Below, piece by piece: positions 1 to 64,000 of a DNA stretch of 64,000 bases. The notes under the pieces are model-generated. The model was not told the origin of the DNA and did no database searches. It saw nothing but the letters and a program-made list of their open reading frames with translations. This DNA comes from Emticicia oligotrophica DSM 17448 (lineage in GTDB: Bacteria; Bacteroidota; Bacteroidia; Cytophagales; Spirosomataceae). The stretch covers positions 2,046,001 to 2,110,000 of the forward strand of contig NC_018748.1 in the NCBI RefSeq assembly GCF_000263195.1, read 5' to 3'. Numbering within the stretch: position 1 is the first letter of the stretch; each line of letters opens with the position of its first letter. A program made the translations under genes and the position numbers.

Positions 1-249
1 CGTGATAATAATTGTTACTGGAATTAGAAATTCAATAAGCCTAGAATCAAACTCTATCACATTGAGTGCCGCCAAGGCGAGTGTGACAGAATGCCCAACT
101 GTAAAGGCTGTAACGAGATATAATACTCTTTTCCAGTCAGTAATTCGATATATAGCACAAAGAGCTACAACAAATAAGATGTGGTCATAGCCATTCAAAT
201 CTGTAATGTGTTGATAGCCAAGTTGTAAGTAAACCAAAAACTCGCTCAT
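1..249 (-). CDS. HupE/UreJ-family membrane protein (3' end cut by window edge)
   Basis: Reading the minus strand from the ATG at 247-249 gives 83 open codons running off the window edge, so only the N-terminal part is present. The visible part has a GYxHITDLNGYDHILFVVAL stretch, then W-K-R-V, then a TAFTVGHSVTLALAALN segment. Small, His-containing membrane proteins of the HupE/UreJ_2 type (linked to Ni/Co handling or of unknown role) share this pattern: an early G-x-D-H-x-L-F-x-x, then T-A-F-T-x-x-H-S-x-T-L. At least two hydrophobic segments are visible. No hydrogenase or urease gene lies in this window, so the substrate is unknown. The gene is divergent from the alkB-like gene at 369. Confidence 0.75.
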   Translation of the reverse strand, partial: MSEFLVYLQLGYQHITDLNGYDHILFVVALCAIYRITDWKRVLYLVTAFTVGHSVTLALAALNVIEFDSRLIEFLIPVTIIIT

Positions 250-368
250 GATTAGGGATTCCGCATTTTTATCCTATCTAAATATTAATGTTTATGGTAG
301 GATTATTCCAACAAAATGATAAGATTTGTATTGTTTGTTTTAAAGTTACAACGAAAAATTAGTAAACC

Positions 369-1484
369 ATGGGTATCAGAAAAAAAATCGGTTTTGCATG
401 GGGCTATTCTTTCATTGCCTTCTACATCTTAGGTTATTATTTTATTACACCAAATTGGACATATTTTGTATTCATTTATGCCTATGGTTTAATACCCATT
501 CTTGATGAAATTGTGAGTAGAGATTCGCAAAATGCGAGTGCTGATGAGTTTGAAAAACTAATCAAAGACCGCTATTTCGATTTTCTAGTTTATTCACATG
601 TTTATATTCAATACTTTATCCTTGCGTGGGGTTGTTATATTCTTACTCACGATAAGCTTACTTGGTATCAGATTTTAGGGCTAATGCTTAGCCAAGGAGT
701 TTATGCATCGACTATCATTAATGTGGCACATGAACTAGGGCATCGGGTAAGTCCAATTGCACAGTTTCACGCTCGTGCAGCTTTGATTTCAGTTTGCTAT
801 ATGCATTTCTTTGTAGAGCATAATCGTGGGCATCATGTGCACGTCGCTACTCCTCTTGACCCTGCGACTGCTCGTAAAAATCAAACAGTTTTTAGTTTTT
901 GGCGGCAAAGTGTGATAGGAGGCTTTAAAAGTGCATGGAAAATCGAGAAAAAACTGCTTCAGAAAAACAATAAGAGTATTTGGAGTATTAGTAATGAAAT
1001 GATTTGGGCGGTAGTATTGCCAATTCTTCTTTGTGCTTTGTTTACAGCCCTTTTCAGTGAGTCTATGCATAAAATTGCTTGGATTGTCTTACTGTTTTTT
1101 GTTGTACAAAGCATCATAGCAATTTTATCCTTAGAATGTGTCAATTACATCGAACATTATGGAATTTTGCGAAAACAGCTCGAAAATGGGCGTTATGAAA
1201 AAGTAAACCCACTTCACTCGTGGAATGCTAATCATTATTATAGTAATGTATTGCTTTTTAATTTACAACGACACTCTGACCACCATGCTTATGCTGCTCG
1301 ACCTTATCAAGTATTGAGGCATTTTGATGAAAGCCCACAATTGCCATTTGGTTATACGATGATGATTCTGATGTCGCTTGTGCCACCTATTTGGTTTAAA
1401 ATAATGAATAGACGTTTAGAAGAGTGGCAGCAAAATAGTGTAGATACAGAACATATTATTAAAGTAGTCAAGCAGTTTGCTTGA
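369..1484 (+). CDS. alkB: Alkane 1-monooxygenase (AlkB-type membrane di-iron hydroxylase)
   Basis: This is an integral membrane non-heme di-iron oxygenase that would hydroxylate the terminal carbon of alkanes or related alkyl chains using electrons from a rubredoxin. All signature histidine clusters are present: HELGHR at about 121-126, EHNRGHH at 150-156, the AlkB-specific NYIEHYG at 259-265, and LQRHSDHHA at 299-307. These distinguish AlkB from generic fatty-acid desaturases. Hydrophobic segments near residues 10-45, 70-115 and 205-255 fit the six-helix fold, and 371 aa is slightly short for the family. No rubredoxin domain is fused and no rubredoxin or rubredoxin reductase lies nearby, so the electron donor must be encoded elsewhere. 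It appears monocistronic. Alkane versus other alkyl substrate cannot be decided from sequence. Confidence 0.9.
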   Translation: MGIRKKIGFAWGYSFIAFYILGYYFITPNWTYFVFIYAYGLIPILDEIVSRDSQNASADEFEKLIKDRYFDFLVYSHVYIQYFILAWGCYILTHDKLTWYQILGLMLSQGVYASTIINVAHELGHRVSPIAQFHARAALISVCYMHFFVEHNRGHHVHVATPLDPATARKNQTVFSFWRQSVIGGFKSAWKIEKKLLQKNNKSIWSISNEMIWAVVLPILLCALFTALFSESMHKIAWIVLLFFVVQSIIAILSLECVNYIEHYGILRKQLENGRYEKVNPLHSWNANHYYSNVLLFNLQRHSDHHAYAARPYQVLRHFDESPQLPFGYTMMILMSLVPPIWFKIMNRRLEEWQQNSVDTEHIIKVVKQFA

Positions 1485-1504
1485 AAAAAGAAGGATATCA
1501 TTTG

Positions 1505-1537
1505 AACGTCGGCAGGGTTTTAAACCCTGCCGACGTT
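1505..1537. repeat. REP-like palindrome (family A, copy 1)
   Basis: This is a near-perfect palindrome: the left arm 1505-1520 (AACGTCGGCAGGGTTT) is the exact reverse complement of 1522-1537, around a single central base. It lies between the convergent alkB and prfB genes. A related palindrome with paired substitutions in both arms lies at 5061-5093, which points to a dispersed repeat family rather than a simple terminator. No long T-run follows on either strand. Confidence 0.75.
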
Positions 1538-1556
1538 GGCAGAAATCACCATATTA

Positions 1557-2631
1557 TTAATTTGCCATTAAATAGCCTTTGATAAAATCATCAATGTCGC
1601 CATTTAATACAGCTTCAGTATTTGAAGTTTGAATATTGGTTCGGTGGTCTTTCACACGGCGGTCATCTAATACATAACTACGAATTTGTGAGCCCCACTC
1701 AATTTTCATTTTTCCAGCTTCAGTTTCCGCTTTCAAAGCATTGCGTTTATCTACTTCTAATTGGTAAAGTTTCGAGCGTAACATCTGCATCGCACGTTCT
1801 TTATTACCCAACTGACTTCGCTCTACCTGACATACAACCACAATTCCCGTAGGTTTGTGAGTCAATTGTACTTTGGTTTCAACTTTGTTTACGTTCTGTC
1901 CACCAGCACCACCTGAGCGTGAAGTTTGAATTTCAATATCAGCGTCACGGATTTCTATATTAATCGTATCATCAACTAATGGAGAAACAAAAACTGATGA
2001 AAATGAAGTATGGCGACGAGCGTTTGAGTCGAATGGAGAAACCCTAACTAAGCGATGTACCCCGTTTTCAGATTTCAAGAAGCCATAAGCCATTGGTCCA
2101 TCAATTTGTAAAGAAACTGATTTTACGCCAGCAGTATCACCATCTTGATAATCAAGTTCAGAAACTTTATACCCTTTCTTATTAGCCCACATCATATACA
2201 TACGCATGAGCATGCTTGTCCAGTCTTGGCTTTCCGTACCACCTGCACCTGCATTAATCTCAAGAATGGCACTCATTTGGTCTTCCTCGTTCGATAGCAT
2301 GCGTTTCAACTCCAATTCTTCAATAATTGTAGTCACTTTCGCACCTTCTTCATCAACCTCTTCTTCACTAACCTCACCAGCTTCATAAAACTCGAAGAGT
2401 GTTTCGAGGTCGCCGATAGCCGCATCGGCATTTTCATATCCGGTTGTCCAACCTTTCAAAACACGTACTTGTTTCATCACGTTTTCAGCTTTGGCAGCAT
2501 CTGTCCAAAACTCAGGTTGAGCAGTTTGTTGTTCTAAATCATCGAGTTGTTCTTTCTTACTATCGTAGTCAAAGATACCCCCTCAAGGCCGCCAATCTGG
2601 CCTTTAACTCCTTCAATTGTTCGGTAGTCAT
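1557..2631 (-). CDS. prfB: Peptide chain release factor 2 (programmed +1 frameshift)
   Basis: RF2 recognises UGA/UAA stop codons in the ribosomal A site and triggers peptide release. Frame 0 runs from the ATG at 2629-2631 for 20 codons ([20 protein letters not shown]) to an in-frame TGA at 2569-2571. A +1 shift at CTT TGA C resumes at the GAC at 2568-2570 and continues 337 codons, giving 357 aa in total, normal for RF2. The codon-recognition SPF motif ([12 protein letters not shown]) and the catalytic GGQ (about residues 243-245, in [11 protein letters not shown]) are present. A gene finder without frameshift handling would start at the internal ATG at 2480 and lose the N-terminal 50 residues. 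The gene is monocistronic, with a -7-like TAATTTCG box upstream. Confidence 0.96.
2568..2583 (-). promoter_or_regulatory. prfB: RF2 programmed frameshift site (internal SD plus CTT TGA C)
   Basis: On the minus strand this 16-base stretch reads AGGGGGTATCTTTGAC. It has an SD-like AGGGGG (2578-2583), the spacer TAT, the slippery CTT codon and the TGA stop followed by C. It is the same as the classic RF2 recoding signal of E. coli. Low RF2 slows termination at this TGA and favours slipping, so the gene regulates itself. A functional SD-like element here is notable because ordinary genes in the window have poor SD sites. Confidence 0.95.
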
Positions 2632-2688
2632 AGTATTTGTGAATGAATGATTTTGTTTATGAGAAATGAGCATTTCTCAAATGAGGTG

Positions 2689-2696
2689 CGAAATTA
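2689..2696 (-). promoter_or_regulatory. Putative -7 box upstream of prfB
   Basis: The minus strand reads TAATTTCG, one base off the Bacteroidota -7 consensus TAnnTTTG. It lies about 58 bases upstream of the prfB ATG. No clear TTG element at -33 was found. The same octamer occurs at matching positions upstream of the SMP-30 gene and pbpC. Confidence 0.35.
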
Positions 2697-2760
2697 CTGA
2701 TAATTGCTTAGAAAACAGCGGATTAGATAAATAAAAGAGATTTGAGTGGTAGGAAGTAGA

Positions 2761-2797
2761 GAAAAAACCAACTCTTATTCTCAAAGAGCTGGTTTTC
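2761..2797 (-). terminator. Rho-independent terminator of the 2809-3516 lipoprotein gene
   Basis: Arms 2764-2775 (AAAACCAACTCT) and 2785-2796 (AGAGCTGGTTTT) form a 12-bp stem with one G-U type pair. On the minus strand it is followed by a T-run, about 12 bases after the lipoprotein stop codon. Confidence 0.7.
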
Positions 2798-2808
2798 TTG
2801 GTTAGACT

Positions 2809-3516
2809 CTAAAGAGTGGCTTTCTCTTTGATATAAACACTTATTTTATCATAGTATAAAACACTTAGACCTTCAAAACCAGAATCAGTGCCTACACAAA
2901 GCCAAATTTCGCCTTTTTCGTTAGGTTTTACTGTGACCAATTTTCCAGTATTGTTTCGATTCACAACTTTAAAACCCGGTTCGGAAAGGCCGTTTGAAGC
3001 ATCGCCGATGGTAATTAGCTCTTTTCCTCCTTCTGCTTGATTTCCTTTATCAAGATTAAACTTATAAAAGTCTCCCTCTAAATATTTATTTGGTTCTTTG
3101 GAAGACGCACCAGCCTTTACATAAACTGAGCTGCCAGGAGAGCCACCAATTCCGACGCTATTGGCATGAAAATAAGTACCTAATTCAATATTGAAGAAAA
3201 CCTCATAGGTTTTTTGACTATTCAAACCACTGATTTTTTTCTTTGCATACATAAACATATCGTCGCTACGATTATGGCTTTGTACGCGTAAACCTTTTTT
3301 GGTTGAATCGGAAGGGATTTTTTCAACACCATACTTGAATTCTATCGAACTACTATCCATTGAAGTATTGTATTCTGCCAAATCTACAATCCAACCCTCA
3401 AAGCCATTTTCAAAACTTGAAAATACGCTAACCTGATTACTAACTTCTGCTTTATCGCATGCTAATGTAAGAACCGATGCTAAAGCAATACAACTATACG
3501 AAACCCACTTATTCAT
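2809..3516 (-). CDS. Putative outer-surface lipoprotein of unknown function
   Basis: This is a 235-aa protein with an N-terminal lipoprotein signal: basic start MNKW, a hydrophobic stretch and a lipobox LTLAC with Cys at residue 20. The rest is soluble, rich in beta-strand-like patterns, with FENGFEGWIVDLAEYNTS near residue 37. Such F-E-x-G-x-x-G-W stretches resemble the start of carbohydrate-binding jelly-roll domains in Bacteroidota surface proteins, but I do not recognise a specific family. It appears monocistronic: its own terminator lies downstream and a perfect palindrome (3553-3562) lies 37 bases upstream of the start codon. Function unknown. Confidence 0.65.
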   Translation of the reverse strand: MNKWVSYSCIALASVLTLACDKAEVSNQVSVFSSFENGFEGWIVDLAEYNTSMDSSSIEFKYGVEKIPSDSTKKGLRVQSHNRSDDMFMYAKKKISGLNSQKTYEVFFNIELGTYFHANSVGIGGSPGSSVYVKAGASSKEPNKYLEGDFYKFNLDKGNQAEGGKELITIGDASNGLSEPGFKVVNRNNTGKLVTVKPNEKGEIWLCVGTDSGFEGLSVLYYDKISVYIKEKATL

Positions 3517-3552
3517 AATTTATTTAATTTGTTTTGTGTTGATTAAATTTTC

Positions 3553-3562
3553 TGACCGGTCA
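3553..3562. promoter_or_regulatory. Perfect 10-base palindrome TGACCGGTCA, possible operator
   Basis: The palindrome sits 37 bases upstream of the lipoprotein start codon, in otherwise A+T-rich DNA. TGACCGGTCA-like dyads are typical of TetR-family operators. No TetR gene is in the window, so the regulator is unidentified and the role is inferred. Confidence 0.3.
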
Positions 3563-3841
3563 TAAAAAGAGATTCAGATGTTGCTGAAATAGTTGGAAGT
3601 AGCAAACATAAAATGAGCCGTAGAATAATGAATTGTAATCTAAAAAATTGATTATCAGGCTTGTAATAAGTAGTTTTTTCTATGATTTTAGTGAAGAAAA
3701 ACACAGTTTTTCATGTGAGACTAAGTGGTTAGAGATGTACCAAACTCATTCTATTTACTTCAAATTTGAGCTTTTACAAACAAAATCTCAATAAATCAAT
3801 AATATCTTCCAAAAAAGTTTTTCTTTTCATTAAAAAACTTG

Positions 3842-3849
3842 TACCTTTG
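3842..3849 (+). promoter_or_regulatory. -7 box of the rpsL-rpsG operon
   Basis: TACCTTTG matches the Bacteroidota -7 consensus TAnnTTTG exactly and lies 50 bases before the rpsL ATG. The expected -33 region (around 3817-3827) is a T-rich GTTTTTC rather than a clean TTG. The position makes the upstream in-frame codons at 3839 untranslated, which supports the start at 3899. Confidence 0.6.
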
Positions 3850-3898
3850 CAGCCCTAATTGGAAATTAGTATCTAAACGAAAACAATTATTTAAAAAA

Positions 3899-4309
3899 AT
3901 GCCTACTATACAACAGTTAGTAAGAAACGGCAGAGAACAAATGACTTGGAAATCTAAGTCTCCGGCGTTGGATTCATGTCCACAACGTCGTGGCGTTTGT
4001 ACTCGTGTTTACACTACGACTCCAAAGAAGCCAAACTCAGCACTTCGTAAAGTTGCTCGTGTTCGCTTAACAAACCAAAAAGAAGTAAACGCCTACATCC
4101 CAGGTGAAGGCCACAACTTACAAGAGCACTCAATCGTATTGATTCGTGGTGGTCGTGTAAAAGACTTACCAGGGGTACGTTATCACATTGTTCGCGGTGC
4201 ATTAGATACTGCAGGTGTAAATAATCGTAAGCAAAGCCGTTCGAAATACGGTGCGAAACGTCCTAAACCAGGTCAAGTAGCAGCTCCAGTTAAAGGAAAG
4301 AAAAAATAA
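3899..4309 (+). CDS. rpsL: 30S ribosomal protein uS12
   Basis: uS12 lies at the decoding centre of the 30S subunit and takes part in tRNA selection. The 136-aa product has the universal core: [19 protein letters not shown], the [10 protein letters not shown] stretch and the [13 protein letters not shown] loop. The lysines matching E. coli K42 and K87, where streptomycin-resistance changes arise, are both unaltered. An in-frame extension to 3839 exists, but ATG 3899 gives the standard N-terminus [13 protein letters not shown], and the promoter overlaps the extension. It is co-transcribed with rpsG 148 bases downstream. Confidence 0.98.
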
Positions 4310-4457
4310 TTTCCTGTAAATAATTTCCAGTTGAAAGTTTTCGGTTAGAAGATAAACGTTCAAGTTTTTCAAATAATAAAAGCTTAACAACAGGGTAGTA
4401 ATCTCGGAGCAATTCAGAGGTGAATTAGTTTACAAGAACGAAACCTTATTTCAAAAA

Positions 4458-4925
4458 ATGAGAAAAGCAAAACCAAAAAAGCGTTACGTATTACCTGACC
4501 CGAAGTTCAGAGACGTAACTGTAACGAAATTCGTTAATAACTTAATGTATGATGGCAAGAAAAGCCTTGCATACTCTATTTTCTACGGTGCATTAGAGTT
4601 AGTAGAAACCCGTACAAAAGAAAACGGTCTTGAGTTGTGGAAAAAAGCATTATCAAACGTAATGCCAAGCGTAGAGGTAAAAAGCCGTCGTGTAGGTGGT
4701 GCTACATTCCAAGTTCCGATGGAAGTTCGTGCTGACCGTAAACAATCGGTAGGTATGAAATGGTTAATCGGATACGCTCGTAAGCGTGGAGAAAAAACCA
4801 TGACAGAACGTTTAGCGGGTGAAATCATCGCTGCTTCAAAAGGTGAAGGTGCAGCCGTTAAGAAGAAAGACGATACGCACAGAATGGCAGAAGCCAACAA
4901 GGCGTTCTCTCACTTCAGATTCTAA
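4458..4925 (+). CDS. rpsG: 30S ribosomal protein uS7
   Basis: uS7 is a primary assembly protein of the 30S head and contacts E-site tRNA. The 155-aa length is standard. The start [17 protein letters not shown], the central [20 protein letters not shown] and the C-terminal [15 protein letters not shown] are typical of Bacteroidota S7. It is the second gene of the rpsL-rpsG unit. A strong terminator follows at 4957, and fusA, which usually follows rpsG in the str operon, is absent from this position. Confidence 0.98.
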
Positions 4926-4956
4926 TTTTCTGGAAACAGTTAAAGAATCAATATAT

Positions 4957-4995
4957 AAAAAGCCTCAAATGCTAACAGTATTTGAGGCTTTTTTG
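4957..4995 (+). terminator. Rho-independent terminator of rpsL-rpsG
   Basis: AAAAGCCTCAAA and TTTGAGGCTTTTTT form a 12-bp stem around an 11-base loop, followed by a T-run, about 35 bases after the rpsG stop. It closes the two-gene ribosomal operon. Confidence 0.85.
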
Positions 4996-5011
4996 TATTT
5001 GCGAGGCAAAA

Positions 5012-5044
5012 AATTGTGGCATACTTTTAAAGTGTGCCACAATT
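5012..5044. repeat. Palindrome downstream of rpsG (REP-like, family B)
   Basis: AATTGTGGCA (5012-5021) pairs with TGCCACAATT (5035-5044). The inner bases ACTTT/AAAGT also pair across a single T, with one T-G pair between the two blocks, giving a nearly continuous 16-bp stem. It lies after the rpsG terminator and next to another palindrome at 5061, so it is not needed for termination. Confidence 0.65.
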
Positions 5045-5060
5045 CCTTTTCAGCGAAAAC

Positions 5061-5093
5061 AACGACGGCAAGGTTCAAAACCTTGCCGTCGTT
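5061..5093. repeat. REP-like palindrome (family A, copy 2)
   Basis: AACGACGGCAAGGTT (5061-5075) is the exact reverse complement of 5079-5093, around the loop CAA. Compared with the copy at 1505-1537 it differs at positions that change in both arms (CGTCGGCAGGG versus CGACGGCAAGG). Base pairing is therefore conserved while the sequence drifts. Confidence 0.75.
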
Positions 5094-5122
5094 AAAATAA
5101 GAATTATTAAGATAAATGAAAA

Positions 5123-8100
5123 TTATCGAATCATTTCATAATCTTTAAACATACTCAGCTTCATTGATTCTACTTTCTTTCTGAAATCAATCCAATTAGT
5201 AGCAAAGAATGTGTTGATTTTTGCAATGGATTCTTTCGTTAGGCCATCAAATTGCTCGAAAATCATGTTTTCTGTTTTTGTTGGTACGGATTGTCGACTA
5301 CTCAAATACATCATCAATTCCTGTGCTTTAGTCAGTGGCGTTACTCTGTAAGGTCGGCCATAACCTTGTTTTTCAAGCGGTTTGGCTACAATCAACTCCT
5401 TTTTAGCTTTAATCGTATCTTGAATAGCTTTTATTTGCTTCTTGAGGTCGTCTATGTCTTTTCCTTCATTATCCTTTACCTGATTCATTAGCTTTTCAGT
5501 AATATCGTTGGCTTCTGTGAGGCGATCGGTAGCTTCAGTAAGTTTCGAAATACTGGTTTTGAGACGTTCATAAACTTCTTTTTTAGCTATTTCTGCATTT
5601 CTGTCGAAATTAATTCTTGGGTCGGCTTTAACGGTTATGCTGGTTGAATCTTTTTGGTCGCCAAAACTAAGTATAACTTTATACTTTCCTGGTAAAACAT
5701 TGATACCACTTGGTTCGGCAGCTCCTTTTTTAGGTTTCGGGCTATTAGGATAACGGAAACCTTTTTCGGTCAAATTCCATGTGATACGATGAAGGCCAGA
5801 AGAATCAGGAATACTAAATAATGTACGGATTTGCTTGCCTACTTCATCATAGATTTTAGCATAAACTGTATCATACTTAATACTTGGTGTTTTTATAATC
5901 GGAGCATCTTTTCTATCTTCAGGCTTTTTCTCTTCTTTTTTCGGAACATTCACAAAATAACTGATTCTTGCTCCAGCTACACGATTTTCTCCTTCGTACA
6001 TTCCATCACCGATGGTATTGTAACCAATTTGTGGAGTGAATTCTACCAAATAAGCATCTGGAGTATCGAAGGCAGCGAGTTTTTGTTCTAAAATCTTCCC
6101 AGAAGTTTGGGCAATTTTGCGGAGTGGGCGAATATCGTCTAAAACATATAAGGCACGACCAAATGTACCAACTACTAAATCTGCCTCGCGTTCTTGAATC
6201 GTAAGGTCCATTGTCGAAACAGAAGGTAGGCCAGCCTTCCACTGCGTCCAAGTTTTTGCTTCGTCAATACTTACCCAAAGGCCGTGCTCTGTGCCACAAA
6301 ACATTAAATTGGGAGTAGTTGGATCTTGTAGAAAACACAATGCATAGCCACGAACCTTATTTTCGTCAACGATTCGCTCCCAAGTCTGCCCAAAATCCTT
6401 AGTACGGAATATATATGGAGCAAAATCTCCTTGACGATAATTATTTACAGTTACGAAGGCTTCTGCTGCATTGTATTTTGAGGGTTGAATCTGACAAATC
6501 CAACCTTCTTTAGGAAGACCTTTGATTTTTGAAGTGAGATTTGTCCAGTTTTGCCCAAAATCTTTAGTTAGCTGCACGTTTCCATCATCAGTTCCTGCCC
6601 AAAGTATTCCTTTTTCTTTAGGAGATGGTGCTAATGTAAGAATGGTATTATGGTTTTCGGCCGAAGTAATATCGAGCGAAAGCCCGCCACTTTCATCTTG
6701 CTTTTGGTGTTCTGGATTATTGGTTGTCAAATCGGGTGAAATGATATCCCAAGTCATACCCTTATTTGAACTTTTATGTACAAATTGGCTACCGTAATAA
6801 ATAGTAGATTTCTCGAATGGGTCTTGAGCAATAGCAGCATTCCAATTGAAACGCAAACGCGTTTTAATATCTACCTGTGGCGGACGAATCATCGTAGATT
6901 GTCCAGTTTTGGTATCATACCTTCCTAAAAAGCCACCTTGTGACATCGCATAACCATATCGTGTATCTTCGGGGTCGGGCATTACGTCAAAACCATCGCC
7001 TCCATTTACCGAAAGCCAGCTATAATTTCTTATTCCGCCCTCTTTCCAGATATAAGCAGGCCCTTGCCATGAGCCATTATCTTGCAAACCACCATAAATA
7101 TTATAAGGAATTTCGTTATCGACGTTTACGTGATAAAATTGTCCTAAAGGTAAAGCTTCTGCGAAAGTCCATGTTTTACCTCTATCTCTTGAAATCGAGA
7201 CTCCACCATCGTTTCCGTTTATGATAAAATTATTATCTTCAGGATGAATCCAAATAGCGTGGTGGTCAGCATGTGCTTGGTCGAAAGAGGCAGTAGTTTT
7301 GAATGATTTTCCACCATCTTCACTCACCGAAATAACTTGGTAAAGGCTATAAAGTCGATTTTCGTTCTTTGGGTCGCATAAAATATCATTGAAATAAAAC
7401 GGTCGATTGGTTACGTCTTTAGGGTCATCATTTACTTTTTCCCATTTCATTCCTCCATCATCAGAGCGATAAAGTCCGTTTTTAGTAGCTTCAATCAAAG
7501 CATAAACACGATTGGGGTATGAACGACAGCTCGCTAAACCAATTCGGCCATAATCTCCTTCTGGCAAACCATCAGTTTTAGATAGTTTTTTCCAACTCTT
7601 TCCTGCATCATAAGTGACATACAAACCAGAACCTTCACCTCCCGATTTGAAATCCCATGCGGTGCGTTTGTGTTGCCACATGGCCACGAAGAGTTTGTTG
7701 GGATTCTTGGCGTCCATAATCATATCTGCAACGCCCGACTTCTCATTTGTAAACAAAACTCTTTGCCAAGTTTCACCGCCATCGCTTGTTTTATAAACCC
7801 CTCTTTCTTGTTGTTCGGCGTAGGGGTTTCCGATTACGCCTGCATAAACTACATTTGGATTGGTTGGGTCAATCAAAATTCGATGAATGTTACGAGTTTT
7901 TTCTAAACCCATTAGCTTCCAAGTCTTACCACCATCAAGCGATTTGTAGATTCCTGCACCTAAATTGATAGAATTTCGAGGGTTTCCCTCGCCAGTTCCC
8001 ACCCAAACCACCGAAGGGTTTGATTGTTGAATAGCTATCGAACCAATATTTTGTAATGGCATATCATCAAAAATAGGTTGCCATTTAGTACCACCATTTT

Positions 8101-8314
8101 CACTTTTCCAAACACCACCCGATGCCGAAGCAGCGTAAATGATATTGGGATTTTCCCAAACCGCATCTACCGCAGTAATTCTACCCGACATCACGGCTGG
8201 GCCAATGCTGCGGGCTTTCATTTTCTTGAATAAATCGGTGTTGAGTTTTTGGGCAAAAGCTGCCGTTGAGAGCAAAGTGAATAGGAAAAAACTCAGAAAG
8301 TAGTTTTTTTTCAT
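5123..8314 (-). CDS. Secreted BNR/Asp-box beta-propeller protein (sortilin/VPS10-like)
   Basis: This is a 1063-aa protein with a Sec signal peptide (MKKNYFLSFFLFTLLSTAAFA, cleaved before Q). The first ~730 residues carry about ten Asp-box motifs of the S-x-D-x-G-x-T-W type: SENGGTKW, SLDGGKTW, TSDGGETW, SDDGGMKW, SEDGGKSF, SRDRGKTW, SNKGMTW, KDFGQNW, KDFGQTW. They build one or two multi-bladed beta-propellers. After that come an Ig-like segment (HRITWNLTEKGFRYP) and a charged helical region near residues 900-1000 (LTEATDRLTEANDITEKL). Proteins of this architecture are common in Bacteroidota and are often labelled glycosyl hydrolase, but no hydrolase catalytic residues are evident. Its substrate is unknown. 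It appears monocistronic and convergent with rpsL-rpsG. Confidence 0.85.
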   Translation of the reverse strand: MKKNYFLSFFLFTLLSTAAFAQKLNTDLFKKMKARSIGPAVMSGRITAVDAVWENPNIIYAASASGGVWKSENGGTKWQPIFDDMPLQNIGSIAIQQSNPSVVWVGTGEGNPRNSINLGAGIYKSLDGGKTWKLMGLEKTRNIHRILIDPTNPNVVYAGVIGNPYAEQQERGVYKTSDGGETWQRVLFTNEKSGVADMIMDAKNPNKLFVAMWQHKRTAWDFKSGGEGSGLYVTYDAGKSWKKLSKTDGLPEGDYGRIGLASCRSYPNRVYALIEATKNGLYRSDDGGMKWEKVNDDPKDVTNRPFYFNDILCDPKNENRLYSLYQVISVSEDGGKSFKTTASFDQAHADHHAIWIHPEDNNFIINGNDGGVSISRDRGKTWTFAEALPLGQFYHVNVDNEIPYNIYGGLQDNGSWQGPAYIWKEGGIRNYSWLSVNGGDGFDVMPDPEDTRYGYAMSQGGFLGRYDTKTGQSTMIRPPQVDIKTRLRFNWNAAIAQDPFEKSTIYYGSQFVHKSSNKGMTWDIISPDLTTNNPEHQKQDESGGLSLDITSAENHNTILTLAPSPKEKGILWAGTDDGNVQLTKDFGQNWTNLTSKIKGLPKEGWICQIQPSKYNAAEAFVTVNNYRQGDFAPYIFRTKDFGQTWERIVDENKVRGYALCFLQDPTTPNLMFCGTEHGLWVSIDEAKTWTQWKAGLPSVSTMDLTIQEREADLVVGTFGRALYVLDDIRPLRKIAQTSGKILEQKLAAFDTPDAYLVEFTPQIGYNTIGDGMYEGENRVAGARISYFVNVPKKEEKKPEDRKDAPIIKTPSIKYDTVYAKIYDEVGKQIRTLFSIPDSSGLHRITWNLTEKGFRYPNSPKPKKGAAEPSGINVLPGKYKVILSFGDQKDSTSITVKADPRINFDRNAEIAKKEVYERLKTSISKLTEATDRLTEANDITEKLMNQVKDNEGKDIDDLKKQIKAIQDTIKAKKELIVAKPLEKQGYGRPYRVTPLTKAQELMMYLSSRQSVPTKTENMIFEQFDGLTKESIAKINTFFATNWIDFRKKVESMKLSMFKDYEMIR

Positions 8315-8406
8315 GTTTGTTGAAGGGTTTTATAGGTATATCAATAGGGTAAAATAAATCTCAAATATCAGAAAATGCAAAGGTTGAGATGAAAAGGTTG
8401 TTTTTT

Positions 8407-8497
8407 CACCACGGAGGCACGGATTACAAGATTATCACGGAAAAAATCTGTGTTAATCTGTGTAATCGCAGCGGCGAACCGTCTGTGCCTCTGTGGT
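8407..8497. repeat. Imperfect inverted repeat with CTGTGTTAATCTGTGT core
   Basis: The left arm CACCACGGAGGCACGGATTACA (split here as CACCACGGAGGCACGGA and TTACA, 8407-8427) pairs imperfectly with TGTAATC (8461-8467) and CTGTGCCTCTGTGGT (8483-8497). The pairing uses mostly Watson-Crick and G-T pairs. The centre has tandem AATCTGTGT units. Intergenic elements built from CTGTGTAATCTGTG-like words are scattered in many bacterial genomes. Here it fills the space between lipB and the propeller gene. Confidence 0.5.
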
Positions 8498-8503
8498 AAA
8501 TCC

Positions 8504-9220
8504 TTATGCAAACTCCATTTCAAAAAGGCGACCTAAATGACCTTTTAGCTTCGCTCCTACTTCTTGCACATCAAGTAGTTTTCCGAGTTCTGTAGCCATT
8601 GAAGTTACGGCTTTGTCGTCAATGCCACAGGGTACAATATTTTGAAAATAGTTTAAATCAGTATTTACATTCAAAGCTAAACCGTGCATCGTTACCCAAC
8701 GACTTGATTTTACGCCCATTGCACAGATTTTCCTTGGATTTTCTTGTTTAATGGAATCAAGCCAAACGCCTGTCAGACCTTCTATTCGGCCTGCTTCGAT
8801 TCCATATTCGGCTAAAGTCAGAATTACGCCTTCTTCCAAAAAACGCATATATCGGTGAATATCAGTGAAGAAATTCTCCAAATCTAAAATCGGATAAGCC
8901 ACTAATTGCCCCGGGCCGTGATAAGTAATATCTCCGCCACGATTTATTTTATAGAATTTTGCGTGTTTTTCTTCTAAGCCATTTTCATCGAGAAGAAGAT
9001 TATCAATTTTTCCGCTTTTGCCAAGTGTATAAACATGTGGATGCTGACAAAAAAGTAGATAATTGGGCGTTGTTTTTTGCTCTTCTGATGCGAGATTTCG
9101 ATTCCCAACTTTTATATCTATGATTTGGGCAAAGAGTTTTTCTTGCGTATCCCAACCTTCTTGATAATCAATTAGGCCTAAATCAATAAACTGTACGGTT
9201 TTATTAAGATTATTATTCAT
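8504..9220 (-). CDS. lipB: Lipoyl(octanoyl) transferase LipB
   Basis: LipB moves an octanoyl group from acyl-ACP to lipoyl domains of 2-oxoacid dehydrogenases and GcvH, the first step of endogenous lipoate synthesis. The family motif RGGDITYHGPGQLVAYP is near residue 92. The active-site pair is in the C-terminal half: Lys in MGVKSSRWVTMHG and Cys in NIVPCGIDDKAVTSM. Starting at ATG 9220 gives 238 aa beginning MNNNLNKTVQFIDLGLIDYQ, the usual start. An in-frame upstream ATG at 9256 would overlap the divergent gene and lies upstream of the predicted transcription start. lipA is not nearby. Confidence 0.94.
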   Translation of the reverse strand: MNNNLNKTVQFIDLGLIDYQEGWDTQEKLFAQIIDIKVGNRNLASEEQKTTPNYLLFCQHPHVYTLGKSGKIDNLLLDENGLEEKHAKFYKINRGGDITYHGPGQLVAYPILDLENFFTDIHRYMRFLEEGVILTLAEYGIEAGRIEGLTGVWLDSIKQENPRKICAMGVKSSRWVTMHGLALNVNTDLNYFQNIVPCGIDDKAVTSMATELGKLLDVQEVGAKLKGHLGRLFEMEFA

Positions 9221-9228
9221 CAGTTTCG

Positions 9229-9236
9229 TAACTTTG
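9229..9236 (+). promoter_or_regulatory. -7 box for the GNAT-def genes
   Basis: TAACTTTG matches TAnnTTTG exactly. It ends only 4 bases before the ATG at 9241, so the predicted transcript would have almost no leader. No clear TTG occurs at the expected -33 distance. Confidence 0.5.
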
Positions 9237-9240
9237 TAGC

Positions 9241-9696
9241 ATGAATGCCAATACAAATGTAGTTATTCGTGAAGGTACTATTGCCGAATGTATCGAAATT
9301 TCTAATAAAATCCCTGAGTTTAATACTGGAAATTATGGCGAAGAAACTTACCTTCAACGATTATCTAACACGAAGCATTTGATTTTAGTTGCGATAAAAA
9401 ACAATGAACTGGCAGGATTTAAGGTTGGCTACGACCGAGACCAAGATGGAAGTTTCTATACGTGGTTGGGAGGTGTGCTACCAAAATTCCGCCAAGATAA
9501 AATAGCCACAATATTAGCTGAAAAGCAAGAAAATTGGGCAAAAGAACAAGGCTTTAAGTCAATTACTCTAAAGACACGTAATCGTTTTAAAGCAATGTTG
9601 ATTTTTGCTTTGAAGAATAATTTTTTAATTGAAAACGTAGAACCCAAGGAGCAAATAGATGATAATAGAATTTTGCTCCGAAAAATTCTAAAATAA
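9241..9696 (+). CDS. GNAT-family N-acetyltransferase
   Basis: This 151-aa protein has the Gcn5-related acetyltransferase layout. An N-terminal IREGTIAECIEISNKIPEF region is followed by beta strands LILVAIKNNELAGFKVGYD. The acetyl-CoA-binding motif A is in LGGVLPKFRQDKIATILAE (RQDKIA in place of the usual R/Q-x-x-G-x-G/A). A C-terminal KTRNRFKAMLIFALKNNFLI helix resembles motif B. The acceptor substrate is unknown. It lies 7 bases upstream of def and is probably co-transcribed with it. The possible link to N-terminal protein processing through def is inference only. Confidence 0.8.
   Translation: MNANTNVVIREGTIAECIEISNKIPEFNTGNYGEETYLQRLSNTKHLILVAIKNNELAGFKVGYDRDQDGSFYTWLGGVLPKFRQDKIATILAEKQENWAKEQGFKSITLKTRNRFKAMLIFALKNNFLIENVEPKEQIDDNRILLRKILK
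9254..9261 (-). promoter_or_regulatory. -7 box for lipB inside the divergent GNAT gene
   Basis: The minus strand reads TACATTTG, an exact TAnnTTTG match, 34 bases upstream of the lipB ATG. The predicted start of transcription (about 9248) lies inside the first codons of the GNAT gene. The two divergent transcripts would therefore overlap at their 5' ends. Confidence 0.4.
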
Positions 9697-9703
9697 ATAA
9701 GCA

Positions 9704-10279
9704 ATGAAATACCCGATTGTAGCTTACGGAGACCCCGTTCTGAGAAAAGAAGCACGTGATATTGAAAAAGGTGAGATAGATGTAAAGAAATTAGCCGATG
9801 ATATGTTTGAAACCATGTATGCGGCGTCGGGCGTTGGCTTGGCTGCCCCACAAATTGGCATGGATATTCGTGTTTTTGTAGTTGATGGAACCCCAATCAA
9901 TGAAAGTGCAGAAACCGATGAAGACATTGACCCATCGTTGATAGATTTTAAAAAAGTATTTATTAATGCAGAAATCATTGAAGAATCTGGCGAAGAATGG
10001 GCATACGAAGAAGGGTGCTTGAGTATTCCGGGTGTAAGAGCTGATGTGTACCGCCCAGAGTTTGTAAAGATTCGTTATTTCGATACAGATTGGAATGAGC
10101 ACATCGAAGATTACGAAGGTATGGCCGCTCGTATCATTCAGCACGAATACGACCACATTGATGGTATTTTGTTTACAGATCATTTGTCTTCATTGAAAAA
10201 GCAAATGTTGAAGAAAAAACTTACCAATATCACGAAGGGTGAAGTGGATGTAGATTATCGAATGAAGTTTCCGAAGTAA
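9704..10279 (+). CDS. def: Peptide deformylase
   Basis: Peptide deformylase removes the formyl group from the N-terminal methionine of nascent proteins. It is a metalloenzyme with three conserved motifs, all intact: GVGLAAPQ (residues 43-50), EGCLS with metal ligand Cys105, and QHEYDHIDG with ligands His147 and His151 and catalytic Glu148. At 191 aa it is normal for the family, with an acidic insertion (about residues 64-84) between the first two motifs that is common in Bacteroidota homologues. It is translated 7 bases after the GNAT gene. A REP-like hairpin follows its stop codon. Confidence 0.97.
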   Translation: MKYPIVAYGDPVLRKEARDIEKGEIDVKKLADDMFETMYAASGVGLAAPQIGMDIRVFVVDGTPINESAETDEDIDPSLIDFKKVFINAEIIEESGEEWAYEEGCLSIPGVRADVYRPEFVKIRYFDTDWNEHIEDYEGMAARIIQHEYDHIDGILFTDHLSSLKKQMLKKKLTNITKGEVDVDYRMKFPK

Positions 10280-10287
10280 ATCGACAT

Positions 10288-10323
10288 TGTTCGGTGGCTG
10301 ATCGAAGTCGAAGCCACCCAACA
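10288..10323. repeat. REP-like hairpin with conserved loop (family C, copy 1)
   Basis: TGTTCGGTGGCT (10288-10299) and AGCCACCCAACA (10312-10323) form a stem with one mismatch around the loop GATCGAAGTCGA. The hairpin at 34814-34855 has a different stem but nearly the same loop (GAGCGAAGTCGA). It sits between def and the nitrilase gene, without a T-run. Confidence 0.65.
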
Positions 10324-10351
10324 AGTCACCCAAAAATACACAATCAAAAAA

Positions 10352-11146
10352 ATGTCAGAAAGCGTTAGCCAAAATCTAAGAATTTCGTTGGTTCAAACAA
10401 ATCTCCATTGGGAAAACCCAACGGCGAATTTGGCTATGCTTGAAGAAAAGATTTTTTCTATTTCGGAGTCAACCGACCTAATTATTTTACCCGAAATGTT
10501 TACAACAGGCTTTTCGATGAAAGCCGAGCAATTTGCCGAACCGATGAATCTGACAACTACTCGTTGGATGAAGCAAATCGCGGCACAAACTGGTGCGGTT
10601 ATTACGGGTAGTGTGATTATTAAAGAAGGAGAAAATTATTATAATCGCCTACTTTGGGTTACGCCAGAGGGCGAAATAGATACTTATGATAAGCGTCATT
10701 TATTTAGAATGGCTAAAGAAAATGATGTTTATGCCGATGGCAAGAAGCGACTTATCAAGTCAATCAAAGGCTGGAAGATTTGTCCGCTTATTTGCTATGA
10801 TTTACGTTTTCCAGTTTGGAGCAGAAATATTAATCTTGACTATGATTTATTGATTTACGTAGCTAACTGGCCTCAAGTGCGTATGTACCCGTGGGATTCG
10901 CTTTTGGTGGCTCGGGCTATCGAAAACCAAAGTTATGTGGTTGGAGTCAATCGTGTGGGCGAAGATGGCAACGGTTTTCCGCATTCGGGTAATTCGGCGG
11001 TCATTGATTTTACTGGAAAAGTGCTTTTCCGTGAAATAGACAACGAAATTATTTACCACCACACACTCGATCGCTCTTCTCTCGATGAATTTCGTCAACG
11101 TTTTCCGGCTTATTTAGATGCAGATAGGTTTGTGATTAATCTATAA
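10352..11146 (+). CDS. Carbon-nitrogen hydrolase, omega-amidase (YafV/NIT2) type
   Basis: This 264-aa protein belongs to the nitrilase superfamily with the Glu-Lys-Cys catalytic triad intact: Glu48 in LPEMFTTGFS, Lys114 in YDKRHLF and Cys148 in PLICYDLRFP. The FTTGFS and YDKRHLFRMAKEN patterns match the YafV/omega-amidase branch. That branch hydrolyses alpha-ketoglutaramate or alpha-ketosuccinamate to repair by-products of transamination in methionine salvage and glutamine metabolism. The assignment to this branch rests on those motifs. It is cytoplasmic and overlaps the stop of the convergent GrpB gene by 6 bases. Confidence 0.87.
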   Translation: MSESVSQNLRISLVQTNLHWENPTANLAMLEEKIFSISESTDLIILPEMFTTGFSMKAEQFAEPMNLTTTRWMKQIAAQTGAVITGSVIIKEGENYYNRLLWVTPEGEIDTYDKRHLFRMAKENDVYADGKKRLIKSIKGWKICPLICYDLRFPVWSRNINLDYDLLIYVANWPQVRMYPWDSLLVARAIENQSYVVGVNRVGEDGNGFPHSGNSAVIDFTGKVLFREIDNEIIYHHTLDRSSLDEFRQRFPAYLDADRFVINL

Positions 11147-11671
11147 TTGGCCAGCTTTTGTAAGAATATCATTTATAAAAGCTCTCGCTTCAACTTCTTT
11201 TAGTGCTGCATATTGCTTTTTATCTTGATTGACAGCAGCAGCAATTTGATACTTTAGTTTTTGATATTCAGCTCTGGCAGTTTCATTAGCAATCAGATAA
11301 TTTCTGAATCTAATATGCCTTTGTAATTCTTCGCTATCAACTGGGCAAACATATAAATGATGTGTAATTGTGTCGAGTACTTGGTGTTTACTTCTCCACA
11401 TTCCTCTTTTAAATACCTCTCGATTTATAATTCCCTGATTTCCGTTATGATAATACCCTATTTTTTCCAATCTCTTTGTTAGGATTTCAAAAGACACATC
11501 TTTTCCGTAAACAATATCAACATCAATGATTGGTTTGGCTGCCAACTTCGGAACGGCGGTACTTCCAACGTGTTCAACAGATATATTTAGCCTTATCAAA
11601 GCATCAGTAATAACACTTTTGATAGCCTTGAAATCTTCAATCCAACTTTCTCTATATTCTTGAATCAGCAT
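11141..11671 (-). CDS. GrpB-family nucleotidyltransferase-fold protein
   Basis: This 176-aa protein contains the GrpB/UPF0157 signature VEHVGSTAVPKLAAKPIIDVDI near residues 34-55 (quoted in part: HVGSTAVPKL, KPIIDVDI). The G-S-x(n)-D-x-D pattern is characteristic of the nucleotidyltransferase fold, followed by a conserved HLYVCP segment. Family members are sometimes fused to dephospho-CoA kinase, but the reaction is not firmly established. ATG 11671 was chosen over the TTG at 11692, which overlaps the upstream stop. The gene follows the MDR oxidoreductase by 17 bases and is probably co-transcribed with it. Confidence 0.88.
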   Translation of the reverse strand: MLIQEYRESWIEDFKAIKSVITDALIRLNISVEHVGSTAVPKLAAKPIIDVDIVYGKDVSFEILTKRLEKIGYYHNGNQGIINREVFKRGMWRSKHQVLDTITHHLYVCPVDSEELQRHIRFRNYLIANETARAEYQKLKYQIAAAVNQDKKQYAALKEVEARAFINDILTKAGQL

Positions 11672-11688
11672 CGTTTTTCTTATCCCAA

Positions 11689-12636
11689 TCAAACAACTTT
11701 GATAGAAACGCTTCCTACTTTCATTCCTTTTTCGACGTAGTGGTGTGCTTCGGCAACTTCATGCAAGGTATAAGTTCTATCAATTATGGCACGAAGATGC
11801 CCTTTTTCGGCTAAATCTTTGAAAAACTCTACTTGTTCTTTCGTGTCTCTCGGAATCGGGAAAATGATTTTCTTGGTGAAAAGCGGTAGATAGACATTCT
11901 GAGATAAATACCCTAATTCGGTTGAGAAATAAGTGCCATTTTCTTTCAGTAGTTTTTTACATTTGAAGAATGAACTTTTGCCGACGGCATCAAAAACCAA
12001 ATCGAACTTTTTATTAGTGGCCGTAAAATCTTCTTTGGTATAATCAACTACAAAATCAGCCCCGAGAGTCTTGGCCAAAGCGAGGTTTTTAGTATCGGTT
12101 ACGGCCGTTACTTCCGCACCAAAATATTTGGCTAGTTGCAAGCCCGAACTTCCAATTGAACCAGAAGTACCGTTGATAAGTATTTGGGTGTTTTTATCAA
12201 TCTTGAATTTTGCTAAATAATTCAAAGCAAGGTATGGGCCTTCACAAATACAAGCGGCTTCGTAGAAAGTGAAGTTTTTGGGTTTAAGAGCAATCGAAGC
12301 ACTTTCGGGTATGGCGAGGTATTCGGCATGTGTGCCAAAGTTTGAAGTGCTGAGTCCAAATATTTCATCTCCGACTTTGAATGACTTTACATTTTCACCG
12401 ATTTGCTCAATAATTCCTGCAAATTCGCTACCGAGTGTATGAAACCTTGGCTTGAAAAGTCCGGTGAATAATCTTGATATAAAATATTCGGCCGAACGCA
12501 AACCCGTATCGGTTCGATTGACTGTTGTTGCATAAATTTTCACCAAAACTTCGTTGGGTTTTGGCGTTGGTTTTTCAATTTCTTGTATTTTAAGTACATC
12601 AGCCGAGCCGTATTCAGTATTTATAATTGCTTTCAT
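11689..12636 (-). CDS. NAD(P)-dependent MDR oxidoreductase (quinone oxidoreductase-like)
   Basis: This is a 315-aa medium-chain dehydrogenase/reductase without the structural or catalytic zinc ligands. It has an N-terminal GroES-like domain (MKAIINTEYGSADVLKIQEI onward). The cofactor-binding Rossmann motif is in INGTSGSIGSSGLQLAKYFG near residue 150, a variant of the A-x-x-G-x-x-G fingerprint of quinone-oxidoreductase-like enzymes. Substrates are probably quinones or other electrophilic carbonyls, but these cannot be read from sequence. It is the first gene of a likely two-gene unit with the GrpB gene. Confidence 0.88.
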   Translation of the reverse strand: MKAIINTEYGSADVLKIQEIEKPTPKPNEVLVKIYATTVNRTDTGLRSAEYFISRLFTGLFKPRFHTLGSEFAGIIEQIGENVKSFKVGDEIFGLSTSNFGTHAEYLAIPESASIALKPKNFTFYEAACICEGPYLALNYLAKFKIDKNTQILINGTSGSIGSSGLQLAKYFGAEVTAVTDTKNLALAKTLGADFVVDYTKEDFTATNKKFDLVFDAVGKSSFFKCKKLLKENGTYFSTELGYLSQNVYLPLFTKKIIFPIPRDTKEQVEFFKDLAEKGHLRAIIDRTYTLHEVAEAHHYVEKGMKVGSVSIKVV

Positions 12637-12741
12637 ATTCTTGTTTTTGATTCAAAACAAAAACTAAGCAGCAAATTAAACCACCAAATATTGACAAAAG
12701 GCAATAAAAGACTTTATTAGGGAAAAATTTGTGGAAAACCT

Positions 12742-13449
12742 TCAAGCCGCCGCAAAAAAATCTTGTACTTCGTGAGGTTCTACTTTAATCACATTGGCAA
12801 GGACCATCAGAACGAGTGTGCGTGAAGCAATTTTACGAGGAATCTTGGCAATTTCTGCATAAGTTTCAACCGTTATGGTTGGGTGCTCGGCCAAATATTG
12901 CATCAAAACACGTTCTTTATCTCCGTATTTAATACAAATATTCAAAGATTTTCGCTCTCCCTTCAGTATTTCACGCATTTCTTTGCTGGCCTGTACTGAG
13001 CGGTCGGCTACACGTACATAAGCTTTGCGATTTTCAAGATTGCCATCTAAATCTACATAATGAGGTTTAAATGGACTTTTCTGAATATTATAGACCAAAA
13101 CTTCTCGCTCACCCTCTACAATCAAGCGTTCGATGTCATAATCAATGGCGGGATAGATATATTTTTCAATAGCTTTTTGCAAAATGTATTCATCTTCATC
13201 GGGAAATTTCAAGCCTTTTATACTCTTGTCATCGCCGATACCTACAATTAGTCTTCCTCCATCTGTATTGGCGAAAGCAACCATTTCCCTGACAATTTTT
13301 TCAGGGTGGTTTGTTTTTAGTTTAAATTCTACGAACTTATTTTCGCCATGGCGAACAAGTTCTTTGAGTGCTCGCAAATCAAGCTTTGAATGCGGAGCCA
13401 TTGTGTAATCTACCATCATTTCCCGAATGAATGGTTCGGTTCTTTTCAA
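12742..13449 (-). CDS. AlbA_2 (Schlafen-AAA-4-like) domain protein
   Basis: The 235-aa product has an AlbA_2 domain: ENKFVEFKLKTNHPEKIVREM leads into MVAFANTDGGRLIVGIGDD (residues ~36-75). That is the E-F-K ... A-F-A-N-T-x-G-G-x-L-x-x-G-x-x-D signature of putative nucleic-acid-binding or transcriptional-control proteins. The C-terminal ~60 residues (YLAEHPTITVETYAEIAKIP) look like a winged helix. Several Met codons near the start (residues 1, 11, 12, 17) leave the N-terminus uncertain. It appears to stand alone and the biological role is unknown. Confidence 0.8.
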   Translation of the reverse strand: MKRTEPFIREMMVDYTMAPHSKLDLRALKELVRHGENKFVEFKLKTNHPEKIVREMVAFANTDGGRLIVGIGDDKSIKGLKFPDEDEYILQKAIEKYIYPAIDYDIERLIVEGEREVLVYNIQKSPFKPHYVDLDGNLENRKAYVRVADRSVQASKEMREILKGERKSLNICIKYGDKERVLMQYLAEHPTITVETYAEIAKIPRKIASRTLVLMVLANVIKVEPHEVQDFFAAA

Positions 13450-13565
13450 CGAATAGGTGTGGAAAGAACGTAAAAACCTTTTCTAAAAATATATTTTTTG
13501 TAGGGCTTATCAAAGTAGCTCAACAAAATTTTCAAAATCTTAACACTTATTATCATAACTTAGTT

Positions 13566-13573
13566 TAATTTCG
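13566..13573 (+). promoter_or_regulatory. Putative -7 box of the SMP-30 gene
   Basis: TAATTTCG, one base off TAnnTTTG, lies 28 bases before the chosen ATG at 13602. The implied transcription start (about 13578) excludes the TTG at 13575 as a start codon. Confidence 0.4.
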
Positions 13574-13601
13574 TTTGTTTAGTTTTCAACTCAATCAAAC
13601 T

Positions 13602-14603
13602 ATGAAAAAAATTCTACTCTTACCTTTATTTTTTATGATAACTCATATTATTACAGCTCAGTCGAAGACCATTGGTAAAATTGAACGTTATGATGCAGCG
13701 TTGGATAAGATTTTAGATAAAGACACAAAAATTGAAGTCTTGGGAGAGGGTTTTGTTTGGTCAGAAGGCCCCGCATGGGTAAAAGATGGCGAGTACTTGC
13801 TTTTCTCAGATGTACCAGCTAATACTATTTATCGTTGGAAAAAAGGCGAGGGGGTTAGTGTATTTCTAAAACCATCGGGCTATACGGGTATCGAACCTTA
13901 TAGCGATGAGCCGGGCAGTAATGGTCTGATTATTAATAAAATGGGGAATTTGGTTTCGTGTGAGCACGGAGACCGCCGATTGGCAGAGATGCCTCTAAAA
14001 GTAGGTGGAAAACGAACATTAGCTGATAATTATATGGGTAAAAGGTTTAATAGCCCTAATGATGTTGTTCAGAAATCAAATGGAGATTATTATTTTACTG
14101 ACCCACCTTATGGTTTACGTCTAAAAGAAAATGACCCAAGTAGAGAAACCACACTTTTTGGTGTATATAGAGTTGATAAAGCAGGAAAGGTTACGCTGAT
14201 TATTGAAGATTTAACTCGTCCTAATGGTTTGGCTTTCTCACCAGATGAAAAAACTTTATACGTAGCACAGTCAGACCCCGACCGAGCCTATTTAATGGCA
14301 TACCCTGTTTTAAAGGATGGAAAAGTTGGTAAGGGAAAAATATTTTATGATATGACTCCAATGGTAAAGCAAGGCCTAAAAGGCTTGCCAGATGGCTTAA
14401 AAATTGATAAAAAAGGTAATATTTTTACAACTGGCCCAGGTGGAGTTTTGATTTTATCGCCAGATGCCAAACTTTTAGGAAGAATAGATACTGGAGAAGC
14501 AACTGCCAATTGTGCTTTTGGAAATGATGGTTCGATGCTTTACATCACAGCCGATATGTATTTACTTCGTGTACAAACACTTACTGTTGGTAATGGATTT
14601 TGA
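13602..14603 (+). CDS. Secreted SMP-30/gluconolactonase-family beta-propeller enzyme
   Basis: From ATG 13602 the product is 333 aa with a clear signal peptide (MKKILLLPLFFMITHIITAQ). The mature part is a six-bladed SGL propeller: EGFVWSEGPAWVKDGEYLLF carries the metal-binding Glu, FNSPNDVVQKSNGDYYFTDP the Asn and following blade, and RPNGLAFSPDEKTLYVAQSD the Asn-Gly and Asp ligands. Family members hydrolyse sugar lactones such as gluconolactone with a divalent metal. Export suggests action on extracellular or periplasmic aldonolactones. It is monocistronic between its own promoter and a bidirectional terminator shared with cysS. Confidence 0.9.
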   Translation: MKKILLLPLFFMITHIITAQSKTIGKIERYDAALDKILDKDTKIEVLGEGFVWSEGPAWVKDGEYLLFSDVPANTIYRWKKGEGVSVFLKPSGYTGIEPYSDEPGSNGLIINKMGNLVSCEHGDRRLAEMPLKVGGKRTLADNYMGKRFNSPNDVVQKSNGDYYFTDPPYGLRLKENDPSRETTLFGVYRVDKAGKVTLIIEDLTRPNGLAFSPDEKTLYVAQSDPDRAYLMAYPVLKDGKVGKGKIFYDMTPMVKQGLKGLPDGLKIDKKGNIFTTGPGGVLILSPDAKLLGRIDTGEATANCAFGNDGSMLYITADMYLLRVQTLTVGNGF

Positions 14604-14617
14604 TGAATTGGTGAGAT

Positions 14618-14657
14618 AAAAAAGCCACATCTGTTATTAACGGATGTGGCTTTTTTA
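14618..14657. terminator. Bidirectional terminator between the SMP-30 gene and cysS
   Basis: AAAAAAGCCACATC (from 14618) pairs with GATGTGGCTTTTTT (to 14657), and the inner GTTA/TTAAC bases extend the stem. A-run and T-run flank the stem, so it can serve both convergent genes. Confidence 0.85.
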
Positions 14658-14671
14658 TGAAATGATATGCC

Positions 14672-16159
14672 TTATTCTTCCCAAGCCCAGTCGATGCGAT
14701 GTTTCATATCTTTGATACTCATACCGTTTGACTTGAAGTAACCTCTAATCTCGTCAACTTTGTCGTACTGCTGGTTGGCTTTGTATTCACGATAAAGATT
14801 TAGCATACCGTTCAGCACCGCCTCTGAGTTTTCTGGTTTTTCTTCTTTCAAACCTAAAATTCCTTCAATAAAAAGTACAAAATTATCTTTGAGTGCATTG
14901 AAAGTTTCTTCACCCAAAGCGGCAGGTTGAAGCTGATTCATGTAAATCATGTTTACATACTTCAAGAGATTGAACAACTGAGCAATCGCTACAGCCGTAT
15001 TCAAATCATCATTCATGGCATCGTAGAATGCTGAAATAGATTTTTCGATGTCTTGTTTTTTCTTTTCATCAATAGCTACCTCAACTGCTTCATAATTTAG
15101 CGTCTTTACGATTCTAAGGCCATTTATCATTCTTCGGAAAGCCTTTTGTGAGGCTCTCAGTGCATCATTAGAAAAGTCGAGTGTACTACGATACTGTGAT
15201 TGCAACATAAAGAAGCGAACCGTCATTGGACTATACGGCTGCTCAAGTAGTGGGTGGCTACCAGCAAAAAGCTCCGCTGGCAAGAATGAATTACCCAAAG
15301 ATTTCGACATTTTTTGGCCATTCACTGTAAGCATATTTGAATGCATCCAGTATTTTACAGGGTCTTTGCCCGTAATTCCAACTCCTTGAGCAATTTCGCA
15401 CTCGTGGTGTGGAAACTTGAGGTCCATACCGCCTCCGTGTATATCAAATTGTGCTCCTAAATATTTGGTACTCATACAAGTACATTCTAAATGCCAACCT
15501 GGGAAACCCATTCCCCAAGGGCTCGGCCACTGCATGATATGTTCGGGATTAGCTTTTTTCCAAATAGCAAAATCTAAAGGATTTCGTTTTTCAGCTTGGC
15601 CATCTAATTCACGGGTTTCATTCAAAAGGTCTTCCAAGATTCTTCCCGAAAGTTTTCCGTAATCATTCCCTCCTTGGTTATATTTATTAATATCGAAATA
15701 AACTGAACCATTCGATTCGTAGGCTAAACCTTTGTCGATTAAGGTTTTAACTGCTTCAATTTGTTCAATTAAATGACCCGTAGCAGTTGGTTCGATACTT
15801 GGTGGTAAAAAGTTAAATTTTTCTAAAACATTATGAAAATCATTGGTGTAGCGTTGTACTACCTCCATTGGCTCAAGTTTTTCGAGTTTAGCCATTTTCC
15901 CGATTTTGTCTTCTCCCTCATCTCCATCCCCTACTAAGTGTCCAACATCGGTGATATTTCTGACATAACGCACTTTATAACCCAAGTGCAATAAATAACG
16001 ATAAAGCACATCGAAGGTCATGAATGTACGCACATTACCGAGGTGAACATTGTTGTAAACCGTAGGCCCACAAACATACATACCTACGTGATTGGGTACA
16101 ATTGGTTGGAATTCTTCTTTTTGACGTGTAAGCGTATTGTAAATTTTTAAAACTTGCAT
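14672..16159 (-). CDS. cysS: Cysteinyl-tRNA synthetase
   Basis: This class I synthetase charges tRNA-Cys with cysteine. The HIGH-type motif is HLGN in GPTVYNNVHLGNVRTF (residues ~32-47), with zinc ligand Cys in MYVCGPTVYN. The second zinc cluster includes GWHLECTCMS and the HHECEIAQ stretch, and the KMSKS loop is intact in NGQKMSKSLGNSF. Length 495 aa is normal. It is monocistronic, with a 336-base upstream region lacking recognisable T-box structures, as expected outside Firmicutes. Confidence 0.97.
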   Translation of the reverse strand: MQVLKIYNTLTRQKEEFQPIVPNHVGMYVCGPTVYNNVHLGNVRTFMTFDVLYRYLLHLGYKVRYVRNITDVGHLVGDGDEGEDKIGKMAKLEKLEPMEVVQRYTNDFHNVLEKFNFLPPSIEPTATGHLIEQIEAVKTLIDKGLAYESNGSVYFDINKYNQGGNDYGKLSGRILEDLLNETRELDGQAEKRNPLDFAIWKKANPEHIMQWPSPWGMGFPGWHLECTCMSTKYLGAQFDIHGGGMDLKFPHHECEIAQGVGITGKDPVKYWMHSNMLTVNGQKMSKSLGNSFLPAELFAGSHPLLEQPYSPMTVRFFMLQSQYRSTLDFSNDALRASQKAFRRMINGLRIVKTLNYEAVEVAIDEKKKQDIEKSISAFYDAMNDDLNTAVAIAQLFNLLKYVNMIYMNQLQPAALGEETFNALKDNFVLFIEGILGLKEEKPENSEAVLNGMLNLYREYKANQQYDKVDEIRGYFKSNGMSIKDMKHRIDWAWEE

Positions 16160-16495
16160 AGAAACAATGTTGAATGAAAAGTATGATTCGGTGAGTTAAT
16201 AACGTATTTACTCACCAATCTTAGTTATTATCAATGTAAAAAAAGAATATATCTACTATTGTTGGGAGAATAGTTAGCAGCAACAACAACATCGAAAAGT
16301 AGATTTGAAAAGCATTCTTTAGAAGATTTTTTACAAAATTACAGAACGTTTATTAAAACCCACTACACCTAAGGCATTTATTATGTTAAAAAATTGATGA
16401 GCGGGATAAGTTTTGTAAAATGAAAGTATTAGTTGCTTGATTTTTAGAGAATTATGGATTTACTTTAAAAAAATGAAACCCTAATTTTAAAGTTA
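16160..16495. other. Divergent intergenic region, nothing firmly identified
   Basis: This 336-base A+T-rich gap lies between cysS (minus) and the permease gene (plus), so it should hold both promoters. No exact TAnnTTTG match was found at a good distance from either gene. A 23-codon leucine-rich mini-ORF on the minus strand (16221-16292) is noted but not supported as a gene. Confidence 0.4.
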
Positions 16496-17809
16496 ATGAC
16501 AAACACAAACGAACAAAAATTGCAAAAAAGCCTTACACCAACGCTGCTATGGGGTTTAGGTGTTGGATACGTAATTTCAGGAATGTATTTTGGCTGGAAC
16601 CTTGGCCTTGAAAAAGGTGGTACTCTTGGAATGGCAGTAGCTACATTTGTGGTAATTGTGCTTTATGTGACTTTTTCGTTGAGTTATGCCGAATTAGCTT
16701 GTGCCATACCCAAAGCTGGAGGTGCATTTGACTATGCTAATAGAGCTTTGGGGAAAAAATGGGGTTTTGTAGCAGGAATGGCCCAGAATATTGAATTTTT
16801 GTTTGCTCCTCCAGCAATTGCCGTGGGTATTGGGGCATATTTCAATGCGGTTTTTCCACAACTGTCAATTACAGTTGTAGCCATTGGGGCATATTTTTGC
16901 TTTACTTTGCTTAATATTTTAGGTACAAAACTCGCTTCTTCATTCGAACTTATCATTACGATTTTGGCCGTATTGGGCCTAATAATATTTTGGTATTTTA
17001 CATTTCCGTATTTTAAAACCGAAAATCTCTCAATCAAAAATTTGCCGAATGGATGGAGTGGTGCTTTCGCAGCATTACCTTTTGCGATTTGGTTTTTTTT
17101 AGGAATTGAAGGGTTGGCAAATGTAGCGGAAGAATCGAATAACCCGCAGAAAGATATAACTTGGGGATTTAGCTCTGCGATGGCAACTTTGGTAGTTTTA
17201 TGCGTGCTTACATTCATTACTGCCGTTGGTATTGGAGGTTGGGAAACAATCGTTTATAAAGCTGATGGCTTAGCATCAGATTCTCCTTTACCTTTGGGAA
17301 TGAGCAATATCATGAGCGATACGAGTGGAGTTTATCAACTAATTGTTGGCATTGGTACTTGCGGACTTATTGCTTCTTTTCATGGTTTAGTATTGGCCGC
17401 TGGTAGAGCCACTTTCGAATTTGGCAGAGTTGGAAATGCTCCCAAATTTATGGGTAAGGTCAATGAAAAGTTCAAGACACCAGCCAATGCACTTTTATTA
17501 AACATGTTTTTTGGGATTATTGCATTATTGAGCAATTCAACGGCTGATATTATTATTCTTTCGGCCTTTGGTGCTCTGACAATGTATATCTTTTCAATGG
17601 TTTCTCTTTTAGTTTTGCGGAAAAACGAGCCTTCACTCAAACGACCATTCCATGTGCCGTTTTACCCACTTTCACCAATTTTAGCTTTAATTATTGCGGT
17701 TATTGCTTTGGTTGCGATGATTATTTACAATTTTAACCTTTCCCTTATTTTCTTTGGTCTTTTAGGCGGAAGTTTCTTATTGGCCTTGTTAATCAAGAAG
17801 GATTGGTAA
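16496..17809 (+). CDS. APC-superfamily permease, ethanolamine-permease-like
   Basis: This 437-aa membrane protein has about 12 predicted helices and the amino acid-polyamine-organocation fold. The N-terminal LLWGLGVGYVISGMYFGWNL and the helix-1-to-3 region SYAELACAIPKAGGAFDYAN resemble ethanolamine permeases (EutP/Eat type) more than classic amino acid permeases. A conserved FFLGIEGLANVAEESNNP follows near residue 200. No ethanolamine ammonia-lyase genes occur in the window, so the substrate is provisional. It is tail-to-tail with the FG-GAP lipoprotein gene, with only 3 bases between the stop codons and no evident terminator. Confidence 0.82.
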   Translation: MTNTNEQKLQKSLTPTLLWGLGVGYVISGMYFGWNLGLEKGGTLGMAVATFVVIVLYVTFSLSYAELACAIPKAGGAFDYANRALGKKWGFVAGMAQNIEFLFAPPAIAVGIGAYFNAVFPQLSITVVAIGAYFCFTLLNILGTKLASSFELIITILAVLGLIIFWYFTFPYFKTENLSIKNLPNGWSGAFAALPFAIWFFLGIEGLANVAEESNNPQKDITWGFSSAMATLVVLCVLTFITAVGIGGWETIVYKADGLASDSPLPLGMSNIMSDTSGVYQLIVGIGTCGLIASFHGLVLAAGRATFEFGRVGNAPKFMGKVNEKFKTPANALLLNMFFGIIALLSNSTADIIILSAFGALTMYIFSMVSLLVLRKNEPSLKRPFHVPFYPLSPILALIIAVIALVAMIIYNFNLSLIFFGLLGGSFLLALLIKKDW

Positions 17810-17812
17810 AAT

Positions 17813-20800
17813 TTAAAGGTTTTTCTGGTAAATTTTCATCGGAGCATTATTGAGTCCGAATAGTAATTTATTTCCTGCCCAAGCCATATTTTTTACATCA
17901 CCACGTAAATTTAAGCCAGATTTGTGTTGAGGAATATACTCGAAATTGGCTCCACCTTTGTTGATAAATACTTGACCGTGATTAGCATCAATATTTCCGA
18001 TTCTCGCCCTCATTTTGGTATTATTTCCTGCCAGTAATAAGTCAGGAAGTTTATCGCCATTCAGGTCTTTTATACTAATTGTATTAACCATTGAAAACTG
18101 AGCGGCAATTGGCAATTTATTGAAAATGAAGTTTTCGCCTTGATTGATGATAATGCCAGATGATAATTCGAAAATTTTATTCGTAAATGAGTCATTATCG
18201 CCTAAAAACTTCAATACATCAGTAGTCTGGGCTTCAGAATAAGATTGATAATTGGTGTATTGTTTACGTAGATTCGGTACTTGTGTAGCCAATTCGTCTA
18301 AACTATAAGCTGGGTGGCTTTTTCCTTGAATATAATAAGATAAGATGGGGTCAATCTTTCCATTTCCATCGAAGTCTTTTACGGTGAGGGTAAAAGGTTC
18401 GTTTAGAGAGGCTTTATATTGTGTATTTTGCCCCATATTTCCCACAACAATATCTTGGTCGCCATCATTATCTAAATCAGCAGCTTCGATACTTTGCCAG
18501 AAACCATTCGTTCCTGGAATTTCTTGCTTCGTGAATTGCCCTTTCTGATTTTTCAAAATTGTTACAGGCATCCATTCTCCTACAAATACAAGGTCTTTTT
18601 GGCCGTCTTTGTTCACATCAACTGCGGCAGCATCGGTTATCAAACCAAGCTTTGTGAAAATTTCGTTTTGACTTTCTTTAAAAACACCTTTATCGTTGAT
18701 TAGAAGAGCTGAAGGGTTGAAGGCTGGATAGTTTTGAGGAACTACATAACCACTTAGAAATAAATCCAAATCACCGTCATTATCGGCATCAAAAGGCACT
18801 ACTTTACTTTTTGAGTTTCGGAATACAGGCAGACGGTCTTCCGATTTAGAGAAATTTCCTCTACCATCATTCAAATAGAGGCGGTCTTGTAGCAGAAAAT
18901 CATCAACCAAATATTCATAGCCTCCACTTACAACATATAAATCAAGGTCGCCATCATTATCGGCATCGAAGAAAGCAGCATCTGCATCTGTACAAAGTTC
19001 ATCTTGCTTGAATACCATTTGATTAGTTTCACGAAAATTACCCATTTTGTCTTGAATGATAATCTTGCCCTGAGAGCCTTTGCCTCCACCCAGATATACA
19101 TCTTCCAGTTTATCTCCGTTAATGTCTCCTACGGCCAAAGCAGGACCTTGATAAGAGTACATTTGTGGTAGAAGTACTTGGCGAGCAAAGTCGTTGAGAG
19201 GCATTTGTGCGTGGCTGAAAGCTTGGTCTGACACTTGTACAAAAAATGGATTGTCATTTTCGAATGGTTGATACTCAATTCCTCTTTGGTAGCTGATGGT
19301 ATGGTTTTTATTGGCAGCTAAGTTGCGAATAACTTGAGTGGTATTATCATTCCATACAATTCGAAGGCTATCAATTTGCTGATTTTTGCCTAAACCAAAA
19401 TGTAAAGGTGCTGCAATACTACTCTGAAAACCATGCAGGCTGCTTACTTCTTGATATTGTTTTAAGCCACCTGAATAGGCATATATTTTTGTTCCTTCAA
19501 GGCTTTTGTTGGCATTTTTAAGCGAAAGTTCCACGTAGTTTTGTGGCTCATTTTCTTGCTGTAAGTTTTTATAAATGCTTGCTTCTGCATTTACGTTATT
19601 GACAATCAGTTCGAGGTCTCCATCATTATCTAAATCGGCATAAATCGCACCGTTTGAGTTAATTGGTAATTCAATTCCCCATTCTTTAGTTAAATTAGAA
19701 AAAGTAAGGTCGCCATTATTCTTAAATATATAATTTGAATTGAGAGTTGCGGGCATTTGCTTGATGATTTCCAAGAGCGTTACTTCGCCACTATTTTTCT
19801 TATCGGCGTAGTATTTCATGAAATCCATATTGGTATAATCACGGAGATAACCATTCGTCACGAATAAATCTTTATATCCATCATTATCATAATCGGCAAA
19901 AAGAGCTGCCCAACTCCAGTCGGTATTTGAAATACCCGCTACTTGCCCTATTTCACTAAAAGTACCATCACCATTATTCAAGTGAAGCATATTTCTCATG
20001 GTTTCTGGGTGAAAACCATTTTTAAGCATAGAAAGATAAGCTTCATAATTATCAGGTCCGAAAAGCAATTTCTGACGTTTATTATCTTCAGGAAGCATAT
20101 CAAGCGTGATAATATCGGGAAGCAAGTCATTATTAAAATCAGCAATATCATTGCCCATTGAAAAATAACTTGTGTGGTCGGTCATTAGAGCGATATTATC
20201 ACTGAAAGTGCCATTTTTATTGTTGATATAGAGATAGTCAGATTCAATGTAGTCGTTTGAAACATAAATATCTGGCCAATTATCATTATTTAAGTCGGCA
20301 ATATGGAGGCCTAAGCCAAAGCCAATTGGATTACCTTTGATGCCTGCTTCAACCGAAACATCAACAAATTTTCCGTTGTCATTTTTAAGAAGTTTATCGC
20401 CCGCTAAAGAATCCCTCATGGCATGAATGGCCTGCACATCGAAGCGATTAAAATCTTTCACATTATGATTCATGACATAAGCGTCTAAATCGCCATCTTT
20501 GTCATAATCAAAAAATGCAGTTTGTGTGGTATAGCCATCACTGTCGAGTCCATACTCGGCAGCTTTATCAGTAAAAGTTAGATTTTTATTATTGATATAA
20601 AGCTTATTTTTTCGAAGAGAGGGATTGTCAATATTTCCCGAAACCGAAACATAAATGTCATTCCAGCCATCATTATTGATATCAACTACCGAAACACCTG
20701 TTTTCCATTCACCATTATAAGTAATGCCTGCTTTTTCGGTAATATCTTCAAATTTAATTGATTTATCTCCTTTGTTGATATACAGTTTATCGCTCGAAAG

Positions 20801-21055
20801 ATTAGCTGTAAAATAAAGGTCAAGAAGGCCATCATTATTAAAGTCGGCGGCAGCAACACCTCCACCATTATAGAAATACTCATAGTTGAGTACGTTTTGA
20901 GTGTCGTTTTCTTCTACTTTATTAATAAAATCTATGCCTGTTTTTTGAGCACTGAGTTTTTCGAATTTAGTATTTTTTGATGAACACGAAATAATACCCA
21001 ATACGGCAATAGTGGAAAAAGAAACTATCGAAAGAAAAAAATAACGACGTATCAT
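17813..21055 (-). CDS. FG-GAP/VCBS-repeat lipoprotein with ASPIC/UnbV domain
   Basis: This ~1080-aa surface or outer-membrane lipoprotein has a signal peptide from MIRRYFFLSIVSF and a lipobox LGIISC (Cys24). It is built from Ca-binding-type FG-GAP/VCBS repeats with D-x-N-x-D-G-x-x-D-(I/L)-(Y/F) motifs: DFNNDGLLDLYF, DINNDGWNDIYV, DYDKDGDLDAYV, DYDNDGYKDLFV, DLDNDGDLELIV, DADNDGDLDLYV and more. An ASPIC/UnbV module (SSLHGFQSSIAAPLHFGLG) lies at about residues 530-600. Such CRTAC1-like proteins often accompany SusC/SusD pairs in Cytophagales. ATG 21055 was chosen over 21079 for the better signal peptide. A terminator separates it from susD, so it probably has its own promoter. Confidence 0.88.
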   Translation of the reverse strand: MIRRYFFLSIVSFSTIAVLGIISCSSKNTKFEKLSAQKTGIDFINKVEENDTQNVLNYEYFYNGGGVAAADFNNDGLLDLYFTANLSSDKLYINKGDKSIKFEDITEKAGITYNGEWKTGVSVVDINNDGWNDIYVSVSGNIDNPSLRKNKLYINNKNLTFTDKAAEYGLDSDGYTTQTAFFDYDKDGDLDAYVMNHNVKDFNRFDVQAIHAMRDSLAGDKLLKNDNGKFVDVSVEAGIKGNPIGFGLGLHIADLNNDNWPDIYVSNDYIESDYLYINNKNGTFSDNIALMTDHTSYFSMGNDIADFNNDLLPDIITLDMLPEDNKRQKLLFGPDNYEAYLSMLKNGFHPETMRNMLHLNNGDGTFSEIGQVAGISNTDWSWAALFADYDNDGYKDLFVTNGYLRDYTNMDFMKYYADKKNSGEVTLLEIIKQMPATLNSNYIFKNNGDLTFSNLTKEWGIELPINSNGAIYADLDNDGDLELIVNNVNAEASIYKNLQQENEPQNYVELSLKNANKSLEGTKIYAYSGGLKQYQEVSSLHGFQSSIAAPLHFGLGKNQQIDSLRIVWNDNTTQVIRNLAANKNHTISYQRGIEYQPFENDNPFFVQVSDQAFSHAQMPLNDFARQVLLPQMYSYQGPALAVGDINGDKLEDVYLGGGKGSQGKIIIQDKMGNFRETNQMVFKQDELCTDADAAFFDADNDGDLDLYVVSGGYEYLVDDFLLQDRLYLNDGRGNFSKSEDRLPVFRNSKSKVVPFDADNDGDLDLFLSGYVVPQNYPAFNPSALLINDKGVFKESQNEIFTKLGLITDAAAVDVNKDGQKDLVFVGEWMPVTILKNQKGQFTKQEIPGTNGFWQSIEAADLDNDGDQDIVVGNMGQNTQYKASLNEPFTLTVKDFDGNGKIDPILSYYIQGKSHPAYSLDELATQVPNLRKQYTNYQSYSEAQTTDVLKFLGDNDSFTNKIFELSSGIIINQGENFIFNKLPIAAQFSMVNTISIKDLNGDKLPDLLLAGNNTKMRARIGNIDANHGQVFINKGGANFEYIPQHKSGLNLRGDVKNMAWAGNKLLFGLNNAPMKIYQKNL

Positions 21056-21087
21056 GGTTTTGACGTATGAAAAAATCATGGTTTGAT

Positions 21088-21125
21088 GAAAAACAAAAGA
21101 AACGGAGCAAATATAGCTCCGTTTC
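21088..21125 (-). terminator. Terminator after the susD-like gene
   Basis: GAAACGGAGC (21099-21108) and GCTCCGTTTC (21116-21125) form a perfect 10-bp stem with a 7-base loop. On the minus strand a T-rich run follows. It lies 28 bases beyond the SusD stop and closes the SusC-SusD operon. Confidence 0.85.
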
Positions 21126-21152
21126 TATCAACTTTTATATGAAACAAATCTA

Positions 21153-22757
21153 CTATTTATCCCACCATACACGAGCAGTGAATGTATCTCCACCCGAAAT
21201 AGCAGCCACAGCTACTTTATAGTTTTCTGGATTGTACGAAGCTTCTGTTGATTTGTAAGGAATTCTTCTTGGAATTGAACCATTAGAGAATCCGTTTGGA
21301 TAAACAACAGGAGTAAGGGAAGGATATCCCGAACGACGCCAGTTTGACCAGCTTTCTATAAAATTAAATGTGATACCAGTAGCAACCCAAATTTGTTCGT
21401 TGATTTGTTTCAACGAAGCTTCTGTACTGCTTGTATTCAATGGATTTTTAGTTAAATAATCATCCATTGCCGCTACAGCTTTAGCAACTGAAGCATCTCC
21501 AGCAGCAGTACTGTTAAACTGTGCTAAAGAAGCAGCCGCAGCTTTTACACCATTTTTGTAGTGGTCAGCAGCGGTTGTAGCACCTACGTTCCAGCCTTTT
21601 ACTTTTGCCTCAGCTAAAAGCAATTCTGTCTCTGCATAAGTCATGATAAAGTTTACGCCGCTTCTGTCTAAGAAGATAGACGTACGTGGACGTGAATATT
21701 TACCAACACGAGCCACATCTGCACCTGAGCCAGATGCACCAGGGTACTGAGGGTGTTTGGCAATATCAGTAGCACCACCGTTAAGGTCATAACCATTTGG
21801 AAGACCAATTTGAACGCTTTCTGAGTTATCCCCAGCTAAGCTTTGATTAGTGTTGTTGGCATAACCAGCTTGTGCTACCTCAGCAATAGCACTGATACGT
21901 GGGTCAGAAGTTGCTTTCATATAATCGATGAAAGTTTTGCTCCAACGAACCTCACGGTAATCATCAGGTACTCTCAAAGCACCACTTGTGTTGTTTCCGT
22001 TTGTAGCATTATCAGTTAATACTTTTGCATTATCATCAACGCTTGTAAATACGCCACCAGCGTAAGCTTTTTCTGCCCAAGTTTTAGCGGCAGCAGCATC
22101 AACTTTCGAAAGACGCATCGCTAAACGCAACATCAAAGAATATCCGAATTTTTTCCATTTAGCAACATCACCACCATAGATTAAATCTGCCGTTGGTTTT
22201 GTTTTTGCAGTACTAAGGGCAGTGATTGCACCATCAAGCTCTGTAAGCATTGCTGGATAAATGCTCGATTGAGTATCATATTTTGGTGAAGTGATACCTT
22301 CTTTTGCTTTTAATGCTTGTGAGTAAGGTACATCGCCATAACAATCAGTGATACGAGCCAAGCAAAGAACTTTCATGATTGTTCCTACATTGTAAAGGTT
22401 CGACATCTCTGGTTTGTCTTTCACCAAATTCATCATTTCGTAAGATAATGATGCTGCACGGTATGTTTCTTCGTGAACACGTCCTTGATAAGCTACAAAA
22501 CTACCAGAAGCTACGTATTTATCGCCATTGCCATAATACGAGAAGGTAGAAGCTAAAGTTTGCGTCCACATACTTTGGAATAGTAACTGAGAATAACCAG
22601 TGTTACCATACTCAAACTGCGACTGCGATAAAAGATAGTTGGGGTTGAAAACCGCCGCACTTGTCTTGTTTGGGTCAGTATTTATTTCGTCGAACTTATC
22701 AGTACACGAAGTGAAAAATACTGTCAGAATTGTAAATATATATCCGAGTTTTTTCAT
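21153..22757 (-). CDS. SusD/RagB-family nutrient-binding outer-membrane lipoprotein
   Basis: From ATG 22757 the product is 534 aa with lipobox FFTSC (Cys18). The N-terminal DKFDEINTDPNKTSAAVF and the motif CLARITDCYGDVPYSQALK are typical of the SusD-like group that includes SusD_2. These proteins cap the SusC beta-barrel and capture ligand at the cell surface. The C-terminal half has the usual helical repeats plus ETELLLAEAKVKGW. The TTG at 22769 is a weaker start. The start codon follows the SusC stop by 14 bases, so the two form one operon. The ligand cannot be inferred, as no polysaccharide hydrolase lies beside the pair. Confidence 0.93.
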   Translation of the reverse strand: MKKLGYIFTILTVFFTSCTDKFDEINTDPNKTSAAVFNPNYLLSQSQFEYGNTGYSQLLFQSMWTQTLASTFSYYGNGDKYVASGSFVAYQGRVHEETYRAASLSYEMMNLVKDKPEMSNLYNVGTIMKVLCLARITDCYGDVPYSQALKAKEGITSPKYDTQSSIYPAMLTELDGAITALSTAKTKPTADLIYGGDVAKWKKFGYSLMLRLAMRLSKVDAAAAKTWAEKAYAGGVFTSVDDNAKVLTDNATNGNNTSGALRVPDDYREVRWSKTFIDYMKATSDPRISAIAEVAQAGYANNTNQSLAGDNSESVQIGLPNGYDLNGGATDIAKHPQYPGASGSGADVARVGKYSRPRTSIFLDRSGVNFIMTYAETELLLAEAKVKGWNVGATTAADHYKNGVKAAAASLAQFNSTAAGDASVAKAVAAMDDYLTKNPLNTSSTEASLKQINEQIWVATGITFNFIESWSNWRRSGYPSLTPVVYPNGFSNGSIPRRIPYKSTEASYNPENYKVAVAAISGGDTFTARVWWDK

Positions 22758-22771
22758 GAGTAAAGCCAAAA

Positions 22772-25700
22772 TTAGAATTTAACATTTAGGTTCAAACCGT
22801 AAGTACGAGTAGATGGTAAGCTATTACCTTCGATACCTGCGTAGCTAAGAATTGGAGAGAAACCAGCTTCTGGGTCGATGTTTTCTGTACGTTTCAATAA
22901 TGTCAAGAGGTTTCTTGCTACGATTGAAAGTTCAACTCCTTTGATAGGTGTTTTGCCTAAAATCTTAGGATTTAAAGAGTAACCCAAAGTAACCTGACGA
23001 AGCTTAATAAAGCTACCATCCATTACGTTCAATGCTGAAATTCTGCGAGCTAAGTTTTGGTAGTAAGTTTGTGCTGGTACATTTACTGTATTAGTAGCAC
23101 CATCTTTAGTTACACCAGCCGCAACTACACCAGTTTCACGACCATCAAGAGTCATTTGGTGTAAACCACGGAAGATTGTGTAATAATTAGTTGCCGATAA
23201 TACTTTATTTCCAAAACGGTAGTCAATCAAGAAAGCAAGATTGAAGTTTTTGTAGCTGAATTCGTTATTGAAACCACCATATACTTTAGGTAAAACCGAA
23301 CCCATTGGTGTACGTGAAGGAGCTTGCACCGGAATACCTGTCGCATCAATCACTACTCTTCCTTGTGCGTCATAAACAAAGTCATTAGCCATGATTTGTG
23401 GGCCAGGAAGACCTTTAATCAATGCAGTATTAGCGTTTAATGGACGATAAGTGCCTAAACCTAATTGTTGGTCAGCTGTGCCAGAACCATTGATTTCAAC
23501 GATTTTGTTTTTAATCCAAGTGAAGTTAAAAGAGGTTGTCCATCTAAAACCACCTGTTTCAACCGGAACACCAGTAACTAAAGCTTCTAAACCAGAGTTT
23601 TGCGTAGAACCAGTACCAATTTGTTGGTTGCTGAAACCCGTTGCTTCTGATAACGAACCGTTGATAATCTCGTTATGAGTTTTGCGGTTGAAGTAAGCTA
23701 AATCAAATCCTAAGCGATTTTTGTAAAGTTTCAATTCTGTACCAACTTCAAATTCTGAAAGTGTATATGGTTTCAAGAATAAGTTTGGTAATGTACTACT
23801 GAATGAACCAGTTGTGATACCTTGAATAGCACCACCCACGCTATAATATTGTGAGGTGCTATAAGGGTTTGCTGGCTCACCACTCACCACTGCATAAGAT
23901 GCTCTGAATTTACCATAGCTTAATTTCGAAGAATTCAATAATTCGGTGAAATCATAGCTCAAAGAAGCAGATGGTGTGAAGATACCATAATTTCCTTGTG
24001 GTAAAGTAGAGAAGGCATCATAACGACCCGTCGTTGAAAGAATCAATTGGTTTTTATAATTGAAATCTAAAGAGTAGAAGGCCGAATTTGTTTGTTTTTC
24101 GCTATAACCATAGTCACGGTTGAATGACAATACGTTATAAGGGCTATAGAAGAATGGGATTACGAATGGACCACCACCTACGCGTAACATATCGTATTTG
24201 TTTTTACGAGCTGCAGCACCCACAATAGCATCAAGCGAAATGTCTTTTACTAAATTGAAATTTCCGCCTAAAATTGCTTCAGCGTTTAACTCTGTTGTGG
24301 TTGATTTTGATAAATCATCTAAACCACCTTTTTGTCCATTAGAATAAGCAGTACCCGTTGGTGTTACTTTAAAAGTACCATCATTCAATAAGTCATATCC
24401 TAAACGTGCTTGAGCATAGATATTTTTTGTAAGGTCATACTTAGCTGTTAGAGCCGAAAGCATACGCTTACGTTTTACATCATTTCTATAACGATTCACC
24501 ACAAACCAAGGGTTAGTTACGTAAATATCATCGTTATATTGAATCTCGTTGCCATTATCCGTACTAGCGTCATAGCCAGGTGCCAAGACTGATTGGTTAA
24601 CATTCGTAGCCAAGAAGTTGATGTTGTTGGCATTCATTGGGCCATCACTCAACTGTGGCTTGTTTTTGTTGAGTTCATCAACATAATTCACCATTAAGTC
24701 AACTTTTAATTTTTGACCGAATTTTTGAGAACCAGTGAAGTTGAATGTTTTACGGTCAAGGCCACTATTACGAAGAATAGAGTTATTATCAAGATTAGCT
24801 AATGAAAGACGGAAATTACCAGTTTCGTTACCGCTTGCAATGGCCAATGAGTTTGTAATTGATGAGCCTGTACGGTAGAAATTGTTGATATTATTTTTTA
24901 CAGCTGAGTAAGGGTAGCTTTTACCATCAAATTGGATAGTTGAAGCACCATCAAGTTTTTCACCCCAGCTTAGCATACCACTGTTTAATGCACTCACAGT
25001 GTTCGTAGGGCGTTTGCCGTTTAAGCCTTGGCCATAAACATATTGGTAATCAGTGAAGTTGATAGCTTGTTCAGCAACTGTGTTGAGGTTATAATCAACC
25101 GACATTTTACCTTTTTTACCAGATTTTGTGGTAATTAAGATTACACCATTCGCTGCACGTGCACCATAAAGAGCTGATGCAGAAGCACCTTTTAATACCG
25201 ACATACTCTCGATATCATCTGGATTAAGGTTTGAGATACCATCGCCGTTATCTGCACCACCCCATTCTCCGGCACTACCTCTTTGAGTGTTATCAATTGG
25301 CACACCGTTTAATACAATAAGTGGAGAACTCGCCGTAAAACTTGCCATACCTCTCAACAAGATTCTTGCCGAAGAACCTGAGCCACCGTTCGTACCAGAG
25401 ATATTCAAACCCGCTACACGGCCAGCCATTGAGTAGGCAACATTTGTTTCACGAGCTTTAGTCATTTGGTCGCCATTAACGGTTGTTACTGCATAACCAA
25501 CTTTACGAGCTTCTTTTGAGATACCTAAGGCAGTTACCACAACCTCATTCAATGCACCTGCTTCTGGTGTTAAACTTATGTTGATGACACTTGAAGAACC
25601 CACAGTAACATTTGTAGCAGCAAAGCCAATATAGCTAAATGTAAGCACATTCCCTTTAGAAGCTTCGATTGAGTACATTCCTTTGTCATCAGAAATTGTA

Positions 25701-25858
25701 CCTTTGGTAGAACCTTTAATTGCCACGTTTACTCCATAGAGAGGAGCTCCTGAGTCGTCTGTTACTTTCCCCGTGATTTTCATGTTTTGAGCAAAACTCT
25801 GAAACATAAAAAGAGAAAGTATGAAGGCAGTAAAAAACTGTCGTAATGTTTTCTTCAT
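22772..25858 (-). CDS. SusC/RagA-family TonB-linked outer-membrane transporter
   Basis: This 1028-aa TonB-dependent transporter moves nutrients captured by its SusD partner across the outer membrane. A signal peptide (residues 1-23, ending SFA before Q) is followed by a carboxypeptidase-regulatory-like domain (KITGKVTDDSGAPLYGVNVA, ~27-110). Next come the TonB-box/linker region (LNEVVVTALGISKEARKVGY) and the plug with the SusC signature (VLKGASASALYGARAANGVI near 222). The barrel ends with TYGLNLNVKF and a terminal Phe, as expected for BAM-dependent assembly. No N-terminal STN domain is present, so no anti-sigma relay is expected. Confidence 0.95.
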   Translation of the reverse strand: MKKTLRQFFTAFILSLFMFQSFAQNMKITGKVTDDSGAPLYGVNVAIKGSTKGTISDDKGMYSIEASKGNVLTFSYIGFAATNVTVGSSSVINISLTPEAGALNEVVVTALGISKEARKVGYAVTTVNGDQMTKARETNVAYSMAGRVAGLNISGTNGGSGSSARILLRGMASFTASSPLIVLNGVPIDNTQRGSAGEWGGADNGDGISNLNPDDIESMSVLKGASASALYGARAANGVILITTKSGKKGKMSVDYNLNTVAEQAINFTDYQYVYGQGLNGKRPTNTVSALNSGMLSWGEKLDGASTIQFDGKSYPYSAVKNNINNFYRTGSSITNSLAIASGNETGNFRLSLANLDNNSILRNSGLDRKTFNFTGSQKFGQKLKVDLMVNYVDELNKNKPQLSDGPMNANNINFLATNVNQSVLAPGYDASTDNGNEIQYNDDIYVTNPWFVVNRYRNDVKRKRMLSALTAKYDLTKNIYAQARLGYDLLNDGTFKVTPTGTAYSNGQKGGLDDLSKSTTTELNAEAILGGNFNLVKDISLDAIVGAAARKNKYDMLRVGGGPFVIPFFYSPYNVLSFNRDYGYSEKQTNSAFYSLDFNYKNQLILSTTGRYDAFSTLPQGNYGIFTPSASLSYDFTELLNSSKLSYGKFRASYAVVSGEPANPYSTSQYYSVGGAIQGITTGSFSSTLPNLFLKPYTLSEFEVGTELKLYKNRLGFDLAYFNRKTHNEIINGSLSEATGFSNQQIGTGSTQNSGLEALVTGVPVETGGFRWTTSFNFTWIKNKIVEINGSGTADQQLGLGTYRPLNANTALIKGLPGPQIMANDFVYDAQGRVVIDATGIPVQAPSRTPMGSVLPKVYGGFNNEFSYKNFNLAFLIDYRFGNKVLSATNYYTIFRGLHQMTLDGRETGVVAAGVTKDGATNTVNVPAQTYYQNLARRISALNVMDGSFIKLRQVTLGYSLNPKILGKTPIKGVELSIVARNLLTLLKRTENIDPEAGFSPILSYAGIEGNSLPSTRTYGLNLNVKF

Positions 25859-26007
25859 ACTCGAAAATAATTGTTAGGTTAATGATTAAATAATTATAAT
25901 TTTATCGGTAATAAAACTATTAATGTCCGAATAATTTTTTATTAATTTTCAATTAACATCTTTAGAATGGATATTTGGTTTTTTAACGCAAAATGCTCTA
26001 AAGACCA

Positions 26008-26045
26008 GCAAAAAAGCCCTTCAAATGGGCTTTGAAGGGCTTTTT
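26008..26045 (-). terminator. Terminator of the LamG/Kelch regulator gene
   Basis: AAAAAGCCCTTCAAA (26011-26025) and TTTGAAGGGCTTTTT (26031-26045) form a perfect 15-bp stem with a 5-base loop. It separates the regulator gene from susC, so the two are transcribed independently even though they are collinear. Confidence 0.88.
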
Positions 26046-26102
26046 AATTTTTTTTAATAAATAAGCAAAATTTTGATATTAACTTAATATGAATTGTTCA
26101 AA

Positions 26103-28703
26103 CTAGTCTTCTAATACTTTTTTATACGAAACTTTATATTCTTCAGAATAAAGCCGTTTATAGTCTTTGGCAAATTTTTCGTAGGATGTTTTCGCTAATG
26201 AATGCTTTCCTAGTTGTACCAATGCACGGCACTTCATCATCATTGCAGTTTCATCAACCGAATCGAATTTAAAAATATTATCAGCAATCTCCACCATTTC
26301 TTCGGCATGAATATCGACATCTAACTGCTTCGAATAAGCCAAGTAAGTATCAATGACTTTATTTGAAATTTCGCCTTTAAAATCATCAAGCCATTCATAT
26401 TCTAAATTTGTAAGAAAACCTCCACGATTGATGATTTCAGTAAGCTGATTGATTTGTTTATGATTGATTGTCTTTTTTGAATTAGTCAATTTCAAGAACT
26501 CAAAATAATCTAAACAAACCTTCTCTGGTTCAAAGCTAATCATCCAGTTACCAGTATCCTTATTAATTTGTATTGAAGGCATTTGTTCGAAAATAGTCTT
26601 TAATTTTGTAATATTCACTGAGCGATTATTACGTGCACTATCAACTGATTTATCAAACCACAAAAGTTCATTTAGCTGTTGGGAATTAACGCCTTTATTC
26701 CATCTAACCGAATGTAATAAAATGTATAGGAACATTTCTCTCAATAAAGGAGTAAACATATTGGTAAGGTCTGTTTCTTTATCATTAATAAACTGAAATC
26801 CGCCAAATAATAAGATTTTACCTTTGGGGGCCTTACTTGCTTCAAAGGACTCCTCTTCAACTTGTTTTTCAAGAGCATGATTCGGCTTCACTATTTGATA
26901 ATTCAAATCGGAGACTTTTGAAGATAGTGTTCGGTGTTTATTTTGTCTGTTTTTTTGAAATAAATAGTAGCTAATAATAGCCAATAAAAGAAAAACACTT
27001 GTTCCCGAAATTATTTTCATCCAATTCCCAGCTTTGAGCGACTGCGTGTTTTGGTTTGAAATGGGTAAATTAGATGGTGGGAAATCAAGTGAATAAATGA
27101 CTAATTCTGTAGAATCAACGGGCGGACGATTATGGAAGCTTGTAACGCAATAGAGCTTCTTGTTAGTCTTGTCGAAATACAGGTCGCTATAACTTGCGAC
27201 ATCAATAAATTGATATGGGATTGATTTTGATATGGGTTTTAACTCTGGTTTTGTGAGTGAACCCTCTACTAATTGTAAGTTTGAATTGAACTTTAGTTGA
27301 TTATAAATTAAGCCATAAAACTTATCGCTTTTTTCATCTAAAATCAAAGAAGAAGCTACAGAAAATGGTGTTTCAGGTTTTCTTAATTCATAAATTTTTT
27401 TGCTACTTCCATTTTTCCAGTCAATCTCAAAGAGATCATAATAATTCTGTGGACTCAGGCCTTGGTCGCCAGTTTTTGAGCCAAATCCACCTAGTAAATA
27501 GGATGTAGTTTTATTTTTAGAACCTAACCCAAACATATAACGTGGCGAAATTGTATCGCCTTTTAGTCTAAGTTCGGTCCAAGTATTATTTTGAAAAGAG
27601 TACTTTTTGAATGTATTTTTATATTTATATTGGCCATATCCACCAATAAAAACTACTGCAGTATCATTGGGATATAAAAATTTATTATGATGCCAATATT
27701 CGGTTAATTCATACTTTTCATTTGGAGAGATATCCCAACTATTATTTAGTGCGTTGTAATTAAATATTTTTTTTTCGTTGAGCCTTACATTGATGAGTTT
27801 ATTAGATGTTGGTAAAAAAATACCTAAGTCACCAAATGTGAATTTCTTGTGATTTTGCGTAAAAGGTTTGCTAGTTAAGGAATCATTCCGTGTGTTAAAA
27901 AGAAAAGTACGTAGGTCGGTATTGATAATAATTCTTCTATTTTTGTTATCAAAAGCAAAACTTAAATTTCCCTTCACCTTTAGCTTCGCCAATTGCTTCC
28001 ATTCATGGTGTTTTTTTAGTAACCATTGTGCATTTTTAGTAAATGCTTTTTGGTTAACATTAAATGTATCATTGGTTGAGTTTCCAGAAATCTCTCTTAG
28101 AGGCCAATGATGTATGATTTTTGAATCAACGCCCAGCGTTATATTTCGCAGATACATCGGTAGGGCATCGCTTGTAAGATACTTTGAATCGGAGCATTCT
28201 CCGAAATATACCTTAAAACAGTTATTTAATGTATTAGAAATAGAGCCTTTGCCTAATAATTGATTATTGACAAATATTTGTATGCCTTTATTTCGAACAA
28301 CTACCTTAAATTTGTGCCAATGGCTATAAAATAGGTCGGAATTGGGCGTTAGAAGTCTGATATCTTTATCGCCTGAAATTACTCTGAAGGTTTGTTGTTT
28401 TCCACGGGGGTCAGATTGAAACAAGAGGTCAAGATTCTTACCATCGGTTGTGATGAGTCGAAAGACGTACCCAAAGTACGATTTTACATCAGGCTTAAAT
28501 TTAAGTTCAAACCCTAGCTCAAAATTACCTTTCAGACAAAGTGGTTTTTCTTGACCAAGAACTAAAGAAGTACGTTTATCAGTTATAACTTCGTGCCCTA
28601 AAAACTCAAGTCCATACTCTTGGCTGAAGGCCTTTCCATGAGTAAGACATATCAGAATGAATACGAATAATACTGAATTGGTGTTTCTAAGTGCTTTGAG
28701 CAT
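26103..28703 (-). CDS. Membrane-spanning LamG/Kelch sensor with cytoplasmic SARP-like DNA-binding region
   Basis: This 866-aa protein (from ATG 28703) has a signal peptide of about 27 residues. A LamG/concanavalin-like region (~30-220, with FELGFELKFKP and HWHKFKVVVRNKGIQIFVNN) follows. Next is a Kelch-type propeller (~230-545; VVFIGGYGQYKYKN, SYLLGGFGSKTGDQG), then one transmembrane helix near 563-583 (SGTSVFLLLAIISYYLF). The ~275-residue cytoplasmic tail starts with a winged-helix-like region (ILLFGGFQFI ... SARNNRSVNITKLKTIFEQM) followed by helical repeats. That layout resembles bacterial transcriptional-activation (BTAD/SARP-type) regulators. It would sense a ligand outside the cytoplasm and act on DNA from the membrane. 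It lies upstream of SusC/SusD on the same strand, and control of them is inference. Confidence 0.75.
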   Translation of the reverse strand: MLKALRNTNSVLFVFILICLTHGKAFSQEYGLEFLGHEVITDKRTSLVLGQEKPLCLKGNFELGFELKFKPDVKSYFGYVFRLITTDGKNLDLLFQSDPRGKQQTFRVISGDKDIRLLTPNSDLFYSHWHKFKVVVRNKGIQIFVNNQLLGKGSISNTLNNCFKVYFGECSDSKYLTSDALPMYLRNITLGVDSKIIHHWPLREISGNSTNDTFNVNQKAFTKNAQWLLKKHHEWKQLAKLKVKGNLSFAFDNKNRRIIINTDLRTFLFNTRNDSLTSKPFTQNHKKFTFGDLGIFLPTSNKLINVRLNEKKIFNYNALNNSWDISPNEKYELTEYWHHNKFLYPNDTAVVFIGGYGQYKYKNTFKKYSFQNNTWTELRLKGDTISPRYMFGLGSKNKTTSYLLGGFGSKTGDQGLSPQNYYDLFEIDWKNGSSKKIYELRKPETPFSVASSLILDEKSDKFYGLIYNQLKFNSNLQLVEGSLTKPELKPISKSIPYQFIDVASYSDLYFDKTNKKLYCVTSFHNRPPVDSTELVIYSLDFPPSNLPISNQNTQSLKAGNWMKIISGTSVFLLLAIISYYLFQKNRQNKHRTLSSKVSDLNYQIVKPNHALEKQVEEESFEASKAPKGKILLFGGFQFINDKETDLTNMFTPLLREMFLYILLHSVRWNKGVNSQQLNELLWFDKSVDSARNNRSVNITKLKTIFEQMPSIQINKDTGNWMISFEPEKVCLDYFEFLKLTNSKKTINHKQINQLTEIINRGGFLTNLEYEWLDDFKGEISNKVIDTYLAYSKQLDVDIHAEEMVEIADNIFKFDSVDETAMMMKCRALVQLGKHSLAKTSYEKFAKDYKRLYSEEYKVSYKKVLED

Positions 28704-28855
28704 CGTTGGAAGTACATTATAGAGCATGCAATTTAGCTACAAAAATATAACCCTTCTGTTTAATTTAAGAAAAAAAACATTGATTTCTGATTTTATTCTA
28801 ATAGTATTTTTTACTTTAAGTATTCTTTTTGTACAACTCATACACCCTAAAGCGA

Positions 28856-29701
28856 ATGAATTTACGCGATATTATTCTTCATTTACGAATTCCGTTTTCG
28901 TTTTTCCTAATGCCTGTTTATTGGTTTGCTATTAGCCAAACGACAAATCTTGATAAAACTAAAGCTATTTGGATTTTTATCATTTTACATTTGTTTATCT
29001 ATCCTGCAAGTAACGCCTACAACAGCTACTTCGATAAAGATGAGGGAAGTATTGGCGGGCTAGAAAATCCACCAGCTGTTGATAAAAAGTTATTTTGGGT
29101 TTCGTGGATAATTGATATCATAGCTGTTTTACTGGCTATTTCGTTGGTTGACAATATGTTTGGGTTAATGATATTTGTTTATGGATTAGTGTCGAAAGCT
29201 TACAGCAACGATAAAATTCGATTGAAAAAATACCCAATTTTAAGTTGGATTGTTGTAGGAGTTTTTCAAGGTGCATTTACTTATTTCTCGATAATAATGG
29301 TATTTGAAAAGAATTCACATGATTTACAAAACCATCTCCTACCTGCTGCCATCAGTACACTTATGCTTTGGGCGGTGTACCCAATGTCGCAGATTTATCA
29401 GCATGAAGAAGATACTCGACGTGGTGACACAACCATTAGTATTCTTTTGGGGGTTAAGGGTACTTTCTTATTTACTGCTCTTGTGTTTTCAGTTGCATTT
29501 TGGGGCTTCTATATTTATTTTAGTCCAATAGATTTTATGGCACTTTTGATATTTAATTTACCAACTTTACTATTTTTTGTTGTATGGTTTATTAAAACAT
29601 TAAACAATGTTTCTCAAGCCAATTTCAAAAATACGATGTGGCTCAATTTACTTGCATCAGTATGTCTAAACGCTTTCTATATATGGTTATGTATTCATTA
29701 A
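28856..29701 (+). CDS. UbiA-family prenyltransferase
   Basis: From ATG 28856 the product is 281 aa with eight or nine transmembrane helices. The first Asp-rich motif of the family, NAYNSYFDKDEGSIGG (N-x3-D-x3-D-like), is near residue 50. The second is in YQHEEDTRRGDTTISILLG (E-D-x3-G-D) near residue 185. These bind Mg-prenyl diphosphate. UbiA enzymes prenylate aromatic rings for menaquinone, haem O or other lipids. Without a neighbouring pathway the acceptor is unknown. The in-frame codon at 28829 gives a less typical start. A terminator follows directly. Confidence 0.88.
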   Translation: MNLRDIILHLRIPFSFFLMPVYWFAISQTTNLDKTKAIWIFIILHLFIYPASNAYNSYFDKDEGSIGGLENPPAVDKKLFWVSWIIDIIAVLLAISLVDNMFGLMIFVYGLVSKAYSNDKIRLKKYPILSWIVVGVFQGAFTYFSIIMVFEKNSHDLQNHLLPAAISTLMLWAVYPMSQIYQHEEDTRRGDTTISILLGVKGTFLFTALVFSVAFWGFYIYFSPIDFMALLIFNLPTLLFFVVWFIKTLNNVSQANFKNTMWLNLLASVCLNAFYIWLCIH

Positions 29702-29703
29702 AT

Positions 29704-29736
29704 AAAAAAGGCTATTCGCAACGCAAATAACCTTTT
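29704..29736. terminator. Probable terminator between the UbiA gene and the sigma-factor gene
   Basis: AAAAGGCTATT and AATAACCTTTT pair with one mismatch around a CG-rich loop (CGCAACGCA), 4 bases after the UbiA stop. T-runs are short, so efficiency is uncertain. It could serve both convergent genes. Confidence 0.55.
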
Positions 29737-29796
29737 CGAACCTTCCTCTTTTTTAACCAAAAACTACAAGTACGGTTGAGCCGTCACTTATTTATG

Positions 29797-30309
29797 TCAG
29801 AAAGAATATGCATACATATATAGCTTATCCTTTAATTCTTTTCTTGCAATGTGTATTCTGTTTTTAACTGTACCGATTGGAATACCTAATTTCTGAGCAA
29901 TTTCGTGGTATTTAAAACCTTTGAAATGCATGATAAATGGTTGGCGGTAAGCTTCATCAAGAGTTTCAACGGCATTATTGATATCTTCCATTGCAAATGA
30001 TGAATAAGCATCATTGTCAATCACACTCTCCATGCTATTGATATAGTGGAGATTATCAGTTGTATCAATAAATGTATTTTTTCTTACCATTCTCTGATAG
30101 TTCGTAATGAACGTATTCTTCATAATGGTATAAAGCCATGCTTTCAAATTAGTGCCATCCGAATATTTATCACGATTCAAGAAGGCTTTCATAAGCGTGT
30201 CCTGTAATAAATCATTGGCATCTTCATTATCTTTTGTCAATCGCATAGCGAAAGGCTTCAATGATTTTGATGTTTTTGATATAGCGTAGTTGAATTCGAG
30301 GGCTGTCAT
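29797..30309 (-). CDS. ECF-type RNA polymerase sigma factor
   Basis: This 170-aa sigma-70-family protein has region 2 (RLTKDNEDANDLLQDTLMKA ... LKAWLYTIMKNTFITNYQR) and region 4 with the HTH (GFKYHEIAQKLGIPIGTVKN, then RIHIARKELKDKL). It lacks regions 1 and 3, so it is an ECF factor. No anti-sigma gene is adjacent on either side, which fits the small ECF sigmas widespread in Bacteroidota. ATG 30309 (MTALEFNYAISK) was chosen over 30345 because the predicted promoter (TTG-N21-TAACTTTG) lies between them. Confidence 0.93.
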   Translation of the reverse strand: MTALEFNYAISKTSKSLKPFAMRLTKDNEDANDLLQDTLMKAFLNRDKYSDGTNLKAWLYTIMKNTFITNYQRMVRKNTFIDTTDNLHYINSMESVIDNDAYSSFAMEDINNAVETLDEAYRQPFIMHFKGFKYHEIAQKLGIPIGTVKNRIHIARKELKDKLYMYAYSF

Positions 30310-30332
30310 AGCTTGTTGAAATTTTGTTGAAA

Positions 30333-30364
30333 CAAAGTTAAACAAAATAAATATTTAAATGCAA
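30333..30364 (-). promoter_or_regulatory. Promoter of the ECF sigma gene
   Basis: On the minus strand, TTG (30362-30364), a 21-base spacer and TAACTTTG (30333-30340) match the Bacteroidota housekeeping promoter at both boxes. The predicted leader before ATG 30309 is about 20 bases. Confidence 0.65.
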
Positions 30365-30577
30365 GAGTTTGTATAGTTTTTTTTATTTAATGTTAAACAT
30401 AATTTCTTTTTATAAATAAAAAATGCTCTTATTTAGTAAATATAGCAACTTTTAATTATTAATCATACTTTTATGTGTTTAACTATATGTCATTAAATAA
30501 TAAACAAAATCATTTTTGCCTAAATAATATATACGATAGTAAATGGAAATAAGATTTCAACAAATATGTTTTTTTTT

Positions 30578-30585
30578 TAATTTTG
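30578..30585 (+). promoter_or_regulatory. -7 box of the TIM-barrel gene
   Basis: TAATTTTG matches TAnnTTTG exactly, 30 bases before ATG 30616. It overlaps the TTG at 30583 that would otherwise extend the ORF, so that extension is excluded. Confidence 0.55.
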
Positions 30586-30615
30586 ATTAAACAACCTTAT
30601 ATAAGACACAGAACT

Positions 30616-31539
30616 ATGTTAAAACTTGGATTTGTAAGTGCGATTTTAGCCGATTTTGGCTTTGAACATGTGGTAGATTTTGCCTCAAAACATGATTTTT
30701 CTTGCCTCGAAATGATGTGCTGGCCAACCGAAGGGGGCGAAACTCGAAGATATGCTGGGGTTACGCATATTAATGTAGATAAGTTACATGACCCACAACA
30801 GGTGAAATACATCAAATCTTATCTTCTTGAAAAAAGAATTAGTATTTCAGGTTTGGGATATTACCCTAATCCGCTCGATGCCGATAAGAATAAATCGGAA
30901 TTTTATGTAGAACACATAAAGAAAGTTATCAGAGCTTGTAATACATTAGGTGTGCCTGTGATGAATACATTTATTGGTCGAGACCCTAAAAAGAATATTC
31001 AAGATAATTTGAAGATATTTAAAAAGGTTTGGAAGCCAATTATCGAAACAGCAGAGCAAGAGGGAATAAAAATTGGTATTGAAAATTGTCCGATGTTCTT
31101 CACGAATGATGAATGGCCGGGTGGAAAAAACTTAGCAATTAGTCCAGCAGTTTGGGATAGAATGTTTGAAACATTCAAAACACCACTTTTCGGTTTAAAT
31201 TATGACCCATCACACATGATTTTTCAGATGATGGATGAAATCAGACCAATATATGATTACAAAGACCGTCTGCATCATATTCACTTGAAAGATGTAAAGA
31301 TTTACCGTGAAAAGCTCGATAAAGTAGGTATTTTAGCTAATCCACTCGAATATCACTCTCCGAAATTGCCAGGTTTAGGTGATGTGCGTTGGGGTAAATT
31401 CTTTGCAGCTCTAACAGACATACGCTATCGTGGACCAGTTGTGATTGAAGTAGAGGATAAAGCTTACGAAGGTAGTTTAGATGATGTTACAAAGGCAATT
31501 TTGCAGAGTAGAAACTATATTCGCCAATATTTGCCATAA
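30616..31539 (+). CDS. Sugar phosphate isomerase/epimerase-like TIM-barrel protein
   Basis: This 307-aa protein of the AP endonuclease 2/xylose-isomerase-like TIM-barrel superfamily begins LKLGFVSAILADFGFEHVVD. The metal-site residues of the family are visible: Glu in IKIGIENCPMF, His in NYDPSHMIFQ, His in HHIHLKDVKIY, and Glu in GPVVIEVEDKAY. Members isomerise or epimerise sugars or inositols. The exact substrate is not readable, and the SLC45-like transporter downstream is convergent rather than co-transcribed. No signal peptide is present, so it is cytoplasmic. Confidence 0.87.
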   Translation: MLKLGFVSAILADFGFEHVVDFASKHDFSCLEMMCWPTEGGETRRYAGVTHINVDKLHDPQQVKYIKSYLLEKRISISGLGYYPNPLDADKNKSEFYVEHIKKVIRACNTLGVPVMNTFIGRDPKKNIQDNLKIFKKVWKPIIETAEQEGIKIGIENCPMFFTNDEWPGGKNLAISPAVWDRMFETFKTPLFGLNYDPSHMIFQMMDEIRPIYDYKDRLHHIHLKDVKIYREKLDKVGILANPLEYHSPKLPGLGDVRWGKFFAALTDIRYRGPVVIEVEDKAYEGSLDDVTKAILQSRNYIRQYLP

Positions 31540-31571
31540 TTTGTAGAATAAGTTTCCAACTTGCTCCATTT

Positions 31572-31608
31572 AAAAAGCCTTCAAAATTGTAAATTTTGAA
31601 GGCTTTTT
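31572..31608. terminator. Bidirectional terminator between the TIM-barrel and MFS genes
   Basis: AAAAAGCCTTCAAAATT and AATTTTGAAGGCTTTTT form a near-perfect stem with a very short loop, flanked by A and T runs, between convergent genes. Confidence 0.88.
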
Positions 31609-31637
31609 AAATTTATTATCAATCTTTTATCTTACTA

Positions 31638-32972
31638 TCAATGCCCGCCGCCCATAGGCATATTTACTTCACCTTCTACCTTTTTCGCCTTTATCAAGGC
31701 AGTGGCAAGGGCAGCTACTAAAAGTAATCCGCCCGCAAAAGTAATAGCATTACGAGGGTCATTATTAAGAAAATGCTTTAGTATATAGCCAAAAGTAAGT
31801 GTTTGTATCAACATCGGAATTACAATCATCATATTGATTATTCCCATATAAACGCCATAACGCTCTTTTGGAATTTCGCCTACAACAATCAAATACGGAA
31901 TTCCCATCATACTTGCCCAACCAATACCAAAGCCAGTGATGGCAGGAAATAATAAGAATTTATTCTGAATCATAGAAAATGCTATAAAACCGATTCCTGC
32001 TAAAATTAAGCAAGTGAGGTGTACCATTTTAGGTGAATATTTTTTGGCAAATCGAGCTAAACTGAAAGCAACTAAAAACATCACAACATTATACCAACCA
32101 TTAACCCAGCCAGTCCAACTTACAGCTTCAGAATATAAGTCAGGATTATCTTTGGGTGTTGCATTCCAAACCGATAAAGCCACACTTTTTGAAGAATTTT
32201 GCCAGTAACAAAATAAGGCATACCATTGAAATAAATAAACCAAAGCTAACTGCCACATAACTTTTGGCATATCCCTAATAGCTGAAATAATATCTACAAA
32301 TGGCGAAAATACATTGAGTGGGTGCTTTTGGATTTCTTCTAATTCTTCGGCAGAGGGCGGAATTTCGGCTGTTCGACTAGTACTCCATAGAATTGAACCA
32401 ATTGAACAAATGGCTCCTAAGAAAAATGATGCGTAAACCCAAGTAGGCAAAGAGCCAGATGTGCCAACAAATATAGCAGGAAAAATGGCAATAGAAAGAT
32501 TCGAAAGTGTTTGGCCTAAACCCGTAAAGAAACTCTGAGCTTGAAAACCAGTTGGTTGCTGAGAAGAATCAAGTTTATCGGCAATAAATGCACGATAAGG
32601 CTCCATGGCAGTATTATTTCCTACATCAAGAATCCACAAGAGACCTGCTGCCATCCACAAGGAACTACTAAAAGGATAAGCAAAGAGTGCTAAACTACAC
32701 ATGATTGCCCCGATTAGGAAGTAAGGCTTTCGACGACCAAAGCGAGGAGACCACGTTTTGTCAGACATCGCTCCGATGATAGGTTGAATCAGCAAGCCTG
32801 TCATTGGGCCTGCTAAATTTAGTAAAGGTATTTCGTCGGGGCTTGCTCCAAGAAAATCGTAAATCGGATTAACGGCACTTTGTTGAAGACCAAAACTATA
32901 TTGAATTCCGAAGAACCCAACATTCATGTTAATAATCTGTGAGAATGTCAGCTTGGGTTTTGAAAACTGCAT
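31638..32972 (-). CDS. MFS transporter, SLC45/GPH-like (probable sugar uptake)
   Basis: This 444-aa, 12-helix major facilitator protein has the helix 2-3 loop motif SDKTWSPRFGRRKPYFLIGA and the N-terminal GLQQSAVNPIYDFLGASPDE. Both are typical of SLC45-like sucrose/maltose-type transporters in Bacteroidota. The IQPIIGAMSDKTW segment precedes the motif. It probably takes a sugar across the inner membrane, but which sugar is not readable. The acidic/His-rich C-terminus ends MPMGGGH. Gene stands alone, with a terminator downstream. Confidence 0.85.
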   Translation of the reverse strand: MQFSKPKLTFSQIINMNVGFFGIQYSFGLQQSAVNPIYDFLGASPDEIPLLNLAGPMTGLLIQPIIGAMSDKTWSPRFGRRKPYFLIGAIMCSLALFAYPFSSSLWMAAGLLWILDVGNNTAMEPYRAFIADKLDSSQQPTGFQAQSFFTGLGQTLSNLSIAIFPAIFVGTSGSLPTWVYASFFLGAICSIGSILWSTSRTAEIPPSAEELEEIQKHPLNVFSPFVDIISAIRDMPKVMWQLALVYLFQWYALFCYWQNSSKSVALSVWNATPKDNPDLYSEAVSWTGWVNGWYNVVMFLVAFSLARFAKKYSPKMVHLTCLILAGIGFIAFSMIQNKFLLFPAITGFGIGWASMMGIPYLIVVGEIPKERYGVYMGIINMMIVIPMLIQTLTFGYILKHFLNNDPRNAITFAGGLLLVAALATALIKAKKVEGEVNMPMGGGH

Positions 32973-33113
32973 CAGAAATAGGTTTTAGGTTAAGTATTAA
33001 TTGCACAAAGTAAAGAAAAAATTTAATTTTTCGAAAGAAATATGTGCAATCAGTATGGCTCGTAATCTTTATTGATAAATAGTAGAGAAAGTAATAGTTT
33101 AAACCACCCTAAC

Positions 33114-33437
33114 TTACTTTTTAATGGTAGGATATTCGTCAATTCCTAAGGTTGTCAATAATGGGTTAAGGGTTTTAGTTGTGATGATAACTTGAAAAAA
33201 CTTAACTTTCATAGCGTCAAAATCGCAGACAAATTTATTCTTTACTTTTAATGTTCGGTAAACGGCTGTGTAATTTACCCTTTTTTGCTCCCAGCCATTA
33301 ACGGCTAAGTTCGTTTGTACACATTCAATGGCACGTTTGAGGTTCGAGAAATAAACAACAAAAGGCTCTCGTTTCCTTACTTCGCTCAGAGAGCCAATGT
33401 AGTTAATAGTTACTTCATATATAATAGATTGCCGCAT
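33114..33437 (-). CDS. Hypothetical 107-aa protein
   Basis: This is a small protein of unknown family beginning MRQSIIYEVTINYIGSLSEV. It has no signal peptide, no membrane helix and no recognised motif. Alternating hydrophobic residues suggest an alpha/beta fold, and the C-terminus is basic (PTIKK). It is flanked by the MFS transporter gene downstream and the prohibitin region upstream, with more than 100 bases on each side. It looks like a real gene because the frame is open with a plausible ATG and no competing ORF. Confidence 0.5.
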   Translation of the reverse strand: MRQSIIYEVTINYIGSLSEVRKREPFVVYFSNLKRAIECVQTNLAVNGWEQKRVNYTAVYRTLKVKNKFVCDFDAMKVKFFQVIITTKTLNPLLTTLGIDEYPTIKK

Positions 33438-33609
33438 AGTTAAGTATTTAAATTATGGACTTCGATAGATGTATTTGCTCTATGAAATACAGTTTTCAAC
33501 CAAAATTTTCTTTGACAAGTAAAAGTAAATCTTTTTTGAAAAATAATTGAATAATTTTTCAAGTATGAAACAAAATAAACACTTACGGCGTTTTTATATC
33601 ATGTAACAC

Positions 33610-33646
33610 AAAAAAGCCCCGCAAATCTATTGCGAGGCTTTTTTTA
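33610..33646 (-). terminator. Terminator of the prohibitin-family gene
   Basis: AAAAAGCCCCGCA and TGCGAGGCTTTTT pair with one mismatch, with runs of A and T outside, 19 bases after the prohibitin stop on the minus strand. Confidence 0.8.
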
Positions 33647-33664
33647 TTCTCGTTTTGGCAGTAA

Positions 33665-34570
33665 CTACTTATCGTTTAAAATTACAGGTGTATTTCCTTT
33701 ACTACCCATAATAATTACCTTAGCATTTGGCGAAATAGCAATTTCTTTTTGAGCTTTAATCATTTCATATTGAAGCTGCTTATCTGTAAGAGTAGTTGTA
33801 ATAATTCTTTGATAATCAGAAATACCTTGTGCTTCTACACGTTTACGTTCGGCTTCTTGCTTTTCTTTTTGTAAAACAAATTGCATTTTTTGTGCTTCTT
33901 GTTCGGCATTTATTTTTGATTCAATAGTTTTCTTGACCGATTCGGGCAAATTGATATTCCTCACTAAAAGTTGTTCAAGAACTAATCCACGAGTTTTAAA
34001 GTCGGCTTCAATTGCTTTAAAAATTCTACCCTGAAATTCATCTCTTTTGGTTGAATAAAGAGCAACTGCTTCATAATAGGCCGAAATATCTCGAATACGT
34101 GTGCGGGTAATTGGTCGAACAATTACATCTTCGTAGTTGACACCAATTTTTTTCAAGATTGTAGGAGCTTGCTCTGGTTGAACTCGGTAAAGCACCGTTA
34201 GGTCAATCACGACTTCTAAGCCATCTGAAGAAAGTACTCGAATGGCATCATCTCCATTTTTGCTACCCTCATCATGCACTCCCGACATGGTGTAATTTTG
34301 TGTACGGGTATCAAATTCGGCTACATCAACAAGCGGGTTTATGAAGTTCAGACCACTCGTCAGTGTACCGTCTTGTACTTTACCAAAAAGTGTTTGAACA
34401 CCAACTTTACCAGCATCTATTTGCTTAATACTAGCCGATGTGAGCCCTAAAAGGATTAAGAAAATGCCGATGAATTTAAGTGGACGTGCAAAACGAGAAA
34501 ATTGTAGTGAGGGAGTATTGATAGCAAAGCCCGCTAGCAAAATAACGACTCCGATAGTTAAGAAAAACAT
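33665..34570 (-). CDS. Prohibitin-like SPFH-domain membrane protein
   Basis: This 301-aa protein has an N-terminal hydrophobic hairpin (MFFLTIGVVILLAGFAI and FIGIFLILLGLTSASI) followed by an SPFH/band-7 domain: VGVQTLFGKVQDGTLTSGLN ... VVIDLTVLYRV. A Glu/Lys/Gln-rich coiled coil then runs over residues ~215-275 (INAEQEAQKMQFVLQKEKQE). Prohibitin-type proteins form large membrane rings that modulate proteases such as FtsH or organise membrane domains. No NfeD-type partner lies next to it. The coiled coil supports oligomerisation. Confidence 0.88.
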   Translation of the reverse strand: MFFLTIGVVILLAGFAINTPSLQFSRFARPLKFIGIFLILLGLTSASIKQIDAGKVGVQTLFGKVQDGTLTSGLNFINPLVDVAEFDTRTQNYTMSGVHDEGSKNGDDAIRVLSSDGLEVVIDLTVLYRVQPEQAPTILKKIGVNYEDVIVRPITRTRIRDISAYYEAVALYSTKRDEFQGRIFKAIEADFKTRGLVLEQLLVRNINLPESVKKTIESKINAEQEAQKMQFVLQKEKQEAERKRVEAQGISDYQRIITTTLTDKQLQYEMIKAQKEIAISPNAKVIIMGSKGNTPVILNDK

Positions 34571-34813
34571 CTTTATAATAGTTTAGTTAATAGTTTTGCT
34601 AAATGCTTGGTTATTAGGAGCAAAAGCGAAGCAAACGTACGTGAAGCGGTAAGAAATTATTCAATATTTACATGAATGGTTATTTTATATGGGCTATAAT
34701 GATTCTTTTAATGATGAAGATAAAAGTTTATGATTCGCTTCTGAGGAAACGCGTAGAAGAAATTTGCGATTTGCGATTTGTGAATAAGTTAAAGGTTTTG
34801 CTTGGAAGATTGA

Positions 34814-34855
34814 AAAAATCCGCTGCCTGAGCGAAGTCGAAGGCAGCGGATTTTT
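34814..34855 (-). terminator. REP-like hairpin (family C, copy 2) acting as the kdsC terminator
   Basis: AAAAATCCGCTGCC (34814-34827) and GGCAGCGGATTTTT (34842-34855) form a perfect 14-bp stem around the loop TGAGCGAAGTCGAA. It begins 3 bases after the kdsC stop and on the minus strand ends in a T-run, so it can terminate kdsC. The loop is shared with the hairpin at 10288-10323, whose stem differs, which marks it as a repeat-family member. Confidence 0.75.
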
Positions 34856-34858
34856 CAA

Positions 34859-35380
34859 TTAAAAAATCTTCATCCACTTTCCTTGCTCTTTCATCACTAA
34901 CTCAATGACTTCACGAACGGCACAATCTCCGCCTTTGCGAGTAGCATTATAATTAGCTACCTCTATGATTTCTTCCACCGCATCGGCTGGACAAGCTGAA
35001 AGTACCCCACGATGTTTCATAATTTCCCAATCGGGTAAATCATCGCCCATAAATACAACTTCTTCGGCAGAAAGATTATTATCAGCAATATATTTATCAA
35101 AAACACCAAGTTTTTGGTCGGTTCCTACGCCAAGAAAAATATCTTTTACACCTAGAGGGGAAAGTCTTTCTCTAATACTTTCTTCTTTTCCGCCCGAAAT
35201 AATGGCAATTCTAAAACCAGAACGAACAGCTTTCCCAATCGCATAGCCATCTTTAACATTGAAAACACGAGCCAATTCGCCTCCTCGGAGTGCAATTACG
35301 GTGGCATCAGTTAAAACACCATCTACATCAAAAATGAACGTTGTGATTTTTCTTAATTGCGATTTTAATTTAATATCCAT
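34859..35380 (-). CDS. kdsC: 3-deoxy-D-manno-octulosonate 8-phosphate phosphatase
   Basis: KdsC hydrolyses KDO 8-phosphate to KDO for the lipid A inner core. The 173-aa HAD-superfamily protein of subclass C0 has the nucleophile motif FDVDGVLTD (Asp18 nucleophile, Asp20 acid/base), motif II IAIISGG, motif III Lys in GTDQKLGVF, and motif IV VVFMGDDLPDWEIM. It has no cap domain, as expected for KdsC, which is a tetramer. kdsB, kdsD and kdsA are not beside it. It is divergent from pbpC by 68 bases. Confidence 0.93.
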   Translation of the reverse strand: MDIKLKSQLRKITTFIFDVDGVLTDATVIALRGGELARVFNVKDGYAIGKAVRSGFRIAIISGGKEESIRERLSPLGVKDIFLGVGTDQKLGVFDKYIADNNLSAEEVVFMGDDLPDWEIMKHRGVLSACPADAVEEIIEVANYNATRKGGDCAVREVIELVMKEQGKWMKIF

Positions 35381-35425
35381 GAAATACGGTTTAGGTCTTG
35401 TAAATTATTCTGCATAAAATTCGTA

Positions 35426-35433
35426 TAATTTCG
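35426..35433 (+). promoter_or_regulatory. Putative -7 box of pbpC
   Basis: TAATTTCG, one base off TAnnTTTG, lies 15 bases before the ATG at 35449, leaving a leader of roughly 10 bases. If this box is used, the internal ATG at 35467 is an equally reasonable start. Confidence 0.35.
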
Positions 35434-35448
35434 TTTAATTCGTGTTAT

Positions 35449-37791
35449 ATGCGTAGCAATATTTTTATGTCTCTTAGAATACCGCCTAAATTACTGCAAA
35501 TAATTAAGTATCGCTCAGTGAAAGTTCCCCTATTTCTTTTAGGGCTAATCTTAATATTGAATATACTATTTCCACCCAAAATAGAGGTAAACTTTTCTAC
35601 CATCATCACTGACCGAAATGGACAAATACTACATACATTTTTGAGTAAAGATGAAAAATGGCGAATGTTTGTAACGCTTGAAGAAATTACGCCCGTACTT
35701 CGAAAAGCCATTTTGGCCAAAGAGGATAAATACTTTTATTATCATTTTGGTGTGAATCCTGTGGCAATTATACGTGCAACGGTAAACAATGTTTTGAAAA
35801 AACGTAGAACTTCAGGGGCAAGTACCATTACGATGCAAGTAGTGAGAATGTTACGACCAAACAAACGAACGTATCTCAATAAAATAACAGAAATTTTGAG
35901 GGCAATTCAATTGGAGATTTTTTATTCTAAAGATGAAATTCTACAAATGTATCTCAATTTGGTGCCTTATGGCTCAAATATCGAAGGAATTAAATCTGCT
36001 TCTTATTTATATTTTCAAAAATCACCCGATAGATTAAGCTTAGCAGAGGTGACAACACTGGCTATTATTCCAAACCGACCCACAAGCTTACGATTAGGTA
36101 CAAGAAATCCACTAATTACTGAAGAACGCAATAAATGGCTGAAACGTTTTGAACGTGAAAAGGTATTCGACTCCATACTAATCAATGATGCTATCAGAGA
36201 ACCACTCAATGCATTTAGGCACGAGGCCCCCAAAGAAGCTCCTCATCTTTCTATTAGATTACAGAAGAATTTTCCTACAGAAGCTATTATCAAGGCCAGT
36301 GTAAGTAAAGCCATTCAAACTAAGGTAGAACAAATGGTGGCTAACTATGTGAACCGAACACGTGCCATGAATATTAATAATGCAGCAGTATTAGTGCTCA
36401 ATAATGAAACAATGCAAATAGAAGCTTATGTGGGTTCGGCAGGCTTTGGAGATAAAATTGATGCTGGACAAGTTGATGGTATTCAGGCTATTCGTTCGCC
36501 GGGGAGTGCCCTCAAACCATTGCTTTATGCAACGGCTTTCGATAAAGGAATCCTTACACCTAAGAATATTATTAATGATGTACCAACCAATTTTAATGGT
36601 TTTGAGCCTGAAAATTTCGATAAGAAATTCAATGGAAAAGTTACTGTTGAGTTTGCATTGGCCAATTCGTTGAATATTCCAGCAGTGAAAGCAATAAGAG
36701 ATTTAGGAAAAGTAGAATTGATTGAGAAGCTTAAAAAAGCTGATTTTCAGACAATTAGAAAGCAAGAAAAAGACTTGGGGCTTTCAATTGTATTAGGAGG
36801 CTGCGGGGTGACTCTTGAAGAGATGACCCAATTATATGCTTCATTTGCTAACGAAGGAAATTGGCAAAAAGCTAATTATTTATTTACTGAGAATCCCCAA
36901 AACTCAAAAGTGGAATTACTCAGTTCATCAGCGACTTATCTAATTACTGAAATCTTGGCTCAAATCAAACGCCCCGATTTACCCAATAATTTTGACTATA
37001 CGTATCGTTTGCCCAAAATTTCTTGGAAAACAGGCACATCCTTTGGGCGAAGAGATGCGTGGAGTATTGGCTACAATAAAAAATATACGGTTGGTGTATG
37101 GGTTGGAAATTTCTCGGGAGAAGGTGTGCCAGAGCTAAGTGGTGCAGAAATAGCCACCCCACTCTTATTTCAGATTTTTAATACAATTGATTATAATAGT
37201 TCAAGCCAGTGGTTTCGACAACCCCAAGATGTCGTTTCTCGACAAGTGTGTGCAGAGTCGGGCGATTTACCTAGTGAGTATTGCAGCAATAAAATATTAG
37301 ATTATTCAATAAAAAATATTTCGCACACGCACAAGTGTTCGCATTTGAAAAAAGTATATGTAAACCTTTCAGAATCAATGAGTTATTGTGTGCAATGTTT
37401 GCCCTCAGATGCTTACAAAGAAAAATTATACGCAAACCTTGCTCCAGAATTAATAAGTTTTTACGAACAGAAGCATATTCTGTATGATAAAATACCAGCA
37501 CATAACCCTAATTGTACGCGTTTTTTCAGCGGAAGTACGAACGCACCTTTAATTACAAACCCTAACAATGGTAGTGAATATTATTTAAGCGAAAATGATT
37601 TGCAACAAATGCAATTGGCTTGTCAACCAGCCAATGATGTAAAGGAAGTTTATTGGTATGTAAATGATAAATTATTGCAGAAAACACCTGCCAATAAGGC
37701 TATTTTCTTTACAGCAACACAAGGTAAGGTAAAAATATCGTGCACAGATGATAAAGGAAGAAGTAGTAGTATAAGTATAATGGTGAAATAG
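35449..37791 (+). CDS. pbpC: Penicillin-binding protein 1C (bifunctional transglycosylase/transpeptidase)
   Basis: This 780-aa class A PBP is anchored by an N-terminal helix (VPLFLLGLILILNILF). The glycosyltransferase domain (~60-230) contains AILAKEDKYFYYHFGVNP, with its catalytic Glu, and GASTITMQVVRML. The transpeptidase domain holds SxxK as Ser353-Ala-Leu-Lys356, an S-x-N in ANSLN, and KTGT at 527-530. The C-terminal ~100 residues (SGSTNAPLITNPNNGSEYYL) match the PBP1C-specific C-terminal domain. PBP1C often sits beside an alpha-2-macroglobulin gene (yfhM), but none is present here. It builds peptidoglycan glycan strands; dispensability is not known. Confidence 0.93.
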   Translation: MRSNIFMSLRIPPKLLQIIKYRSVKVPLFLLGLILILNILFPPKIEVNFSTIITDRNGQILHTFLSKDEKWRMFVTLEEITPVLRKAILAKEDKYFYYHFGVNPVAIIRATVNNVLKKRRTSGASTITMQVVRMLRPNKRTYLNKITEILRAIQLEIFYSKDEILQMYLNLVPYGSNIEGIKSASYLYFQKSPDRLSLAEVTTLAIIPNRPTSLRLGTRNPLITEERNKWLKRFEREKVFDSILINDAIREPLNAFRHEAPKEAPHLSIRLQKNFPTEAIIKASVSKAIQTKVEQMVANYVNRTRAMNINNAAVLVLNNETMQIEAYVGSAGFGDKIDAGQVDGIQAIRSPGSALKPLLYATAFDKGILTPKNIINDVPTNFNGFEPENFDKKFNGKVTVEFALANSLNIPAVKAIRDLGKVELIEKLKKADFQTIRKQEKDLGLSIVLGGCGVTLEEMTQLYASFANEGNWQKANYLFTENPQNSKVELLSSSATYLITEILAQIKRPDLPNNFDYTYRLPKISWKTGTSFGRRDAWSIGYNKKYTVGVWVGNFSGEGVPELSGAEIATPLLFQIFNTIDYNSSSQWFRQPQDVVSRQVCAESGDLPSEYCSNKILDYSIKNISHTHKCSHLKKVYVNLSESMSYCVQCLPSDAYKEKLYANLAPELISFYEQKHILYDKIPAHNPNCTRFFSGSTNAPLITNPNNGSEYYLSENDLQQMQLACQPANDVKEVYWYVNDKLLQKTPANKAIFFTATQGKVKISCTDDKGRSSSISIMVK

Positions 37792-37806
37792 GAGGTTAAA
37801 ACTAAT

Positions 37807-37849
37807 AAAGAAAAGAGGCTGCTTCATTTGAAGCAGCCTCTTTTCTTTA
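37807..37849. terminator. Bidirectional terminator between pbpC and the CAT-type permease
   Basis: AAAGAAAAGAGGCTGCTTC and GAAGCAGCCTCTTTTCTTT form a perfect 19-bp stem around an ATTT loop, between two convergent genes. Confidence 0.9.
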
Positions 37850-37851
37850 TA

Positions 37852-39306
37852 TTAAGATTCAGATTTATTCAGATTACTTTTATTTCTACTATAAAGGAAA
37901 TAGACAGTTATACCAATTGCACTCCAAATTAAGAATGCATGCCATGTTTCTTTACGAACTTGTGTCATTAAGAATACATTGAATAACACACCCATTGGAG
38001 CTACAAACCACACTGCAGGGGCTTTATATGGGCGTTCTATATCTGGTTTTTGGTAGCGAAGTAATAGTACCGCACCCGAAATCATTGCAAAAGCTAAGAG
38101 TGTACCCATCGAACACATTTCAGAAACTTTATCAATAGGTGTTAAGGCTGATACAACTGACACGACCAATCCTACTAATAATGTGCTTTTCCAAGGTGTT
38201 TTGAAGCTTGGGTGAATTTCCTTAAAGAAATTCGGTAAAAGACCATCTTTTGCCATTCCTAAGAATACACGTGTTTGGCCTAACATCATCACGAGCATTA
38301 CGGAAGTTAAACCAGCTACGGCAGCTAAAGTAATGATAAATACCGCCCACGGAAGGCCAGCATCTGCAAATGCAGAAGCAACTGGTGCTTTGAGGTCAAG
38401 CGTATCGTATTTTACCATACCTGTCAATACCAAAGAGACCAAAATGTAAAGTACTGTACAAATAACTAATGAGGCAATAATAGCAAACGGCACATCTTTT
38501 CTAGGATTAATAGCTTCACCTGCTTGCGTGGAAACGGCATCGAAACCAATATAGGCAAAGAATACAATTGTTGCGGCAGTAATTACTCCACTCCATCCGA
38601 AATGGCCTGTACCATCAGCATCAATTACTCTTTCCGGAATGAATGGTTGCCAGTTATCAACTTTAACGAAGAAGGCTCCAACTAAAATCACGAAAATCAC
38701 AACGCTAAGTTTAACAATTACGATGATATTATTTGTTTTAGCTGATTCTTGGATACCTCTGACAAGAATAGTAGTAACAATCCAGGTAATGAAAAATGCC
38801 GCTATATTGAAAGCTGGAGTTGGGCCGTTTAGTCCAAGTTTTTCACCAGCAGTATAAGGGTCATTCATTAATACAGTAGGAAGCTCGATTCCGAATAAGT
38901 GTAAGAATTTTTCAAAATAGCCAGACCAAGCCACCGCTACCGTAGTAGCTCCCATCATATATTCCAATATTAGGTTCCAACCGATAATCCAAGCAAAAAA
39001 CTCTCCAATTGTGCCATAAGAGTAGGCATAAGCAGAGCCTTCTACAGGTAGGATTGAGGCAAATTCACTGTAGCATAGTGAGGCAAATGTACAACCGATA
39101 GCGGCAATAATAAATGCGATTGCAAGAGCCGGCCCCGCATGGTCGTGGGCTGCAATACCTGTAAGCGTAAAAATACCACCACCAATGATTGCCCCAATAC
39201 CAAGAGAGGTAAGACCCCATTTGGTTAGGACTCTTTTCAATTCTGATTTCTTCATATCAGCCTCAAACGCTGACATTGGCTTTTTACGCCAAATACTTCT
39301 TTCCAT
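37852..39306 (-). CDS. APC-family amino acid permease (cationic amino acid transporter type)
   Basis: This 484-aa inner-membrane transporter has about 12-14 helices. The N-terminal GLTSLGIGAIIGGGIFTLTG is the APC helix-1 signature. Later FAYIGFDAVSTQAGEAINP is typical of the CAT (YhdG/CAT-1) subgroup, as is the DIERPYKAPAVWFVAP segment near the end. It probably imports basic or branched amino acids, but the substrate is not proven. The cytoplasmic N-terminus is basic. It appears monocistronic. Confidence 0.88.
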   Translation of the reverse strand: MERSIWRKKPMSAFEADMKKSELKRVLTKWGLTSLGIGAIIGGGIFTLTGIAAHDHAGPALAIAFIIAAIGCTFASLCYSEFASILPVEGSAYAYSYGTIGEFFAWIIGWNLILEYMMGATTVAVAWSGYFEKFLHLFGIELPTVLMNDPYTAGEKLGLNGPTPAFNIAAFFITWIVTTILVRGIQESAKTNNIIVIVKLSVVIFVILVGAFFVKVDNWQPFIPERVIDADGTGHFGWSGVITAATIVFFAYIGFDAVSTQAGEAINPRKDVPFAIIASLVICTVLYILVSLVLTGMVKYDTLDLKAPVASAFADAGLPWAVFIITLAAVAGLTSVMLVMMLGQTRVFLGMAKDGLLPNFFKEIHPSFKTPWKSTLLVGLVVSVVSALTPIDKVSEMCSMGTLLAFAMISGAVLLLRYQKPDIERPYKAPAVWFVAPMGVLFNVFLMTQVRKETWHAFLIWSAIGITVYFLYSRNKSNLNKSES

Positions 39307-39361
39307 AAGGTTTTAGAGTTGGTTTTTATATTGTTTACGAAAATATAACGCAATATAAAAC

Positions 39362-39390
39362 AAAAAAGGCTTGGTAAACCAAACCTTTTT
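39362..39390 (-). terminator. Terminator of the PorP/SprF gene
   Basis: AAAAAGGCTTGG and CCAAACCTTTTT pair with one mismatch around TAAA, about 30 bases after the PorP/SprF stop on the minus strand and ahead of the permease gene. Confidence 0.75.
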
Positions 39391-39419
39391 CTTAAAATAC
39401 GAAATATTCCTCCTCAAAA

Positions 39420-40487
39420 TTAAAATTTGGGGCAAGAAAGTTCTTTTTTATTTCTTCTTTTTCTTATGTTATCTCTTTCGAAAGGGTCGAACTGATAAGC
39501 AATAGAAATCTCATGTGAGCCACCAGTTGCAAAGCCTAAACTGGATATGGTTATGTCATAGCTGTATCCGATGGAAAAGTTATCTTGCCTATAACCAAGT
39601 AGAAAAACAATGGCATCATGGTTAGTACGAGTAATATTAGGTTTTTTTATTGGAATACCTCTGTACCATAAACCCGCAGTAAGGGCTGAATAGGTTGCAT
39701 AAAAACCCAAATCGAGTTGGTCAAACTTTCCTTGACGTTTGTATAAAAAGGCTGGCGATAATGAAAACTCTTTATCTACGTTTGCCGCATTAGTATAAGG
39801 ATTCTCTAGCGGAATCTTTAAACCACCACTCACGCTCAATTTACGGGGGAGACAATCTCCTGTTGGACAACCTATGATTGGGCTATTAGCTGCTGTAGTA
39901 GAAAATGAATATGTCGGACGATTAATGTGGTGCATAGATACTCCTATCCATGAGCGACTATTGTAAAACAAAGCCCCACCACTGAAATCAACAAAATTGA
40001 TAGGAGTGATATTGTTTGCACTTGCAAAAGGGTCTGTCGATGCATTTCCCGAAAACCCTTTATTGGTATATTGATCTCCAAAAGTTAACCCTAAGTAATC
40101 TAAGCTTTTATTCGAATACGTAGCTTGTGCTCCTAAGCGTAAAAAATTTTCTTCACTTACTTGAATTTGGTATGAATAAAGACCACTAACTTCTGTACTT
40201 TTTAATCTACCAGGCCCTTGAGAGTCATTCACAACCATCATTCCAATGCCACTATTTACTTTCTCAAGGTAGTGGTCAACAGAGAAAGCAGATGTCACAA
40301 AGTTAGCATTGATTGATGGCCATTGGTTACGATAATTGGCAATCAGACGCGGTGCATAGGCACTACCCGCAAATGCAGGGTTCTGATACATCGGTGCTGC
40401 ATAAAACTGTGAAAACTGAGCGTCTTGAGCAATACAATTCCAGTACACAAAAGACAGAAGGATAATTCCCCAATAGAGTTTTTTCAT
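39420..40487 (-). CDS. PorP/SprF-family type IX secretion membrane protein
   Basis: This 355-aa protein has a signal peptide (MKKLYWGIILLSFVYWNCIA). The PorP/SprF hallmark start DAQFSQFYAAPMYQNPAFAG runs directly after it, followed by the conserved ANYRNQWPSI and a beta-barrel-like pattern to the C-terminus. PorP/SprF proteins are outer-membrane components associated with T9SS substrates carrying type B C-terminal domains and with gliding. It is divergent from the T9SS cargo gene at 40778, the usual arrangement for a dedicated SprF-cargo pair. No sequence support exists for a particular cargo beyond that neighbourhood. Confidence 0.92.
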   Translation of the reverse strand: MKKLYWGIILLSFVYWNCIAQDAQFSQFYAAPMYQNPAFAGSAYAPRLIANYRNQWPSINANFVTSAFSVDHYLEKVNSGIGMMVVNDSQGPGRLKSTEVSGLYSYQIQVSEENFLRLGAQATYSNKSLDYLGLTFGDQYTNKGFSGNASTDPFASANNITPINFVDFSGGALFYNSRSWIGVSMHHINRPTYSFSTTAANSPIIGCPTGDCLPRKLSVSGGLKIPLENPYTNAANVDKEFSLSPAFLYKRQGKFDQLDLGFYATYSALTAGLWYRGIPIKKPNITRTNHDAIVFLLGYRQDNFSIGYSYDITISSLGFATGGSHEISIAYQFDPFERDNIRKRRNKKELSCPKF

Positions 40488-40777
40488 TGCCTAAATTAAA
40501 ATCATAACAATGTGAAAATTTTTAGCAAAATTCATTCCAAATAGATAATAAGTGATTATTAAACGGATTTAATGGTGTTTAACGTATTTTTTGTAACGAA
40601 TGTTTGTAAAAATACGTCTTTATAGCATAATTGGTAATATAATTAATAAAGTATCAATATTTTGAATGAGGTTTAGATTGGAGCTATTCAAATAAAATAA
40701 CAAAAAAAGTCGTTTAATTATTTAAACCACCTTGATTATTTGTGTGTTTATTAAATTAGCCCAACAATTAACGAATT

Positions 40778-43477
40778 ATGAAAGGTCGTATCAGTGTTTC
40801 ACTTCGGATTTTTTTGCTGATTGCCACATTTACATACATATCTTTCGATTCAATCGCACAGTTTTATGTAGGAGGCAAGTTGTGTATCGGTTCTGCCGCT
40901 CCGACAACTCCGCCCGCGTCATCGGGTTCTTCTTCTTCAAATACTACCACAGATTGTACAGGCGAACCTACCATATTTTTTGATGAAGATAAAGATGCAA
41001 CTGCTTGGCAGTGGAATTTTGGAGACCCTAACTCTACTACTGATGTATCGAATCTTCGTAATCCCCAGTATTTTTATTCAATACCTGGCAAATATACCGT
41101 AACACTTATTCGAACGGTAAATGGAACAGTTCAGCCACCCGTTACTAAAGAAATTACAATAAGCGAACCTCCAGAACAACCCTTACTTTTAGGAAAAGCA
41201 AAGGGGGAGACAACGGTTTGTGATGGAAAAACATTAACGCTCGACCCATACAGTCAGAAGACACCACCGCCGGGAGTAAAGTTCTTGTGGTTTCCTGGTG
41301 GAGAAACTACTCAGACCATCAATGTAACAAAAACAGGGTGTTATTCGGTTGAGGTTTTTGACGCAGCTGGGGGGTGTTCAAGAATAGCACAAATAAATGT
41401 TAAGTTTTGTCTGCAAGAATCTAATGGTGGCGGTACTGAAAAATGGTATTTTGGTGATGGAGCAACATTAGATTTTCAGGCTATTACTGGAAGCCCGATT
41501 CCGAGAGACCCCTTAGCAAGTAGCGGAGCTTTATTTGGAGATCCACAGCAAAATCAACCAGTGTTTGTACCCACACCAGCTACTGCTAGTAATCCAGTAA
41601 AATCGCCTGAAGGTGTAGCAATGGTTTATGACCCAAAAGGCTCTTTAGTTTTTTACACTGACGGAATCGATGTCTATGACGCTGATAATAACCTCGTGCC
41701 AGCAATTCCGTCATTAACCGATGGAAAGCTAGATGGCACTAACACCGCCACTCAATCGGCAGTAATCATTCCTAAAAATACATGTAATGAGTGTCCTCAT
41801 CACTTATATTATATCTACACTATTAATAAAAACACAGGGTTATTGTCTTATAGTGTAGTAGATATTCGTAGAAATAATGGTAAAGGTGCAATAATTGAGA
41901 AAAATGTTCCTGTTAATTTACAGACTAGTCAAAGAATTACAGCAATTAAGACTCAAGATGAAACAGGTTTTTATGTTTATTCACATGATGCCGGAACAAA
42001 TACATTTAGAATTTTGAAGGTAGAGTCAACTGGAACAACAGAATTTACGCAAAATTTGGGTTTAGTTCACGATGATGCTACTAGCCAGCAAGGGTATATG
42101 AAAATTTCAGGTACTGGAGCGAAACTAGCGATTGCTGTGGTAAAAGGGGGTAAAAATTATGTTGAAGTTTTCGATATTAACCCTGCGACTGGGCGTTTGG
42201 GAAGTTCTCCACTTACGATAGACTTGGGCATACCAGCCCCGCCCAATGTATATGGAGTAGAGTTTTCAGATGATGAAAAAAAACTATATGTAACTCTAAA
42301 AGGAGACCCAACTAAAGGAGAAACATCATACTTGTATCAGCTTAACTTAATTCTGAATGACCCCAAAGAAATAACCAATAAAAAAATAAAAATAGATGAA
42401 TCTGCTATTCTATCATTCGGGGCTTTGCAAAGTGGGCCTGTAAATGGGCCAGGTAATAAATCTATCTACATGGCTATAGAAGGTAGTAGGTATATACCTT
42501 ACATTCAACTTCCAAACGAATTAGGTAATGCAAGTGTTGTTGGATATCAACCTATTACTGGTGGTTCTGGTGCCGACTTGTTAGGTACAAGTGGCTGGGG
42601 GTTCCCGAATGTTATTCAAGCAAAACAAAATCAAGAAGGAGAAGGTTTAGGGGCAACTTATGAAGGGAATTGCCAGAATCAACCAACTATATTTAAAACC
42701 GAGGGTGTGTGTAGTCCAATGAAGGCCGAGGCAACTTGGGATTTTGGCGATGGAACTACAGGCACTGGTTTAACAACTTCACATATTTATACCAAGCCTG
42801 GAAAATATAAAATCAAACTGATGTTAACTGTTTATTCTGAGACAGTAGTAAGTCAGAATATAAATATCCCCTTGTTAAACAATTTATTGGGAAATGCATT
42901 AAAAGAGAAATGTAAGGATTTTATAGTAAATGATGAAATTTATATCAAGCCTACACCAGAACTAAACCTACCAGATGAAACTTTTGTCTGTATTCCTGAT
43001 GGAGAAAAAATAACACTTGACCCCAAGGGGCAAAACTTAGATAATCCTAAGTATCTATGGAACTATGAAAGCCGTACAACACCAACAATTGAAGTTAATG
43101 CTGCAGGAATTGTTAGCGTAAAAGTTACTAATGTTTTTGCAAATGCAACCACCTGTTTAGCCACAGATAATGTTGAGGTAAAAGAAGGATGTGAGCCCCG
43201 ATTATTTGTTCCTGAAATATTTACTGTAAATAATGATTATATTAATGATGTCCTTGATATACCTCATGCTTACATTAAAGACTTTGATTTACGGATTTAT
43301 AATCGTTGGGGGGAAATAATATTTGAGTCTAGTGACCCTGATAATAGATGGGATGGCAGCTATAAAGGCGAAGTTATGGCTCCAATGATGTATGCCTACG
43401 TGGTAAGTTATAAGAGCTCTTACTTTCCCAATCGTGAAAAGATAACCAAAAGAGGGGGAATCTTTTTGGTGAATTAA
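40778..43477 (+). CDS. T9SS type B cargo protein with two PKD domains
   Basis: This 899-aa secreted protein has a signal peptide (residues 1-28) and a low-complexity [17 protein letters not shown] stretch. A PKD domain follows ([16 protein letters not shown], ~65-115), then a large middle region (~230-620) that looks like a beta-propeller or cell-surface repeat fold. A second PKD ([15 protein letters not shown], ~650) precedes the gliding-motility C-terminal domain (~810-899: [39 protein letters not shown]). That CTD targets the protein to the T9SS and usually to attachment by SprF-dependent routes. It lies opposite the PorP/SprF gene. Function beyond surface display is unknown. Confidence 0.9.
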
Positions 43478-43499
43478 TCGCCCAAAGTTTTTATATTTG
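43466..43499 (+). promoter_or_regulatory. Promoter of ruvB overlapping the end of the cargo gene
   Basis: TTG (43466-43468), a 23-base spacer and TATATTTG (43492-43499) fit the Bacteroidota consensus, 32 bases before the ruvB ATG. A small hairpin (GCCCAAA/TTTGGGC, 43480-43502) overlaps the box and may end transcription from the upstream gene, though it has no T-run. Confidence 0.5.
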
Positions 43500-43530
43500 G
43501 GCATTATTTGAAAAATCTTTCCTCAATTTC

Positions 43531-44556
43531 ATGCGACAAGACTACATAAAAGGCGACGGCGATGGACTCTCTCCCGTAGAAAAGGAGATAGAAAAGGCTT
43601 TAAGACCTCTTTCTTTTGATGATTTTACGGGACAAGATAAAATTCTTGAAAATCTAAAAGTTTTCGTTTTGGCTGCAAAGCAACGAAAAGAAGCACTCGA
43701 CCATGTGTTACTTCATGGCCCCCCAGGACTTGGAAAAACTACGCTATCAAATATTATTGCCAACGAATTAGGCACAAACATCAAAATTACATCGGGGCCA
43801 GTTTTAGATAAGCCAAGTGATTTGGCAGGTTTACTTACTAATTTAGAGCCTTTTGATGTATTATTTATTGATGAGATACATCGCTTAAACCCCATTGTGG
43901 AAGAATATTTATACTCTGCAATGGAGGATTACAGAATAGATATCATGCTCGATTCTGGCCCCAATGCTCGGAGTGTACAAATAGGCCTCAATCCATTTAC
44001 TTTAATAGGAGCTACAACCCGTTCTGGGCTTCTTACCTCGCCACTTCGGGCAAGGTTTGGCATTAACTCACGCTTGGAGTATTATGATGCAGAATTATTA
44101 ACTAAAATCGTTAAGCGTTCGGCTTTTATACTCAACACACCTATTAATGATGATGGAGCTTACGAAATAGCTCGTAGAAGCCGCGGAACACCCCGTATTG
44201 CGAATAATCTCCTTCGTCGTACAAGAGATTTTGCCCAAGTAAAAGGTAATGGTAAAATAACCGTTGAAATTGCACAAATGGCATTGACTGCCCTCGATGT
44301 AGACCAAGATGGGCTCGACGAAATGGATAACAGAATTTTGCAAACAATCATAGAAAAGTTTAAAGGCGGCCCAGTGGGTTTATCAACTATTGCAACGGCA
44401 GTAGGGGAAGAAGCCGAAACCATTGAAGAAGTTTACGAACCATTCTTAATACAAGAGGGCTATTTAAAACGCACAGCTCGTGGTCGAGAGGCTACAGAAA
44501 AGGCCTACAAACACCTGAATATCTTGCCTAAATACCGTCTCGGAGAATTATTTTAA
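43531..44556 (+). CDS. ruvB: Holliday junction branch-migration ATPase RuvB
   Basis: RuvB is the hexameric motor that drives branch migration of Holliday junctions with RuvA. The 341-aa protein has Walker A GPPGLGKT (residues 63-70), Walker [12 protein letters not shown], sensor [11 protein letters not shown], the arginine-finger region RARFGI and a C-terminal winged helix ([20 protein letters not shown]). Length is standard. It marks the boundary between core genome and the glycan island that starts 200 bases downstream. ruvA and ruvC are not adjacent. Confidence 0.97.
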
Positions 44557-44756
44557 TTTAAACAGTGACTAAATCCTGTTTGAACCGTATACATTATATG
44601 TATATGTAAAATTTGGTTTAATGATATGAGTGGTTATTTCCAGAAACTAAATACTCTATTATTAGATTTATCTATCGGTGTTTATCAGTCTGTTTGGCAT
44701 TCTAATACACATGCTTTTTATGAATTTATATATTTATTACATCAGTACCAGTAATT

Positions 44757-45632
44757 ATGCATTTAAAAAATGAATTGAGGCTCAAAAGCCTTTTAAAAGG
44801 CATAAGTTGGAGGTTAGTAGGTACAGTTGACACTCTATTTATTGCTTATATTATTACAGGCGATACAATAAAATCATTATCTATTGGAGGAGTAGAAGTA
44901 TTTACCAAAATACTTCTATTTTATATACACGAAAGAGCTTGGAGTAAAGTTTCAGAAAAATATTGGAATAAGGCAAAAAAAATTTTTTCATTTGCCCAGC
45001 CTAAAAATAATATCATAAATAGTGACGAATGGTTGGTTAATCGTTCGATGAGAGAGCAAAAAAACAATCATAGCGGGTGTGTTATTTGGTTGACGGGGTT
45101 ATCAGGTGCAGGTAAAACAACTATTGCAAGATATTTAGAACAAAAGCTTTTTGGTGATGGATATGCTGTGAAAATTCTTGATGGTGATAATTTACGAAGT
45201 GGTTTAAATGCTGATTTAGGATTTTCAGAGGAAGATAGGAAAGAAAATATTCGTAGAACAGCCGAACTTGCAAAGGCCTTTGTTGATACAGGTTTTATTA
45301 CAATTGTCTCGTTAATAACTCCCAAAGAGTCTTTCAGAGAGTTAGCAAAGCAAATAATCGGGGAGAAGGATTTTCATTTAATTTATATTGATGCTTCCTT
45401 AGAAGAATGTGAAAGAAGAGATGTGAAAGGCTTGTACGCAAAGGCAAGAAGAGGCGAAATTAAGGATTTTACTGGGATTTCTGCACGAAATACATTTGAA
45501 AAGCCAATAGATAGTAAACTTATTTTAAATACTCAAGAAACAAATGTAAATGCTTGTGTTTTTGAGCTTTACTCTTTCATAAATACAGTTAGTACTTTTT
45601 CAGGTTTACCAGATAGTAATTTTCACAAATAA
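44757..45632 (+). CDS. cysC: DUF2061-adenylylsulfate kinase fusion (CysC-type)
   Basis: This 291-aa fusion has residues 1-~70 matching the small membrane domain DUF2061 (WRLVGTVDTLFIAYIITG, IHERAW). Residues ~95-285 form an APS kinase that phosphorylates adenylylsulfate to PAPS. The P-loop GLSGAGKT is at 114-121, and DGDNLRSGLNADLGFSEEDR and RKENIRRTAE are intact. The lid loop reads FTGISARNTFEKP, longer than the usual FTGIDxPYExP, so it has a small insertion. PAPS is the donor for the sulfotransferase encoded downstream. cysD/cysN are absent, so APS must come from elsewhere. The membrane domain may tether PAPS production near its use, which is inference. Confidence 0.88.
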   Translation: MHLKNELRLKSLLKGISWRLVGTVDTLFIAYIITGDTIKSLSIGGVEVFTKILLFYIHERAWSKVSEKYWNKAKKIFSFAQPKNNIINSDEWLVNRSMREQKNNHSGCVIWLTGLSGAGKTTIARYLEQKLFGDGYAVKILDGDNLRSGLNADLGFSEEDRKENIRRTAELAKAFVDTGFITIVSLITPKESFRELAKQIIGEKDFHLIYIDASLEECERRDVKGLYAKARRGEIKDFTGISARNTFEKPIDSKLILNTQETNVNACVFELYSFINTVSTFSGLPDSNFHK

Positions 45633-46557
45633 GGAAAGCCCTTTAAAATAGAATATATAATAAAAGAAAAAAACTTTTCCATAAGAAAATAACCCTAAAA
45701 AGATAAGTTAAAACAATTTGCTAGACCTTCAAAGGTGACTTGTAGAATTACTTTTAATTTAAGTAAATATATAACTAAAACCTTACTTTTGTAAAATTTG
45801 GAGAATTAATAATTTAATATTGGCAAGCTTTTAAAAGCCTGTGTAGCTGAAAAATTTCACCAAATGGCAAAGTGTCTTTTTAATTTTAAGAAATAAGTAA
45901 GATCGAAAGACTTTGATATTAAGTATTATGAATATATGAAGCAGTAAGATATTACAAAAATAACAATTTTCTCTCCAATATTGAAAAACAAAAGTGTGTA
46001 AGCTAATATTTAATTATGGAACAAAATTAAAAGTAATAATAAAATATGGTGGAGATAAAAGGCTTTATTAATAACAAAATTTGCGAATATTTAAGATAAC
46101 CAAGTTGCTTCTTTACTAATGGGGATTTTGAAGAAATTCTTGAATATTGTTTTAAAGTATCAAGGCGTTTCGGTAAGCAATGCAAATATTTGGTTATTTG
46201 TCTACAATTATGCTAAGGAACAAATAAGCCAAATAAAACTTTTAAGTCAAAAGTACATAAAAGATATACTAATTTATAATCTTTTACATGTTTAGGTAAT
46301 AAAGGGAAATTCAATAAATTATGAATTTTAATAGAAAGAAGATAAAAGTTAATAGAACCCTAACCCTAAAACATTTTTGATAATGTCTGAATCCATAAAA
46401 AATATACTTTAAAATAAAGTATCAGTAATTTTACTTTTAAAGATAGATTGTTAATGTTATTGGGTAAATTTATTAAAATACTATTATTGGTTTGAGTTAA
46501 TATAAGAGATTGAGAAGGCTTAATCTAATTATTAATTTTGTGTTTTTATATAAAAAA
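45633..46557. other. Long A+T-rich gap with a -7 box and a decayed-gene candidate
   Basis: This 925-base gap has no intact gene. An exact TAnnTTTG box, TACTTTTG, lies at 45784-45791 with no clear -33 TTG. A transcript from it would have a leader of over 750 bases before 46558. A candidate transposase remnant lies at about 46110-46295. The rest shows only short A+T-rich ORFs and one small palindrome (GCTTTTAAAAGC at 45827). Confidence 0.5.
46113..46295 (+). pseudogene. Possible decayed transposase fragment
   Basis: One frame (46119-46295) gives 58 codons whose centre, YQGVSVSNANIWLFVYNYAK, resembles the helix-turn-helix of Bacteroidota transposases (consensus roughly V-S-x-x-x-I-x-x-W-I/V-x-x-Y). 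Another frame just before it (FTNGDFEEILEYCFKV) resembles the preceding helix of the same families. The shift between frames and the stops on both sides fit a frameshifted remnant. I cannot confirm this without a protein search; random A+T-rich coincidence is possible. Confidence 0.3.
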
Positions 46558-47391
46558 ATGGTTTCATTGAAAAAAAAGAAAATAATTATAATATTGGGAA
46601 TGGCCAGGTCGGGTACTTCATTTTTAGCAAGCTGGCTATATAAATGTGGTTTATCTTTAGGGCAAGATTTGCTTGAGGCAGATGATATTTGGAATGAAAA
46701 GGGCTTTTTTGAAGATAAATCAATAATAAAACTCAACAACAAAGTTTTCAAGAGAACTTTCAATATCATAGATAAATTTTTTGTGAAATTTAATATCGCA
46801 TCAAAGGTTATACCCAATGATAAGGAAGAAGCAAAAAAGATAATAGTTTTAAGAAATAGTCAAAACGATCAGTGGGGTTGGAAGGTACCAAGTACCACCA
46901 TGCTTTGGGAAAAACTTTGGTTTCAAGCTTTGAAAGAGCTTAATTTGACTGAAGATATCTTTATTTTTGTTTGCTTCAGAGAATATCAAAAAGTTGTAGA
47001 TTCTTTGATGAGGGTAAAATATTTGAAATGCCAAAAAAATCACGTTTTCAAACTGCATTTTAATTTATTTAAAAATAGATATGCCAATAATTATTTAAGA
47101 GAGTGGATTGTAAATAACCAAGAAATACTGAAGTTGTATAATACAAAACAACTCACTGATTCGATAATTCCCGTTAATACACAAATGGTTTTAGATAACA
47201 GTGAAAGTATTTACAAAAAACTAAAAGACGTTGGAGTTGAAATCAATTATGTAGACCCTAAAAGTATATATGAAAAAACTTTGATGGATAGAAAGGTAGA
47301 GCTTAGTTATTTATTAGAATCAAAGATAGTCAATGAAGCTAAACTTGTAGAAAAGCAGATGCTAGAACTTTTGAGTAATAGTAAATTTTAA
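46558..47391 (+). CDS. Sulfotransferase-family protein
   Basis: From ATG 46558 the product is 277 aa. The N-terminal strand-loop-helix LGMARSGTSFLASWLYKCG (residues ~13-31) is the 5'-phosphosulfate-binding loop of PAPS-dependent sulfotransferases. A later FREYQKVVDSLMR contains the Arg/Ser pair of the 3'-phosphate motif. It would transfer sulfate from PAPS to a hydroxyl or amine on a glycan or lipid. The APS kinase gene 925 bases upstream supplies the donor. The TTG at 46510 is an unlikely start. Acceptor unknown. Confidence 0.8.
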   Translation: MVSLKKKKIIIILGMARSGTSFLASWLYKCGLSLGQDLLEADDIWNEKGFFEDKSIIKLNNKVFKRTFNIIDKFFVKFNIASKVIPNDKEEAKKIIVLRNSQNDQWGWKVPSTTMLWEKLWFQALKELNLTEDIFIFVCFREYQKVVDSLMRVKYLKCQKNHVFKLHFNLFKNRYANNYLREWIVNNQEILKLYNTKQLTDSIIPVNTQMVLDNSESIYKKLKDVGVEINYVDPKSIYEKTLMDRKVELSYLLESKIVNEAKLVEKQMLELLSNSKF

Positions 47392-47530
47392 ATAGAGGTA
47401 ATTTAAAGCTAATAGAAAGTTACTATAGTATTAAGGGATTTATAATAGAAATGCTTATAATCATAGTTGAGTTAAATTATATTAATTTGATTTAAGATTT
47501 TTTAACTAACGAATATCAATTAATTTTAAG

Positions 47531-47559
47531 TTTGTTTTATTTGGTAATATGTATATTTG
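47531..47559 (+). promoter_or_regulatory. Promoter of the glycan sub-operon starting at 47600
   Basis: TTTG (47531-47534), a 17-base spacer and TATATTTG (47552-47559) match both boxes of the Bacteroidota promoter. The predicted leader before ATG 47600 is about 36 bases. Confidence 0.6.
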
Positions 47560-47599
47560 GTTTCATGTGAAGAATTTAGCATTCTAAATCTTTTATCTT

Positions 47600-48406
47600 A
47601 TGGTATTAAAAAACTACTTATTTTGGGTGAACTATATTTTCGCAAACAAATTTGGTCAAAAAATACTTCATTTACTGTTAAAAATAACTACATATTTAAT
47701 GGGTGTTGGCTCAGGTACTGGGGTTCAAGATAGTGGAGAAAAGGATATATTTAATAAATTGAAGAAGATAAAACATGATAATTTTATAATTTTTGATATT
47801 GGGGCAAATAGGGGGCAATTTTTAGAGTTAACTTGTAAGTCATTAGATGACTCTTCTTTTACAGTTCATTGCTTTGAGCCCTCTGTACATACCTTTAGAG
47901 AATTAAAAAAAAATGCTCCTAAAAATAAAAGTATTATTCTCAATAATTTTGGGTTAGGTGAAAAAACAGGTGTTTTAACACTTTATTATGATGATTATTT
48001 ATCAGGCTTAGCTTCTCTAACCAAGAGAGATTTAGATTTTATTGGCATTGATTATAGTAAAAAAGAATCAGTAGAAATAAAAACCCTAGATGAGTATTGT
48101 GAAAATAATAAAATAGAAGTAATAGATTTATTAAAAGTAGATGTAGAGGGCCACGAAATGGACGTTTTTAAAGGCGGGATTAATATGATTCAAAATCAAA
48201 ATGTGAAGATGATAAGTTTTGAGTTTGGTGGCTGTAATGTGGATACCCACACTCACTTTAAAGATTTTTTTATATTTATGAATAAAAACCACTATGATGT
48301 TTACAGAATAACACCAACTGGATATTGTTATAAAATAGAGAAATATAAAGAAATATTTGAGCAGTTTAGAACAACTAATTTTTTGGCAATACTGAATAAA
48401 TCGTGA
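47600..48406 (+). CDS. FkbM-family methyltransferase
   Basis: This 268-aa protein has a SAM-binding Rossmann motif (FIIFDIGANRGQFLELTC, residues ~57-74), an acidic loop CFEPSVHTFRELKKN and the FkbM signature IDLLKVDVEGHEMDVFKGG near residue 180. FkbM enzymes O-methylate sugars or other hydroxyls, often in surface polysaccharide clusters. The N-terminus has a weak hydrophobic segment. It is followed 2 bases later by the GT9 gene, so the two are translated as one operon. Confidence 0.87.
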   Translation: MVLKNYLFWVNYIFANKFGQKILHLLLKITTYLMGVGSGTGVQDSGEKDIFNKLKKIKHDNFIIFDIGANRGQFLELTCKSLDDSSFTVHCFEPSVHTFRELKKNAPKNKSIILNNFGLGEKTGVLTLYYDDYLSGLASLTKRDLDFIGIDYSKKESVEIKTLDEYCENNKIEVIDLLKVDVEGHEMDVFKGGINMIQNQNVKMISFEFGGCNVDTHTHFKDFFIFMNKNHYDVYRITPTGYCYKIEKYKEIFEQFRTTNFLAILNKS

Positions 48407-48408
48407 AC

Positions 48409-49467
48409 ATGACTGTTAAACTTAACGATAAAGTTATTTTCATTAGGAGTGCATTTTTGGGAGATTTCCTAGTCTGCTTACCAGTAATAAATCAAATAAT
48501 TCGTGACAATAACTTAACTAAAAATAATATTTACTTTCTAATTATAAATAATAGTGGAGCAAACCCAATAAATGCTATTTTTGGTGACGACCACATATTT
48601 TCGAAAAATTCGATCGTATTCAATACCCATAAATACTTAGAAAGTTTATGGAAGTGCTTTAAATTTTTCAAAATGGTGTCACATGAGAGGAAGTTAATCT
48701 ATCTTCCAATGTGGTATGATTCATTTAAAGGACAGATATTGAAATATGTAACATTCAAATTCATCTTTGGACTAAATAAGCATATATATGGTATATTCAA
48801 ACAAAATAGTGAAAATAGAAAAGTGGTATCCCAATACCTCAATCCTTTTGTAGTTTTGGGTTTAGAATTTAATACTTCATATAATTGTTTGGATTTATTC
48901 GGAATGCCAGCAATCTCAATAAATAATAAAAATAGGCCATTTTTAATATATCCATATTCTAAATTAAAAATGAAGATTTGGCCTTCAGAGAAATATGTTA
49001 ATTTGATAAACAAAATTATTGAAACATACAACCCAGATATATTTTTAATTGGAGGAAAAGATGATTACGAATACAATCAAACTATTAAAAACCATTTTTT
49101 GAAGAACGACAAAATACAAAACATTGCTGGAACATTGTCAGTGAAACAGACAATTGAGCTAATGTTAAGGTCAGAAGTTTTTATAGGTAATGATGGTTTT
49201 CCTATGCATTTAGCTGCTATAGCCAACCTTCCAATTATAGGTATTTTTACGTATAAAAATCCTCTAGGATGTTGGGATCCAATAATAGTAGATAAAATGA
49301 TAACTGTAAGGACCGATACAAAATGCAAACTTTGTTATTTAGCGGAATGTGATAATCCAATTTGTATATTAAAAACAAGTGAAGAAATAATATTTAACAA
49401 ATTACAGAAACTATTGATCTCAAATGTCCCAATAAAAGAAATAAATGTAAACTTTTGTAATCAATAG
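48409..49467 (+). CDS. Glycosyltransferase family 9 (heptosyltransferase-like)
   Basis: From ATG 48409 the product is 352 aa with the GT9 GT-B fold. The N-terminal FIRSAFLGDFLVCLPVINQI resembles the ADP-heptose:LPS transferase start. The C-terminal donor site is in LMLRSEVFIGNDGFPMHLAA (GNDGFPMHLA in place of the usual GNDSGPMHLA) and LPIIGIFTY. A Cys cluster (CKLCYLAECDNPIC) near residue 310 matches the Cys-rich tail seen in some GT9 members. It transfers a sugar, perhaps heptose-like, to a growing glycan or core. A GTG at 48403 could also serve as start. Confidence 0.82.
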   Translation: MTVKLNDKVIFIRSAFLGDFLVCLPVINQIIRDNNLTKNNIYFLIINNSGANPINAIFGDDHIFSKNSIVFNTHKYLESLWKCFKFFKMVSHERKLIYLPMWYDSFKGQILKYVTFKFIFGLNKHIYGIFKQNSENRKVVSQYLNPFVVLGLEFNTSYNCLDLFGMPAISINNKNRPFLIYPYSKLKMKIWPSEKYVNLINKIIETYNPDIFLIGGKDDYEYNQTIKNHFLKNDKIQNIAGTLSVKQTIELMLRSEVFIGNDGFPMHLAAIANLPIIGIFTYKNPLGCWDPIIVDKMITVRTDTKCKLCYLAECDNPICILKTSEEIIFNKLQKLLISNVPIKEINVNFCNQ

Positions 49468-49747
49468 TTAATTGAGTTGAAACTCAAAACTAAATGTTAA
49501 TTGTGTTTTAGAGTTGCTTGAGAAATTATATGGATTCAAAAGTAGTTTTCAAGTTCTTCTTTACAATTGCTATTACTGTTAAGGATTCACACTTCGGTTT
49601 AATAAGTATTTAATAAATACGCATTTAGAGTACACTATTGGCCATATTATCATAATAAGATTCTAATAATAAAAAGGTATCATTAGGTTTTAAGTGTTTG
49701 AACAATTTATTGAGCTGAAAGAAAAGATAAGATATAAAATTAATAAT

Positions 49748-50614
49748 ATGAGTAATTTAAGTATTTTAATCGAACAATTAAAACCCTTTAATTGTCATGA
49801 TAAATTAAGAATCGGAAGTGTGTATGATGGGGGGTATATTATGCCTGAAAAAACTCTTAGAGATGCAGATTGTTTGTTATCGTTTGGTGTGTCTACAAAT
49901 ATTGATTTTGAAGAGCATTTTTTAAAACTAAATCAATCGGTTGAAATATACATGTATGACCCATTTATTGGTTTTAGGGAAGATTTTGTCCGACTTATCA
50001 AAAGGGTGTTCAAAAAAGATGAGACGATAATCAAAAGAGAAATTAAATTAGCGGATAACCCATTCTATTTTGTAAAGGATAAAGGTCTTTTACGACAGTC
50101 AGTAGAACGTGCTTTTCATTGGATAAAATTTTATAAATTTATTGCACAAAATAAAGTTTTTTTTAGAAAGATAGGCTTAAGGAATTATTGTGATTCAAAA
50201 TTCACAAATTTTCAATCAATTTTTTCAAATGATATCATTTTAAGTAAAAAGTCAATTGTATTGAAAATAGATATTGAAGGAGATGAGTATATCGTATTTG
50301 ATGATTTAATAAATTTTGTTACTAATATTAGTGTAATTCTATTCGAGTTTCATGATGTAAAAAATAATTATATAGAATTAACAAATATCATCAAAAAACT
50401 AAAAGAGATTGGTTTATATTTAGTACATATACATGGGAATAACTCAGATGTTTTAGTGGAGGGTTCCACAATTCCTAATACTTTAGAATTAACATTTTGT
50501 AAGGCAGAATATTGCAATTATCCCGAAATAGACGAATCAAAATATCCAGTAAATAATTTAGATGCACCATGTAATCCTAAAAAAGTAGATTATATGCTTG
50601 ATTTCCTCAATTAA
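49748..50614 (+). CDS. FkbM-type methyltransferase domain protein
   Basis: This is a 288-aa protein from ATG 49748 (a GTG at 49694 would add 18 residues). Features are an early KLRIGSVYDGGYIMPE with the DGGY pattern, ADCLLSFGVSTNIDFEEHF, and IVLKIDIEGDEYIVFDDL near residue 185. The last resembles the L-K-x-D-x-E-G-x-E core of FkbM methyltransferases. The usual Gly-rich SAM motif is less clear than in the 47600 gene, so activity is less certain. It shares the glycan island and is followed 11 bases later by the 50626 gene. There is a ~280-base gap upstream with no clear promoter. Confidence 0.7.
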   Translation: MSNLSILIEQLKPFNCHDKLRIGSVYDGGYIMPEKTLRDADCLLSFGVSTNIDFEEHFLKLNQSVEIYMYDPFIGFREDFVRLIKRVFKKDETIIKREIKLADNPFYFVKDKGLLRQSVERAFHWIKFYKFIAQNKVFFRKIGLRNYCDSKFTNFQSIFSNDIILSKKSIVLKIDIEGDEYIVFDDLINFVTNISVILFEFHDVKNNYIELTNIIKKLKEIGLYLVHIHGNNSDVLVEGSTIPNTLELTFCKAEYCNYPEIDESKYPVNNLDAPCNPKKVDYMLDFLN

Positions 50615-50625
50615 ATTCTTTTTAC

Positions 50626-51459
50626 ATGTTTGAAAATACACAATTACCTTTTTCAATACTTATAAATACCTCTGATAATTTCGAAGACTGTTGGTCTCCA
50701 TTTTTTTTATTATTCTCGAAAAACTGGAAAGAGTGTCAGTATCCGATATATCTAAACACTGAGTTCAAAGAATTTAATTATCCATCACTCAATATTATTT
50801 CGACTAAAGTTCATGAGAAAATCACTAACCGTAAATTGACATGGAGTGAATGCCTAATAAGGGCTGTAGAGAAAATAGAGACACCATTAATATTATATTT
50901 TCAAGAAGATTACTTTTTAGACCAAGAAGTGAATACATCATTTATTCAAAATATAGCGTCAAAAATGCTTGAAAATGAAGATGTTAAACGAATAGGCTTA
51001 ATAGAAACCGATAGTTTTGGGAAACTGTATCCTACAGAAGACCCAAATATTTGGGAGGTTTCGCATACGGCTCGTTATATTACTTCCACACAGGTTTCAC
51101 TATGGAGAAAAGAAGCTTTATTGAAATATTTGAAACCCGAGGAAAATGGATGGATGTTTGAAATTTTTGGTACTTGGAGGGCAAGAAAAAATATAAAAGA
51201 TAAATTTTTAACAATTAATAGAGATAAGTTTTCTGGAAAAAACAGGATAGTCTCATATATACACACAGGTATAATAAAAGGTAAGTGGCATCCAGCAATC
51301 CCAGAACTATTTAGTCAAAATTCTATTCAAATTGACTTTTCCAAAAGAGGGTTTTATAATTTGAATATATCTACCATCAAACGTAAGATAGAAACATTTA
51401 ATAAATTAACCTCATCTACCAGTTTATTATTAAAAGCCGTGAAAGAACGCCTTTTCTAA
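50626..51459 (+). CDS. Predicted glycosyltransferase-like protein of unrecognised family
   Basis: This 277-aa protein has LPFSILINTSDNFEDCWSPF at the start. A short acidic motif ILYFQEDYFLD near residue 90 is suggestive of a nucleotide-sugar metal site but is not diagnostic, and is followed by IGLIETDSFGKLYP. The C-terminal ~60 residues are basic and helical. No signal peptide or membrane helix is seen. Proteins of this look occur in Bacteroidota capsule/O-antigen loci, which fits the neighbours, but I cannot name the reaction. It is part of the same operon as the flippase gene 20 bases downstream. Confidence 0.55.
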   Translation: MFENTQLPFSILINTSDNFEDCWSPFFLLFSKNWKECQYPIYLNTEFKEFNYPSLNIISTKVHEKITNRKLTWSECLIRAVEKIETPLILYFQEDYFLDQEVNTSFIQNIASKMLENEDVKRIGLIETDSFGKLYPTEDPNIWEVSHTARYITSTQVSLWRKEALLKYLKPEENGWMFEIFGTWRARKNIKDKFLTINRDKFSGKNRIVSYIHTGIIKGKWHPAIPELFSQNSIQIDFSKRGFYNLNISTIKRKIETFNKLTSSTSLLLKAVKERLF

Positions 51460-51479
51460 ATCCATGTAGAACTTCATTT

Positions 51480-52982
51480 ATGTTTAAATCATCTTTTTTC
51501 TTAAGTGTTTTGTCATTAATAATTAGTTTATTAAGTCTAATTAATCAATTATTGATAGCACATAAATTTGGTTCATCTACTGATTTAGATGCTTATATTG
51601 TTGCATCAAGTATTCCAACGTTTATTTCAGGTACAATTACAGCTGGTTTCAGCTACTCATTAGTTCCTTTTTTGTTACAACAAAGCAAAGAGAAGTATGA
51701 CGAAATTGTGGTTGCTTTATTGTTTTTTTTATTGTTTGGTACGATTATAATTGTATTGTTGGGTTATTTTGGTTCGAAATATTATTTACTAACTGTTTAT
51801 CCACAATATAATGAAATAATACTTTTGACAGTTTCAAAGTTTTCTTGGATTTATTGTTTTTGTACTATCTTAATAAGCTTTTTAGGAAGTATTTTTATTG
51901 CAATTAAGAAATTTTATATTCCAATGATTCTTGGTAGTTTCCCTTATTTAGGTATAATTTTTGGAGTTTTGCTTTTTGATAGCCAAAATAGTACAATTAA
52001 TATTGCTTCTGGAGTTTTATTAGGAACAATTGGTTCATTAATAATTAACTTTATTTTGCTTAGAAAGCGAATAGTACTTACAAAACTAAAGAGTTTTAAT
52101 TGGGAGGTTGTTTTGGATTTCTTTAAACATTTACCATTGGTAGTTGTAGGTATGCTTTGTTTTACAATTTATCAATCAGTAGATTCATATTGGGCTTCAA
52201 TATTAGGAGTATCAAATTTATCATATTTGAGCTATTGTCAGAGAATAATTATTGCAATTGGTGGGATTGTTATCGTGGGGCCATCAGTAATTTTGATACC
52301 CTATTTATCAGAAACTTTAACAAATAAAGGTTATAAAGCCTTTTTATTGATACTTTTGAAAACAATCAAATTGACTATTTTTATCGCCACATTTGTTTGT
52401 ATTATACTATCAAGTTTCTCTGAAATAATCATAAAAATATTATTTCAAAGGGGTAGTTTTGATAATTTCTCTGTAATTGGGGTTTCTACTGTTCTCCCGT
52501 ATTTTGCAATAGGAATGATACCAATGATTTGTGTCGTAGTACTTTTTAGGGCAATAATGCTTGTAGATAATGGTAAAAAAGTTGCTATTTTAGGTCTAAT
52601 TTCATTAGTAATGTATGTATTGTTTTCGTGGATATTCAGTATTTACTGGGGGCTTAAAGGTATAGGGTTAGCCTATATATGCACTTGGTTTACTACATTA
52701 TTTGCATCACTCAGAATTTTATTCAAGACTAATTCGAGTTTATTTTTTAGTCATGAGAATCTAATTGATTTATTTAAATACACAATCTTAATAGGTCTTG
52801 TTAGTATTTTTACAAGCTTTATTAGAGTTTACTTTTTCTTTGAATACAACATTATATTGCAACTGATGCTTTCAAGTCTGTTGGTATTAATTTTATATAT
52901 TTGTTTAAGTTTTTTGTTAAAAATACAAGAAAATATGTTGTTAATTGATAAAATAAAGCATCAAATAAGTAGAAAATTTTAA
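51480..52982 (+). CDS. Lipid-linked glycan flippase (MurJ/Wzx-like MOP superfamily)
   Basis: This 500-aa protein has about 14 predicted transmembrane helices and no large soluble domains. The start LINQLLIAHKFGSSTDLDAYIVASSIP (quoted in part: AHKFGSSTDLDAYIVA) and IAIKKFYIPMILGSFPYLGI resemble MurJ/MviN proteins. In a polysaccharide cluster such a protein most likely flips the undecaprenyl-linked repeat unit rather than lipid II. That role is inferred from the neighbours (PglC-type initiator, Wzy). It is A+T-rich, and the start codon follows the previous stop by 20 bases. Confidence 0.82.
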   Translation: MFKSSFFLSVLSLIISLLSLINQLLIAHKFGSSTDLDAYIVASSIPTFISGTITAGFSYSLVPFLLQQSKEKYDEIVVALLFFLLFGTIIIVLLGYFGSKYYLLTVYPQYNEIILLTVSKFSWIYCFCTILISFLGSIFIAIKKFYIPMILGSFPYLGIIFGVLLFDSQNSTINIASGVLLGTIGSLIINFILLRKRIVLTKLKSFNWEVVLDFFKHLPLVVVGMLCFTIYQSVDSYWASILGVSNLSYLSYCQRIIIAIGGIVIVGPSVILIPYLSETLTNKGYKAFLLILLKTIKLTIFIATFVCIILSSFSEIIIKILFQRGSFDNFSVIGVSTVLPYFAIGMIPMICVVVLFRAIMLVDNGKKVAILGLISLVMYVLFSWIFSIYWGLKGIGLAYICTWFTTLFASLRILFKTNSSLFFSHENLIDLFKYTILIGLVSIFTSFIRVYFFFEYNIILQLMLSSLLVLILYICLSFLLKIQENMLLIDKIKHQISRKF

Positions 52983-53021
52983 TCTAAGGCTATCATAGCA
53001 AATTTAAATAGTTGTATTTTA

Positions 53022-54299
53022 ATGGATAACATATATTATATTGTTACATTATCAGGCTTATTCCTTCTTACCTTCGTGTATATCTTGAAAAAAGATATTT
53101 TATTTGGCGGTATCTATTTTTTTCTTTTTGTATATGTTATTTTTACAGCTATTGGGTATAATTACTTCCCTGAAATATCTGCTTTTATCAAAGCAGATTT
53201 TGGACCTGAGATATTCCCCAAGTTTATGATTTTTGTGATTTTGTCTTTTTTTACCTTATTTTTAGTTTTTTTCTTTTTTTTCGATAAAGTTAATAGGAGT
53301 AGTAAATATAGGGTTATTAATAACTCTACAAATAAAAAGAGGTTTTTCTTTTTACTAATTTTAATTTTCCATCTTTTAATTCAAATACTCTTCTTTTCAA
53401 TTAATTATGATGAGTTAAACTATAGTAACTTTTCAGATGAAGATTTTCAGAGTGAAAAAGGAATATCCATTACAATCTTTGGGATATGTTTTAAGCAATC
53501 AGTTTCAATTATTATAATTTCTTACATTTACTTGAGATTAAGTAAGTTGGAAGATTTCTCTAAATATAAAAAATTCAATAAAATATTGATGTTTTTTGCA
53601 ATATCAGAAGTTGTTCTTTTTCTACTTATTGCAACAAAAGTTGGAAACCGTACAGATATATTGGCTGTAATGATTTCGATTTTTATTTTCGAATATCAGT
53701 ACATAAAAATAGAATCCCAAAAAATAGATTTTAACAAAATAATAAAACTTATACTATTTGTATTTTTTGTATTGTATGGACTTAGCCTGTTGTCTGAGGC
53801 TAGGACAGAACAACCAGATAGACTTTTGTATGAAAAGTTTTTATTACAGGATTATTATGCACCCGCACATATTTTGCTTGGAGCGATTGCCTATGACTTT
53901 ATAAGCCCATTGGAGGTAATCTATTCAAATACAGCCAATGCGTTAATTAAGATTGGATACCCTTATTTACAAACTACAGTAGCCGATTTATTTAACCCAG
54001 GTGCTTCAACCAGAAGTGCTAGCTACGCCTTTTATTTGTTTAGCGAAGGATATTTATTTATGGGCTTTTTCGGATTTATTTATAATGGTATTACAGTATT
54101 TTTAGGCATTAGTTTATGGAAAAAATTAACTTTGAGTCAAAATGTATATTATAATCTATTTATGATTTCAATAGTAGCCCAGAGAATGGTTACATGTTGT
54201 AGGTCACAATCATCTTATTTTGTAAAGGATTTGTACTACTTTTTTATACCCGCAATTTTCTTTATATATCTTATTTCTGGTTTACGACCCAAATTATGA
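53022..54299 (+). CDS. O-antigen/oligosaccharide repeat-unit polymerase (Wzy-like)
   Basis: This 425-aa integral membrane protein has about 10-12 helices and a large periplasmic loop between residues ~250 and 330 (RTEQPDRLLYEKFLLQDYYA ... LFNPGASTRSASYAFYLF). Wzy-type polymerases are poorly conserved, so the call rests on topology, length and the cluster rather than on a motif. It probably joins repeat units on the periplasmic face. The stop overlaps the ATG of the GT4 gene by 4 bases (ATGA). Confidence 0.7.
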   Translation: MDNIYYIVTLSGLFLLTFVYILKKDILFGGIYFFLFVYVIFTAIGYNYFPEISAFIKADFGPEIFPKFMIFVILSFFTLFLVFFFFFDKVNRSSKYRVINNSTNKKRFFFLLILIFHLLIQILFFSINYDELNYSNFSDEDFQSEKGISITIFGICFKQSVSIIIISYIYLRLSKLEDFSKYKKFNKILMFFAISEVVLFLLIATKVGNRTDILAVMISIFIFEYQYIKIESQKIDFNKIIKLILFVFFVLYGLSLLSEARTEQPDRLLYEKFLLQDYYAPAHILLGAIAYDFISPLEVIYSNTANALIKIGYPYLQTTVADLFNPGASTRSASYAFYLFSEGYLFMGFFGFIYNGITVFLGISLWKKLTLSQNVYYNLFMISIVAQRMVTCCRSQSSYFVKDLYYFFIPAIFFIYLISGLRPKL

Positions 54300-55549
54300 A
54301 TAAAACTATCTGGATAATTGACCCATATTCTGAATTACCTAATAAAAATTGGAGGAAAGGTCGCTATTTTAGTATGGCAGAGCATTTATCGAATGCAGGT
54401 TATAATATTTTGATATGGATTTCTAATTTTTCACATAAAGACAAAAAGAATATTATTGAACTAGAAGGAGATGAAAAATTTCGGATTGTACCTACTTCAT
54501 ACAAAAAGATTAGCTACGTAGTGATAGTAGCATCAGAATACAATGAACATATTTCATTAAAAAGAATATTATATGAATACTATTTTTCTAAGAATTTAAA
54601 GCTTGCTGCTGAAAATTTTATAATACCGGATTTAGTTATTTTAAAAGACCCCTCTTTATTTATATTTCCATTTATTAAAAGTAAAATTATAAACAAAGAC
54701 ACTAAAATAATATTTGATATCATTGATTTGTGGCCAGAACTATTTGAACTATTTGTTCCAAGCTTTTTTCGCTCTTTTTCAAAACTAATTTTTGCTCCGC
54801 TTTATAAAGTTCGTTCAAACTATCATAAAATAGCCAATGGATTTGTTGCCGTTGCTCCTGATTATTTGCAGATAAATAAAAATAATAAAAAGGCTCCATC
54901 AGAAGTAATTTTTTGGGGGGTAGATTATGATGAGATTGAAAAGATAAGAAAACAACCTGATAACCGAATTGTTAGTAAGTACTTAAATGTTAAAGAAGAG
55001 ACAAGATTATGGGGTATTTATGCGGGAACTTTGGGCAGTAATTATGATATTAATTGTTTGATTGAAGCGGCCAATATTTTAAAAATTAAAACACCAAATC
55101 TTGATATTATTATTGCAGGAAGTGGACCATTGCAAGGATACATTTTAAATAAAATAGATGAATATGAATTGTATAATGTTAAATTTATAGGAAGTGTACC
55201 TACATTAGATTTGTATCATATTTTAGCATATTGCGATTTTGGATTTTCAACATATTTGAGTAAATCTACTGTTTCTATGCCAATAAAAGTGTATGATTAT
55301 TTTGCTTTTGGTCTCCCTATCATCAATTCACTTCAAAGGCATTTAGGAGAAATTGTAAAAAAAGAAAAGGTTGGTGTTCAATATTTGGCAGGTGACCCAA
55401 GTTCGATGAGTGAAGCAGTATTTGTATTAATTGCGGACATTCAAAGTTTGGAAAAAATGAAAGAAAATGCACTTTTACTAGGGCGTTTATTTGATGAGAA
55501 TGTTCAATATCGAAAAATAGTGAGTTTTACTAATAAATTATTAGCTTGA
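54296..55549 (+). CDS. Glycosyltransferase family 4 (WbuB-like)
   Basis: This 417-aa GT-B enzyme starts IWIIDPYSELPNKNWRKGRY, a pattern seen in WbuB-type transferases. It also has IIFDIIDLWPELFEL, GIYAGTLGSNYDINCLIEA (Gly-rich linker) and a C-terminal donor site (VSMPIKVYDYFAFGLPIIN), where the retaining GT4 family normally has an E-x7-E. Here the first acidic residue is not obvious. The predicted reaction is transfer of a sugar to the first sugar of a lipid-linked unit. Start and stop overlap the neighbouring genes, so translational coupling is likely. Confidence 0.82.
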   Translation: MNKTIWIIDPYSELPNKNWRKGRYFSMAEHLSNAGYNILIWISNFSHKDKKNIIELEGDEKFRIVPTSYKKISYVVIVASEYNEHISLKRILYEYYFSKNLKLAAENFIIPDLVILKDPSLFIFPFIKSKIINKDTKIIFDIIDLWPELFELFVPSFFRSFSKLIFAPLYKVRSNYHKIANGFVAVAPDYLQINKNNKKAPSEVIFWGVDYDEIEKIRKQPDNRIVSKYLNVKEETRLWGIYAGTLGSNYDINCLIEAANILKIKTPNLDIIIAGSGPLQGYILNKIDEYELYNVKFIGSVPTLDLYHILAYCDFGFSTYLSKSTVSMPIKVYDYFAFGLPIINSLQRHLGEIVKKEKVGVQYLAGDPSSMSEAVFVLIADIQSLEKMKENALLLGRLFDENVQYRKIVSFTNKLLA

Positions 55550-56148
55550 TGTATTTTTTTCTAAAGAATGTTGTTGATTTTATTATTGCTTTTTTTCTTA
55601 TCATTATTCTTTCTCCATTGTTTTTCGTCATTATTGCTTTGATTTTTGTTAATGGAGAATTTCCATTCTATTTTCAAAAACGAGTAGGGTTAAACGAAAA
55701 GGTATTTACAATTTGGAAATTCAAGACTATGAACGATAAACGAGATGAAAGTGGTGAATTGTTGTCAGATGAAAAAAGATTAACACCTGTAGGAAGATTT
55801 ATTCGTAAAAGCTCGTTAGATGAGATCCCTCAATTATTTAATGTATTAAAGGGAGAAATGAGTTTAATAGGTCCTCGACCTTTACTAGTTGAATATTTGC
55901 CATTATATGATAATTTTCAAAAAAAACGGCACAATGTTAAGCCAGGAATTACAGGTTGGGCACAAGTAAATGGGAGAAATACCCTAACGTGGCAGCAAAA
56001 ATTTCAATTGGATGTGTGGTATGTAGAAAATATATCTCTATTATTAGATGTTAAAATATTATTATACACAATTATTAAAGTTGTAAAGTCTGAAGGTATT
56101 TCTTCTGATGGTTCAGTAACAATGGAAAAATTTAAAGGTAATTTATAA
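55549..56148 (+). CDS. PglC-like undecaprenyl-phosphate phosphosugar transferase (initiating)
   Basis: This is a monotopic phosphoglycosyltransferase of the small PglC type (199 aa, one re-entrant N-terminal helix). It loads a sugar-1-phosphate onto undecaprenyl phosphate at the inner face of the cytoplasmic membrane. The catalytic Asp-Glu pair (Asp91-Glu92 in SSLDEIPQLFNVLKGEM), GPRPL and the KPGITGWAQVNGRN motif are present. The C-terminal SSDGSVTMEKFKGN is typical of enzymes using di-N-acetylbacillosamine-type donors. It starts with an ATG overlapping the upstream TGA. PglD and PglE genes follow directly, which supports a bacillosamine donor. Confidence 0.88.
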   Translation: MYFFLKNVVDFIIAFFLIIILSPLFFVIIALIFVNGEFPFYFQKRVGLNEKVFTIWKFKTMNDKRDESGELLSDEKRLTPVGRFIRKSSLDEIPQLFNVLKGEMSLIGPRPLLVEYLPLYDNFQKKRHNVKPGITGWAQVNGRNTLTWQQKFQLDVWYVENISLLLDVKILLYTIIKVVKSEGISSDGSVTMEKFKGNL

Positions 56149-56151
56149 GTT

Positions 56152-56733
56152 ATGTTACTTTATGGAGCTAGTGGACATGCCAAGGTGATACTGGAGGCAC
56201 TTAATGCCACACATACAAAGGTAAGTGGAATTTTTGATGATAATATTTCAATAAAAAAAATACTTGATTTTGAAGTGATTGGAACTTATGAAAGCCATTT
56301 ATTTATGAATGATAGTATCATAGTTGCTATTGGAGATAATATGATTAGAAGGGCGATTGTAAAAAAAATAACTCATAAATTTGGGGTTTGTTTCCATCCA
56401 TCTGCACTTATTTCAAAGTATACTGAAATTGGAGAAGGGACTGTCATATTTCAAAATGCAATTTTGCAACCCTCTGTAAAGATAGGCAAACACGTAATTA
56501 TCAATACTAAATCAAGTGTTGATCATGATTGTATTGTAGGAGACTTTGTACATATTGCCCCAAATGCTACTTTATGCGGAGGAGTTAAGGTTGGAGACGG
56601 GACATTAATAGGTGCAGGTGCAGTAATATTACCAAATGTAGAAATAGGTGAGAATTGTATAATTGGTGCAGGCTCAGTAGTAGTTAGAAATATAAGTAAT
56701 AATTTAACAGTAAAAGGAAATCCATCGAAGTAA
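56152..56733 (+). CDS. PglD/NeuD-family sugar O- or N-acetyltransferase
   Basis: This 193-aa trimeric left-handed beta-helix enzyme has an N-terminal Rossmann-like start LLYGASGHAKVILEALNATH. Hexapeptide repeats run from about residue 85 (IGEGTVIFQNAILQPSVKIG). The catalytic His is in KSSVDHDCIVGDFVHIAPNA. It should acetylate the 4-amino group of a UDP-sugar to complete UDP-di-N-acetylbacillosamine. The assignment rests on its position between PglC and PglE homologues. The NeuD-type alternative (sialic acid) is less likely because no sialic acid genes are present. Confidence 0.85.
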   Translation: MLLYGASGHAKVILEALNATHTKVSGIFDDNISIKKILDFEVIGTYESHLFMNDSIIVAIGDNMIRRAIVKKITHKFGVCFHPSALISKYTEIGEGTVIFQNAILQPSVKIGKHVIINTKSSVDHDCIVGDFVHIAPNATLCGGVKVGDGTLIGAGAVILPNVEIGENCIIGAGSVVVRNISNNLTVKGNPSK

Positions 56734-57849
56734 ATGAAGAAAATTTGGCTATCGTCACCTCATATGGGTGGAAATGAGCAAAAATATGTTCAAGAGGCAT
56801 TTGATACAAACTGGATTGCTCCTTTAGGCCCTAACGTTGATGGTTTTGAAAGAGAAATGGCTAAATACCTGTCTATATCAAGTGTTGCAGCATTGAGTAG
56901 CGGTACTGCGGCAATACATCTTGCTTTGATATTAGCTGGTGTACAGCAGAATGATTATGTTTTATGTCAATCTTTTACATTTTCAGCTTCAGCTAACCCA
57001 GTATTATATCAAGGTGCTATACCTATTTTTATAGATAGTGAAAGAGAAACATGGAATATTTGTCCAGTATTATTGAGGGATGCAATTGCTGATTGTCATA
57101 AAAAGAAAATTTACCCTAAAGCATTAATTGCCGTTCATCTTTACGGAATGCCATCACAAATTATAGAAATAAAAAGGATTTGTGATGAATTTGGTATTGT
57201 CCTGATTGAAGATGCAGCCGAAGCATTAGGTTCATCGATAAATGATAAAAAATTAGGTACCTATGGGCATTTTGGCGTTTTTTCCTTCAATGGAAATAAA
57301 ATCATTACTACATCCGGAGGAGGGGCATTGGTATCAGATTCGAAAGAGTATGTTGATTATGCAAAATTTTTAGCAACCCAAGCCAGAGATGATGCTCCAC
57401 ATTATCAACACTCACAAATTGGATATAATTATAGGATGAGTAACCTATGTGCGGGTGTAGGAAGGGGTCAATTAGAAGTGCTTCAAGAAAGAATTGCACA
57501 GAGAAGACGTAATTATTATTATTATCAAGAAAGTTTGAAAGAATATAAAATTTTCTTTTTGCAAGAACCGAAAGGTTTTTTCTCTAATCGATGGTTGAGT
57601 TGTGTACTATTTGAAAGTTTTGAAGTAAGGGAGCAAGTAAGAATGGGTTTGATAAAGGAGAATATTGAGTCTCGACCATTATGGAAACCAATGCATTTAC
57701 AACCCGTTTTTTATCAAACCCCAAATTACGTAAATGGTGTTTCAGAGAACCTTTTTAATACAGGTTTATGCTTACCTTCAGGGTCAAATTTAATAGTGGA
57801 AGAATTAGAGAGAATAGTAGAAGTAATAAAAAAAATAATTTACCATTAA
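56734..57849 (+). CDS. DegT/DnrJ-family aminotransferase (PglE-like)
   Basis: This 371-aa PLP enzyme of the sugar aminotransferase family has the PLP lysine at Lys189 in FGVFSFNGNKIITTSGGG. The Asp of IVLIEDAAEALGSS and the ALSSGTAAIHLALILAG region bind the cofactor. It would transaminate the 4-keto sugar made by the PglF-like dehydratase. Start MKKIWLSSPHMGGNEQKYV is the usual one for PglE/LegC-like members. ATG follows the PglD stop directly. Confidence 0.9.
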   Translation: MKKIWLSSPHMGGNEQKYVQEAFDTNWIAPLGPNVDGFEREMAKYLSISSVAALSSGTAAIHLALILAGVQQNDYVLCQSFTFSASANPVLYQGAIPIFIDSERETWNICPVLLRDAIADCHKKKIYPKALIAVHLYGMPSQIIEIKRICDEFGIVLIEDAAEALGSSINDKKLGTYGHFGVFSFNGNKIITTSGGGALVSDSKEYVDYAKFLATQARDDAPHYQHSQIGYNYRMSNLCAGVGRGQLEVLQERIAQRRRNYYYYQESLKEYKIFFLQEPKGFFSNRWLSCVLFESFEVREQVRMGLIKENIESRPLWKPMHLQPVFYQTPNYVNGVSENLFNTGLCLPSGSNLIVEELERIVEVIKKIIYH

Positions 57850-57868
57850 ATAAAATTTATGGAAAGGG

Positions 57869-57900
57869 TTTTGTATCTATAAAAGTTCCATTTAACTTTA
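57869..57900 (+). promoter_or_regulatory. Promoter of the adhesin-like head protein
   Basis: TTTTG (57869-57873), a 19-base spacer and TAACTTTA (57893-57900, one base off TAnnTTTG) lie 38 bases before ATG 57938. This promoter separates the gene from the upstream glycan operon. Confidence 0.45.
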
Positions 57901-57937
57901 AAATATAATTATGTATCAAAAGGAAATGTATAAAATG

Positions 57938-59254
57938 ATGAAGAAAAATTTTATTTTATTGGCTTCGACTATTGGAATAATAGCAACGAGTCAGGTCTTT
58001 GCTCAGAAAGATAATATAGGGATTGGTACTACAAAGCCAGACCAGTCTGCAGTGTTAGATATAAGCTCAACAAATAAAGGATTGTTGATGCCAAGAATGA
58101 CATTACAACAGAGAAATTCAATTCAAAATCCTGCCAAAGGTTTGATAGTATATCAAACAGATTTTGTTTCAGGGTTTTATTATAACGATGGTAATGAATG
58201 GAAGTCGTTAGGAAATAATTTATCTGAAAAATCAGTAGCAGCTGACCCAAATGACTGGAGCATGCTCGGAAATACAGGTACAAATCCAGCAACTAACTGG
58301 TTAGGTACTAATGATGCTACTCCGTTGGCTTTTAAAGCAGGGGGTAGTTATGCTGGTTTCCTAGATGCGGGGAAGTTTAATACTGCTTTTGGGCCTGGTG
58401 CTGGTGCTGCTTTTAGTAATACAAGTACTACTGTCAACCATAACTTAGCGTTAGGTTATGCCGCATTACAAAACAATAATGCATTAAATCCAACAGTAGG
58501 TATTACCGGATACAATATAGGCATCGGTAGTTTAGCATTGACTAATGCAACTACCGCGACTGCAAACGTTGGACTTGGTTTTCAAGCATTAAGAGATTGC
58601 CAATCATGTTATTATAACTTAGCAATCGGAACATCAGCTTTAGCTGGTTTAACAACAGGAAACTCGAATGTTGCAATTGGAACAACGGCAATGGCTAGCA
58701 ACAATGGTACAAATAATGTTGCAATTGGATTCCAAGCTGGTTTCAGTAATACTGGTACTGCATCTGGAAATACTTTTATAGGTTATCAAGCCGGTTACAG
58801 TGAAACTGCATCAAACAAGCTGTATATTTCCAACTCAAATACAGCTACCCCTCTTGTTTATGGAGACTTTGCGACAAAATATCTTGCTGTAGGTGAAGTA
58901 GCTGCAGCAGACCGTGCCGCTGCAAATTCTGGGGGCTATCGACTTTTAGTAAAAGGAGGTATGATTACTGAGAAAATTAAAGTAGCTGTGGCTGGTACTG
59001 CAGATTGGGCAGATTACGTATTTGAACCAACTTATAAATTGATGTCACTCGACAAGGTGGAGTCCTTCATTAAGGAAAACAAGCATCTCCCTAATGTACC
59101 ATCTGCCGAGGATATGTCTAAAAATGGTTTAGATGTAACACAAACATCTGCTAAATTGATGGAGAAAATAGAGGAACTTACCTTGTATATAATTGAAATG
59201 AACAAAGAAATTAAGGCTTTAAAAGAAGAAAGTGCAAAATTAAAAAATAAATAA
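57938..59254 (+). CDS. Trimeric-adhesin-like head-repeat surface protein
   Basis: This ~438-aa exported protein has a signal peptide (MMKKNFILLASTIGIIATSQ). The mature start DNIGIGTTKPDQSAVLDISS and GLLMPRMTLQQRN is a frequent N-terminal module of Bacteroidota surface proteins. Residues ~160-310 contain YadA-head-like repeats (NVAIGTTAMASNNGTN, NVAIGFQAGFSNTGTA, NLAIGTSALAGLTTGN). The C-terminal region (YVFEPTYKLMSLDKVESFIK, HLPNVPSAEDM) is a module known from tail-fibre-like proteins. A short coiled coil follows (EEL...EMNKEIKALKEESAKL). It could be an adhesin or a surface fibre. It has its own promoter and terminator inside the pgl gene run. Confidence 0.75.
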   Translation: MKKNFILLASTIGIIATSQVFAQKDNIGIGTTKPDQSAVLDISSTNKGLLMPRMTLQQRNSIQNPAKGLIVYQTDFVSGFYYNDGNEWKSLGNNLSEKSVAADPNDWSMLGNTGTNPATNWLGTNDATPLAFKAGGSYAGFLDAGKFNTAFGPGAGAAFSNTSTTVNHNLALGYAALQNNNALNPTVGITGYNIGIGSLALTNATTATANVGLGFQALRDCQSCYYNLAIGTSALAGLTTGNSNVAIGTTAMASNNGTNNVAIGFQAGFSNTGTASGNTFIGYQAGYSETASNKLYISNSNTATPLVYGDFATKYLAVGEVAAADRAAANSGGYRLLVKGGMITEKIKVAVAGTADWADYVFEPTYKLMSLDKVESFIKENKHLPNVPSAEDMSKNGLDVTQTSAKLMEKIEELTLYIIEMNKEIKALKEESAKLKNK

Positions 59255-59267
59255 TAATTAAGTTTTG

Positions 59268-59306
59268 AAAAAGTCCTGTTATGTTTTATCACAACAGGAC
59301 TTTTTT
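59268..59306 (+). terminator. Terminator of the head-repeat protein gene
   Basis: AAAAAGTCCTGTT and AACAGGACTTTTTT form a 13-bp stem with a loop of about 10 bases and a T-run, 15 bases after the stop codon. Confidence 0.88.
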
Positions 59307-59349
59307 GTTTGTCAAAAAATAAAATAATTCAAAATATAACTATTAATAC

Positions 59350-59379
59350 TTGAAATAGCTATCTAATAGAGTATTTTTG
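59350..59379 (+). promoter_or_regulatory. Promoter of the pglF-like gene
   Basis: TTG (59350-59352), a 19-base spacer and TATTTTTG (59372-59379) match both boxes of the Bacteroidota promoter. It lies 36 bases before ATG 59415. Confidence 0.65.
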
Positions 59380-59414
59380 TTGGCAAAATTCCACCTTCGA
59401 TATAATAAATAAAT

Positions 59415-61349
59415 ATGGTAAAACAAGTACTACATAAATATGCAAATCAGTTTGCCTCAAAACAGTTAATCCTTTTTATTGACTGCGTGATTTGTCTCGT
59501 AGCATTTAGTATAGCAGTTTTTTTAAGGTTTAATTTAGAATTTGTATATATCTCTCCTGTTATATATAAGTATCATTTATTTTTAGTGGTGATAGTAAGG
59601 ATATTATCATTTTATTTATTTAAATCATATCAAGGAATAATTAGACATTCAAGCTCAGAAGACGCAACTTTACTATTTAAAGCAATTTCACTTGGTACTG
59701 GTATTTTAACAGGGTTGTCATTGATTTCAAGAAATGATGACAAACTTATTTATTTTGAAATACCAGTATCAATTTTAGCCATTGACTATTTTATTTGTTT
59801 GTTCATGTTGATTTCAAGTAGGTTTGTTGTGAAAATAACCTATGAGAATTTGCTTCACGGGTTTGTTAGAGAAAAGCCTGTAATAATTTATGGCTCTGGT
59901 GAGCTGGGGCTTCTTGTTAAAAATACGCTACAAAGTGATAAAAAATTTAAGTATCAAATTTTATGCTTTATAGATGATAATAAAAGTAAAGTTCATAAGA
60001 TGATACAAGGAATAAGGGTACTCAATAAAGAAGAGACCTTAAAAAGGTACTTTACAGATGGACTTGTCTTTCCTGAGGTTATTTTAGCAATCCAAAATCT
60101 AAGTATTCAACAAAGGTTGTCAATTACAGAGGATTTCTTAGATATGGGTGTCATCATCAAGTCAGTACCTACTGCAAATAAATGGCTTAATGGGGAACTA
60201 AATATTAGACAAATTCAAAATGTAAAAATTGAGGATTTATTAGAAAGAGAGCCAATTAAAATAAACAACAAATTTGTATCTCAATTTTTGACAAATAAGA
60301 AAATATTAGTTACAGGTGCTGCAGGATCAATTGGAAGTGAAATAGTTCGTCAACTTTTAAATCATAATCCAAAAGAACTTTTACTTCTTGATCATGCAGA
60401 ATCAGCCTTGTACGATTTGGAAACAGAGTTATTCAGACTTAAAAAAAAATCAGTTGAAGGTTATTTAAGTCAAATTAAGACGGAGGTAGTTGATATTACT
60501 GATGAAAAAGCTCTAAGAAGTGTTGTCAAAGATTTTATGCCTCAAGTGGTATTCCATGCTGCCGCTTATAAACATGTACCATTAATGGAAAAAAATCCAT
60601 ATAATGCAGTCAAAGTCAATGTATTTGGAACAAGAAATATAGCTAATCTTTCAACTGAGTTAGGTGTGGAAAAGTTTGTATTTATTTCAACAGACAAAGC
60701 AGTAAATCCTACAAATGTAATGGGAGCCACCAAAAGACTCGCTGAAATGTATGTACATAGTTTAAATGCACAACACTCAAATGATACAAGATTTATCATT
60801 ACAAGATTTGGTAATGTATTAGGGTCCAACGGTTCTGTGATTCCAGTCTTCAAAAAGCAAATTGAAGCTGGTGGCCCTATAACGGTTACGGATAAAAATG
60901 TAATAAGATATTTTATGACAATTCCTGAGGCATGCCAATTAGTATTGGAAGCCGGAACAATGGGAAAAGGAGGAGAAATTTTTGTTTTTGATATGGGTGA
61001 GCCAGTGAAGATTATTGATCTTGCAAAAAAAATGATTCAGTTATCAGGATTAGAGATAAATAAAGATATCGAGATTCAGTTTACAGGATTACGACCAGGA
61101 GAAAAACTGTATGAGGAGTTACTAAATACTAATGAAAATACATTACCTACCTATCACCCAAAAATTATGATAGCTAAAGTAATTTCATCTAATTATGAAG
61201 CATTAAATTCTAATATTCTTCATTTACAAGCAATTTTAAATACAGTTGATAATAATGAGATAGTTGTAAAATTAAAGGAGATTGTTCCAGAATTTATTAG
61301 TAATAATTCAGAGTATGAAAAATTAGATGCTTTAAAAGAATCTGCTTAA
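59415..61349 (+). CDS. UDP-GlcNAc C4,6-dehydratase (PglF/CapD-like)
   Basis: This 644-aa protein has four N-terminal transmembrane helices (~20-130), a CoA-binding-like domain and a C-terminal SDR domain. The NAD-binding motif TGAAGSIGSE is at ~299-308. The catalytic loop STDKAVNPTNVMGATK runs over residues 425-440, with Met-x-x-x-Lys in place of the SDR Tyr-x-x-x-Lys, the hallmark of inverting or dehydratase-type CapD/PglF enzymes. It should convert UDP-GlcNAc to the 4-keto-6-deoxy sugar, first step to bacillosamine. It has its own promoter. Its 3' end overlaps the convergent wzi gene by 18 bases. Confidence 0.9.
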   Translation: MVKQVLHKYANQFASKQLILFIDCVICLVAFSIAVFLRFNLEFVYISPVIYKYHLFLVVIVRILSFYLFKSYQGIIRHSSSEDATLLFKAISLGTGILTGLSLISRNDDKLIYFEIPVSILAIDYFICLFMLISSRFVVKITYENLLHGFVREKPVIIYGSGELGLLVKNTLQSDKKFKYQILCFIDDNKSKVHKMIQGIRVLNKEETLKRYFTDGLVFPEVILAIQNLSIQQRLSITEDFLDMGVIIKSVPTANKWLNGELNIRQIQNVKIEDLLEREPIKINNKFVSQFLTNKKILVTGAAGSIGSEIVRQLLNHNPKELLLLDHAESALYDLETELFRLKKKSVEGYLSQIKTEVVDITDEKALRSVVKDFMPQVVFHAAAYKHVPLMEKNPYNAVKVNVFGTRNIANLSTELGVEKFVFISTDKAVNPTNVMGATKRLAEMYVHSLNAQHSNDTRFIITRFGNVLGSNGSVIPVFKKQIEAGGPITVTDKNVIRYFMTIPEACQLVLEAGTMGKGGEIFVFDMGEPVKIIDLAKKMIQLSGLEINKDIEIQFTGLRPGEKLYEELLNTNENTLPTYHPKIMIAKVISSNYEALNSNILHLQAILNTVDNNEIVVKLKEIVPEFISNNSEYEKLDALKESA

Positions 61350-62819
61350 GCTTAGTTGTGTGCCTAAAGAACCATTTAAAACTGTATTAGAGTCATAACT
61401 AATGTTGAATGTGAAAAAGTATTTTTGATACATAAATTGTGAGGATTGAAGTATTGAAAATTGTTTAGTTTTAAGGAGGGGAGTGCCAAAGATTCCATAA
61501 TTTTTTGTAAAACTTGCTTTTGTAGTTAGAGAATATCTACTTATGTTATATTTAACACCTGTAATTACTCCTCGGACTTTATTATTTAGAATAAATGATG
61601 GTAAGTAGAATTTTGTTAAGTCAGAGTAATTAGCAAAATTATTAACAGGGATTGTATAAAATGGTAACATAAAGGGAGTCCCAATTGTATTGTTTTTATA
61701 TGTCCAATTATAAAGGGTATTATTAAAGTAGTTGTCTCTTCCTCTAAGTTCAGGGATTGTGCTTTCACTTGATAAATCTCCCCCCTGATTGGTAGTATTT
61801 AAATATTCTATATTTAGTCCAATTAACCCAGTTTTATTTTTTGTTTTTATGGAAAGACCAAGAATACCATCATTAATATTGCTTAAATAATATAGACTAC
61901 CGTCATCATATATGCTCTGTCTATAAATAAAGATTGTACTTTGGGGTAATTCTATTTCCATTCCAATATCAATACTCCCTAAATGATTTCCTGTTCTATT
62001 CCATGCATCATTAATAGGTACACCTTTTATATCGGTTCCTCCTTCGTTATTTAAACTGATACCAGTAATTACATTTAAATAAGTATTAAAATCATTTCCA
62101 TAACTGGTAATTAACTTTTCTGTTTGAGGTTCAATATATGGCTTATTGGGTTTTCCCCCCCACTGGACTTGATGATTGAAGCCACCATATAGTTTTATTC
62201 TCCAATTTGGTTTGCCGATTCTCCCATAAAGAGTTTTTTGATGTAAAAAAAAATCATTGGTTTCTCCCTGGTTTCCAAACCAACCATGTGCAAAGCTCCC
62301 CTTTATTGAGATTAAACCATGACCAACTATAGAGGTATAGTTAGGTATTGAAATTTGAATTTTTGGAATAGGGAGTGCATTCCCAGACCAGACATAAGGC
62401 CCAGATGAAAGCATGGTATCTGCTAAACCTACAAGCTCTTTCCTTCTACCTGCATAGAATTCAAATGCTCCAAAACGCACTTTTAAGTATGCTTCTTGCA
62501 ATAAAAAATTACTTTTTTTACCAGCATTAATGACTGCCCCTAAGCCATACCCATAATCAAATTTTTTAAGTTTATTTTTTTTGAGAATCGTTGTGGAATC
62601 ATACTCTTTATGTGTACTACTTCTTACAGTGAAAAAATTGCTTTCAAATGGTACAATGCCATATTGCTTGGAGCGAAGCCAAAAAGGGGTGGTTCCAGAT
62701 GTAGATAAATATGTGCCAACTTCTAAATGATACTTATTTCTCGAGAAGAAGTTTTGTGCAAAAGAATTAATCGCACTAATATTTATTATTAGTACGTAGA
62801 TATGGAACTTTCTAATCAT
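61332..62819 (-). CDS. Capsule assembly protein Wzi family
   Basis: This 495-aa outer-membrane beta-barrel protein has a signal peptide (MIRKFHIYVLIINISAINSFA before Q). The N-terminal EVGTYLSTSGTTPFWLRSKQ, LQEAYLKVRFGAFEFYAGRR and the later SGPYVWSGNALPIPKIQI match the Cap_assemb_Wzi family of Bacteroidota. It ends in LGTQLSLSRFF with a terminal Phe, as in beta-barrels inserted by BAM. Wzi anchors capsular or exopolysaccharide at the cell surface, which suits the adjacent glycan genes. It is translated after the T9SS cargo gene, with 6 bases between them. Confidence 0.88.
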   Translation of the reverse strand: MIRKFHIYVLIINISAINSFAQNFFSRNKYHLEVGTYLSTSGTTPFWLRSKQYGIVPFESNFFTVRSSTHKEYDSTTILKKNKLKKFDYGYGLGAVINAGKKSNFLLQEAYLKVRFGAFEFYAGRRKELVGLADTMLSSGPYVWSGNALPIPKIQISIPNYTSIVGHGLISIKGSFAHGWFGNQGETNDFFLHQKTLYGRIGKPNWRIKLYGGFNHQVQWGGKPNKPYIEPQTEKLITSYGNDFNTYLNVITGISLNNEGGTDIKGVPINDAWNRTGNHLGSIDIGMEIELPQSTIFIYRQSIYDDGSLYYLSNINDGILGLSIKTKNKTGLIGLNIEYLNTTNQGGDLSSESTIPELRGRDNYFNNTLYNWTYKNNTIGTPFMLPFYTIPVNNFANYSDLTKFYLPSFILNNKVRGVITGVKYNISRYSLTTKASFTKNYGIFGTPLLKTKQFSILQSSQFMYQKYFFTFNISYDSNTVLNGSLGTQLSLSRFF

Positions 62820-62825
62820 ATTAAA

Positions 62826-64000
62826 TTACCTTATTAGCAAAAATTGTCCGGACTTTATTAGCTCTTTTCCATCATCAAGTTTTGCGTAGATTTTAAAGGA
62901 ATAGTTATCAATGGGAGCGTTTACATTCTGATATTTACCATCCCAACTTTCTGTAGCATTACTTGTTGTAAAAACAGGGTTACCCCATCGATTAAAAATT
63001 TGAAATTCAAAGTTAATGATTCTTCTTGTATTTCCTTTAACTAATAACTCATCATTTTTACCATCTCCATTGGGTGTGAATGCATCAGGTAAAAATATAC
63101 TAACATTGATTGGGATTGAAAAAATATTTGAAAAACTTTCTTTCCCATTTGACGAAGTGGCTTTGATTCTATATTTGGCCACTACTTCGAAGTTATCTAA
63201 ATTAGGAGAAAAAGTTGTTTCATTCGCATTCTTAATGGTTTCGGTATTAAGAATATTTGTTTGTTCGTCAAAAAACTGAACATAAAATTTATCAATTGCG
63301 GTCGCACCAAACGGAGAATTATTAGTCCATTCTAAATCCCTGCCAATAGTTTGCTTAAGATTAATTGTACATAAACTTGGTGAAGGGGTAGAGGTACTAC
63401 CACATTCGTCTTTAAAGCCAACCTTATAACAAAAAGATTGAGTTGAAGCGTCAATAGTAGCGTCAATAAATTGCTTATTTAAAGTACCACTATTAATAGA
63501 AGTAAGACCGCCATTTTCGACTCTGTAGAAAATATACTCCTTACGTTGCAAGGTCCAAGGGCTATTATCATTGATATTAATCTCAACTTGATTATTTTCT
63601 TTTACTGTAACTAAAGATTCCGTGATAGGGGTAGCTGCTATTTCTTTTCTATCTACACAAACCTGTTTTGAAACGCTTTTTCCAGTAAAAGCATTATAAT
63701 AAATCTGACCTTGTGTATCGGAAATAACCTGATAACAATATTTTTTTGAACAATTAACAGTTTCCTGAAAGGTTCCTCCTAGTCCATTCGCATTAATTAG
63801 TGGAAGTAGAGTGCCATTTTCTTTTTTTTGAATTTTTTGAGAGGAATTTAAATATCTTCCAAATGATGTATTATTAGAAATTCCTGTCATTTCAGTAGGA
63901 TACTCTTTCCAGGTGATTATATTAGCACTTTCTTGAGGAATGACATTATTGAGCACAACAGTACATATTTCAGCAGATTGCTCTATACCACAGGAAATAG
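62826..64000 (-). CDS. T9SS type B cargo protein (5' end beyond window)
   Basis: The frame is open from the window edge at 64000 to a stop at 62826, about 391 codons, so the N-terminus and signal peptide are outside the window. The visible part has two or three fibronectin-III-like segments (LEWTNNSPFGATAIDKFYVQ). The C-terminal gliding-motility-type domain (VSIFLPDAFTPNGDGKNDEL, FEFQIFNRWGNPVFTT, WDGKYQNVN) is the T9SS targeting signal. The last four residues are LLIR. It precedes the Wzi gene in a likely two-gene unit. The GTG at 63956 is not the true start because coding sense continues upstream. Confidence 0.85.
   Translation of the reverse strand, partial: ISCGIEQSAEICTVVLNNVIPQESANIITWKEYPTEMTGISNNTSFGRYLNSSQKIQKKENGTLLPLINANGLGGTFQETVNCSKKYCYQVISDTQGQIYYNAFTGKSVSKQVCVDRKEIAATPITESLVTVKENNQVEININDNSPWTLQRKEYIFYRVENGGLTSINSGTLNKQFIDATIDASTQSFCYKVGFKDECGSTSTPSPSLCTINLKQTIGRDLEWTNNSPFGATAIDKFYVQFFDEQTNILNTETIKNANETTFSPNLDNFEVVAKYRIKATSSNGKESFSNIFSIPINVSIFLPDAFTPNGDGKNDELLVKGNTRRIINFEFQIFNRWGNPVFTTSNATESWDGKYQNVNAPIDNYSFKIYAKLDDGKELIKSGQFLLIR

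Follow-up and report, generated by a model that had tools for sequence, protein, structure and literature searches.

A predicted membrane-spanning SARP-like protein upstream of a susCD locus in Emticicia oligotrophica, and TTAA arrays at 11-bp steps beside the glycan genes of its relatives

The window analysed here is a stretch of 64,000 nucleotides from Emticicia oligotrophica DSM 17448 (NC_018748.1, positions 2,046,001 to 2,110,000). A gene for a putative membrane-spanning regulator lies directly upstream of susC, susD and an FG-GAP/ASPIC gene on the same strand (Table 1), an order that had been predicted from the sequence and that is borne out by the open reading frames and by Pfam and TIGR04056 matches. 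The regulator would be shortened to 866 residues if it began at the in-frame ATG at 28703, which is where the original prediction placed its end. Each unit had also been credited with a terminator of its own; terminator-like hairpins do lie in the gap between the regulator and susC and past susD, but there is none between susC and susD, which are 2 bp apart, and a scan of the 113 bp that follow the FG-GAP/ASPIC gene gave none either. No GH gene adjoins the regulator in the window, where the locus consists only of SusCD and the FG-GAP/ASPIC gene.

Table 1. Features of the regulator-susCD locus, with positions in the window and the basis of each assignment.
Feature	Position	Strand	Basis
Membrane-spanning SARP-like regulator, 874 aa	26103..28727	-	ORF, alignment, hydropathy
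Signal peptide, residues ~1-35	28623..28727	-	Hydropathy; cleavage site judged by eye
All-beta domain, LamG-like (weak assignment), residues ~40-208	28104..28610	-	Pfam Laminin_G_3 below cut-off; model strands
Kelch-type propeller, residues ~227-548	27084..28049	-	Pfam Kelch models, Foldseek, PDB profile matches
Transmembrane helix, residues ~572-590	26958..27014	-	Hydropathy
OmpR-type winged helix, residues ~636-739	26511..26822	-	Model pLDDT 89-98 per block; AfsR/EmbR matches
Putative recognition helix, residues ~695-713, conserved NN(R).V motif	26589..26645	-	Alignments; model helix 98-116
BTAD/TPR-like helical bundle, residues ~740-874	26106..26510	-	Model, Foldseek; weak BTAD matches in 3/39 members
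Terminator-like hairpin, regulator/susC gap	26011..26045	.	Scan flagged + only; U tract on - read from sequence
Putative operator TTAAT, TTAAT, TTATT, TTAAT, exact 11-bp steps, upstream of susC	25919..25956	-	Conservation, pattern scan
Possible -7 element TAGTTTTA, 11 nt past TTAT of third unit	25912..25919	-	Sequence; spacing compared by eye
susC	22772..25858	-	TIGR04056, 600 bits
susD	21153..22769	-	Pfam SusD-like_2 1.3e-72
Terminator-like hairpin past susD	21098..21126	-	Hairpin scan
FG-GAP/ASPIC gene, lipobox by eye	17813..21079	-	Pfam FG-GAP_3, UnbV_ASPIC

Hydropathy exceeds 1.5 at only two places in the regulator, residues 10-28 and 572-590, in agreement with the signal peptide and single transmembrane helix proposed originally. 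Basic residues follow directly after the second peak, a peak of the transmembrane type is present in 38 of 39 aligned members, and Q36, directly past the signal peptide, is nearly invariant in the alignment of these 39 proteins. The sensor part was modelled from residue 24 to 566 (pLDDT 91.3), and Kelch propellers dominate the best 50 Foldseek rows, with matches at E 3e-10; together with one Pfam Kelch model that lies just over its cut-off (the other Kelch models lie under theirs), this upholds the predicted propeller. The LamG domain that was predicted beside it fares less well: the model does contain an all-beta domain, but Laminin_G_3 reaches only E 0.0053 in the window protein, below the cut-off, and is matched in 1 of the 39 members. 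LamG is not established for this domain by the best 50 Foldseek rows or by the best 60 PDB profile matches listed, and the assignment is weak because the listed PDB matches all cover the propeller and Kelch dominates the Foldseek rows. An anchor in the inner membrane would place the sensor part in the periplasm, which is more likely than the exterior, cell-surface position first described; we infer this topology from hydropathy only.

For the C-terminal part, in which winged-helix-like and repeat segments had been noted, an AlphaFold model of residues 598-874 built from 58 sequences (pLDDT 91.8) contains a winged helix and then a helical bundle. The only PDB chains that Foldseek matched to this model below E 0.001 are six SARPs, three of AfsR and three of EmbR (E 3.9e-6 to 4.3e-4, probability 1.0, TM-score on the query 0.58-0.63); the rows after them are at E 0.05 or worse and are mostly TPR proteins. 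The NN(R).V motif falls in helix three of the winged helix, which would be expected to serve as recognition helix. We predict from this that the module has a SARP fold, and thus a DNA-binding one, made of an OmpR-type winged helix and a BTAD bundle. A PDB sequence search with the C-terminal profile gave 0 matches, none of the Pfam SARP models (Trans_reg_C/BTAD) reaches its curated cut-off in the window protein, with nothing credible in the C-terminus, and the BTAD matches in family members are weak (3 of 39, best E 0.019). The SARP module is usually N-terminal in a soluble protein, whereas here it is C-terminal, behind a transmembrane helix, and because both the Pfam cut-off and the usual layout fail we term the regulator SARP-like. 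The genome of E. oligotrophica contains one such regulator and one weak extra match, a MEDS-BTAD protein (L212:880-2349) that hhalign aligns to the module profile over 219 columns (probability 53.7, E 1.3e-4).

That the architecture is more than chance is confirmed by 38 relatives that align end to end with the window protein, the 39 proteins including its own showing 23-70% identity to it; truncated, split or variant members (L071, L089, L090, L092, L065 and L086-L088) were left out of this alignment. No relative was found when the contigs of the genomes were scanned with a single protein as query, but when the alignment served as query, scanning named genomes with its profile gave 427 matching stretches, 364 of them relatives; the best 80 were kept. 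These 80 come from Emticicia, Arcicella, Lacihabitans, Jiulongibacter, Dyadobacter, Larkinella, Spirosoma, Pedobacter, Mucilaginibacter, Sphingobacterium, Chitinophaga and other genera; relatives thus occur in the orders Cytophagales (e.g. Emticicia), Sphingobacteriales (Mucilaginibacter) and Chitinophagales (Chitinophaga). The regulator protein is present in 31/150 genomes of the family and in 18/241 genomes of the order (some of them common to the family sample), and a profile of the C-terminal part matched 11 of 395 genomes of the phylum, that of E. oligotrophica counted in. In family f18, four variants of 788-792 aa (L065, L086, L087, L088) have a LamG domain before the same SARP-like module.

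Neighbouring genes were examined around the best 80 of the 364 relatives by calling ORFs of at least 80 aa mechanically and labelling them with profiles built in this analysis. Within six ORFs of the regulator we found SusC at 44 loci, SusD at 40, GH92 at 48, GH3 at 19, GH95-like genes (a GH95 cluster and a DUF5703/GH95 cluster joined) at 20 and GH99-like genes at 48, the last label being weak, as one representative is below the Pfam GH99 cut-off and another has no match at E 0.001. SusC, GH92 or a GH99-like gene was present at 76 of the 80 loci. When only the 64 loci flanked by 8 kb or more in both directions are considered, SusC is found at 41, GH92 at 38, GH99-like genes at 40 and any of the three at 63, the sole exception being a Spirosoma (L136); these loci are related and the counts are not independent. 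Linkage to SusCD is thus present among the relatives, and neither of the two findings that would have spoken against the original prediction (a C-terminal fold of a kind that does not bind DNA, or homologues without linkage to SusCD) was made. As a yardstick, in the 5.2 Mb genome of E. oligotrophica 21 SusC genes pass the curated cut-off and GH92 is matched three times, once weakly. GH92 is an immediate neighbour of the regulator at 36 of the 80 loci and SusC at 19 (12 downstream on the same strand and 7 divergent), and in Emticicia aquatica GH29 and BNR genes adjoin it. The GH92 family points to alpha-mannosides, i.e. mannan or N-glycans. One single-linkage cluster (c0) mixed unrelated proteins, and a profile of its motif-bearing members was used for counting. 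An alginate reading of recurrent neighbours of ~750 aa, which was based on sizes only, was dropped when Pfam identified them as GH92. At two Larkinella loci (L109, L117) the gene for a DUF7133 protein is flanked by GH95 and GH99-like genes in the vicinity of the regulator; the L117 protein also has a cytochrome c domain.

Alignment of the intergenic regions between regulator and susC revealed that TTA(A/T) units at 11-bp steps form a conserved block, and a similar array was seen by eye in five further groups with other gene orders, in one of which the first step is 12 bp. Of the 144 intergenic regions that flank the regulator, 50 contain TTAA triples at lag 11, 51 in all (102 if both strands of the palindromic core are counted); every other lag from 6 to 30 gives 2 sites or fewer, and none of 200 dinucleotide shuffles gives more than 2 regions. 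Among all 256 tetramers at 26 lags (5-30), TTAA at 11 ranks first with its 51 triples; the next at this lag, ATTA (23), CTTA (6) and TAAG (5), all overlap the TTAA core, ATTA at lag 23 gives 5 and the others no more than 4, which is also the best figure for a core that does not overlap TTAA. In the 1.64 Mb of the 80 loci there are 82 lag-11 sites, distributed over 55 loci and never inside ORFs of at least 100 aa, compared with 0-7 sites for each of the other lags from 8 to 15. The strict site is absent from 25 loci, including four close relatives of the window (L093, L094, L096, L099) in which the third unit is TTAT.

These sites are unevenly distributed among the neighbouring genes. Of 53 GH92 genes, 27 have a site in the 450 bp upstream; the figures are 18 of 47 for SusC, 12 of 20 for GH95-like genes, 10 of 57 for GH99-like genes, 3 of 19 for GH3, 26 of 78 for the regulator itself and 0 of 39 for SusD. 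Pooling the PUL genes (SusC, GH92, GH95-like, GH99-like and GH3) gives 70/196 against 8/280 for other ORFs, where ORFs of 300 aa or less, or less than 450 bp from the relevant stretch end, were dropped and a divergent region was counted for both genes. Among the distant relatives, ten f18 loci in which the architecture is complete contain 6 lag-11 sites, two of them overlapping and positioned just behind a regulator, and no site at lags 8-10 and 12-15; the loci of the four LamG-SARP variants have 0 sites in 76 kb. The loci of 13 phylum-level relatives likewise have 0 sites at lag 11 in 48.8 kb; separately, TTAA arrays at 12-bp steps, mostly TTAACCC, were observed in 3 of the 9 genomes of these relatives (L178, L179, L183, L186). 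In excerpts of PMC10936776, the repeats of SARP operators are described as lying 11 or 22 bp from each other, and the 3' repeat as lying 8 bp from the -10 element. Overlooked in the original prediction, the arrays at 11-bp steps before susC, GH92, GH95 and regulator genes are likely to be an operator.

In Bacteroidota the -7 box is TAnnTTTG, with TTTG as its core. Orientation could be assigned to 38 of the 82 sites, those with only one possible target gene, and in 19 of these TTTG begins 15 nt past the last TTAA (24 of 38 at 14-16 nt), a spacing that agrees with this box. With near-duplicates removed, TTTG is found there in 12 of 28 sites and TTT in 16 of 28. Among the 38 orientable sites, only 14 have the fuller pattern T[AT]nnTTT[GC] starting 10-12 nt past the last TTAA. 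The sites also have bases in common outside TTAA. In the window itself, the first three units of the putative operator (TTAA, TTAA, TTAT) are conserved in five Emticicia/Arcicella-type relatives (L093, L094, L095, L096, L099). Its four-unit pattern is the only exact match in the genome; three more have one or two mismatches, and these are not significant alone because a reversed control gave four matches. Compared with the upstream regions of 20 other susC genes, the array scores 19/20 letters over four units, against 17 or fewer at lag 11, and 14/15 over three units, only one above several of them. The weight of the site thus comes from the conservation of its first three units in five relatives together with the four-unit score. 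One of the 20 other regions contains a perfect TTAAT triple (G000:C5 ~1558299; L273:8300-8325) at a SusC-SusD locus with two FG-GAP-like genes, as judged by eye, although its role is uncertain because it lies just 9 nt before the predicted susC start.

We rejected the idea that the array is exclusive to this regulator: TTAA triples occur in 147 of the 150 family genomes, far more than the 31 with the regulator protein, and arrays are present in a regulator-free genome (G148). The genome of E. oligotrophica has 12 TTAA triples and 17 matches to the reversed control pattern. Triples per genome average 11.1 (median 11) in the 31 family genomes that have the regulator and 8.0 (median 7) in the 119 that lack it; the Mann-Whitney P is 3e-4 for the counts and 0.04 for their excess over the control, kinship uncorrected, and array counts per genome therefore follow the regulator only weakly. 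In G148 there are 25 sites against 0 in the control, and where ORFs were called, around 9 of 15 loci (L237-L251), the arrays, many of them four units long, are found next to genes for histidine kinases, OmpR-type response regulators, outer-membrane efflux and RND proteins, with one upstream of a TonB-dependent receptor gene. These genes are likely to be other users of this type of operator.

The predicted SARP fold of a protein whose relatives adjoin glycan genes, many of them with repeats at SARP spacing, suggests that the regulator probably switches these neighbours on directly. We put a probability of roughly 0.78 on the reading that it is a one-component, membrane-spanning, SARP-like activator of susCD and, in relatives, of alpha-mannoside/N-glycan genes; the topology, ligand, DNA binding and activation are what we infer. 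This is close to the original prediction of a membrane regulator that activates susCD directly, which is supported by the fold, by linkage at 63 of 64 loci and by the arrays that it is presumed to bind. The periplasmic beta-domain/Kelch part would bind an oligosaccharide from mannan or N-glycans, most likely one containing alpha-mannose, and the signal would cross the inner membrane through the single transmembrane helix to the cytoplasmic SARP-type module. As a dimer or a higher array, the module would bind TTAA units at 11-bp steps beside the -7 element and recruit RNA polymerase at the -7 box, turning on susCD; in relatives, polymerase would be recruited to GH92, GH95, GH99-like and regulator promoters. 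By its predicted fold and the spacing of its presumed operator, then, the regulator appears to work like a SARP.

An alternative explanation for the arrays is that they are operators of an OmpR/PhoB-type response regulator and that the membrane protein, as a sensor, acts on some other target. In favour of this, a regulator-free genome has arrays with this core and step at two-component and efflux genes and at one TonB-receptor gene, and per-genome counts follow the regulator only weakly, but at regulator loci the arrays precede PUL genes in preference to other ORFs and are absent before SusD, and the sites have common bases beyond TTAA and a preferred distance to TTTG. Furthermore, no site was found in 96 kb of GH92 upstream regions taken one per genome from 20 regulator-free genomes, and the comparison of 0/20 with 27/53 at regulator loci gives a Fisher P of 1.8e-5, bearing in mind that related loci are not independent and that the 20 were drawn from 36 regulator-free genomes with GH92, all of one family, whereas most of the regulator-linked GH92 genes are from elsewhere. 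We consider this explanation very improbable.

A larger share of doubt attaches to the ligand, which might be a peptide, another glycan or a SusCD-linked cargo in place of an alpha-mannoside. Kelch propellers are frequent peptide binders, the window locus has no adjoining GH gene, and other relatives adjoin GH29, BNR or GH95 genes; set against these points is the presence of GH92 near 48 of the 80 relatives, often as the immediate neighbour, and we regard a non-mannoside ligand as the minority view, though one to be taken seriously. The regulator might also act on the arrays as a repressor, or be cut from the membrane first by regulated proteolysis. An array beside a -7 box could also block polymerase, and distant operons such as the second susC with its TTAAT triple would be within reach of a soluble fragment; however, the arrays lie upstream of the -7 box, much like the activating SARP boxes in excerpts of PMC10936776, and SusR, which has the same topology, is described as an activator in excerpts of PMC3878776. 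We think either variant unlikely and retain direct activation from the membrane as the preferred reading.

If this reading is correct, the regulator represents another architecture beside the three Bacteroidetes-specific control types (SusR-like, hybrid two-component and ECF/anti-sigma) that were listed in 2013, according to excerpts of PMC3878776. We lean towards the broader proposition that transmembrane SARPs form a separate and widespread class of PUL regulators in environmental Bacteroidota, in which a periplasmic Kelch sensor is joined directly to a SARP module whose operator, TTAA at 11-bp steps, lies beside the -7 box. To our knowledge, the control of SusCD outside gut Bacteroides is largely open, and a search of titles and abstracts found no paper on this architecture, which is not proof of its absence from print. 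An operator readable from sequence would make regulons predictable, perhaps including the second SusC-SusD-FG-GAP locus of E. oligotrophica, and would provide regulator-target pairs that can be tested by reporter fusion.

Hybrid two-component systems, which contain histidine kinase, receiver and AraC domains, resemble the regulator in having a periplasmic sensor fused to a cytoplasmic PUL regulator, but Pfam detects no kinase, receiver or AraC domain here. Membrane regulators of the ToxR/CadC type are membrane-bound, with an N-terminal winged helix and neither BTAD nor Kelch; the OmpR-type winged helix and the membrane attachment are alike, whereas the regulator has the opposite domain order and possesses a BTAD-type bundle and Kelch propeller. 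SusR we take to consist of a TPR sensor and a DUF6377-type C-terminal region, and a SusR-like proxy (P0001) has TPR/DUF6377 where the regulator, by Pfam, has neither. Membership of the SusR type was rejected, as this proxy, encoded near a SusF_SusE-family gene of another genome, shows no profile similarity to the module (hhalign probability 0.1). In excerpts of PMC3878776, SusR of Bacteroides is a one-component protein with a periplasmic sensor, a transmembrane segment and a cytoplasmic DNA-binding part, linked to susCD; the membrane-spanning one-component layout (here judged by hydropathy only) and the linkage are alike, but its predicted repeats are 67 or 77 bp apart, in contrast to the 11-bp arrays at regulator loci. 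The original claim that this architecture differs from known Sus regulators thus holds for the domains and not for the topology, which is common to SusR (excerpts of PMC3878776). With AfsR and EmbR, the regulator shares the predicted order of winged helix and BTAD-type bundle, and the arrays at its relatives' loci, which other regulators appear to use as well, resemble SARP operators in their 11-bp repeats and in a last repeat close to the -10/-7 element. Unlike these SARPs, the module is C-terminal in a single-pass membrane protein of Bacteroidota with a periplasmic sensor, its sequence is under the Pfam cut-offs and the arrays have an AT-rich TTAA core. The SARP module is best known from antibiotic control in actinobacteria, and the regulator described here joins it to a membrane sensor.
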